DNA from: Clostridia bacterium
GTDB lineage: Bacteria > Bacillota > Clostridia > Oscillospirales > Acutalibacteraceae
Direction of reading: 5' to 3'
Length of the DNA: 53,819 nt
Assembly: GCA_017537245.1 (NCBI GenBank)
Contig: JAFYLD010000003.1
Span: forward strand, 1-53,819
Positions 1 to 53,819 of this stretch are shown piece after piece; the stretch's first letter is position 1; the number at the start of each line of letters is the position of its first letter. The position numbers and the translations under genes are program-made. Below the pieces are notes generated by a model. It searched no databases. It saw only the letters and a list, made by a program, of their open reading frames with translations, and was not told the origin of the DNA.

Positions 1-10
1 AACTTGATTT

Positions 11-87
11 TGGCGCGCTGAAGAGGATTCGAACCCATGACCTTCTGGTCCGTAGCCAGACGCTCTATCCAACTGAGCTACCAGCGC
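11..87 (-). tRNA. tRNA-Arg (ACG)
   Basis: Read on the minus strand, the segment folds into a complete cloverleaf. The acceptor stem is GCGCTGG with TCAGCGC (one G-U), the D-arm contains AGCTCAGTTGGATAGAGC, the anticodon stem TCTGG/CCAGA encloses loop CTACGGA with anticodon ACG, and the T-loop is TTCGAAT. The discriminator is G and the 3' CCA is encoded. An ACG anticodon is normally edited to ICG and decodes CGU/CGC/CGA arginine codons. Confidence 0.95.
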
Positions 88-129
88 AAAACATATTAAA
101 ATGTTGCGGTCTTTTCAAACCGCCATAGT

Positions 130-158
130 ATAATAGCACAAAAGTTCTATAAAATCAA
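130..158 (-). promoter_or_regulatory. putative promoter of tRNA-Arg
   Basis: On the minus strand TTGATT (158-153) is separated by 17 bases from TATTAT (135-130). Transcription would start near 123, giving a leader of about 35 nt before the tRNA. The boxes are not perfect consensus, so this is a moderate call. Confidence 0.45.
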
Positions 159-208
159 TAGTAAATTTCAAAAAAATTAAAAAATTTTTATTTTGGTGGT
201 AAAAAAGT

Positions 209-1573
209 GTGCTAAATTTGTTAAATAAGGTCAATTCTTTTGTGTGGGGAGCACCTACTTTACTGCTTATTTTCTTTACGGGAGTCGTTTTGTCGTTCCG
301 CACAGGATTTTTTCAAATAACTAATTTTAAAACCGCTTTTAAAACGTTTTTTAAAAAATCGCAAACCAAAAACGGCAAAAAACTAACTCCCTTTCAGTCG
401 GCCAGTACCGCTCTTTCGGCAACGATGGGCACAGGCAACATCGTGGGCGTTGCCGGCGCTATTGCGCTGGGCGGCGCGGGAGCAGTGTTTTGGATGTGGG
501 TGTCAGCCGTCATTTGTATGATTATAAAATTTTCTGAAATCGCGCTTTCGGTACGCTACCGCGAGCAAACACCCGACGGGCAATACTCGGGTGGCGCTAT
601 GTACTACATAAAAAATGCGTTGCCACCATTTTTTAGGCCACTTTCTTATATTTTTTGCATTTGTGGTGTTGCTGCGGCGTTTGGCGTGGGTAATCTTACC
701 CAAATTAACACTATGTCTAATAGTATAAGCCAACTTGTAAATTCTGTTAGTTTACTATCTCCTAATCAAAACTTAATTATAAAATTACTAGTGGGATTAT
801 GCTGCGCGACCATTTGCTTTTTTGTGCTAAAAAGCGATTGCTCTATCGGTCGCTTTTGCGAAAAGATATTTCCCGTTATGACTTTTTCTTACGTTGGTAT
901 GACAAGCATCGCTATTGCGATGAATCTATCAAAATTGCCGGTGGTTTTCTCGCAAATATTTGTTGGCGCATTTCATCCCGAGTGCGTTACGGGAGGAGCC
1001 GTTGGCTCGGCATTTATCGCAATGCGTTTTGGTATGTCGCGCGGTGTTTTTTCTAACGAATCGGGACTAGGCACGGCCCCCGTTGCCTACGCTTGCAGCG
1101 AGGGTGACGAGGTCAGTCTTGGTCTTATGGGAATTATCGAGGTGTTTATCGATACGGTAGTCGTATGTACCTTGACGGCACTTACTATACTTTGCGCGGG
1201 GGAATTTTCTTATGGTGTAGACACCGCGTCACTTATCACTCTAAACGCGCTAACTTCAACACTCGGGAAAAACGTTATATTTATTTTTTGCCCTGTCGTT
1301 TGTTTCTTTGCCTTTTCATCGGTTGTGGGTTGGGGATTATACGGAGCTAAATTTTTCTCGTTTTTGTTTGGAGAAAAAAACAAAAATATATTTTTAACCC
1401 TTTTTATATTAACGCAAATTCCCGCCGCTATTTTTCGCGCAGATGCAGTATGGGTGATAGCAGAAATTTTTAACGGACTTATGTGCATACCAAATATAAC
1501 CGCGCTGCTGTTTTTGACTAACGAAGTAGCCGATATAATTGGTGCATACAAAAGAAAACACCGAGGCGTATAA
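209..1573 (+). CDS. AGCS-family sodium:alanine (amino acid) symporter
   Basis: A polytopic inner-membrane carrier of about 454 residues, the usual AGCS length. The family (AlsT/DagA type) couples import of alanine, glycine or related amino acids to sodium or proton entry. Recognisable landmarks are the N-terminal WGAPTLLLIFFTGVVLS segment, the signature SALSATMGTGNIVGVAGAI (near residue 70), SGGAMYYIKNAL, and RGVFSNESGLGTAPVA (near residue 280). The start is GTG at 209, preceded by a GGTGGT ribosome site; no ATG in frame fits better. It stands alone on the plus strand between a minus-strand tRNA and a minus-strand operon and ends inside its own terminator hairpin. Exact substrate is inferred, not visible. 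Confidence 0.9.
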   Translation: MLNLLNKVNSFVWGAPTLLLIFFTGVVLSFRTGFFQITNFKTAFKTFFKKSQTKNGKKLTPFQSASTALSATMGTGNIVGVAGAIALGGAGAVFWMWVSAVICMIIKFSEIALSVRYREQTPDGQYSGGAMYYIKNALPPFFRPLSYIFCICGVAAAFGVGNLTQINTMSNSISQLVNSVSLLSPNQNLIIKLLVGLCCATICFFVLKSDCSIGRFCEKIFPVMTFSYVGMTSIAIAMNLSKLPVVFSQIFVGAFHPECVTGGAVGSAFIAMRFGMSRGVFSNESGLGTAPVAYACSEGDEVSLGLMGIIEVFIDTVVVCTLTALTILCAGEFSYGVDTASLITLNALTSTLGKNVIFIFCPVVCFFAFSSVVGWGLYGAKFFSFLFGEKNKNIFLTLFILTQIPAAIFRADAVWVIAEIFNGLMCIPNITALLFLTNEVADIIGAYKRKHRGV

Positions 1574-1587
1574 CCTCGGTGTTTTTT
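1558..1587 (+). terminator. Rho-independent terminator of the symporter gene
   Basis: A perfect 9-bp stem ACACCGAGG/CCTCGGTGT with a 7-base loop that contains the stop codon, followed by six Ts. It faces the convergent minus-strand gene ending at 1602. Confidence 0.9.
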
Positions 1588-1601
1588 AATTTGTAAGTAA
1601 A

Positions 1602-2009
1602 TTAGATTTTTTCAGCAACTTCAAATACTTCTGCAGGAAGATCTGCTTCGTCGCAAGAAATTGTGAATACAAATTCTACGTCTTCAATCTTTGCAAGACG
1701 TTTGAGGAATGCTGCGAGCTCGCCGTAGTCACGTGAACCAATGCGTAGAGTAGCGTCACCAAATACCTGTGCAACGTCAGCGTTGCCAGCCTTGATACCA
1801 GCAAGAAGACCATAATACTCATCGTAACCGCAGATTGAAAAATCATCAGCATAAACTAGACGGGCTTTATGACTAACGGAAAATGTAAGTGTGCCACCCT
1901 TTTCGATACATACAACGTTACCTAGACTTGTTTCAGCAGCGGAATTAACCATTTCTACTAAACGCTTAGTTTTGCCTGCACCTTTTTTTCCGATAATAAG
2001 TTTAATCAT
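1602..2009 (-). CDS. small P-loop NTP-binding protein, function unknown
   Basis: A 135-residue protein that begins with a short beta strand followed by a Walker A loop, LIIGKKGAGKT, near residues 4-14. A hydrophobic strand ending in acidic residues, VEFVFTISCDEAD, lies near the C-terminus and could act as Walker B. I do not recognise a specific family; small proteins like this are often annotated loosely as ATP-binding. The start is the ATG at 2009, with AAAGGAG nine bases upstream; a TTG nine bases earlier overlaps that ribosome site and is unlikely. It lies 51 bases after pgi in the same direction and may be co-transcribed with it. Confidence 0.7.
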   Translation of the reverse strand: MIKLIIGKKGAGKTKRLVEMVNSAAETSLGNVVCIEKGGTLTFSVSHKARLVYADDFSICGYDEYYGLLAGIKAGNADVAQVFGDATLRIGSRDYGELAAFLKRLAKIEDVEFVFTISCDEADLPAEVFEVAEKI

Positions 2010-2060
2010 ATAAAACAACTCCTTTATATTTACCGTGCCAGCACGGTTATTTTACCTTTT

Positions 2061-3401
2061 TTATTTTGAAAGTCTTGCTTCTAGCTCGGCTCTCATGTCC
2101 TCGTAACCCGGTTTGCCGAGTAACGCGAACATATTCTTTTTATAACTTTCAACACCGGGTTGGTCAAATGGATTTACGCCCAACATATAACCCGATATTG
2201 CGCAAGCTTTTTCAAAGAAGTAGATAAGTCGACCAAGGTTATCTTCGTCTGCCTTATCGATAGAGATAACAAGGTTTGGTACGCCACCATCGGTGTGAGC
2301 AAGTACAGTACCCTCAAATGCCTTTTGATTTACAAAGGACATTGTCTTGCCCGCGAGGAAGTTTAGTCCGTCGCCATCGTTATCTTCTTTTTCTATAACA
2401 ACGTCACTACCGTTATCGTCGATAGTAACGACCGTTTCAAACATTAGTCTAGCACCGTCTTGTACGAACTGACCCATAGAGTGAAGGTCGGTAGAGAAGG
2501 TAACCGACGCCGGGAACAGACCCTTGTTGTCTTTGCCTTCGCTCTCGCCAAACAACTGCTTAAACCACTCTGCCATCATTGTAAATCGTGGCTCGTAAGA
2601 TACAAGCAACTCTATTGACTTGCCCTTGCGATAAAACGCGTTACGCAAAGCCGCGTATTGATAGCAAGGATTTTGCTCGATATCGTTTAGGTTATAATCT
2701 TTAGCCGCCGCTGCCGCGCCGAGCATAAGAGCGTCGATGTCGCAACCTGCCGCTGCAATTGGTAAAAGACCAACCGCCGTAAGAACCGAAAATCTACCGC
2801 CTACGTCATCCGGAACTACAAAGCACTCATAACCTTTTTCATCGGCCAATGCTTTTAAAGTGCCGCGAGCTTTGTCAGTTGTGCAATAAATACGACGAGC
2901 TGCCTCCTCTTCGCCGTAACGTTCTTCAAGAAGTTTACGGAACACGCGGAACGCAACCGCAGGCTCGGTAGTGGTACCTGACTTTGAAATTATGTTTACG
3001 GATACGCGCTTGCCTTCACAAATTTTGAGAAGGTCGGCAAGGTTTGAACCGCTAATGCTGTTGCCTGAGAAATAAATCTCGGGAGCGCCGTTTCTGATAG
3101 TGTTATAATAAGGGCCTTTTAAAAACTCGATCGCCGCGCGAGCGCCAAGATAAGAGCCGCCAATACCGATAACTATAAGAACGTCGGTATCGGACTGAAT
3201 CTTTTTTGCCGCCGCTTTAATGCGAGCAAATTCTTCTTTGTCATAATTTTCCGGAAGGTCAACCCAACCTAAAAAGTCGTTACCGAGGCCGCTTTTTTCG
3301 TTTACAGTTTTGTGCGCGTCGGCCACAGCCCCCAAAAGACCTTTTATATCGTTTTCACGAATAAAGTCTTTGGCATAAGCGCTACTAAACTTTAATGCCA
3401 T
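2061..3401 (-). CDS. pgi: glucose-6-phosphate isomerase
   Basis: Interconverts glucose 6-phosphate and fructose 6-phosphate in glycolysis and gluconeogenesis, in the cytosol. The 446-residue length matches the shorter bacterial PGI form. Visible motifs are [12 protein letters not shown] (phosphate-binding region, near residue 75), [10 protein letters not shown], the catalytic-Glu stretch [11 protein letters not shown], and DLHSMGQ. The start is the ATG at 3401: AAAGGA lies eight bases upstream, whereas a start nine codons earlier has no ribosome site. A TTGCAA-17-TAGAAT promoter lies upstream, so it is the first gene of its transcript, with the small P-loop gene possibly following. Confidence 0.96.
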
Positions 3402-3459
3402 AGAATCAATCCTTTGTGTTTTTAGCAAGACGGGGACACGACCCCACCTTGTTTAATTT

Positions 3460-3488
3460 ATTCTACATTATTTTTTACCGATTTGCAA
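3460..3488 (-). promoter_or_regulatory. sigma-A-type promoter of pgi
   Basis: On the minus strand TTGCAA and TAGAAT are spaced by 17 bases. The predicted start near 3453 gives a ~50-nt leader containing a small GGGG/CCCC hairpin just before the ribosome site. Confidence 0.6.
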
Positions 3489-3523
3489 GTATATTGCACA
3501 AATTTTCACAAAAATTTAAAAAA

Positions 3524-4726
3524 TTATTGCGTTATTCCGTATAAAATCCACAAAAAAGCGGTCCAAAAGCTCATCTTATCAACGTTTTGGGCGGCAATCA
3601 CGTCGACCGAGCCTATAACTTCGTCGTTTAGACTAAATTTTACCTCGCCTACCTTGTCGCCTTTTTTAATTGGAGCGGTAATATTTTGGTCTAAAATTAA
3701 CTCCTCGACAATGGCTGATGACTCGTTCTTTTTAAGTAGTGCGCCAAAGTCTTGCGCTACCTTTATCTTTACCGTTTTTTGCACACCTTTTTGGATTTTT
3801 GTTTCATTATTTTCGAGTTCTACCGTTTTGGTTGTGTACTCGTAATTTGCAAAGCCGTAGTCGAGCATCTTTTTGGCGCCGTTAAATCGGTCGTTTGAAG
3901 TGTCGCCCGACATAACAACCGCCACAAGTTCTAGTCCACCTCTTTCGGCGGTAGCCGATAGACAATATCCCGCGCCCGAGGTAGTACCGGTTTTAAGCCC
4001 CGTAGTACCATCGTAAAATCTAACCAATTTGTTAGTGTTTACAAGTTCGCTCTCGCCGTCGCGCAATGTGTCCATCCAAACTGTAGAGTAGTTTTTTATA
4101 AGATCGTGTTTTATAAGCTCGCGCGACATTATAGCAACGTCGTGCGCTGAAGATATATGCCCCTCGGCATCTAACCCCGTAGCGTTTACAAAATGGGTGT
4201 TTGTCATACCTAATTGCTCGGCTCTAGCGTTCATCATCGCCACAAAACCTTCTTCGCTACCCGCGATTTGTTCACCAAGTGCTACTGTAGCGTCGTTTGC
4301 CGATGCAATAACAGTGGCTTTTAATAAATCATCTACTGTCATAGTTTCTCCCGGCTCTAGCCAAATTTGCGAACCACCCATACTACAAGCGTGATCACTT
4401 GCGCTTATAACGTCTTCGACCGACATTTTTCCGCTATCGATCGCCTCCATAATAAGCAAAAGCGACATTATTTTTGTAATAGAGGCGGGAGGAAGTTGCT
4501 CGTCGGCATTTTGTTCGTAAAGAATTTTTCCGCTATTTACCTCCATTAAAATCGCCGACTTTGCTTTTATGTCTAGTTTTGTGCCGATTGCCGCATCGGT
4601 AACACTGCTATCTATCGGTACGGCAATATCAGATATATCGCACTCGCTAGAAACAGTCACCGCCGATACAATATTTAAAGAAAAGATTAACGAAACGCAA
4701 AGTATTAGTGCTAAAAGCCTTTTCAT
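3524..4726 (-). CDS. D-alanyl-D-alanine carboxypeptidase, PBP5/DacF type (S11)
   Basis: Trims the terminal D-Ala from peptidoglycan pentapeptides outside the membrane, so it limits cross-linking. The 400-residue protein has a signal peptide (MKRLLALILCVSLIFSLNIVSA) and the three penicillin-binding motifs in order: SITK near residue 80, SAN near 143, and KTGTTSGAG near 245. The C-terminal half fits the PBP5 beta domain and the last ~20 residues (FWTAFLWILYGI) could be a membrane anchor. The start is the ATG at 4726 with GGGGG seven bases upstream; in-frame starts further up are too close to or beyond that site. In a sporeformer this could be vegetative (DacA) or sporulation-specific (DacF/DacB); the sequence alone does not decide. 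Confidence 0.92.
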   Translation of the reverse strand: MKRLLALILCVSLIFSLNIVSAVTVSSECDISDIAVPIDSSVTDAAIGTKLDIKAKSAILMEVNSGKILYEQNADEQLPPASITKIMSLLLIMEAIDSGKMSVEDVISASDHACSMGGSQIWLEPGETMTVDDLLKATVIASANDATVALGEQIAGSEEGFVAMMNARAEQLGMTNTHFVNATGLDAEGHISSAHDVAIMSRELIKHDLIKNYSTVWMDTLRDGESELVNTNKLVRFYDGTTGLKTGTTSGAGYCLSATAERGGLELVAVVMSGDTSNDRFNGAKKMLDYGFANYEYTTKTVELENNETKIQKGVQKTVKIKVAQDFGALLKKNESSAIVEELILDQNITAPIKKGDKVGEVKFSLNDEVIGSVDVIAAQNVDKMSFWTAFLWILYGITQ

Positions 4727-4763
4727 ATTCATACCCCCATAAAAAAGAGTATGCATTCACTTT

Positions 4764-4801
4764 AAAAAATATAATCCCATTATCACTTAAGATAACAGGA
4801 T
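4764..4801 (-). terminator. terminator of the serine hydrolase gene
   Basis: On the minus strand an 11-bp stem (4801-4791 with 4784-4774, two G-T pairs, 6-base loop) is followed after four bases by six Ts. It separates the serine hydrolase gene from the carboxypeptidase gene. Confidence 0.7.
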
Positions 4802-4807
4802 TTTAGG

Positions 4808-5830
4808 TTATACTTTTATTCTATTGTTTTTTAGCTCGCTATAAAGCATTTTTGCTATATAATGCGCATTGGCAGAAGCTTTTCCTTTAGCGTTGCCCAA
4901 AACCGCGACGCCCAACCTTAATTTTTTATTGAAAATAATAGAGCTTCTAAAACTTCCCACGCCGCCAACGTGCCATAACTGATTAGACTGTTTATAGCTG
5001 TGCCAACCGATACACATAGTATGATTATCGTTTTTAAGAATAGAATTTTTACACACGTTATGCGCGTTAGAGATATATGACTTGTCGCTCTCTATTTGTA
5101 GCGATAGATATTTCAAAACGTCACCAATATTACTAACCATTCCGCCGCCCGCAATATACGGGTTATTTCGTTTCCATATCCAAAAAGGCAAAAGCTTTTT
5201 ACCCTTTACAGCGAGTGGGATTCTGATTTTAGCATCAAGTTCTATAGCGGTATCTTTAAGACCTAAATCATTGTTTATAAAATCTTCAAAAAGGTTTGCA
5301 AATGGCGTTTTTGTAACCTCTTGCGCCACAACCGCCAATATTGCCGATGAAAAATCCGAATAACCATAACGCTGTTTGGGCTTCAAAAATCTGCGACGCT
5401 CAAGACTTGTTATCACCGTTTTAGCGGTGCAGTTTTCGTACGGATTTTTTCTAGCGTATCCGTGCGCTATAAGTGAGGGTACAGTCACCTCGACCGGAGT
5501 TAAATGGTGATAACCCGCAGTATGAGTTAAAAGCTGATAAATTGTAGGATAATTACCTTTTTTAAGAGGTAAATAGTTATCTATTGTTTTGTTAATATCA
5601 AGACGTTTTTGTTCGTGTAGTTTTAAAATAAGATGCGAGGTTACTGTTTTAGTTATAGAGCCAATATCATAAAAAAGCGCGTTCTCTGCCGCTTCGCCAA
5701 AAACATAACACTGCCCGTCCTTATAAAAACCTATGGTTAATTTATTGTGTTCAGATAGTTCTAAATATCTATTTATTTTATCTAACACCTTTGGACGTAG
5801 GAGGGTTTTGTTTGCAAAAGTAAGCTCCAT
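4808..5830 (-). CDS. beta-lactamase-fold serine hydrolase (class C-like)
   Basis: A 340-residue member of the serine beta-lactamase/PBP4* superfamily (S12-like). Motifs are SITKT near residue 64 (nucleophile Ser and general-base Lys), YSD near residue 158 in the YxN position, and HVGG near 290 in the place of KTG. There is no signal peptide, so the protein appears cytosolic. It probably hydrolyses a D-amino-acid peptide or an ester; true beta-lactamase activity should not be assumed. The ATG at 5830 has AAAGGGGA seven bases upstream. It follows the two RNA methyltransferase genes with a 22-base gap and is likely the last gene of that operon, because a terminator follows it. Confidence 0.85.
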   Translation of the reverse strand: MELTFANKTLLRPKVLDKINRYLELSEHNKLTIGFYKDGQCYVFGEAAENALFYDIGSITKTVTSHLILKLHEQKRLDINKTIDNYLPLKKGNYPTIYQLLTHTAGYHHLTPVEVTVPSLIAHGYARKNPYENCTAKTVITSLERRRFLKPKQRYGYSDFSSAILAVVAQEVTKTPFANLFEDFINNDLGLKDTAIELDAKIRIPLAVKGKKLLPFWIWKRNNPYIAGGGMVSNIGDVLKYLSLQIESDKSYISNAHNVCKNSILKNDNHTMCIGWHSYKQSNQLWHVGGVGSFRSSIIFNKKLRLGVAVLGNAKGKASANAHYIAKMLYSELKNNRIKV

Positions 5831-5852
5831 ACTTTTGTCCCCTTTGTTAAAT

Positions 5853-7049
5853 TTAATTGGTTTGTCGAGTCAAAAGCGCTACCGTCTCCACATGCTCGGT
5901 GTGTGGGAACATATCGACAGGTTGAATACGGCGCACTTTGTAGCCTTTTCGGGTGAGGAAAGACAAATCTCTCGCTTGGGTTTCGGGGTTACAAGATATG
6001 TAAACCACCTTTTCGGGAGCTAACGTTACAAGTGAGCGCAAAAAGTCAAGACTGGCGCCTGCTCTTGGAGGGTCCATAATAACCACGTCGTATTTCTCGC
6101 CGCAATTTGCCGCCTCTACCATAAATTTGCCTGCGTCTGCACAGTAGAACTTTATATTTTCAACGCTGTTGAGCTTTGCATTTACGTTGGCGTCTTTTAC
6201 TGCATCGGCATTTAATTCTACGCCAATAACTTGGCCTGCGTGGCGCGACGCGATAATACCGATAGTACCCGTACCGCAATATGCGTCAAGCAAGGTTTCG
6301 TTGCCCGAAAGTTCGGCAAACTCTATCGCCTTGTTATAAAGCACCTCGGTTTGAGTCGGGTTGATTTGATAAAACGCTTTTGGCGAAATTCTAAATCTAA
6401 AACCGCAAAGGTCTTCTTCGATATAACCGCTACCGTAAAGCACTCGGCTTTGTTCGCCTAGGACTAGGCTGGTGCGTTTGTTGTTGGTGTTTTGAACGAT
6501 GGTTGTAATCTCGGGGTGACGAGAAAGCAGCGCGTTTACAAACTGCGATTCCTTTGGAAAATCGGGCGAAGAAGTTACTAGCACTACCATAATTTCACCG
6601 CTTGAAAATCCTCTTTTTATAAGTACGTGTCGCAAAAAGCCCTGCATTGTAACGTCGTTAAAAGCTTTTAGTTTAAAACTTTTAAACAATTTTCTTATAG
6701 TAACTATAATTTCGTCGGCCTTTTGGTCCTCGATCATACAACTGTCAACAGGTACGATGTTGTGGGTAGAAGACTGATAAACGCCCGATATTATCTCGCC
6801 GCGTTTAGTGCCAAATGCCGCTTGCACCTTGTTGCGATAGTGGTAAGGGTCTTGCATGCCGATTATCTCGCAAACGTGATGATAACGACCTAGCAATTTA
6901 ATAACCTTTACCTGTTTAAAGCTGAGCTGACGTTCATACGGCATATTTTGAAGCTGACATCCGCCACACTTTTTATAGTGCGGGCATCGGTCGGCTTTGG
7001 CCACGTTTTCGGTATGCTTTTTTACGTGTTTTTTGTTTACGGGTTGCAT
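5853..7049 (-). CDS. TrmA/RlmD-family RNA (uracil-5-)-methyltransferase without TRAM domain
   Basis: An AdoMet-dependent m5U methyltransferase acting on rRNA or tRNA. The protein has 398 residues with an N-terminal basic stretch and a cysteine cluster CPHYKKCGGC (near 22-31) typical of the Fe-S-binding RumA/RlmD branch. The Rossmann motif DAYCGTGTIGI lies near residue 256, the DPPR catalytic loop (MDPPRAGAS) near 325, and the nucleophile-Cys motif VVYISCNPETQARD near 350. It lacks the N-terminal TRAM domain present in its upstream neighbour. The start ATG at 7049 lies one base after the neighbour's stop, and its AAAGGAGAG ribosome site is inside the neighbour's last codons, so the two are translationally linked. 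Target uridine is not determinable from the sequence. Confidence 0.92.
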   Translation of the reverse strand: MQPVNKKHVKKHTENVAKADRCPHYKKCGGCQLQNMPYERQLSFKQVKVIKLLGRYHHVCEIIGMQDPYHYRNKVQAAFGTKRGEIISGVYQSSTHNIVPVDSCMIEDQKADEIIVTIRKLFKSFKLKAFNDVTMQGFLRHVLIKRGFSSGEIMVVLVTSSPDFPKESQFVNALLSRHPEITTIVQNTNNKRTSLVLGEQSRVLYGSGYIEEDLCGFRFRISPKAFYQINPTQTEVLYNKAIEFAELSGNETLLDAYCGTGTIGIIASRHAGQVIGVELNADAVKDANVNAKLNSVENIKFYCADAGKFMVEAANCGEKYDVVIMDPPRAGASLDFLRSLVTLAPEKVVYISCNPETQARDLSFLTRKGYKVRRIQPVDMFPHTEHVETVALLTRQTN

Positions 7050-7050
7050 A

Positions 7051-8397
7051 CTACTCTCCTTTAACGAATAGTGCGACAGTTTCTACGTGAGCGGTGCGAG
7101 GGAATAAGTCGCAAGGGGTATATTCAATAAGTTTGTACCCTAATTTTTCTAAAATGGCGGTATCGCGAGCAAGAGTTGCCACGTCACAAGACACGTAAAC
7201 AATTCTCTCGGGAGCAAAGTCGAGCGCTACTGTGTTTAGCAGCGACTCCTCGCAACCTTTTCGCGGTGGGTCCAAAATTACCACGTCGGCAGATACGTTT
7301 TCGCCCTTTAACTGCAACGCCGCTTTTGCCGCGTCACCACATATAAATCGCGCGTTTTGAATGCCGTTTTCTTTGGCGTTTATATTAGCGTCACGAATAG
7401 CGGCATCAACTATCTCGACACCGATTATACTTTTGGCCTTTTTTGCCATAGAAAGTCCTATGGTACCGGCGCCACAATAGAGGTCTAAAATGTTTTTGCC
7501 CTCGGGGATTGCGTACTCGGCGGCTTTTTCATAAAGTCGCTCGGCCATATCGTGATTAACCTGATAAAAAGAATGTGGTGAAATTCTTATACGAACTCCA
7601 CAAAGAATATCGTATATGTATTCTCTACCGTAAAGGCAAACGTTTTTGTCACCCAATACAACGTTCGTATCAAGTGTGTTTATATTTAGAATAACGCTTG
7701 TCAGTCTTTCGCCCAAAGCGGATTTTAAATCATCGATAAGCTTTTGGGCATTTGGTAGTTTGTTGCCGTTTATAACGACACCTACCATTATTTCGCCCGT
7801 CAGTTTTCCCTCGCGAAGATAAAAATGCCTTAAAAGTCCCTTGCCGCTTTGCTCGTTATAGACTGAAATACCGTTTTCTTTTACAAAATTTGTAAACACT
7901 TTACCCGCAGTGGTAAAAACCTCAGGGTGCAAAAGACAATCTTCGCACACCACTACTCGGTGTGAGTGGTGAGAGTAAAAACCTATCTCGCCCCCTTCTG
8001 CTACGGGATAAAGCGCTTTGTTGCGATAGCGGTTAGGGCACTCATTATATATAATATCCCTAGCGTCCATAGTAGCGCCACCGATTCTGCGCATTGTTTG
8101 GGTAACTCGGTTTTGCTTGAGAGCTGCCTCATACTTATAATCTATGTGGCGCAAAGTACAACCGCCACAACGCGCAAACACACCGCAATCTAAATCGATG
8201 CGGTGTTGCGAGTAAGTTAGTATTTCGTCGCATTTTGCGAACGCGTAATTTTTGTTGACTTTTAGAATATGGGCTTTTATTGTGTCGCCTACTGCGGTGC
8301 CGGGCACAAAAATCGCCATACCTTCGTATCTACCAACACCACTACCTTCGTGGGTGATATCTACGATTTCAAGTTCGATTATATCGTTTTTCTTCAT
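7051..8397 (-). CDS. TrmA/RlmCD-family 23S rRNA (uracil-5-)-methyltransferase with TRAM domain
   Basis: A 448-residue paralogue of the next gene. Residues 1-60 (MKKNDIIELEIVDITHEG onward, with GMAIFVPGTAVGD) form a TRAM RNA-binding domain. The cysteine cluster CGVFARCGGC follows near residue 78, then the AdoMet motif LDLYCGAGTIGL, the ILDPPRKGCE loop and the catalytic-Cys motif IVYVSCDVATLARD. In Bacillus a single such enzyme (RlmCD) modifies both U747 and U1939 of 23S rRNA; here two genes may share the task, which is inference. I place the start at the ATG at 8397, just two bases after the preceding gene ends, because the TRAM domain begins there. A longer reading frame overlaps the upstream gene without a ribosome site. 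Confidence 0.92.
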   Translation of the reverse strand: MKKNDIIELEIVDITHEGSGVGRYEGMAIFVPGTAVGDTIKAHILKVNKNYAFAKCDEILTYSQHRIDLDCGVFARCGGCTLRHIDYKYEAALKQNRVTQTMRRIGGATMDARDIIYNECPNRYRNKALYPVAEGGEIGFYSHHSHRVVVCEDCLLHPEVFTTAGKVFTNFVKENGISVYNEQSGKGLLRHFYLREGKLTGEIMVGVVINGNKLPNAQKLIDDLKSALGERLTSVILNINTLDTNVVLGDKNVCLYGREYIYDILCGVRIRISPHSFYQVNHDMAERLYEKAAEYAIPEGKNILDLYCGAGTIGLSMAKKAKSIIGVEIVDAAIRDANINAKENGIQNARFICGDAAKAALQLKGENVSADVVILDPPRKGCEESLLNTVALDFAPERIVYVSCDVATLARDTAILEKLGYKLIEYTPCDLFPRTAHVETVALFVKGE

Positions 8398-8398
8398 A

Positions 8399-8812
8399 TT
8401 ACCTACTAAAGTTTGTAAAGTTTTCTTCGAGCGAGCCATCGTCAAATAGCGAATAACCTCGACGACAGTCGTAACCAAACGTGTCGTTTACGTCAAGCGG
8501 AATTTCGTTTATCAAAATCGTGTCTTCATTGATCCATACCACGTCAACCGATTCTATTCCTGTTTGCCAAAAGATATTATGCTTTTGTCCGTTTGATTCT
8601 ATTTCGCCACGTATCGCTGTGCCTAGATTATTTTTTACCAAATATACGTTCATCTTCTTTTCACAAGAATCGCAAGGATACGATTCAACAAACGTACCTG
8701 TTGGAACGTCGGCAATATTGGTAAAAATACTATTCTTTACAGTAAATCCCAATTCTACCACCATAACAAGCACAGTAACAAGATACAAAATTTTAAAACC
8801 TACGTTTCTCAT
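8399..8812 (-). CDS. DUF5412-like membrane-anchored protein
   Basis: A 137-residue protein with one N-terminal hydrophobic segment (FKILYLVTVLVMVVELGF) and an extracytoplasmic beta-rich domain. The stretches YLVKNNLGTAIRGE, NIFWQTG and DVVWINEDTILIN resemble what I recall of the DUF5412 family found in Firmicutes, whose function is unknown. A Cys pair CDSC near residue 47 could bind a metal or form a disulfide. The ATG at 8812 has AGGTG upstream. It sits between a DUF975 membrane protein and the RNA methyltransferases in one tight minus-strand run. Confidence 0.6.
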   Translation of the reverse strand: MRNVGFKILYLVTVLVMVVELGFTVKNSIFTNIADVPTGTFVESYPCDSCEKKMNVYLVKNNLGTAIRGEIESNGQKHNIFWQTGIESVDVVWINEDTILINEIPLDVNDTFGYDCRRGYSLFDDGSLEENFTNFSR

Positions 8813-8825
8813 TAAAACACCTACT

Positions 8826-9632
8826 TTAAATTTCGTCAGTGCTAAAACTTGGAGTAGCGCTAGCGTTAAATTTGTCGACGTCGCGGTTATAGTCGTTTAT
8901 CGCAAAACGACAATGCACACAATATGATGATATAAAATACGGAAGAGTGAATATAAGAGGCGCGACAAAAATTGATAGCAAGAGCCATGGTATAAAAGAA
9001 AGAACTAGACCAAAAAAGTCAGCGCCCGTACGCTTGGCAATTATTTTTGACATATTTACCGCTTCGGCGGGGTCAAGTTCATCGTTGCTAACAAATATAA
9101 ACGGAGCAAGATAATATCTAAGCATAACAAACACTAAACCAAATGCCGCAAGAATAGCGAGAAAAGAGTTGAGTGTCCACAAATTTGAAGTCCATGATGG
9201 CATAGGCATATCTAATAGGTTATACACCGTTTCGGTAGAAAGTATATAAACCACTATGCAAGGCAAAAACAATATTGCCGCAGACAAAATAAATCTAATG
9301 GTAAGCATTGATATTAAAGTCATTGCGCGTCTGTATTCTTCTAAATTTGAAAAATATCTAAAAATTATAAGCACGCTGTCATCTTGGTCAAAAACAAGAC
9401 GTCTAAAATAGCTTAACACACCTAAAAGCAATGGCTGTAAAACTAAAAACGTCATAACGCACATGCTAACAGAATAACCAATTTCGCCCGCAAAAACAGA
9501 TATTAAAGAACTTGTAAGCGAAATAATAAAAAACGCAAAAATCGCTACGCAACAAACCGTTACCGACTTTAACAACTGTCGGTTTAAAGCATCTTTTGCT
9601 ACTCTTTTAACAGCTGGACTTGGCGCTACCAT
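8826..9632 (-). CDS. DUF975-like integral membrane protein
   Basis: A 268-residue protein with about five or six transmembrane segments. The C-terminal region with AVNMSKIIAKRTGADFFGL followed by LSFIPWLLLSIF and LPYFISSYCVHCRFA matches the pattern of DUF975/YIP-like membrane proteins (an amphipathic 'SKxxxxG' stretch, then LSFxPW, then a PY-containing last helix). The function of that family is unknown. AAAGGAG lies eight bases before the ATG at 9632. It is 50 bases after pcrA and 13 bases before the DUF5412-like gene. Confidence 0.6.
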   Translation of the reverse strand: MVAPSPAVKRVAKDALNRQLLKSVTVCCVAIFAFFIISLTSSLISVFAGEIGYSVSMCVMTFLVLQPLLLGVLSYFRRLVFDQDDSVLIIFRYFSNLEEYRRAMTLISMLTIRFILSAAILFLPCIVVYILSTETVYNLLDMPMPSWTSNLWTLNSFLAILAAFGLVFVMLRYYLAPFIFVSNDELDPAEAVNMSKIIAKRTGADFFGLVLSFIPWLLLSIFVAPLIFTLPYFISSYCVHCRFAINDYNRDVDKFNASATPSFSTDEI

Positions 9633-9682
9633 AATGATTCACTCCTTTACTTATATATTATCAAATACCAATATAAAAAGTA

Positions 9683-12076
9683 TTACATTTTTTTTAATTT
9701 TGCGTAGGCTGCCATAAGTTTTTTGGTGCCTACGGTATCAAACGCTATTTCGAGCAACGTATCGTTACCCATTGGCGACACAGAAACAATAAGTCCCTTG
9801 CCAAAAGTGCCGTGCTCAACGCGTTGACCCGCACTATAACTTTCGCTACTGGTGGGCGCCGCTTTTTTAGGCACAGAAAAACCGCCAAGCGTAGAAGTCG
9901 CAGGTTTGCTATAAGACGGCGCAACACTAGGACGAGTTGCGCGTGGGGTATATGAGCCGCCGCCAAAACCGCCCGAATATCCAAAGGACGAAGGCACCTT
10001 TGCCGACATATCGCAAAAGTCATCGGGGATTTCTTTTAAAAATCGAGATGGCATATTGCGGTTTGTAGAGCCGAATACCATTCGTGTAACTGCGTTACTA
10101 ATAGTAAGTTGACGCTTTGCGCGTGTAATTGCAACGTACATAAGGCGACGTTCTTCTTCTATTTCGCTCGCGCCTTCATATATTGACTGGTTGCCCGGGA
10201 AAATACCCTCTTCTAAACCGATGAGGAAAACCTTTTCAAACTCGAGCCCCTTTGCCGAATGCACCGTCATGAGAGTAACCTTGTCTTCGCTATCGTTCAT
10301 TGAATCGATATCGCTAACAAGCGCAATTTCTTCCAAAAAGTTTGAAAGGGTTGGCTCGTCATTTTCGAGCTCATATTGTTTTACGTTGTTTACAAGCTCA
10401 TCAACGTTTTGAAGGCGGTCGGCATTTTTGGGGTCAGCATCAGACATAAGACTAATTCTATAACCACTCTTGTCAAGCACCTCGGTAAGCAACTCGCTAA
10501 TAGGAGTTTCGTCTATTTTGGCGCTAATAGATTTTATCATATCGCAAAATTCTTTTAGCTTACCGGCCGCGCGTGAAATTGGCGCATATTGATCGGCGGT
10601 GTCTAATACCTCAAAAAGACTAATGCCCAATTGACGCGAAATTTCTGCCGCGTGATTTATGGTTGTATCACCAATACCGCGCTTTGGTTCGTTTATAATA
10701 CGACGCAGTCTAACGTCGTCGTTATTATTATTTATAAGATTAAGATATGCCAAAACGTCGCGAATTTCTTTTCGCTCGTAGAAACGCATACCGCCAATTA
10801 CTCGGTAAGAAATACCACTACGCGCAAAAACGTTTTCTATCGCAGCTGATTGCGCGTTTATGCGGTAGAGAACCGCGTGGTCAGAAAACTTTGCGCCGCC
10901 GCGCACGCTCGCTAGCACCTTATCGGCAACGTAACGCGCCTCGTCGCGCTCGTCAGCCGCTGTATAAAGTTTTATAAGGTCACCGTCGCCCTTATCGGTC
11001 CAAAGGTTTTTACCCTTTCGACCGCGGTTGTTAGCAATTACTGCGTTTGCCGCATTAAGTATATTACCAACCGAGCGATAGTTTTGCTCTAGGCGAATAA
11101 CCTTTGCGTTTTTATAATCATCCTCAAAATTAAGGATGTTTTCAATAGTAGCGCCACGGAAACGATAAATACTTTGGTCGTCATCACCCACAACGCACAA
11201 ATTGCCGTGAACACTTGACAAAAGATGAATAAGCTCGTACTGCGCGTGGTTGGTATCTTGATATTCGTCTACCATTATGTATTTGAATTTGCTGCCGTAA
11301 TATTCTAAAACGTCCTCGTTTTCGCTAAAAAGTTGAACGGTATAATTTATCATATCGTCAAAGTCCATAGCGTCGGCGTCTTTTAAACGTTTTTGATAAG
11401 CTTCGTAAATCTTTGCTATGGTTTGTTGGCGATAATCGTGACCGGCAGTTTCTTTAAACTCGGCAGGCGAAACAAGTGAATCTTTTGCAGATGATATTGC
11501 CGATAAAATACCGCGAATCGGGAACATTTTTTCGTCCACGTTATGATCTTTCATTATGTTTTTGATAAGACGTTTTTGGTCGTCTGTATCATAAACCGTA
11601 AAATGCGACGTAAAACCGACTCTTTCGGCATTCATACGCAAAATTTTGCCGCAAACACTGTGGAAAGTGCCTGCCCAAAGGCTTTCGCCACCCTCGCCTA
11701 GTTTTGCGTTTATACGTTCTTTAAGTTCGTTTGCCGCCTTATTTGTAAAGGTGATGGCAAGTATTTCCCAAGGGCGTGGCGCACTTACCGAGAATACGCC
11801 GTAAGGTAACGTGTCGGTTTTACCGTTAATGTAATCTTCTGCCGCCAAAATATCTGCATCGGTGTGCATAGGCACAAAATCGCTATTGTACGCCTTGCCA
11901 TATTTAACAATATTTGCTATACGATTTACAAGCACCGTGGTTTTACCACTACCTGCGCCCGCAAGCACCAATACTGCGCCCTCGGTTGTAACAACCGCTT
12001 CAAATTGGCGGTCATTCATATTACCAAAATCTTTTTCAATTAGCTTTTGGCGAAGTTTTATAAATTGCTCTGTCAT
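9683..12076 (-). CDS. pcrA: ATP-dependent DNA helicase PcrA/UvrD
   Basis: A superfamily 1A 3'-5' DNA helicase for nucleotide excision repair, removal of RecA filaments and resolving replication-transcription conflicts. The 797-residue protein shows the canonical motifs: GAGSGKTTVLVNRI (Walker A), ITFTNKAANELKERI (motif Ia), VDEYQDTNHAQ (Walker B/II), GDDDQSIYRFRGA (III), LEQNYRS (IV), LMTVHSAKGLEFEKVFLIG (V) and RRLMYVAITRAK (VI). The C-terminal tail is Gly/Ser/Pro-rich and ends in a Tudor-like domain (GQRVEHGTFGKGLIV) as in PcrA, where it contacts RNA polymerase. It starts nine bases after the HPr-like gene. Confidence 0.97.
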   Translation of the reverse strand: MTEQFIKLRQKLIEKDFGNMNDRQFEAVVTTEGAVLVLAGAGSGKTTVLVNRIANIVKYGKAYNSDFVPMHTDADILAAEDYINGKTDTLPYGVFSVSAPRPWEILAITFTNKAANELKERINAKLGEGGESLWAGTFHSVCGKILRMNAERVGFTSHFTVYDTDDQKRLIKNIMKDHNVDEKMFPIRGILSAISSAKDSLVSPAEFKETAGHDYRQQTIAKIYEAYQKRLKDADAMDFDDMINYTVQLFSENEDVLEYYGSKFKYIMVDEYQDTNHAQYELIHLLSSVHGNLCVVGDDDQSIYRFRGATIENILNFEDDYKNAKVIRLEQNYRSVGNILNAANAVIANNRGRKGKNLWTDKGDGDLIKLYTAADERDEARYVADKVLASVRGGAKFSDHAVLYRINAQSAAIENVFARSGISYRVIGGMRFYERKEIRDVLAYLNLINNNNDDVRLRRIINEPKRGIGDTTINHAAEISRQLGISLFEVLDTADQYAPISRAAGKLKEFCDMIKSISAKIDETPISELLTEVLDKSGYRISLMSDADPKNADRLQNVDELVNNVKQYELENDEPTLSNFLEEIALVSDIDSMNDSEDKVTLMTVHSAKGLEFEKVFLIGLEEGIFPGNQSIYEGASEIEEERRLMYVAITRAKRQLTISNAVTRMVFGSTNRNMPSRFLKEIPDDFCDMSAKVPSSFGYSGGFGGGSYTPRATRPSVAPSYSKPATSTLGGFSVPKKAAPTSSESYSAGQRVEHGTFGKGLIVSVSPMGNDTLLEIAFDTVGTKKLMAAYAKLKKM

Positions 12077-12084
12077 AATTTTAC

Positions 12085-12330
12085 CTATTTCTTGGGTTGT
12101 ATTTCATAGTGGAATGGAGCAGTATGTTTCAAAAGCTCTGCGTGAGCGTCGGTGTGCGCCACCATAACAAGCGGTTTTGTAAGGTCAAGGCTAAATACAC
12201 CCATAATCGACTTTGCGTTTACAACGTACTTACCCGAAACCAACTCTATGTCATAAGGCTTTGTGTTTGCGATATCTACAAAATTTTTAACCGCTTCAAA
12301 GTTTTTTAGTATTATTGTTTTTTCTAGCAT
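12085..12330 (-). CDS. HPr-like protein lacking the phosphorylatable histidine
   Basis: An 81-residue HPr-fold protein. The second half (VNAKSIMGVFSLDL) is nearly canonical HPr and keeps the Ser46 region that HPr kinase recognises. The N-terminal loop that normally reads G-[LI]-H-A-R-P-A around His15 is missing: the strand KTIILKNFEAVKNFVDIAN runs straight into the helix. It therefore cannot carry sugar phosphoryl groups as in the PTS. By analogy with Bacillus Crh it could have a regulatory role, but this is inference. The ATG at 12330 has AGAGG six bases upstream, which overlaps the preceding gene's stop. It is tightly placed between an unknown gene and pcrA. Confidence 0.8.
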   Translation of the reverse strand: MLEKTIILKNFEAVKNFVDIANTKPYDIELVSGKYVVNAKSIMGVFSLDLTKPLVMVAHTDAHAELLKHTAPFHYEIQPKK

Positions 12331-12340
12331 AACGCACCTC

Positions 12341-13009
12341 TTAAATCACGTAAAGACCGCTTTCAAGCTGCACAAACTCAAAGTTGCCCGATTTTATAAA
12401 TTTGAGTACAGGCTCTTCAAAGGTGTATAGTTCATCTACCGAATAGCTTTCAAGATTTACTTTGATTACGTTGTTTGCTTTACCATTGCTTACGTAAGCG
12501 TATTCGCCATCGATAAAGATATCTTCCGGAGCAGAAAACGGTGAAGTTTTACCACCTATGCGAAGCTCGTTTCTCATAGTAGCGATATTAAATCTGATTA
12601 AAACGTTATTTTCGCGAAAACTTGCCCAGATGCAATTTTTGTAGTAAGCGAGCGCAGATGGTGTTTCGTCGCGATATTTCATTTCGCCCGAAATGTTTAT
12701 CATACCATCGTTATCTATAATAAACACTTGACCGTTTGCATTACAAAGTAAGGTTCTGCCGTCAGGTAACACTAGCGCCTTTTCGGCAACAAAATTTTTG
12801 CAAATGCCTGTAGCAACACTGTAATTACTACCAAATTTAATGTTAAGATAAATATTTTCACTAACGTCGGTAAGTGATGAGTTTTCGATTGATAGCATCT
12901 TATACCAAACTACGTCACCTTGATCGATAACCGCTTTTTGGTATGGAAAAATTATTCCATCAGATTTTGGCAATATTTCGTAAATTTTACCATCAAATAT
13001 CTTTTTCAA
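12341..13009 (-). CDS. unknown protein with possible beta-propeller-like repeats
   Basis: A 222-residue soluble protein without signal peptide or membrane segments. It consists of short strands with repeating patterns such as EKALVLPDGRTLLCNANGQV, NCIWASFRENNVLIRFN and EYAYVSNGKANNVIKVN. These resemble NHL/YVTN-type beta-propeller blades, though 222 residues would make only an incomplete propeller. I do not recognise a family. The start is TTG at 13009 with AAGGA nine bases upstream; an ATG nearby is in a different frame and hits a stop. It follows the methionine gamma-lyase-like gene by 15 bases and belongs to the same run. Confidence 0.65.
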   Translation of the reverse strand: MKKIFDGKIYEILPKSDGIIFPYQKAVIDQGDVVWYKMLSIENSSLTDVSENIYLNIKFGSNYSVATGICKNFVAEKALVLPDGRTLLCNANGQVFIIDNDGMINISGEMKYRDETPSALAYYKNCIWASFRENNVLIRFNIATMRNELRIGGKTSPFSAPEDIFIDGEYAYVSNGKANNVIKVNLESYSVDELYTFEEPVLKFIKSGNFEFVQLESGLYVI

Positions 13010-13024
13010 ATCATTCAGTCCTTT

Positions 13025-14293
13025 TTATATCTTTAGTGCGCCGTCGTCAATCATACTTTGAACTGCGAGCAACACGCCTGTTTTTGCGCTGTGATAGTTA
13101 AGTCCGCCCTGCATCCACGCGGCATAAGGCGCACGTAATGGAGCGTCGGCCGAAAGTTCTATTGAAGAACCGAGCGTAAATGCGCCTGCCGCCATAATAA
13201 CTTGGTCGTCGTAACCCGGCATATCAGATGGCTCTGGACGAACAAACGAATCAACCGGAGCGCCCGACTGCATACCGCGACAAAATGCGATTAGCGCCTC
13301 GGGAGTGTTGAGTATTACGCTTTGAATTATATCTGCGCGCGCCTCGTCAACCGTAGGGCTAACTTTGTAACCCAAAAGTTCGAGTAGCGCCGAACCAAAT
13401 ACTGCAGTTTTAAGCGCCTCACCCGTTACGTGAGGAGCGGCAAAAAGTCCCATATAAAGTTCGCGATTGTGACCGAGTGACGCGCCGACTTCACGACCAA
13501 CACCCGGAGCGGTCATACGACCTGCGCACATTTCAACGTATTCTTTTTTACCTGCAATATATCCACCTGTTGGAGCAATACCGCCACCTGCATTTTTGAT
13601 AAGTGAACCTGCAATAATATCGGCGCCTACCTCTGTTGGCTCGCGTGTTTCGACAAACTCGCCGTAGCAGTTATCAACCATAATAACGGTATTTGGTGAA
13701 GTTTCGCGCACAGCTGCGCAAAGCTCACCAATTTTATCAACGGTAAGACTTGGTCTAAGGCTATATCCGCGCGAGCGCTGAATATATGCCATCTTATATT
13801 CGCCGCGTGATAATTCAGCTTTTATAGCATCGATGTCGGGTGTGCCGTCAGGAAGCAAATCAACCTGATTATATTCTACGCCAAAATCAACAAGAGAGCC
13901 GTCAACGTGACCTTCAAAACCGAATACACCAATAATTGTATCATAAGGTCTACCGGTAAGCACAAGCACCTTGTCGCCAGGTCTTAGCATGCCGAACAAT
14001 GCTACCGTCAAAGTGTGTGTGCCCGATGCAAAACTGTGACGCACAATAGCGTCCTCGGCGCCCATACAATCGGCAAAAACCTGGTCGAGCGTATCGCGAC
14101 CAACGTCGCCGTAACCATATCCCGTAGAAGTGCCTAAATGCATTTCGCTAACACGATTTTTAATAAACGCGTTTAGCACTTTTGTTTGGTTATACTCGGT
14201 AATACCATCTATTCTATCAAAGCTCTCTTTTGCCTTTTGCTCGGCGTCGAGAGCCAATTTTTCTAATTTTTCATTAAACTTAAAATAATTCAA
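13025..14293 (-). CDS. methionine gamma-lyase family (aluminium-resistance protein, YnbB-like) PLP enzyme
   Basis: A fold-type I PLP-dependent enzyme of the COG4100 group, about 422 residues. The family is annotated as Cys/Met metabolism or 'aluminium resistance'; the physiological reaction is poorly established. The stretches LGTSTGYGYGDVGRDTLDQVFA, IVRHSFASGTHTLTVALFG and VMVDNCYGEFVE are typical. The PLP lysine is expected in AGSLIKNAGGGIAPTGGY. I prefer the TTG start at 14293, because GGAGG lies eight bases upstream and the TTG overlaps the TGA stop of the GNAT gene (TTGA overlap). A TTG 15 bases earlier overlaps the ribosome site itself. Confidence 0.9.
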   Translation of the reverse strand: MNYFKFNEKLEKLALDAEQKAKESFDRIDGITEYNQTKVLNAFIKNRVSEMHLGTSTGYGYGDVGRDTLDQVFADCMGAEDAIVRHSFASGTHTLTVALFGMLRPGDKVLVLTGRPYDTIIGVFGFEGHVDGSLVDFGVEYNQVDLLPDGTPDIDAIKAELSRGEYKMAYIQRSRGYSLRPSLTVDKIGELCAAVRETSPNTVIMVDNCYGEFVETREPTEVGADIIAGSLIKNAGGGIAPTGGYIAGKKEYVEMCAGRMTAPGVGREVGASLGHNRELYMGLFAAPHVTGEALKTAVFGSALLELLGYKVSPTVDEARADIIQSVILNTPEALIAFCRGMQSGAPVDSFVRPEPSDMPGYDDQVIMAAGAFTLGSSIELSADAPLRAPYAAWMQGGLNYHSAKTGVLLAVQSMIDDGALKI

Positions 14294-14964
14294 GGATTTT
14301 TCCTCCAATAGCCCGCGTTATAAACGTGCTTAAAATTGTTTTTTAAATAAAAGGGCATAACCTCTTTTTCGCAAACGGCAATTGCCGTAATGTCATACTG
14401 TGACAAAAGCCCCTCTAAAGCCGCGGTGCCCATACCCTTTTGGTGAGAAGCAATACCGTTTACCAAAACGGCTTGTCCGTCCGAAATACCTATGGCGGCG
14501 CACAAATCTTTTTTGGCAAAATATTTAAGCTCGCCATGGTTTAATCTATGACAAAAATCCACCGCAAAAAACTCGTAAGGCGGCAAAGATAACCCTTCTA
14601 CGTTAAGTAGCTTGTACATTTCGCTACTGTTTACGTTATCTGAAATATTATCACAGTAAAACTTCTTGTCGCACTTTACCACGCAAACCTCGTGAAAGCT
14701 ATCGCCAAAAAGCGTTAGTAGCGTTTTGGCGTCGCTAAACACCGATGAGGGAGATATTACACCAACAAATTCGCGCAACTCGTCTATATCGGCATTGTTG
14801 TTATAAATCACCATATTGCCATCTAACATAGATATTACCGCGCGTGTTTCGTCCTGAGTCCAAAAAAGAGCCGCATCGTGATAAGAATTGTAAGCGCAAT
14901 TTATTTTTACAACCTCGGCAAGCGGTAGTGACAGCTTTGGTATCTCGTTTACCAAAGAAATCAT
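14290..14964 (-). CDS. GNAT-type N-acetyltransferase
   Basis: A 224-residue protein whose C-terminal third looks like the acetyl-CoA-binding half of a GNAT enzyme: QAVLVNGIASHQKGMGTAAL (pyrophosphate-binding loop, Q-x-x-G-x-G/A variant) then VCEKEVMPFYLKNNF. The N-terminal two thirds are divergent and I see no family match there. The ATG at 14964 overlaps the TGA of the upstream M42 peptidase by four bases, and its own stop overlaps the next gene, so the three are translationally coupled. Substrate unknown. Confidence 0.75.
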   Translation of the reverse strand: MISLVNEIPKLSLPLAEVVKINCAYNSYHDAALFWTQDETRAVISMLDGNMVIYNNNADIDELREFVGVISPSSVFSDAKTLLTLFGDSFHEVCVVKCDKKFYCDNISDNVNSSEMYKLLNVEGLSLPPYEFFAVDFCHRLNHGELKYFAKKDLCAAIGISDGQAVLVNGIASHQKGMGTAALEGLLSQYDITAIAVCEKEVMPFYLKNNFKHVYNAGYWRKNP

Positions 14965-15968
14965 AGCTTACCGCCCGCGATGTTTTCTAGCATATATTTT
15001 GTAAGGTCACGTACCGCGATAACGTCACGCATATCGCAGGTAGAACCCGACGTGTGAATATATCGACAAGGAACCGACAAAGCAACCACACGAACGCCGC
15101 CTCGACTTTGGTGAATAGCGCCCGCATTATTGCCGCCCGCTACCGCGCACTTGCTTTGAGCTTTTATGCCACTGTTTAAAGCTGCACTATAATATTCGCG
15201 GTCATAGCTTGTCGCGCCATCCATAAACGATACAACAGCGCCCTCGCCCTGACTACAAACCTTTTTACTGTCGGCAACGCCTGAAATATCAGCGGCGGTT
15301 GTGCCGTCAATAACAATTGCGGCGTCAGGATCCACCGAATATGCCACTACCTTCGCGCCGCGAAGACCAACCTCTTCTTGGGTAGAGAAGCTAGCGTAAA
15401 AGTCATATTCGGCATCGTTCTTTAACAAATCAATTAAAATCGCGCAACCAACACGGTCGTCTAGCGCTTTTGATAAAACCTTGTCGCCAACCACGGTATA
15501 ATCACTGCACATAACCGCGCAGTCACCAACGCTTATTAGTTTTTCGGCCTCTTCTTTTGAAGAAACGCCCAAGTCAATATAAAGGCTATCTACGCTTGGC
15601 AATTTTTTGCGCTCGTCACCCTCGCACAAGTGCACGGGCTTGCCACCTATAACGCCCTTAACACTGCCGTTTATAAGCACTCGGCGGAACATTAGCGCCG
15701 CGGTGTCAATACCGCCAACGGTGGTAAATCGAGCAAATCCGTCGCCGTCTATGTGGGTGATAATAAGACCAACCTCGTCAAGGTGAGCGTCTATAAGCAC
15801 CTTTTTAGCCGATGCGTTTTTACCCTTTTTAAAAGCGATAATATTGCCTAGGTTATCAACGCTATACTCACAAAAATCTTTAATTTGTGAAATTACAAAT
15901 TCGCGAACAGCCGCCTCTTCACCAGAAGCGCCGTCTATCATACAAAGACTTTTTAAAATCTCGTTCAT
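14961..15968 (-). CDS. M42-family metallopeptidase (glutamyl aminopeptidase/deblocking type)
   Basis: A 335-residue two-metal aminopeptidase of the M42 (FrvX/PepA/DAPep) family, which assembles into tetrahedral cytosolic dodecamers that clip residues from peptide N-termini. Metal ligands and catalytic residues are visible: IDAHLDEVG (first His and Asp, near 63), SKALDDRVG (bridging Asp), STQEEVGLRGA (catalytic Glu and metal Glu), VIDGT (Asp) and RYIHT (last His). It is the second of two tandem paralogues; its start overlaps the stop of the first. Confidence 0.93.
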   Translation of the reverse strand: MNEILKSLCMIDGASGEEAAVREFVISQIKDFCEYSVDNLGNIIAFKKGKNASAKKVLIDAHLDEVGLIITHIDGDGFARFTTVGGIDTAALMFRRVLINGSVKGVIGGKPVHLCEGDERKKLPSVDSLYIDLGVSSKEEAEKLISVGDCAVMCSDYTVVGDKVLSKALDDRVGCAILIDLLKNDAEYDFYASFSTQEEVGLRGAKVVAYSVDPDAAIVIDGTTAADISGVADSKKVCSQGEGAVVSFMDGATSYDREYYSAALNSGIKAQSKCAVAGGNNAGAIHQSRGGVRVVALSVPCRYIHTSGSTCDMRDVIAVRDLTKYMLENIAGGKL

Positions 15969-16966
15969 TACGCGCGACCTCCTAATATATATTTTTCAAG
16001 AAGATCACAAACGTTTTCTATATCTTTAAGGTCGATTATCTCAACGTCGGTATGCATATTTCTAAGCGGAATAGAAACAAGACCTGTCTTTACGCCGCCT
16101 TTTGTAACCGATACAACGTCGCCGTTAGTACCTGTTCTGCTACCCATTACCTCGGTTTGATATGCAAGCTCGTTTTCTTTTGCAATCGATACAAGCTTTT
16201 TAGATATGCCCTTATCAAGAACAGGTGACATACCTATCATTGCGCCGCCGCCTAATTTACCGCAATCGCGTGATGATACGTCAGGCGCGTCGGCAAAGGA
16301 TACGTCAATCACGAAAGCCTCGTCGGGCGAAATATCAAAGGTAGTGGTTTTAGCGCCACGATTACCAAGCTCTTCAGCGTCGGTAAAGGCGAAAACAACG
16401 TTATATGGCAACGTTTTACCATAAAGTCTTTTAGCAAGTTCCAAAAGGCAAACCACGCCCGCGCGATTATCAAGGCTTTTGCCTGTAATTCGTCCGTTTT
16501 GTAGTTCGTCTGCCTTTGCGTTAAAGGTTACAAAATCACCAACGCTTACAATCTCTTTTGCCTTTTCGCCAAGCAAGGTATCTATTTTAAGAGCCGCAAT
16601 ATCGTCATATTCTTTAGGTCCGCCAAGGTGTGGCGGGGTTGCGCAAAATACGCCCGTCACGTCTTGCTTGCCGTGTATTATAACCGTTCTTGCAGGCAAC
16701 ATACGAAGGTCCACGCCGCCGCAGTTTTTAACGGTCAAAAAGCCTGACGCGTCAACGTCGGTTACAACAAAGCCGACCTCGTCGATATGGGCTTCAAGCA
16801 TTAGCGTATATTCGCTCTCGCCCTTTATTTCGCCAACAACTTCTATACCGTTTTGGCGTGTTTTAGCATAGTTTGATAATATTTCACACGCCTTTTCGCT
16901 GGCATCGGTTATATTGCCAATACTAACCGCGTTTGATAGTTCAAATAAGGTTTCTTTAATATTCAT
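15968..16966 (-). CDS. M42-family metallopeptidase, second paralogue
   Basis: A 332-residue M42 peptidase with the same ligand set: LEAHIDEVG, GKSLDNRAG, FTDAEELGNRGA, VIDVSFADA and RNMHTD. The usual 'QEE' preceding the catalytic Glu is AEE here, a mild deviation. Its start codon overlaps the last base of the murD stop codon. Hetero-oligomers of paired M42 paralogues are known in other bacteria, so the tandem arrangement may reflect a mixed complex; this is inference. Confidence 0.92.
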   Translation of the reverse strand: MNIKETLFELSNAVSIGNITDASEKACEILSNYAKTRQNGIEVVGEIKGESEYTLMLEAHIDEVGFVVTDVDASGFLTVKNCGGVDLRMLPARTVIIHGKQDVTGVFCATPPHLGGPKEYDDIAALKIDTLLGEKAKEIVSVGDFVTFNAKADELQNGRITGKSLDNRAGVVCLLELAKRLYGKTLPYNVVFAFTDAEELGNRGAKTTTFDISPDEAFVIDVSFADAPDVSSRDCGKLGGGAMIGMSPVLDKGISKKLVSIAKENELAYQTEVMGSRTGTNGDVVSVTKGGVKTGLVSIPLRNMHTDVEIIDLKDIENVCDLLEKYILGGRA

Positions 16967-18345
16967 TAGAGTTCATTCACCAATTGTTTAAAATGATTTC
17001 CTCTTGCGACAAAGTTTGGATATTTATCAAAACTAGCGCATGCAGGAGAAAGTGTTACTATGTCGCCAGGCTCTGCGTTTGCGTGAGCCTTGGCTACCGC
17101 CTCGGCAATATCTTCTACCCTTACAATTTCGGGTTTGCCGTCAAAGCCTGCGTAATCACGCAAGCAGCTTTCAATCTTGTCGGCAGTATCGCCGCAAAGG
17201 TAAAGAGTCTTTACTCTTTCAACAAGATAAGGCATAAGCGGTTCAAACGGAATATGTTTATCGTAGCCGCCCGCAATAAGTATAACCTTATCAGAGAAGG
17301 CTTTAAGTCCGGCGATGGTTCTTGTTGGGCTTGACGCGATAGAGTCGTTATAATACTTAACGCCGTTTACCTCACGCACAAATTCGATTCGGTGCTCAAC
17401 ACCGCCAAATTCGCGAGCAACCTTGCAAATATTGTCAACGCCAACGTAGCCCCAAACTGCCGCAATAGCGGTTAGATAGTTTGCTACGTTATGGTCGCCT
17501 AAAATGCGAATTTCTTTGCGGTCAACAACAGGAACGTCAATACCGCGATACGCCATGTGAAGCATACCATCATCATCAAGCCATGCACCGTTATTAAGAC
17601 GGCGAGTCATACTAAAACCCAAGCTTTGACCGCGAACGTCCTTGCGGAAATCTTCGGTAATATCGTTATCACGATTAAGTACGGTACGAGAGAATGCGTT
17701 TTGGTGAAGAAGGATATTTTTCTTTGCCTCTACGTATTCGTCCATATCCTTGTGCACGTCAAGATGATTAGGAGCAACGTTGGTAACAACAGCCACGTCG
17801 GGGCTCTTTCTCATAGAAATAAGTTGGAAGGAAGAAAGCTCTGCTACGACAAAGTCGTCGGCAGTAATATTTTCAATTTCGGGGAGAAGCGGTGTGCCTA
17901 TGTTACCGCCAACAAACACGCGCTTGCCCTCGGCCTCAAGCATTTTTGCAATAAGGGTGGTGGTTGTGGTCTTGCCGTCTGAACCTGTTACCGCAAAAAT
18001 AGTAGCAGGACAAAGGTCAAAGAACACTTCCATTTCACTGGTAACGGCAATACCGCGCTTGCGTGCGCGTTCAAGCTCGGGTAGGTGGAAGTTCATGCCG
18101 GGTGTACGGAATATAATATCAACCTCTAGGTTGCTTAAATAATCCTCGCCAAGCTTTAGCTCTGCGCCTGCGGCCTCTAGCTCGTCTGCAATATTGCCAA
18201 TAAGCTCGCGCTCGCGTCGGTCACACGCGATAACTCGCGCGCCCTGTTTTAAAAAATTGAGTATAAGTGGTGTGTTGCTAACACCAATACCGCACATTGC
18301 GATTTTCTTACCCTTTAATTGACTAAAAAACTGCTTAAAATCCAT
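16966..18345 (-). CDS. murD: UDP-N-acetylmuramoylalanine--D-glutamate ligase
   Basis: Adds D-Glu to UDP-MurNAc-L-Ala in cytosolic peptidoglycan precursor synthesis. The 459-residue protein shows an N-terminal Rossmann domain (KKIAMCGIGVSNTPL), the Mur ligase ATP loop AVTGSDGKTTTTTLIAKML near residue 115, GGNIGTPLL, VAELSSFQL, the NVAPNHLDVH motif and the C-terminal NDSIASSPTRTIAGL motif, all typical of MurD. The ATG at 18345 has GGAGG eight bases upstream. Here murD is separated from the usual dcw cluster and sits between a VanY-like peptidase and M42 peptidases. Confidence 0.96.
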   Translation of the reverse strand: MDFKQFFSQLKGKKIAMCGIGVSNTPLILNFLKQGARVIACDRRERELIGNIADELEAAGAELKLGEDYLSNLEVDIIFRTPGMNFHLPELERARKRGIAVTSEMEVFFDLCPATIFAVTGSDGKTTTTTLIAKMLEAEGKRVFVGGNIGTPLLPEIENITADDFVVAELSSFQLISMRKSPDVAVVTNVAPNHLDVHKDMDEYVEAKKNILLHQNAFSRTVLNRDNDITEDFRKDVRGQSLGFSMTRRLNNGAWLDDDGMLHMAYRGIDVPVVDRKEIRILGDHNVANYLTAIAAVWGYVGVDNICKVAREFGGVEHRIEFVREVNGVKYYNDSIASSPTRTIAGLKAFSDKVILIAGGYDKHIPFEPLMPYLVERVKTLYLCGDTADKIESCLRDYAGFDGKPEIVRVEDIAEAVAKAHANAEPGDIVTLSPACASFDKYPNFVARGNHFKQLVNEL

Positions 18346-18376
18346 AAAGCGTTCCTCCAAAAATTAGTCTAGTAAT

Positions 18377-19267
18377 TTACTGCTTGTAACTGTCGTCACC
18401 GTACATATCCATTGCAGGATCAAGGTTTTTCATTTCTACGTATTCTTCAAGCGTAACACCGAGTTCTTTTATTTCTTTGGCGTAGTTTATACCAACAAAA
18501 CGCCAGTGCCAAGACTCGTAGATAACGCCTGTTACGTGTTGCTTATCCTTTGGATAACGAAGAATAAAGCCATAGTCTTGGGCGTTTTCGCACATCCAGG
18601 TGTACATTTCGGTGCTTTCAAAGGCGTCGCTCGCCATATTAAAGTCGGCGCAAATACCTGTGTTGTGTTCGCTAGTACCAGGACGCGCCACTACCGTTGC
18701 GGCCTTTGCCTCGTCACCGCCTACGCGATTAACCTGTTTTTGGAAAAGGTCGTTTTGTATAGCGTAGCTACGGAATGGTGACCAAACGCGCAAATCAACG
18801 CCGTCTGCCTGAGCCGCCGCTACCATCGCGGTAATATATGGGTAAACGTCCTTGTGTATTTGCGTTACGTAGTTGTTGTTGCGATATTTAGGGTCAATTT
18901 CTACCAAATAGTCGCGCACCTTAGTATCGTAATCATCGGGCAGGGCGTTTTGTCCGTTGATGAGAAGCAATCTACCAAAATTAGCGTCAAGCTCGACACC
19001 CGTTGGGGTGGTTATAATCTCGGGCTCTTGCGGTTCCTCCTCTTTTGAAGAGGTCACGTCGCTAGAGGTTGGCGCCTCCTCTGACGAAGGCTCGCTTACG
19101 TTACTTGAAACCGAAGTAATCTCTGACGAGTCCTCGTTTTCGGTAGGATCGTTTTGCGCTATTTTAAAAATAAGATAACCAAGCGCGCCAATTGCTACCA
19201 AAATTGCTACTAAAAGCGCTATAAATATTCTGCGGCGGATTATCGCCTTTCTTCTTCTACTGGTCAT
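18377..19267 (-). CDS. membrane-anchored D,D-carboxypeptidase, VanY/M15B family
   Basis: A 296-residue protein with a basic N-terminus, a transmembrane anchor (IFIALLVAILVAIGALGYLIF), a Ser/Glu-rich linker (residues ~40-85), and an extracellular VanY zinc-peptidase domain. The zinc motif SEHNTGICADF (SxHxxGxxxD) and the second motif ESWHWRFVG (ExxWH) are intact. The enzyme should remove the terminal D-Ala from peptidoglycan pentapeptides. Nothing around it suggests a vancomycin-resistance cluster, so a general wall-maturation role is more likely. Its ribosome site lies at the edge of an intergenic repeat that separates it from lepA. Confidence 0.92.
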   Translation of the reverse strand: MTSRRRKAIIRRRIFIALLVAILVAIGALGYLIFKIAQNDPTENEDSSEITSVSSNVSEPSSEEAPTSSDVTSSKEEEPQEPEIITTPTGVELDANFGRLLLINGQNALPDDYDTKVRDYLVEIDPKYRNNNYVTQIHKDVYPYITAMVAAAQADGVDLRVWSPFRSYAIQNDLFQKQVNRVGGDEAKAATVVARPGTSEHNTGICADFNMASDAFESTEMYTWMCENAQDYGFILRYPKDKQHVTGVIYESWHWRFVGINYAKEIKELGVTLEEYVEMKNLDPAMDMYGDDSYKQ

Positions 19268-19288
19268 AATTTAACCTCTTCCTTACGA

Positions 19289-19405
19289 GGCCACCTTACC
19301 ACATGGGGGCTGTCGCCGGTAGGCTACCGGGAGATATAATTTGTTTTATCAAAACTTTATCCCTCCACCGCTAAAGCGGTCCCCCTCCCTTTAGGCAAGG
19401 GAGGC
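19289..19405 (-). repeat. intergenic palindromic repeat, copy A (Clostridia type)
   Basis: In the minus orientation this element begins GCCTCCCTTGCCTAAAGGGAGG, continues through a small hairpin ACCGCTTTAGCGGT and GGAGGGAT, and ends with a second hairpin CCGGTAGCCTACCGG and CAGCCCCC. The same modules occur in plus orientation at 49069-49214. It fills the gap between lepA and the VanY-like gene; the folded transcript could act as a terminator or processing site. Confidence 0.75.
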
Positions 19406-19408
19406 AAT

Positions 19409-21214
19409 TTATTCATCAAGTTTAAGAACTGCCATAAATGCGTCCTTTGGTACCTCTACCGAGCCTAAGCGGCGCATCTTCTTTTTACCTTCTTTTTGCT
19501 TTTCAAGAAGTTTCTTTTTACGGGTAATATCACCGCCGTAGCATTTTGCCAATACGTCCTTGCGCATAGCCTTTACTGTTTCGCGAGCAATGATTTTACC
19601 GCCAACCGCTACCTGTACCGGTACCTCGAAAAGCTGACGAGGAATATAATCCTTTAGCTTTTCGGCAATTCGACGAGCGCGTGCGTACGCGTTTGAGTTA
19701 TGAACGATAAAGGATAACGCGTCAACCGTATCACCTGCGAGCATAACGTCTAGCTTTACAAGGTTAGACTTTTGATAACCTGCGGTTTCGTAGTCGTAGC
19801 TCGCGTAACCCTTTGTGCGGCTCTTTAGAGCGTCAAAAAAGTCGTAAACGATTTCACCCATTGGTAATACGTAGTGAATATCTACGCGGTCGCCCATATA
19901 GGTCATACCCTTGTAGTCGCCGCGACGTTCCTCACAAAGCTGCATTATAGTACCAACGTATTCGCTCGGCGAATAGATATGCACGTTTGCAACAGGCTCT
20001 AACGCCTCGGATATAACGGCAGGGTCAGGATAATTTGTAGGATTATCTACGTATATTGTTTCACCGTTTGTTAGTACAAATTCGTACTGTACGCTAGGAG
20101 CGGTGGTGATAATGTCAAGGTTATATTCACGCTCGAGTCGTTCTTCTAAAATTTCCATATGCAATAGTCCCAAGAAGCCGCAACGGAAACCAAAGCCAAG
20201 CGCTTGTGACGTTTCGGGTTCAAAGAGAAGTGACGCGTCGTTTAGCTGCAATTTTTCGAGCGCTTCGCGAAGGTCGGGGTACTTTGCGCCGTCGGCAGGA
20301 TAAATACCGCAGAACACAACGGGCTTTGCCGCGCGATAACCGGGTAACGCCTCGTCGGCAGGGGTGTTTACTAGTGTGATTGTATCACCAACACGCGCCT
20401 CGCTTACGGTCTTTATTGATGCGGCAAGATAACCAACCTCACCCGCCTCTAACGTGTCACACGTTTCATAACAGGTTGCGCGCTTGCGACCAAGCTCCAC
20501 AACGTCGAACTCGGCGCCTGTCGCCATCATCTTGATTTTGTCGCCCGCTTTAATCTTGCCCGATACAACGCGGAAGTAAACTATAACGCCCTTGTATGGG
20601 TCGTAGTATGAGTCAAATATAAGCGCTTTAAGCGGAGCCTCGCGGTCACCCTTTGGCGCGGGTACGCCGTCAACTATGGCCTCTAAAACCTGTTCTACGT
20701 TAATACCCGTTTTTGCCGAGATTAGCGGAGCCTCGTCGGCAGGAATACCGATAACGTCCTCTATCTCGTTCTTTATTCTATCAGGCTCGGCAGACGGTAG
20801 GTCGATTTTGTTTATAACAGGCAAAATCTCTAGTCCGTGGTCAACCGCCAAATATGTGTTAGCCAAGGTCTGCGCCTCTATACCCTGTGACGCGTCAACA
20901 ACAAGTATTGCGCCCTCGCAAGCCGCCAAGGAACGAGAAACCTCGTAATTAAAGTCAACGTGTCCCGGTGTGTCGATAAGATTTAGCTCGTATTCTTTGC
21001 CGTCTTTGGCAGTATAGTAAAGTGTTACCGCGTGAGCCTTAATGGTAATACCGCGCTCACGTTCCAGGTCCATACTGTCGAGTATTTGTTCTTCCATATC
21101 ACGCTCGGCTACCGATTGGGTAAGCTCTAAAAGACGGTCGGCAAGGGTTGACTTACCGTGGTCTATATGTGCTACAATGCAAAAATTTCTAATGTTTTCT
21201 AATGGAAATGACAA
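19409..21214 (-). CDS. lepA: elongation factor 4 (LepA)
   Basis: A ribosome-associated translational GTPase that aids 30S biogenesis and back-translocation. The protein has about 601 residues, the family norm. It shows [16 protein letters not shown] (G1), [13 protein letters not shown] (G2), [12 protein letters not shown] (G3), NKIDLPSA (G4) and SAKTG (G5), then EF-G-like domains and the LepA-specific C-terminal domain with the [20 protein letters not shown] ending. I choose TTG at 21214: AAGGAG lies nine bases upstream and the promoter start point is near 21249. An in-frame ATG at 21250 would be effectively leaderless and would add 12 atypical residues ([10 protein letters not shown]...). 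Confidence 0.96.
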
Positions 21215-21255
21215 GGCATATTTCTCCTTATAATAATTATAATTATACATAATGC

Positions 21256-21284
21256 ATTATAGCACGCGTGCACATTAAATGCAA
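21256..21284 (-). promoter_or_regulatory. lepA promoter
   Basis: On the minus strand TTGCAT (21284-21279) and a perfect TATAAT (21261-21256) are 17 bases apart, with a predicted start near 21249, about 35 bases before the TTG start of lepA. Because lepA has its own promoter downstream of a terminator, the RNA encoded upstream is an independent unit. Confidence 0.75.
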
Positions 21285-21331
21285 GAATAATAATATTAAT
21301 ATTATATAAACAAATTCAAAATTCCGAACGC

Positions 21332-21364
21332 AAAAAAGCCTTCGCAACGTAAAGCTGCGAAGGC
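21332..21364 (-). terminator. terminator of the four-repeat RNA
   Basis: On the minus strand a perfect 9-bp stem GCCTTCGCA/TGCGAAGGC with a 9-base loop is followed by six Ts. It closes the transcript starting near 21638. Confidence 0.9.
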
Positions 21365-21638
21365 ATAATTTAATATTAAGTTCTAACTATACATCGGACT
21401 CACCGTCTGTAAATTTTAGTTCCGAATAAAACTAATTAAACTTTCGGACTCATTCCTTTACACAAATTTTGTTTTGAGTTAAAAACTAACTAATCCTTTG
21501 GACTCAATCCTTTGTTAATTTATAGTTGTCAGGTTTACTTATCACCTGTACATTGGACTCACGCCTTTCAAATTATTTTTTTGAAATTTCTGGTGGAGTG
21601 TCCCTCATAGCGTTTTACCGCTCCTTTCTTTACTTTCC
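21332..21638 (-). ncRNA. unassigned ~307-nt RNA with four tandem TGAGTCC repeats
   Basis: A minus-strand transcription unit with consensus promoter and strong terminator but no sizeable reading frame. Its body contains four imperfect direct repeats. Each has an AAATT box, then about 8-12 variable bases, then a TGAGTCC core (plus-strand GGACTCA at 21396, 21446, 21500 and 21555; period 50, 54 and 55 bases), then a short AT-rich arm that often folds back (for example CAGGT...ACCTG after the first core and TCCGAA...TTCGGA around the third). The 5' part has AAAGGAG, a small AGCG/CGCT hairpin and an ATG with an 11-codon frame, then a TTTCAAA/TTTGAAA hairpin. I do not recognise an RNA family. It is not a lepA leader, because lepA has its own promoter past the terminator. 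Confidence 0.7.
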
Positions 21639-21644
21639 GTCTTT

Positions 21645-21673
21645 ATTATACTGAATTATGCACAACTTGTCAA
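21645..21673 (-). promoter_or_regulatory. perfect sigma-A promoter of the four-repeat RNA
   Basis: On the minus strand TTGACA (21673-21668) and TATAAT (21650-21645) are exactly 17 bases apart. Both hexamers match the consensus, which suggests strong constitutive transcription. Confidence 0.9.
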
Positions 21674-21763
21674 CAAAAACTGAATAACTTTTATACATTT
21701 TGTATAAAGAACTAAAAACTTTACCACCTTTTTGGAAGATTTCACAAAAGAAAAACAATTCTA

Positions 21764-21792
21764 TTGACTGAACGCAATTTTTGGGGTAAAAT
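21764..21792 (+). promoter_or_regulatory. promoter of the DUF1292 gene
   Basis: TTGACT and TAAAAT with a 17-base spacer; predicted start near 21799, followed by GGGAGGA and the ATG at 21827. It diverges from the promoter of the four-repeat RNA about 90 bases away. Confidence 0.75.
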
Positions 21793-21826
21793 ATATTTGT
21801 TAGCTTGCTTTTGGGAGGAATAGAAA

Positions 21827-22138
21827 ATGAGCGAAAACATTAAGAACGAAGAGTACAACCCAGACATAGTAACCCTTACCGATGACGAGGGCAAAGAATA
21901 TGTTTTTGAGGTTTTAGACGGTATCGAAACAGACGAGGCGCGTTATCTTGCGCTTTTGCCACAATACTCTGATCCACAGGCTATGCTTGACGATTCGGGC
22001 GAGCTCGTTATCGTTAAAGTTGGCGAAGAAGACGGCGAAGAATATTTCTACGAAATCGAAGATGACGACGAGTACGAAACAGTTGCCGACGCATTTGTTG
22101 ACAGACTACAAGACCTCTTTGAAATTGACGAGAAATAA
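21827..22138 (+). CDS. DUF1292 family protein (YrzB-like)
   Basis: A 103-residue, strongly acidic protein. The pattern TLTDDEGKEYVFEVLDGIE, RYLALLP and VIVKVGEEDGEEYFYEIEDDDEYETVADAF is characteristic of DUF1292, a widespread Firmicutes family of unknown function, often near yrrK/alaS in Bacilli. Here it stands alone with its own promoter and a GGGAGGA site seven bases before the ATG. The presumptive 6S RNA begins 11 bases after its stop. Confidence 0.88.
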   Translation: MSENIKNEEYNPDIVTLTDDEGKEYVFEVLDGIETDEARYLALLPQYSDPQAMLDDSGELVIVKVGEEDGEEYFYEIEDDDEYETVADAFVDRLQDLFEIDEK

Positions 22139-22149
22139 TTAAATTGCTA

Positions 22150-22344
22150 CGTTCTGCCTTGTGCGTGTATCCTGGCTTATATAACCCTACAAGATAACAA
22201 AAAGGGATTTCTGCTCAGGCGGTGGGCTTGCAGACCTCCCGCGGCGGTGCCGAGTTCGGAAGAAGGGAGCGCGAAACCGTTTGGCGAAAACCCACCTGAA
22301 CTTAAGATCAGGTTATCATCAAGCCGTTACGGCAAGGCGGAACG
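22150..22344 (+). ncRNA. ssrS: probable 6S RNA
   Basis: A ~195-nt region with no reading frame whose ends form a 12-bp closing stem (CGTTCTGCCTTG with CAAGGCGGAACG, one G-T pair). Inside are an interrupted stem (TGGCTT/AAGCCG), a long apical arm (GGTGGG/CCCACC), and on the 3' side an alternative hairpin CCTGA/TCAGG with an 8-base loop. This long rod with a central opening and a 3' bubble hairpin fits 6S RNA, which sequesters RNA polymerase sigma-A holoenzyme. The SRP RNA GGAA-loop signature, RNase P core and tmRNA ends are all absent. The family call rests on fold and length only. Confidence 0.55.
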
Positions 22345-22374
22345 AAAGAATTTAATAAATTGGCAAAAATTTTC

Positions 22375-22402
22375 TTGACTTATCGAAAAATTGCGATATA
22401 AT
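22375..22402 (+). promoter_or_regulatory. promoter of tRNA-Gln
   Basis: TTGACT and TATAAT with a 16-base spacer, predicted start near 22409, about 15 bases upstream of the tRNA 5' end. Confidence 0.75.
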
Positions 22403-22423
22403 ATGTATTGCTCAACTGAATAT

Positions 22424-22497
22424 TGGGGAATTGTGTAACGGTAGCACGACAGACTCTGACTCTGTTTGTTGGGGTTCGAATCCCTATTCCCCAGCCA
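22424..22497 (+). tRNA. tRNA-Gln (CTG)
   Basis: Complete cloverleaf: acceptor TGGGGAA/TTCCCCA, anticodon stem ACAGA/TCTGT with loop CTCTGAC (anticodon CTG, reads CAG), T-arm TGGGG-TTCGAAT-CCCTA, discriminator G and encoded CCA. The leading T-A first pair is typical of glutamine tRNAs. Confidence 0.93.
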
Positions 22498-22562
22498 AAA
22501 ATAAAACCACCCATTAGGGTGGTTTTTGTTTTTGGCTTTTTCGGGGAATAGGAGATTCGAAC
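22474..22562. repeat. 89-nt near-palindrome spanning tRNA-Gln 3' half and terminator
   Basis: Bases 22474-22512 (T-loop, acceptor 3' strand, CCA and the terminator's left stem) are complementary, with a few bulges, to 22517-22562. The right arm read in reverse complement is GTTCGAATCTCCTATTCCCC, almost the tRNA's own GTTCGAATCCCTATTCCCC. The centre is the ATTA loop of the terminator hairpin. An unprocessed transcript could pair the tRNA's 3' half with this downstream copy. Confidence 0.85.
22505..22533 (+). terminator. terminator after tRNA-Gln
   Basis: An 8-bp stem AACCACCC/GGGTGGTT with loop ATTA, followed by a T-rich tract TTTGTTTTT. It forms the tip of the larger palindrome. Confidence 0.85.
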
Positions 22563-22672
22563 AAGGCAGGAGCGTAGCGGAAGAAAACAGTCCTGTGGAC
22601 TGTTTTCGCTGCCGTGGGCAACGAGCGTACGCGAGGCGATAGGCGCGTTGCGCCGGGAGTATCCCGTTAAAA
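22563..22672. repeat. GC-rich cluster of short hairpins downstream of tRNA-Gln
   Basis: A non-coding segment more GC-rich than its surroundings. It carries a perfect 10-bp hairpin AAAACAGTCC/GGACTGTTTT (loop TGT) enclosed by AGCG/CGCT, the palindrome GCGTACGC, GGCGC-GTT-GCGCC, and CGGGA-GTA-TCCCG. No reading frame is evident. It abuts the inverted tRNA copy and looks like the remainder of a structured mobile or repetitive element. Confidence 0.6.
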
Positions 22673-22705
22673 CTATATTAGATGCACATCTTTACCGGGA
22701 AATCC

Positions 22706-24340
22706 TTACACCTCTATACACATTCCCTTTTTTCTCCCAAACAAATCCTTTTGTTCGTTTTGGGTTATTGCAAAAACTTTATTTTCACTATATAGTATTG
22801 CAAAATTAAAGTTGTTGCCAAGCGTTTCAGAAAGTTCTTGCTTAACTTTTTTATAAAGCGGATCTTTTATCTTGAGGCAGTCGGGTATATGCTTTTCGCC
22901 GCCGCAACAAAGCAGGTCGCAAACAATTTTTTCGCGCAAAATTTCGGGGTTACATTTATCTTTAAAATACTCAAAAAACCTTTGCGCATAAAGCGAAAGA
23001 CTGGTTTTGTTGCCGCTTGCCGCATTACCAAAATCATAAAACAAATCAAACGGCTCGATGCCTATTTGGTTTATTAAATAATCAAGACTTTGTAAAAATC
23101 TGCCGCTATTGTATAGTCGCTCGAGCGCGTCCTCGCAGTTTTTTAGCGCGGTGATTTCGCCCTCGGTAAGCCACGGCGTGCTCGTTACCTCGTAGGGCGG
23201 AGTATCGCTAAACTTGCAGGGGTATTTGTCGCTGTTTTCTCTCATATCCGAGCCGTAAAGCAGCTTTAAAAAGCCCATTTGTAACATGTGCGCGTGTAAA
23301 TTATAGCCGATATTAAAACTGTTTTTAAAGCTATTTATATCCTCGCCCGTAAGCCCTGCGATAAGGTCGATATGTATATGCATATTGCCAAATTCGAGCA
23401 GTTTTTTAATATTTTTTATAAGCTTTTTAGTATCGGTTTTGCGGTTTATGGTCTTTAACGTTTCCTCGTTAAAAGACTGCATACCGATTTCAAGCTGTAC
23501 CGAGCGGTAGGGCATTTCCTTTAATATAGCAAGCGTTTCCTCGCGCAAAATATCGCCCGCAATTTCAAAGTGAAAACACACGCCCTCGGGTATTTTTGCA
23601 CCGTAATTTTCTTTAATGAAAGCCAAAATCTCGTTTGCTCTATGGTAGTTTGCGTTAAAGGTGCGGTCAACAAATTTAACGGTCTTTGTGCCGCTATTTG
23701 CCAAAAGAATTATATTTTCTTTAACCATATCCATATCAAAAAATCGCAGCGGACTGCACCTGCCCGAAAGGCAAAAGGCGCAACGATATGGGCAACCGCG
23801 AGAGGTTTCGATATAGCAGATGCGGTCGCGAAGGCTATCAAAAAACTCCTTGCAATAAGGGTTGGGCGGAGTGGCGGTATATTCCTTTTCGGGAATTGTT
23901 ATAACGTCGTCACCACGATAAGAAAGACCGTCAACCGATTCAAAATCATCCTCACCGTTTATCGCGTCGACGAGTTTTGGAAAGTTAAATTCACCCTCGC
24001 CAGAAAGAACAAAGTCAACAAAATCGTACCTATTTAAAATATCGTGCGCTCGATAGGCAACCTCGGGACCGCCAAGGACTATTTTTGCGCCCGTTTTTTC
24101 TTTTATCTTTTTGCAAGCGTAGAGTGTTTGCTCAATATTCCAAATATAGCAAGAAAATCCGTAAAGGTCGCATTGTGGCAAAGACGCGATAAACTCGTCA
24201 AGATTTTGGTTTATCGTGCCCTCGCAAACGGTGGCGGTAACGTCGGTTTTGCAAAACTCCCTAACGCCTGCAAGCAAGCACCACGGCGAAAGCGACGCGT
24301 GAATATATTTAGAATTAAGACACGCTATTGCAATATTCAT
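22706..24340 (-). CDS. B12-binding/radical SAM protein, DUF4080-like
   Basis: A 544-residue protein. Residues 1-140 form a cobalamin-binding-type Rossmann domain (LNSKYIHASLSPWCLLAGV, then IVLGGPEV and VLSGEGEF). The radical SAM core follows with the cluster motif CPYRCAFC near residue 190, and a C-terminal DUF4080-type region after residue ~380. Such proteins open [4Fe-4S]-bound AdoMet to modify an unknown substrate, possibly a C-methylation. The ribosome site is GGTGGTGG before the ATG at 24340, and a TTGTAC-17-TATAAT promoter lies upstream. It appears monocistronic and diverges from the sugar isomerase-like gene. Confidence 0.82.
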   Translation of the reverse strand: MNIAIACLNSKYIHASLSPWCLLAGVREFCKTDVTATVCEGTINQNLDEFIASLPQCDLYGFSCYIWNIEQTLYACKKIKEKTGAKIVLGGPEVAYRAHDILNRYDFVDFVLSGEGEFNFPKLVDAINGEDDFESVDGLSYRGDDVITIPEKEYTATPPNPYCKEFFDSLRDRICYIETSRGCPYRCAFCLSGRCSPLRFFDMDMVKENIILLANSGTKTVKFVDRTFNANYHRANEILAFIKENYGAKIPEGVCFHFEIAGDILREETLAILKEMPYRSVQLEIGMQSFNEETLKTINRKTDTKKLIKNIKKLLEFGNMHIHIDLIAGLTGEDINSFKNSFNIGYNLHAHMLQMGFLKLLYGSDMRENSDKYPCKFSDTPPYEVTSTPWLTEGEITALKNCEDALERLYNSGRFLQSLDYLINQIGIEPFDLFYDFGNAASGNKTSLSLYAQRFFEYFKDKCNPEILREKIVCDLLCCGGEKHIPDCLKIKDPLYKKVKQELSETLGNNFNFAILYSENKVFAITQNEQKDLFGRKKGMCIEV

Positions 24341-24366
24341 TTTGCCACCACCTTTCGTTTTTTTAC

Positions 24367-24395
24367 ATTATACTATACCAAAACTTTTTGTACAA
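24367..24395 (-). promoter_or_regulatory. promoter of the radical SAM gene
   Basis: On the minus strand TTGTAC and TATAAT are spaced by 17 bases; predicted start near 24360, about 20 bases before the ATG. Confidence 0.7.
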
Positions 24396-24410
24396 TAATA
24401 AATAATGGTA

Positions 24411-24439
24411 TTGTTTATTAAATTTTATTGTGATACAAT
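24411..24439 (+). promoter_or_regulatory. promoter of the sugar isomerase/serine dehydratase operon
   Basis: TTGTTT and TACAAT with a 17-base spacer, ending 21 bases before the ATG at 24461. The predicted start lies ~15 bases before the ATG. It is arranged back to back with the radical SAM promoter. Confidence 0.6.
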
Positions 24440-24460
24440 GTGTAAAAAGGCGGTGCTTTT

Positions 24461-25318
24461 ATGAAAATATCTACCGAAATTGCCTCTGCGGCAAAAATTA
24501 TTGGTGAAGAAAAAACAATAGAGCTAGTTGCAAAAGCAGGCTTTGACGCTTGGGATTTTTCAATGTTTAGTATGTGCAAATACGATTGGGGTACCAAAAC
24601 CGTAAACCCTACCGACCATCCGCTATCGAGCGATAATTATCTTGCCTTTGCCCGCAGGTTAAAACAAATCGGCCTTGACAACGGTATTCATTGTAACCAG
24701 TCACACGCGCCGTTTCCGGTGTACTCAAAAGAGATTCGCTCTTATTTAAAGCGCGCTATCGAGTGCACAGCAGAAGCGGGTGGTAAGATTTGCGTAATAC
24801 ACCCCGACAACTTTAAAAGCGCCCAAGAAAATGCCGAAATGTATCTAGAACTTATTCCGTTTGCTAATGAATATGGTGTTAAAATCGCAACCGAAAATAT
24901 GTGGTGCTGGGACAAAGAAAAAGACCACTCTTGCTTTGCGGCCTGCGCTACGCCAAAAAGTTTTTGCGACCACGTGGACGCAGCAAATGGTATTGTCGCT
25001 TGCCTTGATATCGGTCACGCCGAAATGAAAGGCTCTGATACTACCGCGGTAGAGATGATAAAGGCTCTCGACCACCGCCTACAAGCGCTTCATATACACG
25101 ACAACGACAAATGGCACGATTCTCATCAGATTCCGTTTAGTATGGATATTGATTTTGTTCCTATTGTTAAGGCGCTAAAAGAGATTGATTACAAGGGCTA
25201 TTTCACGCTTGAAGTCGATCAATACCTTAAAAACCGCACTGCCGACAATATCTTTGACGGCATTAAAGAAATGGCCGACTCGGCTAAAAAATTAGTTCAA
25301 ATATACTCTGAAATTTAA
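24461..25318 (+). CDS. TIM-barrel sugar phosphate isomerase/epimerase-like protein
   Basis: A 285-residue protein of the xylose isomerase-like/AP-endonuclease 2 fold. Features are an early GFDAWDFSMF strand, CNQSHAPFPVY, ENMWCW, CLDIGHAEM with a metal-binding Asp and His, ALHIHDNDKWHDSHQIPF (second metal His and Asp) and YFTLEVDQYL (final metal Glu). These metal ligands are in the family order. Members isomerise or epimerise sugars, inositols or hydroxypyruvate; substrate cannot be told. The next gene starts nine bases later, so it is probably co-transcribed with the serine dehydratase. Confidence 0.85.
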   Translation: MKISTEIASAAKIIGEEKTIELVAKAGFDAWDFSMFSMCKYDWGTKTVNPTDHPLSSDNYLAFARRLKQIGLDNGIHCNQSHAPFPVYSKEIRSYLKRAIECTAEAGGKICVIHPDNFKSAQENAEMYLELIPFANEYGVKIATENMWCWDKEKDHSCFAACATPKSFCDHVDAANGIVACLDIGHAEMKGSDTTAVEMIKALDHRLQALHIHDNDKWHDSHQIPFSMDIDFVPIVKALKEIDYKGYFTLEVDQYLKNRTADNIFDGIKEMADSAKKLVQIYSEI

Positions 25319-25327
25319 GGTGAATTT

Positions 25328-26533
25328 ATGTCAGGCATGACCTCTATAAAAGAAATTTACAAAATTGGTCGCGGACCATCCAGTTCGCACACCATAGGAC
25401 CTGAAAAGGCCTGCAAAATATTTAAGTCACAAAACGCTGACGCCAATGAATTTACGGCTATACTTTTTGGCTCGCTGGCAAAGACGGGCAAGGGACACGG
25501 CACCGATACCGTTATCGAAAAGACCTTTGCTCCTACTCCTTGCAAAATAGAATTTAATATGGACGAGGAAAACATACCTCACCCAAACACAATGATACTC
25601 ACAGCTCTAAAAGACGGCAAAGAAATCGCTAGAACACGTGTTTTTAGCGTAGGCGGTGGCTATATAGAGTTTGAAAACATGAGCCCCGAAAAACTAGAAA
25701 ACGTGTACCCACACGACAAGTTTACCGATATTGCGGCATACTGTGACGATAAGGGAATTAAGCTTTGGCAATATGCGCTAGAGTTTGAGGGAAAAGAGTT
25801 AAAAGAGCATATCGCAACCATTTGGAGCGCGATGAAACAGTCTATCAAAAACGGACTTAACGACGAGGGCGTTTTGCCCGGCGGGCTAGAAGTTCAAAAA
25901 AAGGCAAAAACGCTATTTAATAGCCAACATATTGACGAAAGCCCCGAAACACGTCAAAACCGTATGGTTTGTTCTTATGCTTTCGCCGTTAGCGAGCAAA
26001 ATGCGGCGGGCGAAACAATAGTTACCGCTCCTACTTGTGGCGCGGCAGGCGTGCTACCCGCAACACTTTATTACCACCAACAAAAGAACGGCTTTAGCGA
26101 CGAAGAAATATATCACGCGCTAATGACGGCCGGTCTTATCGGCAATCTTATTAAAACAAATGCGTCTATATCGGGTGCGGAATGTGGCTGTCAAGCAGAA
26201 ATTGGTTCGGCTTGCGCTATGGCAGCGGCCGCTTTGGCGGAGCTTTTTGACCTTACTATCGATAAGATTGAATATGCCGCAGAAATAGCGATAGAGCATC
26301 ATCTAGGTCTTACTTGCGACCCGATTTGCGGTCTTGTGCAAATACCTTGTATCGAGCGTAATGCAGTTGCGGCAATGCGCGCGATAAACGCCGTAAATCT
26401 TTCTAGCTTTTTGTGGAACACCAGAAAAATATCGCTAGACCACGTTATTCACACCATGAAAGAAACAGGTCTTGATATTTGTTCTCGCTATAAAGAAACG
26501 TCTGAAGCAGGTCTTGCAAAAATTAAATTGTAA
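25328..26533 (+). CDS. L-serine ammonia-lyase, iron-sulfur dependent, single chain
   Basis: Deaminates L-serine to pyruvate and ammonia using a [4Fe-4S] cluster. The 401-residue protein fuses the beta-type N-terminal domain (KIGRGPSSSHTIGPEKA) with the alpha-type catalytic domain (VTAPTCGAAGVLPA, AECGCQAEIGSACAMA, TCDPICGLVQIPCIERNA), which supplies the cluster cysteines. Compared with two-subunit SdaAA/SdaAB this is a compact one-chain version. The ATG at 25328 has AAGGTG seven bases upstream. A strong terminator follows the stop. It probably feeds pyruvate toward the formate-lyase route encoded elsewhere in the window. Confidence 0.94.
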   Translation: MSGMTSIKEIYKIGRGPSSSHTIGPEKACKIFKSQNADANEFTAILFGSLAKTGKGHGTDTVIEKTFAPTPCKIEFNMDEENIPHPNTMILTALKDGKEIARTRVFSVGGGYIEFENMSPEKLENVYPHDKFTDIAAYCDDKGIKLWQYALEFEGKELKEHIATIWSAMKQSIKNGLNDEGVLPGGLEVQKKAKTLFNSQHIDESPETRQNRMVCSYAFAVSEQNAAGETIVTAPTCGAAGVLPATLYYHQQKNGFSDEEIYHALMTAGLIGNLIKTNASISGAECGCQAEIGSACAMAAAALAELFDLTIDKIEYAAEIAIEHHLGLTCDPICGLVQIPCIERNAVAAMRAINAVNLSSFLWNTRKISLDHVIHTMKETGLDICSRYKETSEAGLAKIKL

Positions 26534-26537
26534 AAGA

Positions 26538-26567
26538 AAAGAGCACTCGTATGAGTGCTCTTTTTTT
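26538..26567 (+). terminator. terminator after serine dehydratase
   Basis: An 11-bp perfect stem AAAGAGCACTC/GAGTGCTCTTT with loop GTAT, then more Ts. The A-rich left side makes it usable also for the convergent SGNH gene ending at 26574. Confidence 0.92.
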
Positions 26568-26573
26568 ATCTTA

Positions 26574-27617
26574 TTACTTTAAAACTTCTTTAAGTTTGCT
26601 GCTATAAACCTTTGCAATGCTTGCAAAACCACAATCGTTTGGATGGCAGTTTTCTATAAGCGCGCTTTCGGCGATAGAGTCGTCTAACAAATCGGTACCC
26701 TTGATATAATAAACGTTTTTGTCGCCATTGGCTTTTGCGTTATTATAAGTTTCGAGCATTACGTCTATTCTTGCCAATTCCCCGTCCGACAAATGCTTTT
26801 TAGGTCTTGTCGTCATTATGATTGGAATATCTGGGTGCGCCGCTCTTATAATCTTAAAGAACTTTTCGTGAGTTTCTTTATAGTGCTCTAAATTGTTTGC
26901 ATTGTAATCGTAATCATAACAAAATGCGCACATATCTAGACTTGCGATATGACGGGCGATTTCTTCCTCGCCCTTTGCGCTACCCGCAAGGCCAAAGCTT
27001 ATAAAATCGGCGTCTAGCTCACGAGAAATAATGCTAGGGTAGGTATTGCCCGGACGGGATGCGCATCCGCCCTGCACAATGGATGAGCCATAAAACACAA
27101 TCGGGGTTTTAAGTTTGTAATCGCCCGCAGGTTTTAAAGTAGAGCCTTCTTTTATACCGATATAAACCTTATGTACGCATGAATAAATTGGCATATTTAT
27201 TGTATATTCTCGTTCGGCAGGCTCTTGAATATTTATTACGTTTTCATATTCGTTTTCGGTATCAAGCGGCGGAATAATCGTACCGTAATACTGTTTGCCC
27301 GAATAAACGTCGCAACCGATAAGTCCCGTAAGCGAAAAGAAAGAAAATTTGCTAGTGCCGCTTACCTGCAACTTCATTGCAATATACGGGCTGTCGGTAA
27401 CAAAACGAATTCTACCGCCCGAGGTGTGACCGTTTAGCCATTTAATGCTATCGTTTACGCCGTCGGCCAATTCGCGCGGCATACGCACGTAGCGGTCGCC
27501 CTCACGAAAAACACCGTGAATTTTAAAAGGCTCTTCATCTATATCATAAAAGGTTAAACCCTCGCGCTCGATTTTGGTCTCAACCTTCATGTTTTTATCT
27601 ATTTTTGTAAAATCCAT
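26574..27617 (-). CDS. two-domain SGNH/GDSL hydrolase, paralogue 1
   Basis: A 347-residue cytosolic-looking protein: an N-terminal beta-sandwich (residues 1-160) followed by an SGNH hydrolase domain starting at VFYGSSIVQGGCASRPG (block I Ser). Block II Gly is in ISFGLAGSAKGEEE and the C-terminal catalytic His in ENCHPND. The usual Asp three residues before that His is Glu here (ExxH instead of DxxH). No signal peptide. Such enzymes are esterases or acylhydrolases, often deacetylating carbohydrates. It lies 13 bases after paralogue 2, which it resembles along its length, so a tandem duplication is likely. Confidence 0.85.
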   Translation of the reverse strand: MDFTKIDKNMKVETKIEREGLTFYDIDEEPFKIHGVFREGDRYVRMPRELADGVNDSIKWLNGHTSGGRIRFVTDSPYIAMKLQVSGTSKFSFFSLTGLIGCDVYSGKQYYGTIIPPLDTENEYENVINIQEPAEREYTINMPIYSCVHKVYIGIKEGSTLKPAGDYKLKTPIVFYGSSIVQGGCASRPGNTYPSIISRELDADFISFGLAGSAKGEEEIARHIASLDMCAFCYDYDYNANNLEHYKETHEKFFKIIRAAHPDIPIIMTTRPKKHLSDGELARIDVMLETYNNAKANGDKNVYYIKGTDLLDDSIAESALIENCHPNDCGFASIAKVYSSKLKEVLK

Positions 27618-27630
27618 ATCTCACAATTCC

Positions 27631-28677
27631 TTATTTAAGGATTTCTTTTAGCTTTTCACCTATGCGTTGTGACATACACCAAAAACCAACGTCGGTTGGA
27701 TGAATATTGTCAACAAGCGCCGTCTCGCGCATTCCTTCGGGGAAGAAGGTTTTGCCATCTACGTAATAAACGTTTTTGTCGCCTGCGGCAACGGCATTGT
27801 TATACGTTACCATAAGCACCTCGGTAAACCAACGGCGCGCAACGTCTGACAAATAGTACTTTGGACGTGACACCATTATTATAGGTAAGTCAGGGTTCTT
27901 TTCACGTATTATTTTAAACATACGCTCGTGGGTGTTTTTGTAGTGCTCAAAACTTGGCGAGTTATATTCGTAATCATATACAAAAGCGCTCATATCTAGG
28001 TTTGCTATGTAATTTGCGATTTCGTCTTCGGCTCTGGCGCTGCCCGAAAAACCCAGATTTATAAAGTCGCAGTCAAGCTCGCGCGAAATAATGTTTTGAT
28101 ACGCGTTGCCGGGACGTGATGCGCATCCGCCTTGTGTTACGGATGAGCCATAGTAAACAACCGGCTTTGCGATTTCATAATCGGGAGCCGCCTTTAGCAC
28201 GCTGCCCTCTTTAATACCGACGTACATAGCATCTACTCCACTATAAAGCGGCATATTTATGGTGTATTCACGCTCGTCGGTAAACGGTGTGTCAATAACA
28301 CCCTCGTATTCGCCTTGCACGCTGGTGGGAGGTACTATTGTGCCAATGTATCTTGTTCCTGAAAACATATCGCAACCAATACTACCTACAAAGGTAAAAT
28401 GTGGCATTTTGTAAGCGTTGTTTACCTTTACACTAATTGCAACGTAAGGGCTATTGGTAACAAAACGCACTCTACCGCCCGCCGTGTGTGTATGAAGACC
28501 AAAAACACCGTCGCTAACACTCTTTGCTACGTCGGCAGACATACGCACGTAGTGATCGCCATCACGATAAACGCCGTAAACCTTAAACGGAGCTTCGTCC
28601 ACGTTGTAAAAAGTTAGTCCCTCGCGTTCGATTTTTGTTTCTAATTTAAAATTCTTATCTATTTTTGAAATATCCAT
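27631..28677 (-). CDS. two-domain SGNH/GDSL hydrolase, paralogue 2
   Basis: A 348-residue paralogue of the next gene with the same architecture: N-terminal beta-sandwich, then VVYYGSSVTQGGCASRPG (block I), NLGFSGSARAEDE (block II) and VDNIHPTDVGF (catalytic DxxH intact). The first ~35 residues (KIDKN, then KIEREGLTFY) are nearly the same in both copies. I place the start at the ATG at 28677, where GGAG sits seven bases upstream; the longer frame has no ribosome site. Probable carbohydrate esterase; substrate unknown. Confidence 0.86.
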   Translation of the reverse strand: MDISKIDKNFKLETKIEREGLTFYNVDEAPFKVYGVYRDGDHYVRMSADVAKSVSDGVFGLHTHTAGGRVRFVTNSPYVAISVKVNNAYKMPHFTFVGSIGCDMFSGTRYIGTIVPPTSVQGEYEGVIDTPFTDEREYTINMPLYSGVDAMYVGIKEGSVLKAAPDYEIAKPVVYYGSSVTQGGCASRPGNAYQNIISRELDCDFINLGFSGSARAEDEIANYIANLDMSAFVYDYEYNSPSFEHYKNTHERMFKIIREKNPDLPIIMVSRPKYYLSDVARRWFTEVLMVTYNNAVAAGDKNVYYVDGKTFFPEGMRETALVDNIHPTDVGFWCMSQRIGEKLKEILK

Positions 28678-28704
28678 GAATTTACTCCTAGATTTTCTTG
28701 TGGT

Positions 28705-28742
28705 AAAAATCAAAGCCCACCGTTAAAAGCGGGCTTTGATTT
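28705..28742 (-). terminator. terminator of the envelope cassette
   Basis: On the minus strand a 12-bp stem AAATCAAAGCCC/GGGCTTTGATTT (12-base loop) runs into a T tract. It follows the small gene ending at 28768 and separates the cassette from the SGNH genes. Confidence 0.88.
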
Positions 28743-28767
28743 ATTTGAATTTGTTTTTAAAACCCAT

Positions 28768-29250
28768 TTAATTATTTGGCATTATAATATAATTACCATT
28801 TTGTTCAAATACCATTACTGTTTTTTCGCGGATTATTGTTTGGGTTTCCTCGTCGGCATCTACGTATTCTATCTTGATCAAAATCGCGATAACGTTGCCA
28901 GTTGTTTCTCTGTATTCCTCTGGAACATCATTGTTTACAAGTTCACAACCCAAAAACTCAACGTAGTTTACCTTTTCTGCGTCAGCTGGTATAGAAAAAC
29001 AACTTTTACCAAGCGCTGCTTTTATAGGGTCGGTTTCTTCCGAAGAATCTTCATAGCCGTATCCAAAAACATTGAAATAACTTGGCGCATACTCCATCAT
29101 CGCTTCTAAGTCGCCGTCATTTATAGCGCTAATATAATCAGCAATTACCGCCTCGTGTGATGAGTGTTGTGATAAAACGCAAACGAGAGCTACGGATATA
29201 CCAATAATTATGGCGAGTACGCCAATTAAAAACTTAACCGGAATTTTCAT
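28768..29250 (-). CDS. small membrane-anchored extracytoplasmic protein, unknown
   Basis: A 160-residue protein with an N-terminal hydrophobic anchor (FLIGVLAIIIGISVALVCVL) and an exported domain of ~130 residues. Its pattern of a helical start (AVIADYISAINDGDLEAMMEYAP) followed by beta strands (VIAILIKIEYV, KTVMVFEQNGNYIIMP) resembles NTF2-like/DUF4878-type domains, but I cannot place it. The start codon overlaps the last base of the upstream stop, and its AGGAGG site lies within the upstream coding end. Third gene of a cassette that ends in a terminator. Confidence 0.7.
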   Translation of the reverse strand: MKIPVKFLIGVLAIIIGISVALVCVLSQHSSHEAVIADYISAINDGDLEAMMEYAPSYFNVFGYGYEDSSEETDPIKAALGKSCFSIPADAEKVNYVEFLGCELVNNDVPEEYRETTGNVIAILIKIEYVDADEETQTIIREKTVMVFEQNGNYIIMPNN

Positions 29251-31190
29251 TATAATATATCCTCCTCTTCGTCATCATTTGCAGCAACCGCATCATCGGC
29301 TGGCTCCGCTTGTGGCGCTACGGGAGCTTGTTCTACTACAGGCACTTGAGGAGCAGGAGCTACAACAGGGGTCTCTGCTGGAGTTGGCTCTTGCGGTTGT
29401 GTAACCTCTGGTTGCGCGGTAGCTAGAGCAGCTGCTTTAGCAGCCTTCTTTTCTTTTAGAGAAGCAATAAAGCTCTTTAACTCGCTAAGATTTTTAAGTG
29501 CAAATATTACACCAAAGATAAGTAAGATTAAACTTATTGCGGTAATTATAACAGACATCCAAGCTAAATCTTTTGTGTATACAGCCAAATTGCCACTAGC
29601 TTCTATATAATATTCGCCTTCGTCATCAAGCGCAACGCCTTCGTAATACTTGCTGCTCATGAATCCTTCGGTTTGGTCTACGTACAATTTAACGTCGCCA
29701 AATAATGCGGTAAAGTCGTATGATATATCGCAACATTGACCTGCGGTAAATAGAGAATAGGTGTCAAATTCAGCTATGTGGTCAACGCAGAAATATTGTT
29801 GTGCTTCTTCTCCCTCGTAGCCGCTAGCGTTTTGAACAACTTTGTTTATCTGGAGTGTAACGGTTGCAACGTCACCAGAGAAAGAGAATTTTACTCCATT
29901 GTCGGTTTCTTCGCATTCTGTTGACTCTAGGAAACCTTTTATGCGATCGATTGCAGACTTTTTCATATCTTCTGGAAGAACGTCTGCAAATTCACAGTCA
30001 AAAGCAACTTCTATTTCGCCTTCACCTATCGGTGTTACGCTAAAGTTTACTTTTTCGAATTCTATCTGCCAGTCAAATTCAAAGTGATATTCGGTATTCT
30101 TATTTGGATAATACCATACGCTGCCATCTTCATTTTCGTGGCAACGCGTTTCTTTTTCACCGTATGTAGCGATTACTTTTTCTGCGTTGTTATAAACGTA
30201 GATAGTGTGTGTAACGTCGTTATCGCTTTCATAATCAAGATAGAACGACGCGTCGATAACTTCGTCAATAGCAACGTGAGCTATGCCGAGTTTTTCTTCG
30301 TCAAGAGTAGTTGTAACTGTAAATTTGCTATTTTCATTTTGCATTATAACATTTGTCTTTTTTAGCAAATCTTCAGCGGTGTCTGCCTTGATTGTAAAGG
30401 TGTACGTACCATTGCCATCGTCATCAGTTTCTGCAGCAAAGGTCACTCCATCTTTGGCAAACTCTTTAAAATACGTTGCCAACTCACAACCCTTTTCAGC
30501 TAGCGCTTTAACATCAGAGTCGTTCGCAGCAAAGACGATTTCGCGCTCAAAAGTGCCGTCTACTAGCAATTTGGTTGTAACGTTGCAGTTTGAAAGACAG
30601 GTGTTTTCTTGCTCGTCGATATCTACGTTAGAGCTAAAGCTATAATCAGAACCTTCAAGCGTTACGTTTAACTTGCCTGTTTCGTACCAGTTGGATTCGC
30701 TTTCGCTAATGATATTTGCTGTTCTGAGCGCTTCGCGATACCAATCAATCAAATCCATATTGTTGAAATTTTCTTCCAACATTATTCCTTTTTTGAAATA
30801 ACTTTCATTGCGCTCGTAGTTCACCACAGGGGTAATATAATCACCGTCGGTTTTTTCGCTCTCAGTAACGCCCGCAGCTATTATTGCGGTTACTTTTTCG
30901 CGATATTCCGTTATGTTAGCAAAGCTTATAGAGAAGGTTATTGTTGTGCCTTCTATTTTATAAGACATTTGTGACGGAATACTGCTCTTGATAACGTTTT
31001 CAAGGCCTGTCATTCCGCCTGTTACAGAAGATAGGTCATCGCTATCAATTGCAACTATTACTTCACGAGTACCTGCAAAGTTTTTATCTATGGTCATGCT
31101 GCCCGAAACGTTTGCGCCACAACCAGACAATGCAAATACCATCAAAAGAAGCAAACCAAATAGTAAAACTATCTTTTTAACGTTTTTCAA
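29250..31190 (-). CDS. lipoprotein with C-terminal transmembrane helix and Pro-rich acidic cytoplasmic tail
   Basis: A 646-residue protein. A lipoprotein signal (IVLLFGLLLLMVFALSGC) places Cys24 as the lipidated residue. About 510 residues of exported beta-rich sequence follow, beginning SGSMTIDKNFAGTREVIVAI, which weakly recalls LppM/DUF3153-type domains. A transmembrane helix (VIITAISLILLIFGVIFAL) near residue 560 is followed by a Lys/Ala-rich coiled segment, a tail of Pro-Glu-Val-Ala repeats and a final acidic DDEEEDIL. Both ends are thus tethered to the membrane and the last ~80 residues should lie in the cytosol. No family recognised with confidence. It is the second gene of a three-gene cassette after the zinc-ribbon protein. 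Confidence 0.75.
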   Translation of the reverse strand: MKNVKKIVLLFGLLLLMVFALSGCGANVSGSMTIDKNFAGTREVIVAIDSDDLSSVTGGMTGLENVIKSSIPSQMSYKIEGTTITFSISFANITEYREKVTAIIAAGVTESEKTDGDYITPVVNYERNESYFKKGIMLEENFNNMDLIDWYREALRTANIISESESNWYETGKLNVTLEGSDYSFSSNVDIDEQENTCLSNCNVTTKLLVDGTFEREIVFAANDSDVKALAEKGCELATYFKEFAKDGVTFAAETDDDGNGTYTFTIKADTAEDLLKKTNVIMQNENSKFTVTTTLDEEKLGIAHVAIDEVIDASFYLDYESDNDVTHTIYVYNNAEKVIATYGEKETRCHENEDGSVWYYPNKNTEYHFEFDWQIEFEKVNFSVTPIGEGEIEVAFDCEFADVLPEDMKKSAIDRIKGFLESTECEETDNGVKFSFSGDVATVTLQINKVVQNASGYEGEEAQQYFCVDHIAEFDTYSLFTAGQCCDISYDFTALFGDVKLYVDQTEGFMSSKYYEGVALDDEGEYYIEASGNLAVYTKDLAWMSVIITAISLILLIFGVIFALKNLSELKSFIASLKEKKAAKAAALATAQPEVTQPQEPTPAETPVVAPAPQVPVVEQAPVAPQAEPADDAVAANDDEEEDIL

Positions 31191-31214
31191 TTTTTACATC
31201 CCCTTAGAGTATGC

Positions 31215-32027
31215 TTAATAATAGTAATCGATCATACCACCAATTATTGATTCAACGCCAGAAACAACGTACGCGCTTGCCATAACTTCGCTGTAAAGCA
31301 AGCTTATCAAAGAAACTGCGATTACAACACAAGCTGCCATAATGCTAAATGCATAGAATGGTGATTTTTCTAACTTTTCAAACTTTTGCATACCTATGTA
31401 GACTAACATTGCTGTCATAATAAGAGCAGAGGTGGTAAGCATTGTTACAACAGAACCATCGATAAGACCTGCTATCATATTCACAACCTGTACTGCAGCT
31501 AATGGCAAGAAAGCAACTGCAGTCATATTCAAACCTTGAACGTAAGTCATGCGCTTTTTAAATATTTGACCTACTACAACCCATACGCCTAATGATGTAA
31601 GTCCATAAGCAGCGGCGCCTACAAGTATGCCAACACCAAGCATTGCAAGGAAAGGATAACTATAACCGCCAAAAGATTCAAGACCAACAACAGCATTGCT
31701 TAATGCATATAGTACGATGCTTACTGCCGCAAGCAAAGACCATTCATGAGTATCACTCTTTGCTGCTGTGCCAATAAAGGTAGTTGGTGATTTCCAAAAG
31801 TCTATGATTGCTACCAAGAATTTAGAAAACATTGGGTTTGGCTGTGCAGGTCTCACAGGAGCTTGTGCGTATACAGGAGGTTGTGTATATACGGGAGGTT
31901 GTGTATATACCGGTGCCTGTTGAGCAGGCGCTTGTTGAGGCTGCGCATTGGCAGCTGTAGCTGTGCCGCAATTAGAGCAAAATACTGCGTCATCGGCTAG
32001 TTGTGTTCCACAATTTTGACAAAACAT
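31215..32027 (-). CDS. zinc-ribbon membrane protein (YIP1/DUF-like, five TM)
   Basis: A 270-residue protein with an N-terminal zinc ribbon (MFCQNCGTQLADDAVFCSNCG; CxxC-x11-CxxC), a Gln/Pro linker with the tandem repeat VYTQPP-VYTQPP-VYAQAP, and about five transmembrane helices from residue 95 onward. The pattern resembles the Yip1-like proteins common next to envelope genes in Clostridia. The ATG at 32027 has AAGGAG seven bases upstream. It is the first gene after a consensus promoter and an operator-like inverted repeat. Function unknown; it may sense or scaffold the following lipoprotein. Confidence 0.78.
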   Translation of the reverse strand: MFCQNCGTQLADDAVFCSNCGTATAANAQPQQAPAQQAPVYTQPPVYTQPPVYAQAPVRPAQPNPMFSKFLVAIIDFWKSPTTFIGTAAKSDTHEWSLLAAVSIVLYALSNAVVGLESFGGYSYPFLAMLGVGILVGAAAYGLTSLGVWVVVGQIFKKRMTYVQGLNMTAVAFLPLAAVQVVNMIAGLIDGSVVTMLTTSALIMTAMLVYIGMQKFEKLEKSPFYAFSIMAACVVIAVSLISLLYSEVMASAYVVSGVESIIGGMIDYYY

Positions 32028-32044
32028 AATCATTCTCCTTTTTT

Positions 32045-32062
32045 ATTAGACTCTAGTCTAAT
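32045..32062 (-). promoter_or_regulatory. operator-like inverted repeat
   Basis: A perfect 8-2-8 inverted repeat ATTAGACT-CT-AGTCTAAT beginning about five bases downstream of the predicted transcription start of the envelope cassette. Position and symmetry suit a dimeric repressor. The repressor is not encoded next to it. Confidence 0.6.
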
Positions 32063-32073
32063 TAGATAGGTTC

Positions 32074-32102
32074 ATTATATCACAGTGATTTTTGTTTGTA
32101 AA
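32074..32102 (-). promoter_or_regulatory. promoter of the envelope cassette
   Basis: On the minus strand TTTACA (32102-32097) and a perfect TATAAT (32079-32074) are 17 bases apart. The promoter overlaps the 3' end of the gerB-like gene. Confidence 0.78.
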
Positions 32103-32928
32103 TATCAACAAACGATAATTTTACACTATATACGGCAATTTTCGTGCAAATTATACCTCTTGTTATTGACGTTACAAAAAACACAAACCACACTAGTCCG
32201 TCAAGCCTTGTAAAAAGGCTACCTACTGATGTAATACTAACTGTTTTAAGATAAGCAAACGGCGTGTCAAACGCCTCGCCTAAAGTCAATAACGTTTGAA
32301 ACGTTACGGCAAAAAGAATAAAAGCCCCTGACAAAGCGCCTAAGAATGCCGTCTTTTGACATTTTTCTTCGCTAATAAAAAACGGCAATACAAACATTGG
32401 TATCAAAAATCGCAAATACGCTTTTGTGTTAGACAAATTAGTGTTAAAAAATACTTCAATATTATCTAGATCAAAATTTTTAATTCCGCTTACAAAACAA
32501 AACGCTATAATTGCCACTACCACAAAAAACACAAAAAGAGAATGCTTATAGACCGCTGACTTTTTACAAGCAACAAAATTCACAACAACCACCGCCAAAA
32601 TTATTGCCATTGGCCAAACCGCAATTTGCGGTGATTGTTGCTCTTTTAAAAACAAAGCGTAATCTAAAATAGACGTCACCGCGCCGTACAACGCCGCAAC
32701 TCCTACCATTATATTAATCAAAAAAGCGGCTCTGGGATTTTTGTGCGCAACGTTTTTTAAACCCGCAGAAACAAGCGCCGTTATTATTAATACGCCCGGC
32801 AACAAAATTGCCTCACACACACTTAAACCAGACAGCGTAATTATGGTGTTGCCAAGCGTAAAAAGGGCCGATAATGCAAATATATGCGGTTTGTAATTTT
32901 TTGTTGTCATTTGTTTTATCCATTCCAT
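32080..32928 (-). CDS. short GerB-type germination transporter subunit (GerAB/ArcD/ProY family)
   Basis: Germinant-receptor B subunits are integral inner-spore-membrane proteins of about 365 residues with ten helices. This 282-residue protein begins with KPHIFALSALFTLGNTIITLSG, typical of GerB, and has about eight hydrophobic segments, ending LVWFVFFVTSITRG as GerB proteins do. It is shorter than the family, apparently through loss in the interior rather than at an end. Identification relies heavily on its place after gerA and gerC. The reading frame overlaps the gerC stop by 13 bases; ATG at 32928 or six codons later (32910) are both possible and neither has a clear ribosome site. Confidence 0.72.
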   Translation of the reverse strand: MEWIKQMTTKNYKPHIFALSALFTLGNTIITLSGLSVCEAILLPGVLIITALVSAGLKNVAHKNPRAAFLINIMVGVAALYGAVTSILDYALFLKEQQSPQIAVWPMAIILAVVVVNFVACKKSAVYKHSLFVFFVVVAIIAFCFVSGIKNFDLDNIEVFFNTNLSNTKAYLRFLIPMFVLPFFISEEKCQKTAFLGALSGAFILFAVTFQTLLTLGEAFDTPFAYLKTVSITSVGSLFTRLDGLVWFVFFVTSITRGIICTKIAVYSVKLSFVDIYKQKSL

Positions 32929-33467
32929 TGCAAAATAAACGTTTCTTTTTTAAAGTCCACCGTGGGAAGACAGGAGTTATCCGCATTATAAAGCGTTGTT
33001 TTTGTATTGTTCTTTTTATTTTGCTTTTTAATTAAATTAACTATATCGTAGCCTAATATGCCACTTGGTGAATCGTTTTTAAACAGCGTTGTCGCGTCGC
33101 TTGTTTTTACTACGCAAGCACCATCGTTTATTCCGTTAATTTGTTTTAAAAAGGCTATATTTTCTACCGATTCGTTTTCTAAAAGTATAGTGCCTAAATG
33201 CTCTAGATAAAGCGGTTTTACAAGCGACGTTTCAAGCGACTCAAACGCATCTTTTTCGCTATTGCCAACACTTTTTAACACTACCCTTTCGCTTTTTTCG
33301 TTCGTCACGTCAGAAGAAAAGACCGCCTCTACAAAAACGCTAACGCTCTCGCCCGATTTTGAAAAAGCAATAGCGGTTACAAAGTAGCCACGCTCTATCT
33401 CGCGATAACCAGTACAACCGCTCAACAAAAAACAAAATAAAAAGACTAAAAGTATCGATTTTTTCAT
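32916..33467 (-). CDS. GerC-type germination lipoprotein, N-terminal domain only
   Basis: A 183-residue lipoprotein (signal ILLVFLFCFLLSGC, lipidated Cys18) with the Ger(x)C N-terminal domain hallmarks: REIERGYFVTAIAFSK, then a stretch with YLEHLGTILLENE. Complete GerC proteins are about 370-400 residues with a large C-terminal domain; here the protein stops after the first domain and the next gene follows immediately. There is no sign of a frameshift, because the remaining interval is fully occupied by the GerB-like frame. The start overlaps the gerA stop by four bases (ATGA). Confidence 0.75.
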   Translation of the reverse strand: MKKSILLVFLFCFLLSGCTGYREIERGYFVTAIAFSKSGESVSVFVEAVFSSDVTNEKSERVVLKSVGNSEKDAFESLETSLVKPLYLEHLGTILLENESVENIAFLKQINGINDGACVVKTSDATTLFKNDSPSGILGYDIVNLIKKQNKKNNTKTTLYNADNSCLPTVDFKKETFILQWNG

Positions 33468-34954
33468 TTTTTACTGCTCTTTCTTACTCTGTTTTTGTTG
33501 AAAATAGGACGGGTTTTCATAAAATTCCACGGCGCGCGAAAAAGCGAGTCTTTTAAAGTTTGAAAGCGCGGCGCCGCAAACGACTCGGTATAATCAACAC
33601 CAAACGATTCTATACTAAACACCCGTATCACAAAAACCGACGCTAACGCAAAATACCCCAGCAATCCCCAAACGGCGCAGGCTATTACAACAAGGATTCT
33701 AAAATAAAATATCGCGCTCATCATTCGAGGTATCATAAGTCCCGATATTGCGCTAAACGCTACCGCAATAAGCATGGGCGCGCTTATAATTCCCGCCTCG
33801 ACGGCGGCTTGTCCTACAACCAAGCCGCCTACAACGCCAAGCGCGTGACCTAGGTTTTGCGGCATGCGAAGTCCTGCCTCTTTTAAGATTTCAAAAGCAA
33901 AAATAAGCGCTAGACACTCTACAACACTCGCTATTGGTACACCCACTCGAAGCCGCGCTACCGTCAATGCAAAATGAGTTGGCAAAAGTTCAAAATGGTG
34001 AGTAACAAGCGCCACAAAAACGCCCGGCACACTAACGGTTATAAAAAAGCTTAACCACCGCAAAACACGCGCAAATGACGCTAGTGTAAAATTGATATAA
34101 TAGTCCTCGTCGGACTGAAAATTTTCAGAAAATAGGTATGGTATAGTTAAAACTACGGGCGTGCCGTCAACCACAAGGGCGATACGCCCTTCGAGCAGTC
34201 TTGCCGCTACGATATCAGGTCGCTCGGTACTGCCCATAGTCTTTAAAAGGCTATATTTATTATCGCGAATACACTCGGCAATATAGTTGCTATCAAGTAT
34301 GCCGTCTATATCTATTTTTTCAAGCCTTGCCTTTAATTCTTTTAGCATATTTTCTCGCACTAAAGAGCCTAAATAACATATAAATATTGGCGTGTCGCTA
34401 CGGCGACCAATGCGCATAAACTCTATGCAAAGATCGGGAGTTAGCAATTTGCGGCGAATCATTGCAACGTTGAACATTGCCGCCTCATCAAAACCCTCGC
34501 GCGGACCTTGTAGCACGCGCTCGCTATCGGGCTCTTTTATACCTCTGGTGCGCCACCCCTTGGTATTTATTGTAAGAGCTGTTGTGCTGCCATCGGCAAT
34601 AAGCAGCGTGTCGCCGTAAAGAATCGCGCGCAACATATCGGGCAAACTCGCGGTTTCGTTCACCTCATTAGCAAACAAAATATTTTGCGCGATATACTCA
34701 CAACTAACCTTTTGCCCCGCGGGTATCTTTGCCTCTATTAAAGCCTCTACAACCGTTTCGCCCTGAGAGGCGGAATTAACCATGCCATCCATAAAAATAA
34801 GATAGCATCGCGTCACACCGCCCACCAATATCTCACGCGTACGCAAAACTGCATCGCGACTAAAAATCGATTTAAACAGTGCGATATCACTGCTTATTTT
34901 GCCGCTTAATTTAACGTCTTTATAATCATTTACGCTACCAGACAATACCATCAC
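33464..34954 (-). CDS. GerA-type spore germination protein (A subunit)
   Basis: The A subunit of a germinant receptor, about 496 residues as in GerAA/GerKA. The N-terminal soluble half contains DIALFKSIFSRDAVLRTR, GRRSDTPIFICYLG, RPDIVAARLLEGRIALVVDGTP and TIPYLFSENFQSDEDYY, all strong GerA motifs. The C-terminal half has about five membrane helices with RMPQNLGHALGVVGGLVVGQ and a polar tail. It binds small nutrients in the spore inner membrane together with B and C subunits. The start is uncertain: GTG at 34954 and ATG at 34951 are adjacent and the ribosome site is weak. It heads a gerA-gerC-gerB operon. Confidence 0.92.
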   Translation of the reverse strand: MMVLSGSVNDYKDVKLSGKISSDIALFKSIFSRDAVLRTREILVGGVTRCYLIFMDGMVNSASQGETVVEALIEAKIPAGQKVSCEYIAQNILFANEVNETASLPDMLRAILYGDTLLIADGSTTALTINTKGWRTRGIKEPDSERVLQGPREGFDEAAMFNVAMIRRKLLTPDLCIEFMRIGRRSDTPIFICYLGSLVRENMLKELKARLEKIDIDGILDSNYIAECIRDNKYSLLKTMGSTERPDIVAARLLEGRIALVVDGTPVVLTIPYLFSENFQSDEDYYINFTLASFARVLRWLSFFITVSVPGVFVALVTHHFELLPTHFALTVARLRVGVPIASVVECLALIFAFEILKEAGLRMPQNLGHALGVVGGLVVGQAAVEAGIISAPMLIAVAFSAISGLMIPRMMSAIFYFRILVVIACAVWGLLGYFALASVFVIRVFSIESFGVDYTESFAAPRFQTLKDSLFRAPWNFMKTRPIFNKNRVRKSSKK

Positions 34955-34991
34955 CTACGTTTTGGTATTATCTTTTGCAAATTTGGCCGAT

Positions 34992-36359
34992 TTATAACCT
35001 TTGTTCATCAATTATAGTGTCGTATTGTCGCACGATTGTATTCCAAGTTATAGGCCCGACCGCGCCGTTTGCAGGAATACCAAACGCCTTTTGAAAAGCG
35101 ATTACCGCCTCGCGAGTTTGCGAGCCAAAATACCCCGTTACGGGAATTGAGGGTATTGCCGCAAGATTTTTACCAATTAACGATAGATAGCTTTGTAAAT
35201 CGCGCACGTTTTGACCACTCATACCTTCGCTTAAAAAATAACCCGGGTATAATTTGCCATATTCTCCCGAATAACCCTCGGGCAAAAATTCGACCGTTTC
35301 GGAATAGATGCGATTTAGCACGTTCCACGTGACAGTATTCATAACCCCCGTTACAGGAAGTCCGTAATATTCTTGAAAACGGCGTACCGCACTCGACGTT
35401 GACGCGCCGTACACTCCATCTAACACAGGAGCGATAAGCGCAGGATTAAAATAGGCTAATATATTAAGGTAATACTGTATCGTCCTAACCGCTATTCCCT
35501 GCGCGCCTTCGCGAAGTTGGGTTGCAAAGGGCACCTGCGCTTCACTTATGGTAACGCCCTCGCTTATTAGGTCGGAAAGTCCTTTTACCCCAACGTAATA
35601 ACGCTTTATTTTATACCACGTAGGTTTATCAACCTCGCCGCTCGGCACTAGGTCAAATACCTCTTGAAATTTACGCACAGCGTTTTGCGTGTCTATGCCA
35701 AAGACTCCGTTTTCTTGTGCGATTTTTGGAATGGCGGGGTAGTTTCGGGCAATTCGGTTAAGCTCGGTTTGAATAATTTTTACGTTGTTTCCGGCGTCCC
35801 CGATTTTTAGTGGAACACCGGGATACGACTCGTCTATATCTGCTACGGGCGCATTTTCTACAATACCGATATCGTCACCATAGTAATTTTGCAATATTTG
35901 ATAAGGTGTAAGTCCCGTTTTGGCAAGGTCAACCGTACCCCATTGTGATAAACCGTCGCAACGCGATGTAGTGCCGTTGCAAAAGGCGGTGAAATACGGC
36001 TGGATTTCGCCCTGTCGCACAACGTAATCGTTGAATATATCATCTACTATGCGACTTATGTTTTCAAATATATCGCGGTTTGGCACAAACGCTTGATCAA
36101 CAGAAGTAGAGCTTGTAATATCAAAATTATAACCTCGTGACGGATACCACTCGGTATATATGCGGTTAAGCGCATAAGTAATTATTGCATATATATTCGC
36201 CCTAAGCGATGCCTCGGGCCAGGTTGGATAAATCTCACTTGACGCTACGTTTTTTACATACTCTACAAAATTGACGGTAACGTTTTCGGCAGGGGTGTCG
36301 GGAGCGGCTAAATGAACGGTTATATTCTCGGGGATTATGGGTTTTAAAATTTCGGGCAT
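34992..36359 (-). CDS. SpoIID-like domain plus three peptidoglycan-binding domains
   Basis: A 455-residue protein. Residues ~45-190 resemble the SpoIID/LytB lytic transglycosylase domain (EASLRANIYAIITYALNRIY, then CDGLSQWGTVDLA and TPYQILQNYYG). Three PG_binding_1 modules follow (LKIGDAGNNVKIIQTELNRI, LREGAQGIAVRTIQYYLNIL, LSEGMSGQNVRDLQSYLSLI), each ending in a W-x-x-I/L segment. No signal peptide is visible, so export would need another route, or action within the mother cell during sporulation. The ATG at 36359 has AGGAG upstream. It follows a beta-sandwich protein by 15 bases and precedes the germination operon, suggesting a role in spore wall remodelling; that is inference. Confidence 0.8.
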   Translation of the reverse strand: MPEILKPIIPENITVHLAAPDTPAENVTVNFVEYVKNVASSEIYPTWPEASLRANIYAIITYALNRIYTEWYPSRGYNFDITSSTSVDQAFVPNRDIFENISRIVDDIFNDYVVRQGEIQPYFTAFCNGTTSRCDGLSQWGTVDLAKTGLTPYQILQNYYGDDIGIVENAPVADIDESYPGVPLKIGDAGNNVKIIQTELNRIARNYPAIPKIAQENGVFGIDTQNAVRKFQEVFDLVPSGEVDKPTWYKIKRYYVGVKGLSDLISEGVTISEAQVPFATQLREGAQGIAVRTIQYYLNILAYFNPALIAPVLDGVYGASTSSAVRRFQEYYGLPVTGVMNTVTWNVLNRIYSETVEFLPEGYSGEYGKLYPGYFLSEGMSGQNVRDLQSYLSLIGKNLAAIPSIPVTGYFGSQTREAVIAFQKAFGIPANGAVGPITWNTIVRQYDTIIDEQRL

Positions 36360-36374
36360 AACGGTCTCCTAGAT

Positions 36375-36902
36375 TCAAAGATTATATTTGTTGTCTTCGT
36401 CTATGATTTGTGGCGACGTATGTCCGCCCGCCGCTGCAACGGGCAACAAATCGATGCCCTGCACCGAAACGACCCCCGAAAAGACCGGCACGTTCATAGC
36501 AATTTTCTCTACGTAGCCGTCACTTTTTACCGAAACGTTATATGTGGAATATGGCACTTCACCGCCGTTGTCAGATCGTTGTGACTCGGCGCTGGGAGGT
36601 GTTTTTAAACTAAAGATTTTTGTTTTACCGCTCTCGTCGGTTACGTCGCTATCAAGTGTTGTCATATTGTCGCGACTACCCGAAAAAATAGTAACAAGTG
36701 CGTTTTTTACCGGGTAAAGCCGACCTATTGTAGTAACGTTGACCTGTATGCCGCCCGTGCCATCCGGAAAAATCGGCTCTGGCAAGTTCGTCTGCGCTAC
36801 GGGTACAGATATCTTGTTTTGCAATTCGTTTATTGCGCCCGCGTTTTCGCGATACATTTTCATAAGTTCGTTTGCATAATCTTGCGGTGTTTTTTCTCGC
36901 AT
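36375..36902 (-). CDS. beta-sandwich (carboxypeptidase regulatory-like) protein
   Basis: A 175-residue protein with a short helical N-terminus (MREKTPQDYANELMKMYREN) and a carboxypeptidase-regulatory-like beta-sandwich: GGIQVNVTTIGRLYPVKNAL, TLDSDVTDESGKTKIFSLKTP and YNVSVKSDGYVEKI. No signal peptide. Its neighbour at 34992-36359 shares the operon and also lacks a signal, so the two probably work together, possibly in the spore coat or cortex. Specific function unknown. Confidence 0.7.
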   Translation of the reverse strand: MREKTPQDYANELMKMYRENAGAINELQNKISVPVAQTNLPEPIFPDGTGGIQVNVTTIGRLYPVKNALVTIFSGSRDNMTTLDSDVTDESGKTKIFSLKTPPSAESQRSDNGGEVPYSTYNVSVKSDGYVEKIAMNVPVFSGVVSVQGIDLLPVAAAGGHTSPQIIDEDNKYNL

Positions 36903-36957
36903 AATATCACCCTATACGTTTTTTATATTATGTTTATGCTAAAATACACACAAATAT

Positions 36958-36992
36958 AATAAAAAGCAGGCTGTAAGTTTACAGTCTGCTTT
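36958..36992 (-). terminator. terminator after the small export protein gene
   Basis: On the minus strand a 12- to 14-bp stem (AAAGCAGACTGTA with TACAGCCTGCTTT, one G-T pair) is followed by TTTTTATT. Confidence 0.85.
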
Positions 36993-37007
36993 AAAACTTT
37001 TTAAACA

Positions 37008-37484
37008 CTAAAAAAACAATTTGTCTGCGCCGTAGGTTACAAACGTAACTATCGTAGCGGCGGTTATAACGCCTAGCGCTATTGCGGGGAATGCGCGTTT
37101 TAGTCGCATGTCGAGCATAGCGGCAACCAGCGCTCCCGTCCACGCGCCCGTACCGGGAAGCGGAATTGCAACGAGAACAAAAAGTCCCCAGAACGCATAT
37201 TTTTGTACCACGTCCGATTTTTCGTGAGCTCTTTTCTCAAGCTTTGAAACAAGCGAGTCTAGCTTTTTGCTCCATTTGCGCATTAACTCAAATATTTTTC
37301 TTATAAACAAGATAATAAATGGTACCGGCAATATATTTCCGATTACCGACACAGTCACTACCACCCAATAATCAAGTCCGTAGCCAATACCGATAGGTAT
37401 AGCTCCCCGAAGCTCGATTATAGGCACCATCGAAACCAAAAACGTTGCGACAATTTTGCCAAACATCGTACTTAAAAAAGGCAT
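37008..37484 (-). CDS. small multi-drug export protein family (COG2426)
   Basis: A 158-residue membrane protein with four or five helices. IIELRGAIPIGIGYGLDYW near residue 23 and YAFWGLFVLVAIPLPGTGAWTG near residue 95 are diagnostic of this family (PF06695). The duplicated 'RGxIPxG/PLPGTGxWTG' half-repeats suggest a DedA-like reentrant topology. The drug-export label is historical and the natural substrate is unknown. AAAGGAG precedes the ATG at 37484. It ends an apparent minus-strand run starting with iscS. Confidence 0.88.
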   Translation of the reverse strand: MPFLSTMFGKIVATFLVSMVPIIELRGAIPIGIGYGLDYWVVVTVSVIGNILPVPFIILFIRKIFELMRKWSKKLDSLVSKLEKRAHEKSDVVQKYAFWGLFVLVAIPLPGTGAWTGALVAAMLDMRLKRAFPAIALGVITAATIVTFVTYGADKLFF

Positions 37485-37495
37485 ACTTTTCTCCT

Positions 37496-38509
37496 TTATA
37501 CTATCGTGTTACTGCTTGCTGCGCCAAAAATTTCTTTTATATACTCGCCTACGTCAGCGCCCATAGTCATCGGTCTAAGCACCAAAAGATATACAACCGC
37601 TAAAACAGAAAGCACCAAAAGCATAAATAATAGCACTAGCGTAATATTTACAGATTTTTCTTTCTTTTCTTTTTGACGTTTTGCGTCCATTTCATCGTTT
37701 TCTTCTTGCGCCGAAATGAATATTTTGTCGTTCTCTGAAGGGGTATAGGTGTTACTGTAGTTTTTCTTTGATTCTTTACGGCTTTCAACCTCGGTATACA
37801 TTAGGGTATAATTCTCGTCTTTTGGAGGCTGAAACGCGGGTGTTTCATTATCTTCGGCAGAATCGTCATCCATCACAAACTCTACGTTATGCTCGTTTTC
37901 TTGTGCAGGCAAAACGTTTTCTTCTTGAGGTTCGGGTTGGGTTTCGTATTCGTCAACCTCTGCAAGATAATTTTCTTCTTCGCTGACCGCAGTTTCAAAT
38001 TCTTCGGTCTCTGTGGGCACTTGAGCAGTTATAAGCGGACTTTTGGTAGGTATATAGCTTATTTCCTCTATATATGGGTGTATAAGATTTTGCAATATAC
38101 TCTTGCGAAAAGCCTTGTTCTCGGTAAGCAAGATAATGGTTTGAGGGCCGCTTTCGATTATGCAGCCGCCAAAATATCCCTCTGGTGTTACGAGCGGTGT
38201 AGAGCCGTTTATGATATAAATCTCATCGTCGCCCTGTATGCCGTAAGTTTTATTATCGCAAAGCGCTTGACCGTTACCAATTGCGGTAGCGACAGTAGCA
38301 ATTATGCTCTCCGAACCAAAAAGAGGACCGCACGCTATTATAACGCGGCTTCGCGCAACGTCGCGAGCAAGGGTGCGCACAAAACTTTTTTTATCGTTTG
38401 TTTTATCGTTTAGTAGTCGCATTCTACAACAACCACAAAGATTAAATTCCATTTCAAAATCAGATGGCGTTAAATGATAAATAACGTCAACTTTTAAATT
38501 TTGTATCAT
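37496..38509 (-). CDS. unknown cytosolic domain with C-terminal membrane anchor
   Basis: A 337-residue protein. Residues 1-155 are a folded alpha/beta domain with SRVIIACGPLFGSESIIATV, GDDEIYIINGSTPLVTPEGYFGG and PQTIILLTENKAFRKSIL. This faintly recalls the MoaB/MogA (MoCF) fold, but key motifs are not clear enough to claim it. A long acidic, Glu/Gln/Asn-rich disordered linker (residues ~160-285) leads to KRQKEKKEKS and one transmembrane helix (ITLVLLFMLLVLSVLAVVYLLVL), with a ~25-residue extracellular end. An N-terminal Cys cluster CGCCRMR is present near residue 25. It lies between the export gene and the sortase homologue with gaps of 11 and 21 bases. Confidence 0.7.
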   Translation of the reverse strand: MIQNLKVDVIYHLTPSDFEMEFNLCGCCRMRLLNDKTNDKKSFVRTLARDVARSRVIIACGPLFGSESIIATVATAIGNGQALCDNKTYGIQGDDEIYIINGSTPLVTPEGYFGGCIIESGPQTIILLTENKAFRKSILQNLIHPYIEEISYIPTKSPLITAQVPTETEEFETAVSEEENYLAEVDEYETQPEPQEENVLPAQENEHNVEFVMDDDSAEDNETPAFQPPKDENYTLMYTEVESRKESKKNYSNTYTPSENDKIFISAQEENDEMDAKRQKEKKEKSVNITLVLLFMLLVLSVLAVVYLLVLRPMTMGADVGEYIKEIFGAASSNTIV

Positions 38510-38530
38510 TTTTATTCCCCTTCTTGTTTT

Positions 38531-39451
38531 TTAATACGGATATTTTTGACCGCGTGAAGTGTACCATATTTTGGGATATTTGGGTTGTGGATTAAGCGAC
38601 GCGCTCCTTATATCTAGTAATCCTGCGTCACTAGCGTCAACTTGTACCGCCATAACGACAAATCTGGCACCCTCAAAATCACTCGAAGTAGTTACTAGCG
38701 TCATTACATTATCGCCGTTTTCTACCACTACGCCAGTGTTAAGAATACTGCGCGTTTTGGTTTCGGCATACCAATTGTTAAATTCCTCGTCGTTTGCAAA
38801 ATAACTTTTATACGGTTTGTAAAGTTTGCCGTTGTCGTTATCCATAGAAGATATTAACATAACCGCAAAAACAGCATAAACTTCAACCTTGTCGCCATAA
38901 TAAAAGCTGAAGGTTGGGTTTCTTTTGTAAAAATTCAAATTGCGATATTGGTTAAGCTCGCCAAACATTGAGCCGTCGCTCATGTTATTGCCGTATATTA
39001 CAATGTTTTTGTCATTGTTTTTGCGAGCAACGTCATCGTTTACCGACACAAACAACGCGCCGTACTCGCTCTCTTGACCTAGCTGATTATGATTAATATA
39101 AAATTCATCGTCTCTGCCTTGACAAATCACCCCGTCTATTTGGGTGCCGTTTATCTTTAACCAACCGATAATTTCAGAGTTATCTGCAGATAAAGTTCTA
39201 ATCGCGGTTGCGCTATCGGTTGAATAAAAAGTTTCTCTTGCGGCCTCTAGCATTTTGTTGTGGGCATTGCCTTGTATAAAAAACGAACATACAAATATAG
39301 TAGCTACAACCAAAGTAGCCACAAACGCCGACAAGGTAATTTTAAATGGTAGCGATAAATTTTTTATAAACTCAAATTTGGTATTTTCTTTCGGTACTGT
39401 ATAAGGACTTTTTCTAAAATCAAAAATACTTTTTGAATGTTTTCCTGCCAT
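38531..39451 (-). CDS. class B sortase homologue lacking catalytic His and Cys
   Basis: A 306-residue protein with an N-terminal cytosolic stretch, one transmembrane helix (ITLSAFVATLVVATIFVCSFFI) and an extracellular sortase B beta-barrel: NSEIIGWLKINGTQIDGVIC, DEFYINHNQLGQESEYGALF, KNIVIYGNNMSDGSMFGEL, VTTSSDFEGARFVVMAV. In active SrtB the third motif has His (YGHNM) and the fourth has the Cys nucleophile (LSTC). Here they are Asn (YGNNM) and Thr (LVTT), while the catalytic Arg (ARFVV) is kept. The frame is otherwise intact and of normal length, so this looks like a maintained pseudo-enzyme, not a decaying gene. Confidence 0.85.
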   Translation of the reverse strand: MAGKHSKSIFDFRKSPYTVPKENTKFEFIKNLSLPFKITLSAFVATLVVATIFVCSFFIQGNAHNKMLEAARETFYSTDSATAIRTLSADNSEIIGWLKINGTQIDGVICQGRDDEFYINHNQLGQESEYGALFVSVNDDVARKNNDKNIVIYGNNMSDGSMFGELNQYRNLNFYKRNPTFSFYYGDKVEVYAVFAVMLISSMDNDNGKLYKPYKSYFANDEEFNNWYAETKTRSILNTGVVVENGDNVMTLVTTSSDFEGARFVVMAVQVDASDAGLLDIRSASLNPQPKYPKIWYTSRGQKYPY

Positions 39452-39474
39452 ACTTATCCCATTCTATAAAAATT

Positions 39475-40644
39475 TTATTCAATATAGGAATATTCTATTC
39501 CTGCAATCGCGCGCTCAATAAGTGGCTCGATGTCGAGATTTTTCTCGGCCTCTTCACATTGACCTTTTTTAGGTTTTGTGTGTGGATGCTTTGGTGTAAA
39601 TACCGTACAACAATCCTCGTAAGGCAAAATAGAAATATCAAACGCGTCAATCTTTTTTGAAATTGCAATAATTTCTTCTTTATCCATACCAATTAGCGGA
39701 CGAAGAACCGGCATTGTGCAAACCTCGTCAGTCGCGGCAATAGCAGGTAATGTCTGACTTGCAACCTGACCTAAACTCTCGCCGGTAACTAAACCTAAGC
39801 ATCCGTCTGCTTCGGACACGCGACAAGCGATACGCATCATCATGCGGCGCATAACTAGGGTAAAATAGTCCTCTGGACAATGCTTGCCGATTTCTTCTTG
39901 TATCTCGGTAAAAGGCACGATAGCAAGCTTGATAACCCCGCTATAACGCGCAACTTTGCCAAGTAGATCGCGCACTTTTTGCTCTGCGCGAAGGCTTGTA
40001 TATGGTGGGGATGCAAAGTGAATTGCATTAAGCACTAAACCGCGTTTTGCCATTGTATATGCCGCAACGGGAGAGTCAATACCGCCCGAGATAAGCACCT
40101 GCGCACGACCTGCGGTACCAACAGGCAAACCGCCTGCGCCCTTGATTTGACCGCCGCGAATATATGCAGCGTAGTCACGCACCTCGACAGTGATAATCTC
40201 GTCGGGATTGTGCACGTCAACACGAAGGTGTGGAAAAGCGCGAAGTAACGCGCCACCAACCTCGCGACAAATTTCGGGAGATTTTAGTGGAAATGCTTTA
40301 TCAGCGCGTTTTGCTTCAACCTTAAAGGTCTTAATATTTCTTAAAGTATCTGCAAGGTATTCTGGCGCTTTGCTTAAAATATCGTCCATATTTTTTTCGC
40401 AAACGCATGCGCGACTAAACGCCGCTATACCAAAGATTCTACCCATGCGGTCAAGCGCCTCGGCAAAATCAAAATCATCGTCTTGCGGTTTAATATAAAT
40501 GGTTGATTGAGCACGCTCAACCACAACCTTGCCAAGACTTTTAAGTCTGCGGCGAATGGTTGCTACCATTTTATCTTCAAAACTGCGACGGTTAAGACCT
40601 TTTAGCGCCAACTCGCCATCTTTTATAAGTATAATTTCTTTCAT
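39475..40644 (-). CDS. thiI: tRNA 4-thiouridine synthase ThiI
   Basis: Adenylates U8 of tRNA and inserts sulfur delivered from a cysteine desulfurase; it can also serve thiazole synthesis. The 389-residue protein has the N-terminal ferredoxin-like and THUMP domains (residues 1-165), the PP-loop SGGIDSPVAAYTMAKRG near residue 186, and the family C-terminal region with FASPPYTSL and YEDCCTVF. It lacks the rhodanese domain found in the E. coli enzyme, as is usual in Firmicutes. The ATG overlaps the TGA of the upstream desulfurase by four bases, a direct coupling with its sulfur donor. Confidence 0.95.
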   Translation of the reverse strand: MKEIILIKDGELALKGLNRRSFEDKMVATIRRRLKSLGKVVVERAQSTIYIKPQDDDFDFAEALDRMGRIFGIAAFSRACVCEKNMDDILSKAPEYLADTLRNIKTFKVEAKRADKAFPLKSPEICREVGGALLRAFPHLRVDVHNPDEIITVEVRDYAAYIRGGQIKGAGGLPVGTAGRAQVLISGGIDSPVAAYTMAKRGLVLNAIHFASPPYTSLRAEQKVRDLLGKVARYSGVIKLAIVPFTEIQEEIGKHCPEDYFTLVMRRMMMRIACRVSEADGCLGLVTGESLGQVASQTLPAIAATDEVCTMPVLRPLIGMDKEEIIAISKKIDAFDISILPYEDCCTVFTPKHPHTKPKKGQCEEAEKNLDIEPLIERAIAGIEYSYIE

Positions 40645-41783
40645 TTTGTAGACCTTCTTAACTTTTGTGTTGCTGATATAATCGCTTCTTTTAGCGTATC
40701 GATATCTTCTTTTGTATTATCGTGACAAAAACTAATTCTAAGCGCCGAATCAACTCGATTTCTAGCAAGTCCCATCTCGCGCAAAACGTAGCTGCCTTCG
40801 CCCTTTGCGCACGCGCTACCCGACGATACGTAAACGCCCTCGGCCTCTAAAAAGTGAAGCAGCGTTTCAGAGCGATAACCCTCTACCGAAACATTTAGAA
40901 TATACGGCAACGCGTTATCGGCAGAATTTATCGTAATAATTCCCGTATCAAGTAAAGTTTGTTTTGCATAAAACCACAATTCAGTTTGTGCTTTTAGTTT
41001 TTCGTTTATATTTCCAAGGCTTTCTATCGCGCCTTTAAGACCGTAGATAAGCGGTACAGACTCGGTACCCGAGCGCATGTTTTTTTCTTGCCCGCCACCT
41101 ACAACCAATGGTTTTATGGTAACGCCTTTTTTGATATATAAAAGTCCAATACCCTTTGGCCCGTGAATTTTGTGAGCGCTTGCGGTAAATAAATCGGCGC
41201 CTAATTCTGCAACGTTTATCGGGATTTTGCCAAACGCTTGTACACCGTCGCAGTGCAAAAGCGCAGGCGCGCCAACTTCTTTTATAATCTTAGCTGCCGC
41301 TTTTACAGGCTGTATCGCGCCCGTTTCGTTATTTACAAGCATCATGCTTACTAAAACGGTGTTTTTATCGATAGCGTTTTTTAAATCTTCTACCGAAATT
41401 ACGCCGTCTTCTTGCGGTTTTAGATAAACTACCTCAAAGCCTTCGCTTTCAAGTTTTTTAAAAGGTTCTAAAACCGACGGATGCTCAATAGAAGTTGTAA
41501 TTATCTTTTTACCGCGTTTTTGACGAGAATATGCCGCGCCAAAAATTGCGGTGTTATTACCCTCGGTGCCGCTACCCACGAAATAAACCTCGTCCTCACG
41601 ACATTTTAAGGTTGAAGCCACCGTTTTGCGAGTGTTGTCCACCAACATTTGAGCCTTAAAACCCATATCGTGAAGGCTTGACGGATTACCCCACTCTTGT
41701 GATAGAGCAAAGGTTATATTATTAATCGCCGCTTCACACGGACGAGTTGTTGCGCTGTTATCTAGATATACTACCGATTTCAA
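40641..41783 (-). CDS. cysteine desulfurase (NifS/IscS family)
   Basis: A PLP enzyme that releases sulfur from cysteine as a persulfide, here most likely for ThiI (NifZ-type partner as in Bacillus). The 380-residue protein shows YLDNSATTRP at the N-terminus, HCDGVQAFGK (Asp binding PLP nitrogen), SAHKIHGPKG (PLP lysine) and the catalytic loop SSGSACAKGEGSY with the persulfide cysteine. The start is TTG at 41783 after an AAGGGGG site. It overlaps thiI by four bases. Confidence 0.93.
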   Translation of the reverse strand: MKSVVYLDNSATTRPCEAAINNITFALSQEWGNPSSLHDMGFKAQMLVDNTRKTVASTLKCREDEVYFVGSGTEGNNTAIFGAAYSRQKRGKKIITTSIEHPSVLEPFKKLESEGFEVVYLKPQEDGVISVEDLKNAIDKNTVLVSMMLVNNETGAIQPVKAAAKIIKEVGAPALLHCDGVQAFGKIPINVAELGADLFTASAHKIHGPKGIGLLYIKKGVTIKPLVVGGGQEKNMRSGTESVPLIYGLKGAIESLGNINEKLKAQTELWFYAKQTLLDTGIITINSADNALPYILNVSVEGYRSETLLHFLEAEGVYVSSGSACAKGEGSYVLREMGLARNRVDSALRISFCHDNTKEDIDTLKEAIISATQKLRRSTK

Positions 41784-41891
41784 AACCTATGCCCCCTTAT
41801 AAAGTACATATTCGATATCATTATACAGTATATTATAAAATTTCTCAATACTAAATATATTAAAATTTCCATAATTTTTTGCCATAAACCC

Positions 41892-41920
41892 TTGAAATGA
41901 CTCCTGTAAATCATTATAAT
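41892..41920 (+). promoter_or_regulatory. promoter of the DUF3048 lipoprotein gene
   Basis: TTGAAA and a perfect TATAAT are spaced by 17 bases; predicted start near 41927, followed by GGGGGA and the ATG at 41954. Confidence 0.78.
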
Positions 41921-41953
41921 GTTGAATATGAATTTATTTTGGGGGACTTTTTT

Positions 41954-43021
41954 ATGCTAAAAAAACTTTTGGCGGCATCCATGGCCGCATTAATGATATT
42001 TGCTGTAGGCTGTGGCGAAGACGACACAGAATACGAAAATCTTTCTAATTACGAAAGCGAAGAAGTTTCTTCGCAAGAAACCTCTCAAAACACCGAATCT
42101 ACAGACAACGAAAAGGTTGATCTTTTTGTAAATCCTCTTACAGGCGTTGCCGAGTTAGAAACCGATGCGCAAACCAAACAGCGCCCGATCGCAATAATGG
42201 TTGAAAACTCTACCGTTTCTATGCCTGTTCAAACAGGTCTTTCAAAAGCGGGCGTTATCTACGAAACAGAGGTTGAAGGCGGCATTACCCGTTTGGTAGC
42301 TCTTTTCCAAGATATTTCTGTGGTAGAAAAAATTGGTAACGTTCGTTCTGCTCGTTATCCTTACGTTGATTTGGCTCTCGGTCACGACGCGGTTTATATT
42401 CACTGCGGACAAGACCCTACATACTGCGCGCCTCACCTTAAAGATATTGACGATATCGACGTAAACGGTGACGCTACCGGTTCAAAAAGACTTTCTAACG
42501 GTTTGTCAACCACACACACCGTTTATGCCATTACAAGCGAATTGTTAGCACGCATTAACAAAACCTTTAATCTAAAAAAATCAAGCGCTGATTCTTGGGT
42601 AGACTTTACCGACGAGAAACTTTCCCTCGACGGTGGCGCTGCTACAAACGTTTCTATTCCTTTCCCTGCATCTACAACCAAATTTAAGTACGATGCAGCT
42701 AGCGGTCTTTACACCCGTATGATAGGTTCAAAAGAACAAACCGACTACTTCACAAAAGAAAAAACTCAGGTTAAAAACATATTCGTGCTTATGACCTCTA
42801 TCTCTTTCTACCCAGACGGCGAGCACCGCAAGGTAGCGCTCGATAGCGGTAAAGGTTACTACATAACAAACGGCACTAAGCAAGAGATTAACTGGTCAAA
42901 GGGCAAGTCAACAAACGGCTTTACCTTTACCGATGCAAACGGCAAAGAAATTGAAGTTAGCGCAGGCAACTCTTGGGTTTGCATTGCAAACAAAAACACT
43001 TGTAAACCAACATTTGAATAA
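41954..43021 (+). CDS. DUF3048-domain lipoprotein (YerB-like)
   Basis: A 355-residue lipoprotein with signal MLKKLLAASMAALMIFAVGC (lipidated Cys20), a Ser/Glu-rich linker and the DUF3048 domain starting at VNPLTGVAEL. Typical stretches are RPIAIMVENS, SKAGVIYETEVEGGITRLVALF, KIGNVRSARYPYVDLAL and DSGKGYYITNGTKQEINWSK. Family members such as Bacillus YerB are of unknown function, though some links to PcrA/YerC loci exist. The ATG at 41954 sits just after GGGGGA; the 19-codon longer frame would bury the signal peptide. galT follows nine bases later. Confidence 0.92.
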   Translation: MLKKLLAASMAALMIFAVGCGEDDTEYENLSNYESEEVSSQETSQNTESTDNEKVDLFVNPLTGVAELETDAQTKQRPIAIMVENSTVSMPVQTGLSKAGVIYETEVEGGITRLVALFQDISVVEKIGNVRSARYPYVDLALGHDAVYIHCGQDPTYCAPHLKDIDDIDVNGDATGSKRLSNGLSTTHTVYAITSELLARINKTFNLKKSSADSWVDFTDEKLSLDGGAATNVSIPFPASTTKFKYDAASGLYTRMIGSKEQTDYFTKEKTQVKNIFVLMTSISFYPDGEHRKVALDSGKGYYITNGTKQEINWSKGKSTNGFTFTDANGKEIEVSAGNSWVCIANKNTCKPTFE

Positions 43022-43030
43022 GGTGATATT

Positions 43031-44524
43031 ATGATACAACAAAACGTTAAAAAACTTATTTGCTACGGTCTTGAAAAAAATCTATTTACCGAGCGCGACG
43101 AAATTTACGTAACCAATATGCTAATGGATGCGTTAGCTCTTGGCGAACTTAATTGCGACGAAAAATTTACCGACGTTGATCTTGAAAGCACACTTGCCGC
43201 TATTCTTGATTACGCAGTAGAAAAAGGTCTTATCGAAAACAACATTACTGCAAAAGACTTGTTTGATACAAAGCTTATGGGTCTTATGATGCCTCGTCCA
43301 TCAGAGGTTGAGTTTGAGTTCTTTAGCCGCTACAACGTATCCCCAGAAGCTGCTACCGACTATTACCACAAACTATCTAAAGATAGCGACTATATTCGTA
43401 CCTATCGTATCGCAAAGGACGTTAAATGGATTTCTCCTACCGAGTACGGCGATCTTGATATTACCATAAATCTTTCAAAACCTGAAAAGAGTCTTGAAGA
43501 AATCATGGCAGCCAAGAACGCTCCACAAGCAGACTACCCTAAGTGTTTGCTTTGCAAAGAGTGTGAAGGTTATGCAGGCAGACTTAACTTCCCTGCGCGT
43601 CAAAATCACCGACTTATTCCGGTTCGTCTTACCGATGAAAATTGGTTTATGCAATATTCACCATACGTTTACTACCCAGAGCACTGTATCGCATTTAACG
43701 GTGAACACACACCTATGCTTGTTGACCGCAAAGCTTTTTGCAAACTCTTTGACTTTGTAAAAATGTTCCCACACTACTTTATCGGTTCAAACGCAGGTTT
43801 GCCAATCGTTGGCGGTTCAATCCTTAGCCACGAGCATTTCCAGGGCGGTCGTTATACCTTTGCAATGGAAAAAGCACCTATTGAATATCCTATCGTTTTC
43901 AAGGGTTATGAGGACGTTACCGCAGGTCTTGTTAAGTGGCCAATGTCTGTAATCCGTTTGACAGGCGACTCTGCCGAGCGCGTTATTGACCTTGCCGATA
44001 AAATCTTTACAACCTGGCAAGGTTACACCGACGAGAGCGTATTTGTATTTGCAAAGACCGACGGCGAGCCACACAATGCCGCAACACCTATCGCACGTAT
44101 GCGCGGCGACAAGTACGAACTTGACTTGGTACTACGTAACAACATCACCACCGAGGAGTTCCCACTAGGTTACTTCCACCCACACCCAGAACTTCACCAC
44201 ATCAAGAAAGAAAACATCGGTCTTATCGAGGTTATGGGTCTAGCTGTTCTTCCTGCTCGTCTTAAAGACGAAATGGCCGAGCTTCAAAAAGCAATACTCG
44301 AAGGCGCTGATATTCGCGCGATCGAAAGCATTGAAAAGCACGCCGACTGGGCTGACGAAATCAAGGCAAAATACGCTGACATTAATGCCGACAACATTGA
44401 TAAAATTATCAAGGACGAAATCGGTATCGTGTTTGCAAAAGTTCTTGAGGACGCAGGCGTATTTAAGCGCGACGAAAAAGGTCAAGCAGCGTTTATTAAG
44501 TTTATCGAATACGTTAATCAATAA
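43031..44524 (+). CDS. galT: UDP-glucose--hexose-1-phosphate uridylyltransferase (type 2 GalT)
   Basis: Exchanges UMP between UDP-glucose and galactose 1-phosphate in the Leloir pathway. The 497-residue protein matches the Firmicutes type 2 GalT: CLLCKECEGYAGRLNFPARQ, CIAFNGEHTPM, LPIVGGSILSHEHFQGGRY and LGYFHPHPELHHIKKENIG, the histidine-rich segments that carry the catalytic and metal-binding residues. It follows the DUF3048 gene with a 9-base gap and an AAGGTG site, and ends with a strong terminator. No galK or galE is nearby, so the pathway is split in this genome. Confidence 0.95.
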   Translation: MIQQNVKKLICYGLEKNLFTERDEIYVTNMLMDALALGELNCDEKFTDVDLESTLAAILDYAVEKGLIENNITAKDLFDTKLMGLMMPRPSEVEFEFFSRYNVSPEAATDYYHKLSKDSDYIRTYRIAKDVKWISPTEYGDLDITINLSKPEKSLEEIMAAKNAPQADYPKCLLCKECEGYAGRLNFPARQNHRLIPVRLTDENWFMQYSPYVYYPEHCIAFNGEHTPMLVDRKAFCKLFDFVKMFPHYFIGSNAGLPIVGGSILSHEHFQGGRYTFAMEKAPIEYPIVFKGYEDVTAGLVKWPMSVIRLTGDSAERVIDLADKIFTTWQGYTDESVFVFAKTDGEPHNAATPIARMRGDKYELDLVLRNNITTEEFPLGYFHPHPELHHIKKENIGLIEVMGLAVLPARLKDEMAELQKAILEGADIRAIESIEKHADWADEIKAKYADINADNIDKIIKDEIGIVFAKVLEDAGVFKRDEKGQAAFIKFIEYVNQ

Positions 44525-44530
44525 AACACT

Positions 44531-44562
44531 AAAAGAGCACAAGTCAAATTGTGCTCTTTTTT
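44531..44562 (+). terminator. terminator after galT
   Basis: A perfect 12-bp stem AAAAGAGCACAA/TTGTGCTCTTTT with a 6-base loop, continuing into Ts. Confidence 0.92.
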
Positions 44563-44606
44563 GTCTTTTTAGCCCGAAAAAAGTGAATATTTGTTAATCT
44601 TTTACA

Positions 44607-44635
44607 TTGACAAAATATTATATATATATTATAAT
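44607..44635 (+). promoter_or_regulatory. perfect promoter of pflB
   Basis: TTGACA and TATAAT with a 17-base AT-only spacer. The predicted start near 44642 leaves a ~78-nt leader before the pflB ATG. Codon use in pflB also suggests very high expression. Confidence 0.88.
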
Positions 44636-44719
44636 ACTCTTCGCGCGTCTGGGCAGGTCAGTGTTTTTTATGCTGATTTGCTCTTTTTTGCGGGATGTTT
44701 ATAAATGGAGGTTTAATAT

Positions 44720-46951
44720 ATGACACACGAAAATTGGAATGGATTTAAGGGTGGAGTTTGGCAGGACGAAATCAACGTTCGCGACTTTATTCAACAGAAC
44801 TACACCGAGTACACCGGCGACGCAAGCTTCTTGGCAGGCGCTACCGAGCGTACAAAGAATTTGATGAAAAAGGTAGAGGGACTTTTTGCTCTTGAGCGTC
44901 AGTTCGGCGGCGTGCTCGATATCGACACAGCAACCGTTTCTTCTCTTACCAGCTTTTCACCAGGTTACATTGACAAAGAAAATGAAATCATCGTTGGTAT
45001 GCAGACCAACCGTCCACTAAAGCGAGGAGTAAGCCCATTTGGTGGTATTCGTATGGCTCGTCAGGCTTGTGAGGCTTATGGCTACAAGCTTTCTGAAACA
45101 ATTGAAGACGAGTTCAAGTTCCGTACAACTCATAACGAAGGCGTTTTCCGCGCATATACCGACGAAATGCGTCTTGCGCGTAAGTGTCACGTTATTACAG
45201 GTCTTCCTGACGCTTACGGCCGTGGTCGTATCATCGGTGACTACCGTCGTGTAGCACTTTATGGCGTTGACCGTCTTATCGAAGAAAAGACAAAGGACAA
45301 GAACGCTCTTTCTGACAAATCGTTTAATACCGACGTTATTCGTCAAGACGTAGAGCTTTATAAACAAATTTCTTTCCTTAAGAAATTAAAAGATATGGCT
45401 GCTATGCACGGTTTTGATATTAGCGGACCTGCTCGCGACTCTCGCGAAGCAGTACAATGGACCTACTTTGCATACCTTGGCGCTATCAAGGAGCAAAACG
45501 GTGCGGCTATGTCACTTGGTCGTGTAGCTACTTTCTTTGATATCTATATGGAACGTGATATTGCAAACGGTACTCTTACCGAAGAAGGCGCACAAGAACT
45601 ATTCGACGATTTCGTAATCAAGCTTCGTATAGCTCGTCACCTTCGTACACCAGAATACAACGAACTCTTCGGCGGCGACCCAATGTGGATTACCGAAGCA
45701 GTAGGCGGTATGGGTGAAGACGGCAGAACTCTTGTATCAAAGAGCAGCTTTCGTGTTCTTAACACCCTTTATACCCTCGGTTCTTCACCAGAACCAAACC
45801 TTACTGTTCTTTGGTCACAAGGACTTCCTGAAGGCTTTAAGAAATTCTGCGCAAAGGTTTCTAAAGATACCGACTCTATCCAATACGAAAACGACGATAT
45901 CATGCGTCCGGTTTACGGCGACGACTACGCTATCGCTTGCTGCGTATCTGCAATGAAACTTGGTAAGCAGATGCAGTTCTTTGGCGCTCGTTGTAACCTT
46001 GCAAAGCTTCTTAACATCGCACTTAACGGTGGTTACGATGCTATGAGCGGTATTCACATTGGTCCTCAAATGGCTCCAATTACCGACGAGGTTCTCGATT
46101 TTGAAACAGTTATGGAACGTTACGACATTTACGTTGAGTGGCTTGCTCACCTTTACGTAAACACAATGAACGTTATCCACTACATGCACGATAACTACTG
46201 CTACGAAAAGATTCAGATGGCTCTTCACGACACCAACGTTGAGCGTCTTATGGCGTTTGGTATCGCAGGTCTTTCTGTTGTTACCGACTCTCTTAGCGCT
46301 ATTAAGTTTGGTACTGTTAAGCCAATCAGAAACGAAGACGGCTTTATCGTAGATTATGATACAACCGGCAACTTCCCTAAATTTGGTAACGATGACGATC
46401 GCGTTGACGTACTTGCAAAGGAAATGACACACAAGTTCATTACCGCTCTTCGCAAGACCGATACCTATCGTAACGCTACACACACACTTTCTGTTCTTAC
46501 CATTACTTCAAACGTTATGTATGGTAAAAACACTGGCGCTACCCCAGACGGTAGAAAGTCTGGCGAGCCATTTGCTCCAGGTGCTAACCCAATGCACAAC
46601 CGCGAAGAAAACGGCGCACTTGCTTCTCTTAACTCTGTTGCTAAGATTAGCTACGACGACTGTCGCGACGGTGTATCTAACACCTTCTCAATCACTCCGG
46701 AAGCTCTTGGTAAGACCGATGACGAACAGGTAAACAACCTTGTTTCAATTCTTGACGGTTACTTTGCTAAGAAGGCTCACCACATTAATATCAACGTACT
46801 TAACCGTGAAACTTTGATGGACGCTTACGAAAATCCTGAAAAGTATCCTAACCTTACAATTCGTGTATCCGGTTACGCAGTTAACTTTAACAAGCTTTCT
46901 CGTGAACAACAACGCGAAGTTATTAGCCGTACTTTCCACACCGCACTATGA
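44720..46951 (+). CDS. pflB: formate C-acetyltransferase (pyruvate formate-lyase)
   Basis: Converts pyruvate and CoA to acetyl-CoA and formate under anaerobic conditions through a glycyl radical. The 743-residue protein has the paired active-site cysteines in [19 protein letters not shown] near residue 415 and the glycyl-radical motif [11 protein letters not shown] near residue 718, with the radical on Gly. GGAGG lies eight bases before the ATG. The pflA ATG overlaps its end by four bases, so enzyme and activase are coupled. Confidence 0.98.
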
Positions 46952-47661
46952 TAAAGGGTAATATTCACTCTATTCAAAGTCTTGGTACGGTCGATGGACC
47001 GGGCGTACGCTTTGTGGTGTTTATGCAGGGTTGTAACCTGCGTTGCGGCTGCTGTCATAATCCCGACACTTGGGAGATGACCGGCGGCACCGAGTACACC
47101 GCGGACGAAATTTTGCAAAGGGTTTTGCGTTGTCGCGAATACTTTGGCAAAGATGGCGGCATAACCATTTCGGGTGGCGAACCACTTTTGCAAAGCGAGT
47201 TTTGTCGAGAATTATTTACACTTTGCCACGAGGCAGGCATTAACACCTGTCTTGACACGTCGGGTAGCATTTTAAACGACGACGTCAAGTCGCTACTAGA
47301 AGTCACCGACCGCGTGTTGCTTGATGTAAAGTTTACAAACGATGCCGATTACCGCGAATATGCAGGTTGCGGTATGGAAAAACCGCTGGAATTTTTGGCA
47401 TATTTAAACGGACAAAAAATTCCCACCACTTTAAGACAGGTTATTATTCCTACCATTACCGACGACTGCGAAAACGCAAAAAGGCTAAAGCAAATTGCCG
47501 ATGGTTATTCTTGTGTTGACAAGATCGAGCTTTTGCCGTTTAGAAAAATTTGTCAAACCAAGTACGATAATATGGGTTTGGAGTTTAGGTTTGGTAATTT
47601 ACCCGAACCGACAAAAGACAAAATGCAAGAACTAAATAAAATAATAAAAAGCGAGGAATAG
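46948..47661 (+). CDS. pflA: pyruvate formate-lyase-activating enzyme
   Basis: A 237-residue radical SAM enzyme that abstracts hydrogen from the PflB glycine. The cluster motif CNLRCGCC (CxxxCxxC) is near residue 29, preceded by the typical [31 protein letters not shown] and LLDVKF follow as in other activases. The ATG overlaps the pflB stop (ATGA). Its stop codon lies within the loop of a terminator hairpin. Confidence 0.96.
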
Positions 47662-47674
47662 TCCTCGCTTTTTT
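47646..47674 (+). terminator. terminator after pflA
   Basis: Stem AAAAGCGAGGA/TCCTCGCTTTT with loop ATAG (containing the stop codon), then TTTT. The A-rich left arm lets it serve the convergent RsmF-like gene too. Confidence 0.9.
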
Positions 47675-49031
47675 ATTTTAATATTCTAAGTCCTTTTGGA
47701 TAATGATTTTTAGCCGTTCCGTTTGACACCTTGGCGCCACCTATCGGCACGCCGCATACGGTAACTGCCGCCCAACCGTTTTTGCAGTCGGTCTTTATTT
47801 CTTCGCCGTGAAGATATTTTTGTATATCGTCGCTGTCAACCGCGAGGTCTATCTTGCGTTTAAAATCCTTGCCGTACGCCATAAAAAGTTGGTGGTGAGG
47901 CAAAAGATAGTTTTTCTTTATTTCACCAATGGTAACGCCACACATAAAGGCGTTGCCTTTTTTAATTTCGATATCACCGTTATAAAACACAGGGGTGTCA
48001 CCATAGATGGTAATATCGTTTTTATTATAATTTTCGAGTGTGTCATCAAGAAAATCGGTTAGAATCTTATCGATTTTTGCTTGTTGTTTTTGGCGCTTAC
48101 CACGAGAAAACATCTTTTCCCCTTTGTGTTTTAGCACCGCCATAAATTGCCCCTCACCGCGCGAGGTGTGTGGGTAAAAACGACGCGCGAAATGTATGTT
48201 TTGACACTCGCAGCCGTCAAATTTTATACCGCCGGAAGATGCCGCTTGCACCTCGGGCTTTACGGGGATTATCTCAAAATCGGGGTGCGCTTTTAAAAAG
48301 GCGTCCACCATCATTTCGTTTTCTTCAAGAGAGAAGGTACAGGTAGCGTAGATAATGGTGCCGCCGCTTGCCAGACAACGAACTGCGTTTTCCAAAACCT
48401 CTGTTTGACGCTCGGCGCATTTTTGAACGTTTTCCTCGCTCCACTCGTCAACGGCAACAGGTTCTTTTCGGAACATTCCCTCGCCCGAGCAGGGCGCGTC
48501 AACCATAATTATGTCAAACGTGTCGGGGAAAAGTGCGGCTAGACGAGAAGTGTCCATACAGGTTGTGACACAATTTTTAAAACCTAGACGCTCGATATTG
48601 CCGGTAAGTATTTTGCAACGCGACGGAATAATCTCGTTTGAAACAAGTAGTCCGTCTTGGTTTAATTTGTTTTTAAGTTGTGTGCTTTTTCCACCGGGAG
48701 CGGCGCACATATCTAAAACCTTGGAGTCAGGCTCAATATCAACGCACTCGGCCGGCGCCATAGCCGCAGGCTCTTGCACGTAGATTAGTCCGGCGTGGTG
48801 AAAAGGATGGTTGCCAACCTTTTCGTAATTAAGGTAATATCCGCCTTCTACGTAGGGGATTTTTTCATCCCCAAAAGGATTTATTTTTTCAAAATCTTCT
48901 ACGGCAATTTTACTGCTATTTACTCTAAACGCTTTTACGGGCGGATTTTCAAGTGACTTTACGTAATCGTCAAAACCCGCGCCTAGTAGCGCTTTCATTC
49001 TTTTTTCAAATTCTACGGGCAAATTTTTCAT
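47673..49031 (-). CDS. RsmB/NOP-family (RsmF-like) 16S rRNA m5C methyltransferase
   Basis: An AdoMet-dependent rRNA cytosine-5 methyltransferase, 452 residues. The AdoMet motif DMCAPGGKSTQLKN is near residue 110, the PCSG motif (VDAPCSGEGMFRKEP) near 180, and the nucleophile-Cys motif ATCTFSLEENE near 230. A C-terminal RsmF-type PUA-like domain (residues ~340-452, ending GAKVSNGTAKNHYPKGLRIL) distinguishes it from RsmB. The ATG at 49031 has no obvious ribosome site, and an intergenic repeat lies just upstream. Confidence 0.92.
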   Translation of the reverse strand: MKNLPVEFEKRMKALLGAGFDDYVKSLENPPVKAFRVNSSKIAVEDFEKINPFGDEKIPYVEGGYYLNYEKVGNHPFHHAGLIYVQEPAAMAPAECVDIEPDSKVLDMCAAPGGKSTQLKNKLNQDGLLVSNEIIPSRCKILTGNIERLGFKNCVTTCMDTSRLAALFPDTFDIIMVDAPCSGEGMFRKEPVAVDEWSEENVQKCAERQTEVLENAVRCLASGGTIIYATCTFSLEENEMMVDAFLKAHPDFEIIPVKPEVQAASSGGIKFDGCECQNIHFARRFYPHTSRGEGQFMAVLKHKGEKMFSRGKRQKQQAKIDKILTDFLDDTLENYNKNDITIYGDTPVFYNGDIEIKKGNAFMCGVTIGEIKKNYLLPHHQLFMAYGKDFKRKIDLAVDSDDIQKYLHGEEIKTDCKNGWAAVTVCGVPIGGAKVSNGTAKNHYPKGLRILK

Positions 49032-49068
49032 ATTATAATTATTTACATTCCTGTCATTTCAAAATATA

Positions 49069-49214
49069 GCCTCCCTTGCCTAAAGGGAGGTGGCAAAACC
49101 TTTGGTTTTGACGGAGGGATATTTTTTAACGCTGCAAATTTTCAAGAAATTACAAACCATTTTTAAATTATCCCCCAGTCAGCTTTGCTGACAGCCCCCT
49201 TTAGGCAAGGGGCC
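49069..49214 (+). repeat. intergenic palindromic repeat, copy B (Clostridia type)
   Basis: Starts GCCTCCCTTGCCTAAAGGGAGG (self-complementary), then TGG, a variable hairpin CAAAACC-TTT-GGTTTTG and ACGGAGGGAT. An AT-rich stretch follows, then CAG-TCAGC-TTT-GCTGA-CAG and a final CCCCTTTAGGCAAGGGG palindrome. Modules correspond to copy A at 19289-19405 on the other strand. It lies between the RsmE and RsmF genes. Confidence 0.78.
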
Positions 49215-49237
49215 TTTAATAACATAATGAATAAATC

Positions 49238-49978
49238 TTATAATTCCATTTCGCTATAAAGCATACACATAGCAACACTTGTAATCGCGGCCGTTTCGGT
49301 ACGCAAAATACGAGCGCCCAAAGAGATTACCTTGCCGCCAATTTCTAGCGCGGAGTCAATTTCTTTTTGCTCGAATCCGCCCTCGGGACCAATGACGATG
49401 CCAACCGACGTGCCCGCTTTAATTTGACTTAAAGCTTCTTTAGTAGCGGCCATACCCTCGGCGCACTCATAAGGCACTAGCAAAACGTCTAGTTTTTTTG
49501 CCTCGTCTAGCATTTCTTTATAGGTCATAACCTCGCGAACCTCGGGAATTGCGGTGCGTTTGCTTTGCTTTGCGGCCGCCTCGGCAATTGCTTGCCAACG
49601 CTCGGTTTTTGACTTTTTCTTTTTGTCGTCTATCTTTACAATGCTGCGTTTCATGGCGACGGGTGTTACCGACGATACACCTAATTCTACTGCTTTTTGA
49701 ATAATAAGTTCTAGCTTATCGCTTTTTGGTAGACCTTGGAAAAGGTGGATTTTGATTGGCAAGTTTGTGCTTTGGTAGTTTGGCTCGATAATTTTTACCA
49801 CAACGGTGTCGACCTCAAAACCCTCGATTTCACAAAGGTCACTAGAGTCGTCGCAACTTACCAAAAACTGCTCGCCCACGTTCATGCGCAACACGTTTTT
49901 TATATGGTTAAAATCAGTACCGCTAATAAAATAGCGGTCGTCTTTTTTATTTTCATTATCAACAAAAAAGTTATACAT
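49238..49978 (-). CDS. rsmE: 16S rRNA (uracil1498-N3)-methyltransferase RsmE
   Basis: A SPOUT-family methyltransferase, about 246 residues. Residues 1-70 form the PUA-like domain (MYNFFVDNENKK, HIKNVLRMNVGEQF). The knotted domain has PKSDKLELIIQKAVELGVSS, KSKTERWQAIAEAAAKQSKR and IGPEGGFEQKEID, with the terminal AdoMet-binding motif SLGARILRTETAAI. I choose the ATG at 49978 because the GAGGTGAAGG ribosome site overlaps the earlier GTG frame start. Confidence 0.95.
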   Translation of the reverse strand: MYNFFVDNENKKDDRYFISGTDFNHIKNVLRMNVGEQFLVSCDDSSDLCEIEGFEVDTVVVKIIEPNYQSTNLPIKIHLFQGLPKSDKLELIIQKAVELGVSSVTPVAMKRSIVKIDDKKKKSKTERWQAIAEAAAKQSKRTAIPEVREVMTYKEMLDEAKKLDVLLVPYECAEGMAATKEALSQIKAGTSVGIVIGPEGGFEQKEIDSALEIGGKVISLGARILRTETAAITSVAMCMLYSEMEL

Positions 49979-50022
49979 AACCTTCACCTCATAATTACAT
50001 TATATATATTTATCTAAAAATT

Positions 50023-50769
50023 TCAATTTTTGTTTCGATATTCTTTTGGGGTAAGCGAAACGTACTTTTTAAAAATGTTGGTAAACTGCGACGACGAATT
50101 AAACCCACAGTCAAAAGCAATATCGGTTATGCTTGAATCAGAATTTTTTAGTAGCCGTTTTGCGTGCTCAATACGTTGGTTTATAAGATAAGAATAGGGT
50201 GACACGCCAAACTGCTCTGAAAAAATGTGTCTAAATCGGTCGTAGCTATAATGATTGTTTTGCGCCAAAAGTTTAAAATCTATCTGCTCGTTTATATTTT
50301 GGTCTATGTAGTTGATGATTTTTTCAAAGTTTATTTTTTTTATTCCCGTTTCGGTTGCGTCTTGCTTTTCTGACACGGTTGCAACAATTTCGGCAAGGCA
50401 GGTTTCCGTTAGTATTTCGCTGTGCTTTTTTTGTTCAAGCGAAATTTTCCTAAGCCTTTTCAAAAGCAGTAAAAGACTGCCGTCAAGGTCGTGAAAAACG
50501 CCTTCTTTTAACTCGATATTTTCAATATCAAAAGAAAAATGAAGCCAAATTATATCGCAAGGTTCGGGGTCGCACTCGTTGTGCGGCGTACCCATTTTAT
50601 AAAAAGCAAAGTCCCCCGCTTTGTAAGGGTATATTTGTCCGTCTATTTCGGTAGTGCCACTACCCGAAATAAAGTAAACAAGCTCGTGATACCTATGTTT
50701 TTGGGTTTTAATTGTAATTGGTATCGTGTGTTTTACACGATGAATTTGTTTTAAAGCGCAGCTTATCAT
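50023..50769 (-). CDS. AraC-family transcriptional regulator with cupin domain
   Basis: A ~248-residue regulator. The N-terminal cupin (HRYHELVYFISGSGTTEIDG, then YKAGDFAFYKMGTPHNE) probably binds a sugar or its derivative. The C-terminal double helix-turn-helix covers FKLLAQNNHYSYDRFRHIF and SITDIAFDCGFNSSSQFTNI followed by LTPKEYR, the AraC signature. Two ATGs in a row are possible (50772 or 50769); both follow GGTGATA. It is transcribed divergently from the ROK/SIS/GH3 genes and probably controls them. Confidence 0.92.
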   Translation of the reverse strand: MISCALKQIHRVKHTIPITIKTQKHRYHELVYFISGSGTTEIDGQIYPYKAGDFAFYKMGTPHNECDPEPCDIIWLHFSFDIENIELKEGVFHDLDGSLLLLLKRLRKISLEQKKHSEILTETCLAEIVATVSEKQDATETGIKKINFEKIINYIDQNINEQIDFKLLAQNNHYSYDRFRHIFSEQFGVSPYSYLINQRIEHAKRLLKNSDSSITDIAFDCGFNSSSQFTNIFKKYVSLTPKEYRNKN

Positions 50770-50785
50770 CATTATCACCAATCCT

Positions 50786-50814
50786 ATTTTAACATTTGGT
50801 AAGCAATATGTAAA
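50786..50814 (-). promoter_or_regulatory. promoter of the AraC-type regulator
   Basis: On the minus strand TTTACA and TAAAAT are spaced by 17 bases. The predicted start near 50779 leaves a leader of only about ten bases. The rest of the 110-bp divergent region is AT-rich and should contain the activator sites; I could not define them. Confidence 0.5.
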
Positions 50815-50892
50815 TAGCCAAAATATAAATTTTATAACCTTTATTTTATATTTTTATAAAGAGTGTTGTGTTAGTATTTAGTTGGTGATAAT

Positions 50893-51798
50893 ATGAATAA
50901 AAACATTTTTTGCGTAGATATCGGCGGTTCAAAGCTTATTTGTGGCGCTTTGAGCAGTAGTGGCGATATACTCGACACCTTTCGCGCCGAATATCCAAAA
51001 AATTATACAATTGATACAATAACCGACCTAATTCGCGAGGGGTATCAAGCGCTTAAAGATTATGATTTTTATGCTTGTGGTGTGGCGGTACCCGGTCTTT
51101 GCGACTACAAAAGCGGCAAGTGGCTCTATTCTCCTTTTTCGGGACTGGGCGACATACCGATTGTAGAAATCATTAGCGAGATGACGGGCCTTCCGACTTA
51201 TGCCGACAATGACGTAAACGTTTCGGCGGCGGCCGAAAAATATTTTGGCGCGTGCCAAGACACCGCCGACTTTTTGTGGATTACCGTTAGCAACGGTATT
51301 GGCGGCGGTCTTTATCTTGACAATAAACTTTATCGTGGCGGCTGTCTTTCGGCGGGTGAAATCGGTCATTTTATCGTCGAAGAAAACGGCAGAAAATGTG
51401 GTTGCGGTAGTTTTGGTTGCCTTGAAGCGCACGCGTCGGGCGCATCTATTGGTGCGATATATAACGAAAAAACCAATTCAAATCTTACTGCCAAAGAAAT
51501 TGCCGACCTTGCTCGTGGTGGTGACGAAGTCGCCTTATCCGTTTGGCAAGAGGCAGGCGCTTATATAGGAAAAGCGGCGGCTTATGCCGTAAATTTGCTA
51601 AACATTGATACGGTAGTTCTAGGCGGAGGCACCGCAGAGGCATTTGACCTATTGGAGCCTAGCGCTACGGCGGCAATGCAAAAAAATCTATTTAAAAAAG
51701 CAAATCCCAGCGCTAAAATCCTACATTCAAAACCAGGTCGGTTTGCCGCTCTTATGGGTTGCGCCGCATTGGTTTTAGATAGTCAAAAAGAAATTTAA
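50893..51798 (+). CDS. ROK-family sugar kinase
   Basis: A 301-residue ROK protein without the N-terminal helix-turn-helix of ROK repressors, so a kinase. It shows the ATP-binding start CVDIGGSKLICGAL, DNDVNVSAAAEKYFGA with catalytic Asp, the glycine-rich TVSNGIGGGLYLDNKL, the ROK signature GEIGHF followed by the zinc ligands CGCGSFGCLEAHASG, and VVLGGG. It phosphorylates a hexose or amino sugar (glucose, fructose, N-acetylmannosamine or similar). The ATG follows GGTGATAAT. It is the first gene of a carbohydrate operon. Confidence 0.92.
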   Translation: MNKNIFCVDIGGSKLICGALSSSGDILDTFRAEYPKNYTIDTITDLIREGYQALKDYDFYACGVAVPGLCDYKSGKWLYSPFSGLGDIPIVEIISEMTGLPTYADNDVNVSAAAEKYFGACQDTADFLWITVSNGIGGGLYLDNKLYRGGCLSAGEIGHFIVEENGRKCGCGSFGCLEAHASGASIGAIYNEKTNSNLTAKEIADLARGGDEVALSVWQEAGAYIGKAAAYAVNLLNIDTVVLGGGTAEAFDLLEPSATAAMQKNLFKKANPSAKILHSKPGRFAALMGCAALVLDSQKEI

Positions 51799-51815
51799 AA
51801 AAGGAGATATGTTTT

Positions 51816-52379
51816 ATGAAAAACGTAATTTTAAACTATGTTGACGATATTAGGGCGTTGTGCGACAGCCTTGACACCGACGGGCTTAACGCCGCTTGCG
51901 AGTTGATGCTTGAAAGCTATAAAGCAGGCAAAAAGATCTTTGTTGCGGGCAACGGCGGAAGCGCAGGTACTTCTAACCATTTTTGTTGCGATTTTGGTAA
52001 AAACGCAGTAAAGGGCGACGACCACAGACCAAAGATTATTTCTCTTTCGGCAAACATCGAAGTGCTCACCGCTCTTGGTAACGATTTTTGCTATGCCGAA
52101 GTTTTTTCTCAACAACTTAAAAACCTTATGGACGATGGCGACACAGTGCTACTAATCTCTGCTAGCGGTAATTCGCCCAACATTGTAAGCGCGGCAGAAT
52201 ATGCAAAATCACGCGGCGGTAAAGTTATTGGTTTTTCGGGATTTGCCGGTGGAAAACTAAAAGAACTCTCCGACATAAACGTTAATATTCCATCTACCTC
52301 TTACGAGCAAATCGAAGATTTGCACATGATGCTTACCCACATTATCGTTTGCTACTTTAAGGCGTTGGGACTTGAATAA
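51816..52379 (+). CDS. SIS-domain phosphosugar isomerase (GmhA-like)
   Basis: A 187-residue protein in the phosphoheptose isomerase (GmhA) style: FVAGNGGSAGTSNHFCCDFGKN, LTALGNDFCYAEVFSQQL, LLISASGNSPNIVSAAEYA and a final helix with EDLHMMLTHII, where the His and Glu residues of GmhA appear. GmhA makes heptose precursors; in a Gram-positive carbohydrate operon it more likely isomerises a sugar phosphate produced by the adjacent kinase. AAGGAG precedes the ATG. It is 17 bases after the ROK gene and two bases before the GH3 gene. Confidence 0.85.
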   Translation: MKNVILNYVDDIRALCDSLDTDGLNAACELMLESYKAGKKIFVAGNGGSAGTSNHFCCDFGKNAVKGDDHRPKIISLSANIEVLTALGNDFCYAEVFSQQLKNLMDDGDTVLLISASGNSPNIVSAAEYAKSRGGKVIGFSGFAGGKLKELSDINVNIPSTSYEQIEDLHMMLTHIIVCYFKALGLE

Positions 52380-52381
52380 TT

Positions 52382-53819
52382 ATGGAAAAATTAAAGTTTA
52401 ACAAAAGCGGTCTAGCTCTTTCACGCAGAATTGCGGCAGAAGGTAGCGTACTGCTCAAAAACGATGGGGTTTTACCGCTTAAAAAGAACACTCGAATTGC
52501 GCTTTTTGGTCGTAACCAATGTGACACCTACAAAGGTGGCGGCGGCGCGGCCGACTTGTGGGCGGTAAAGTGCCAACCATATTGCGACGGACTAGAAAAG
52601 TTAGGCAACGTATATAAGCCACTACTTAAAAAATATCGCGATACGTCAAAAGCAAATTTTGACCCTTCGCTTGGTAAATTTCACCACGCTTTTAACCACC
52701 ACAAATATTCTTTGCCCGAAGTACGTCTTAAAGACAGCGAGGTAGAAGCGGCGGCACATAAATGCGATACCGCGGTTATCTTTATTGGTCGCTACGCTAT
52801 TGAAGGTCGAGATATTGGTGACCGAGGCGGCGAATATCGCTTGACGGGACCCGAAGAACAAATGATGCGCCAGGTATTAAAATATTTTAAAAAGACCGTT
52901 TTGGTGCTAAATATTCCGTCGGCTCTTGATTTGCGCTTTTTAGACGTCTTTAATTTTAGCGCAATTATTCACAACTTTTTCCCGGGTCACCTAGCGGGTT
53001 TTGCAATGTCCGACCTGCTTTATGGTCGTGTAGCGCCTTGCGGCAGATTGCCGTTTTCCTGGGCAAAAACCTCTGACGAATACCCAACCAACGAAGGTCT
53101 TTCTACCGATAAAATTATTTATCGCGAAGGTCTTTATATGGGTTATAGATATTTTGACACCTTCAAAAAAGACGTGGTTTTTCCGTTTGGATTTGGTCTT
53201 TCTTATACCGATTTCACAATAGAAACCGAAGAAATCGCAATTGATAAAACAACAGCGACCTTGAAAATCAAGGTTACAAACTGCGGCAAATACCGCGGTC
53301 GCGAGGTAGTGCAGTGCTATCTTTCGGCACCCGAAGATACCCTCGAAAAACCATATCAAATTCTTTGTGGTTTTGAAAAAACAAAATGGTTAAAACCACA
53401 AGAATCACAAACTTTGATCATTAAAATCGACCTTCTTAAATTCACGTCGTTTAGCGAAAGTTTGGCGTCTTACGTGCTTGAAAAGGGCGATTACATTATC
53501 CGCGTTGGTAAAAATTCTCGCGATACAAAACCTGTGTGCAAAATACTTGTCAAAGACACTTTTACGCACAAAAAAGTTCTTAATAGACTCGCTCCAGTTG
53601 AAAGTTTTGACGAGCTTAAAAAGCCAGAAACACAACAAGAAACTTATGATGATATTTTGTGCTTAGAGGCTGATTTTAGTGAAATAGAAACGCTTGATTT
53701 AACCGCTCCTACCGTTCGACAAGAGCTTGAAAAAACGGGCGATTATACCTTTGCCGACGTTTTAAGTGAAAAATGCACACCAAGCGAGCTTGCGGCCTGC
53801 CTTAGTGACGAGAATTTGG
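52382..53819 (+). CDS. glycoside hydrolase family 3 with swapped domain order (partial, cut by window end)
   Basis: The frame opens two bases after the SIS stop and runs 479 codons to the window edge without a stop. It starts directly with the domain that is C-terminal in ordinary GH3 enzymes: AAEGSVLLKNDGVLPL at residue 18, GRYAIEGRDIGDRGGEY (acid/base Glu region), FFPGHLAGFAMSDLLYG, GRLPFSWAKT, then VFPFGFGLSYTDF and a fibronectin III-like domain. The (alpha/beta)8 domain with the nucleophile Asp is expected further on, as in domain-permuted GH3 enzymes of rumen Clostridia. Likely beta-glucosidase or beta-xylosidase. No signal peptide, so it acts on imported oligosaccharides. Confidence 0.88.
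   Translation, partial: MEKLKFNKSGLALSRRIAAEGSVLLKNDGVLPLKKNTRIALFGRNQCDTYKGGGGAADLWAVKCQPYCDGLEKLGNVYKPLLKKYRDTSKANFDPSLGKFHHAFNHHKYSLPEVRLKDSEVEAAAHKCDTAVIFIGRYAIEGRDIGDRGGEYRLTGPEEQMMRQVLKYFKKTVLVLNIPSALDLRFLDVFNFSAIIHNFFPGHLAGFAMSDLLYGRVAPCGRLPFSWAKTSDEYPTNEGLSTDKIIYREGLYMGYRYFDTFKKDVVFPFGFGLSYTDFTIETEEIAIDKTTATLKIKVTNCGKYRGREVVQCYLSAPEDTLEKPYQILCGFEKTKWLKPQESQTLIIKIDLLKFTSFSESLASYVLEKGDYIIRVGKNSRDTKPVCKILVKDTFTHKKVLNRLAPVESFDELKKPETQQETYDDILCLEADFSEIETLDLTAPTVRQELEKTGDYTFADVLSEKCTPSELAACLSDENL

Follow-up and report, generated by a model that had tools for sequence, protein, structure and literature searches.

Architecture of the locus

The element described here, which belongs to gut Clostridia, occupies positions 21332-21673 on the minus strand of the window, that is, of the whole stretch of 53,819 nucleotides that was analysed, and consists of a promoter and a terminator which bracket four TGAGTCC repeats. 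A DUF1292 gene, assigned by Pfam, lies divergently upstream, and lepA is located downstream. The features are listed in the direction of transcription, and the energies given for them refer to predicted pairing with the 3' tail of the 16S rRNA.

21675..21692, minus strand: AT-rich near-palindrome directly upstream of the -35 box; genus consensus AAAAGTTATTAACTTTT (40-row alignment and nine closest relatives)
21645..21673, minus strand: promoter, TTGACA-17-TATAAT, 12/12 box positions perfect
21618..21628, minus strand: Shine-Dalgarno sequence (SD) of the leader ORF, GAAAGGAGCGG, -13.2 kcal/mol
21573..21608, minus strand: leader micro-ORF MRDTPPEISKK, a Pro-Pro micro-ORF common to the arrays of the genus
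21542..21569, minus strand: unit 1, GAAAGG C GTGAGTCC A followed by ATG TAC AGG TGA (MYR*, or MSPMYR* if GTG starts), -15.8 kcal/mol
21490..21513, minus strand: unit 2, predicted docking site AAAGGATTGAGTCC, with AAG in place of ATG and a TTG frame MSPKD*, -11.1 kcal/mol
21436..21459, minus strand: unit 3, predicted docking site AAAGGAATGAGTCC, with AAA in place of ATG, -11.0 kcal/mol
21383..21406, minus strand: unit 4, ACGGTGAGTCCG followed by ATG TAT AGT TAG (MYS* or MSPMYS*), -12.3 kcal/mol
21555-21561, 21500-21506, 21446-21452 and 21396-21402, all minus strand: the TGAGTCC copies
21332..21364, minus strand: intrinsic terminator, stem 21364..21338 of 11 pairs, 7 of them G-C, then TTTTTT

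Several parts of the first-pass annotation of this DNA are borne out by these features. The promoter, described there as perfect, matches at all 12 box positions (21673..21645, minus strand), and the four repeats with periods of 50, 54 and 55 bases are found as claimed, all on the minus strand and spaced 55, 54 and 50 bases apart in the order of transcription. Across the whole window and both strands TGAGTCC occurs five times, against a shuffle mean of 1.75, and four of these five copies sit inside 166 bases of one strand. The promoter spacer is 17 in 49/49 genus arrays (14-19 was permitted), and the near-palindrome upstream of the -35 box is a candidate UP element or operator. In the window's own genome, one match to the element is found at E 0.001 or better. 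The terminator carries the six Ts that were reported, whereas its stem has 11 pairs and not the 9 bp given earlier.

Other parts of that annotation do not hold. An AAATT box, ascribed to each unit, precedes unit 2 in 4/9 and unit 3 in 4/9 close relatives (window included; alignment read by eye). The space between promoter and terminator, said to contain no gene, carries micro-ORFs, and the leader ORF and its SD (21573-21628), which make a fifth ribosome-binding element, had been overlooked. The fold-back arms proposed for the repeats are not recovered either, as the transcript body without the terminator folds about like its shuffles (z -0.82; 40/200 shuffles at least as good), while the transcript including the terminator reaches z -3.09. 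A structured non-coding RNA was rejected on the basis of this shuffle-like body.

Conservation in the genus and genomic neighbours

The promoter and the repeats are conserved in relatives. When 60 genomes, the own genome included, were searched with the DNA sequence, close species gave long matches (best 8.9e-102), and several other genomes matched the first 130 bases of the element. The pattern GTGRNHCCRATGTAC occurs in 56/70 genus genomes, with 0 for the reversed control. A sequence-only model of the promoter, the leader ORF and the first unit, built from 40 arrays, finds a single strong locus, at E 1.3e-10 or below, in 60/70 genus genomes, the next best match being at 9.7e-6; since the 40 arrays are also the training data, the independent part of this result comprises about 20 genomes. 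At E 0.01 the tally rises to 69/70 genomes, weak matches counted, and the ten genus genomes that lack a strong match have listed completeness values of 64-93%.

The genes that follow the arrays vary. Downstream of the array lies lepA in at least 4/49 loci and other first ORFs elsewhere, many of them on the opposite strand, and a DUF1292 gene is located upstream in at least 24/49 loci; these neighbour counts are lower bounds, flanks being 1.5 kb or less in many loci. The proposal that the element is an autonomous unit which does not lead into lepA is thereby supported.

Repeat units as extended Shine-Dalgarno sequences with start-stop micro-ORFs

The TGAGTCC core is part of a longer sequence, AAAGG-nn-TGA-n-TCC, which constitutes an extended SD. 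It has the potential to pair along nearly the entire 3' tail of the 16S rRNA, here taken to be GGAUCACCUCCUUUCU. Neither this tail sequence in 70 genus genomes nor another 16S motif in 41 gave a match, and the register of ordinary SDs in 292 ORFs does fit GAAAGGAGGTGA. The recurrence of the TGAGTCC core is explained by a pairing that, through TGA and TCC, reaches past the usual SD into GGAUCA and leaves one base unpaired. In 50 genus units of the ATG type this free base is G in 28, T in 21 and A in one, and the flanking A of TGA is kept in 49/50 and the T of TCC in 47/50, in a set whose pattern had TG and CC fixed. A middle base that varies in this way is better accounted for by pairing with one base left free than by a conserved Ser.

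A scan of the window transcript for such pairing reveals five sites at -10 kcal/mol or stronger, which are the leader and the four units and nothing else. In 150 dinucleotide shuffles the mean is 1.07 sites and the maximum 4, so none has five; at -9 kcal/mol the transcript contains seven sites against a shuffle maximum of 4. A single shuffle site can reach -19.0 kcal/mol and be as good as or better than the real ones. The median is -15.8 kcal/mol for the 79 genus units (range -19.6 to -7.0) and -16.0 kcal/mol for the 53 order-wide 5' units, compared with a median of -9.1 and a 10th percentile of -13.6 kcal/mol for ordinary starts, taken as the best ATG of 487 ORFs of at least 150 codons, some of which may not be genes. 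Because the genus and order units were found by motif patterns, this comparison leans towards pairing, a bias that is absent from the window scan. With -11.0 to -12.3 kcal/mol, units 2-4 of the window pair more strongly than the median ordinary start but less strongly than the best tenth of such starts.

The 292 ORFs were picked because an SD-like 5-mer stands 4-12 bases ahead of a start. In them, AAAGG is most frequent 10-11 bases and GGTGA 4-5 bases ahead of the start, and the ordinary SD pieces fit one register, namely GAAAGGAGGTGA, 4-5 bases and the start. In unit 1, ATG is located 10 bases and GTG one base past AAAGG; the unit ATG thus falls at the ordinary start place in this register and GTG does not. 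Initiation at the GTG of GTGAGTCC is therefore disfavoured by its distance from the SD, and is conceivable chiefly for units without ATG. The sequence TGANWCCR directly before a start was found in 0/292 of these SD-selected ORFs.

A start codon at normal SD distance is present in the leader and in units 1 and 4, and no ATG is found there in units 2 and 3; in unit 3, an ATG one base past AAAGG would give MSPKV*. Units of the ATG type, in the genus and the order sets alike, read AAAG-nn-GTGA-n-TCC-R-ATG. An in-frame stop with at most three codons between follows in 43/50 genus units, compared with 11 and 4 for the other two frames, and in 72/87 order units, compared with 7 and 8; some loci of the window's genus are part of the order set. 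The patterns that defined these units fixed ATG and, for most order loci, also GTGAGTCC and TAC, and left the stop free. A start at SD distance with an early in-frame stop, the arrangement of a minigene, is hence found in the sequence. A single codon separates ATG and stop in 33/50 genus ATG-type units, and the amino acid encoded by codon 2 is not conserved.

The 34 genus units without ATG carry AAG (17), AAA (16) or AAT (1) at that place, and early stops in them are not confined to one frame (27, 21 and 0 of 34 in the three frames). These units keep codon-like changes, such as CCA/CCG, AAA/AAG and in the stop, which would likewise be compatible with translation starting at an NTG close to the SD. 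Neighbouring modules are at least 45 bases apart in 105/105 spacings, a distance that may suit the footprint of neighbouring 30S subunits.

The leader micro-ORF

A micro-ORF of the type M(K/R)..(T)PP....K, starting with ATG, GTG or TTG, is present in 41/49 genus arrays and absent as a Pro-Pro ORF from the remaining 8; in one of the 41 (locus L098) it follows the first unit. Length differences between arrays are codon-sized. In the aligned set the leader stop lies a few bases 5' of the next SD, and in six arrays (L010, L016, L049, L100, L104 and L105) the leader frame stays open across the SD and runs on into unit 1, so that one fused peptide ending in VIPMK or VSPMK results. By eye, CCRCCN is present in 38/40 aligned arrays, which were not selected for Pro-Pro, and its last base is free. 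In 37 distinct leader cores, the first proline codon is CCA in 30 and CCG in 7, and the second is CCT in 18, CCG in 9, CCA in 8 and CCC in 2.

Outside Pro-Pro, purifying selection on the leader was not found, with pN/pS at 1.25 compared with 1.20 for column-permuted sequences (127/200 permutations at or below the observed value). This set comprised 41 ORFs, of which 39 were long enough and 37 distinct, and the Pro-Pro codons were excluded from it as the selection criterion. The frame and Pro-Pro are therefore kept, and the remaining residues are not. Many relatives also contain a 9-codon ORF of the MIVRKxxIK type (pN/pS 0.71, n=29).

Relatives across Oscillospirales

Similar RNAs that begin with the 5' unit recur across Oscillospirales. 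A scan of a genome collection of 84,980 species with GAAAGN{0,5}GTGAGTCCRATGTAC returned 72 stretches, whose titles name Oscillospiraceae/Ruminococcaceae or just Clostridia, Bacillota or Firmicutes, with the exception of Bryobacter, Streptomyces and one 'uncultured bacterium'; the Bryobacter and Streptomyces matches have neither a -10 box nor an early stop. The distance from GTG to the stop is at most six codons in 58/73 order hits. A -10 box with five or more matches is located 4-24 bases upstream in 41/73, and a hexamer resembling a -10 box ends 8-23 bases upstream of the unit GTG in 59/73. The hexamer-to-GTG distance is odd in 52 of these 59 hits (L129-L200), which may reflect relatedness. 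Further units within 250 bases are found in 5/73 hits; most relatives outside the genus carry one 5' unit, and tandem docking is therefore not the common state.

A second, 3' micro-ORF of the M(M)LD[NI]K type is present in 39/73 order hits (L129-L200). Its stop lies within a 9-mer that pairs at most 90 bases downstream in 39/39 cases, one mismatch allowed, and our reading of the loci suggests that this stem is a terminator. Synonymous forms of MLDIK/MLDNK occur, with 12 codon forms in 42 matches to the five-codon pattern.

Within the same family, another genus has two pattern matches 48 bases apart, and one of its loci (L065) appears, by reading, to have a third unit. Longer arrays occur in another family (L109-L111 and L113-L115); they combine several start-stop units with ORFs such as MCLDEPIGQIRMVRAQGSIR and MILRKAYIYIKK. 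In an order tally, 67/394 genomes matched, compared with 14/394 for the reversed-pattern control, chance matches included, and 10 of 18 such loci that were inspected look, by reading, like matches inside ordinary genes. Genome G155 contains four copies of a GAAAGGTAAGGTGAGTCCRATGTACGT leader (L118-L121), each followed by an ORF start with no early stop; the ORFs that follow look like secreted or lipoprotein genes.

A proposed tandem ribosome-docking RNA and its alternatives

We propose, with a probability of roughly 0.47, that the element is an autonomous RNA of tandem ribosome-docking modules whose function would be to dock or load ribosomes. The reading builds on the computed promoter and terminator, the conservation, the complementarity to the assumed tail, the frame-specific stops and the changing downstream genes. 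The extended SD of each module would pair with nearly the whole 16S 3' tail. In many modules a start at normal distance would be followed by a stop after one or two further codons, and in others, where AAG or AAA replaces the start, the docking site would be left. A Pro-Pro leader micro-ORF would usually precede the first module. Ribosomes would in this manner be captured at several places, at least 45 bases apart, and the products would be a leader peptide of 11-12 residues, peptides of two or three residues, or nothing. Their occupancy would protect the RNA and hold or titrate initiating ribosomes, in a way comparable to the single STAB-SD that protects the cry3A message. From the sequence we infer the abundance of the RNA, its occupancy by 30S or 70S particles and occupancy as its purpose; the candidates for that purpose are RNA stability or protection, titration, sensing of Pro-Pro stalling and peptide supply. 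That Oscillospirales possess a whole class of RNAs whose job is to hold ribosomes, through modules in tandem that cover the whole 16S tail by pairing and allow each ribosome one or a few peptide bonds, in a form of ribosome parking or titration with one-module and 3'-ORF versions in other families, is a speculative extension that we regard as doubtful.

The alternative that comes next, an unlikely one, is that the micropeptides themselves are the product of a polycistronic gene for tiny peptides (leader T-P-P, SPKV/SPMYR and, in relatives, MIVR...IK), which signal or bind a protein. The coding frames look real, with Pro-Pro written with varied third bases in the 37 leader cores, with the pN/pS of 0.71 of the 9-codon ORF class and with the synonymous forms of the order-wide 3' ORF. 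However, the leader residues outside Pro-Pro evolve freely, and the units often have one codon between ATG and stop and a variable amino acid at codon 2.

Slightly less probable still is a trans-acting base-pairing or protein-sponge RNA with TGAGTCC as the binding core, incidental ORFs and a partner other than the ribosome. It would account for the repeated core in variable surroundings, for autonomous transcription and for the same letters at transcript 5' ends across the order (letters that the search pattern had fixed), but it leaves unexplained where the start lies, how far it is from the SD and why stops follow in frame, and the window transcript has no fold beyond that of shuffles. The binding-element RNA of the earlier annotation is thus retained in part: the repeated binding element stands, and its non-coding nature does not, as the core is an extended SD, often followed by a start and an in-frame stop, and the leader is codon-structured. 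If the RNA is a sponge, it would be more likely to bind the 16S tail of 30S subunits than a regulatory protein.

An improbable third possibility is a translation sensor, in which stalling at Pro-Pro (reflecting EF-P supply) or at the start-stop ORFs alters access to the docking sites or the fate of the RNA. The frequency of the Pro-Pro ORF, its stop shortly before the next SD, the six arrays that read in frame into unit 1 and the position of the order-wide 3' ORF stop in a predicted stem speak in its favor, whereas the lack of a fixed downstream gene as output and the arrays from which the Pro-Pro ORF is missing speak against it.

Regulated genes often have a leader peptide with a stalling motif in front of them, and the array could by analogy be a leader or attenuator of lepA or another downstream gene; this is very improbable and, for lepA, was rejected on the neighbour counts (lepA near 4/49 arrays), as the fixed, controlled downstream gene of a leader-peptide attenuator is not found in these loci, many first downstream ORFs lie on the other strand, a terminator intervenes and lepA is preceded by a promoter-like sequence of its own. 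This sequence, TTGCAT-17-TATAAT-like, lies just upstream of lepA on the minus strand (window about 21255-21290), and TTGCAA-TATAAT is present in L003 and L094. Unselected repeats in a relic region, to which the freely evolving leader residues would correspond, are hardly credible given the strong single locus in most genus genomes and the 5' motif across the order.

Known systems and RNA families

The STAB-SD of cry3A in Bacillus thuringiensis is an SD-like site near the 5' end which, as described in PMC4113751, can bind the 16S 3' end without initiating, blocks RNase J1 and stabilizes the RNA. It is the nearest tested precedent for the docking RNA proposed here. In both cases, an SD-like complement of the 16S tail is located near the RNA 5' end (here computed with the assumed tail). 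Units 2 and 3 have no ATG at the usual start place; units 1 and 4 and the leader have start codons. In contrast to the STAB-SD described there, a single element in the leader of a protein gene, four modules and a leader ORF here make up the whole RNA, and some of the modules have a start and a stop.

The lambda bar minigenes are very short ORFs which affect translation. In the axe-txe minigene, a very short ORF is likewise reported to have a regulatory effect on translation (PMC8708949). The very short ORF is the shared trait; the minigenes described sit inside other operons or regions, whereas those of the element are arrayed and no gene of the transcript follows.

Sponge RNAs such as CsrB and RsmZ are autonomous and carry many short binding motifs, with GGA shown in conserved hairpin loops. 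The element resembles them as an autonomous RNA with many copies of a short motif, but in the window it has no hairpins beyond shuffles, and its motif complements the 16S tail and is coupled to frames. GGA is present in the leader SD and in units 2 and 3, while the cores of units 1 and 4 lack it. SgrS, RNAIII and SR1 are dual-function small RNAs with a small ORF, a trait shared with the element, which differs in having several tandem ORFs of about 3-12 codons. The polycistronic micropeptide gene tarsal-less/polished rice of insects also combines one RNA with repeated tiny ORFs of a common motif; it is, however, eukaryotic and encodes functional peptides, whereas most peptide residues vary here.

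We know of no bacterial RNA of this build. A literature search, with most subscription papers and supplementary candidate lists outside its reach, found no paper tied to this RNA, and searching for the core letters gave fungus, sheep and yeast titles only. Candidate structured RNAs in human microbiomes are the subject of PMC8040213. If ribosomes load, this would be a bacterial RNA devoted to ribosome capture via repeated start-stop ORFs, and transcripts of ORFs of about 3-12 codons that are conserved across an order could escape both gene finders and structure-based RNA searches.

In agreement with the earlier annotation, to which no family of this pattern was known, Rfam 15 yields no gathering-level match over the element in the window, in 19 loci and in 18 of the 72 order-wide loci, and at E up to 10 the window segment gives only seven matches, all at E 1.2 or worse. 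Known RNAs are found nearby. A 6S RNA (RF00013, 61.4 bits) is located at window positions 22148-22347 on the plus strand, beside DUF1292 and tRNA-Gln, and 6S RNA is also present in loci L006 and L014. A Gut-1 RNA (RF01706) is found at 2186-2262 on the minus strand of L129, on a contig that also bears the 5' unit.
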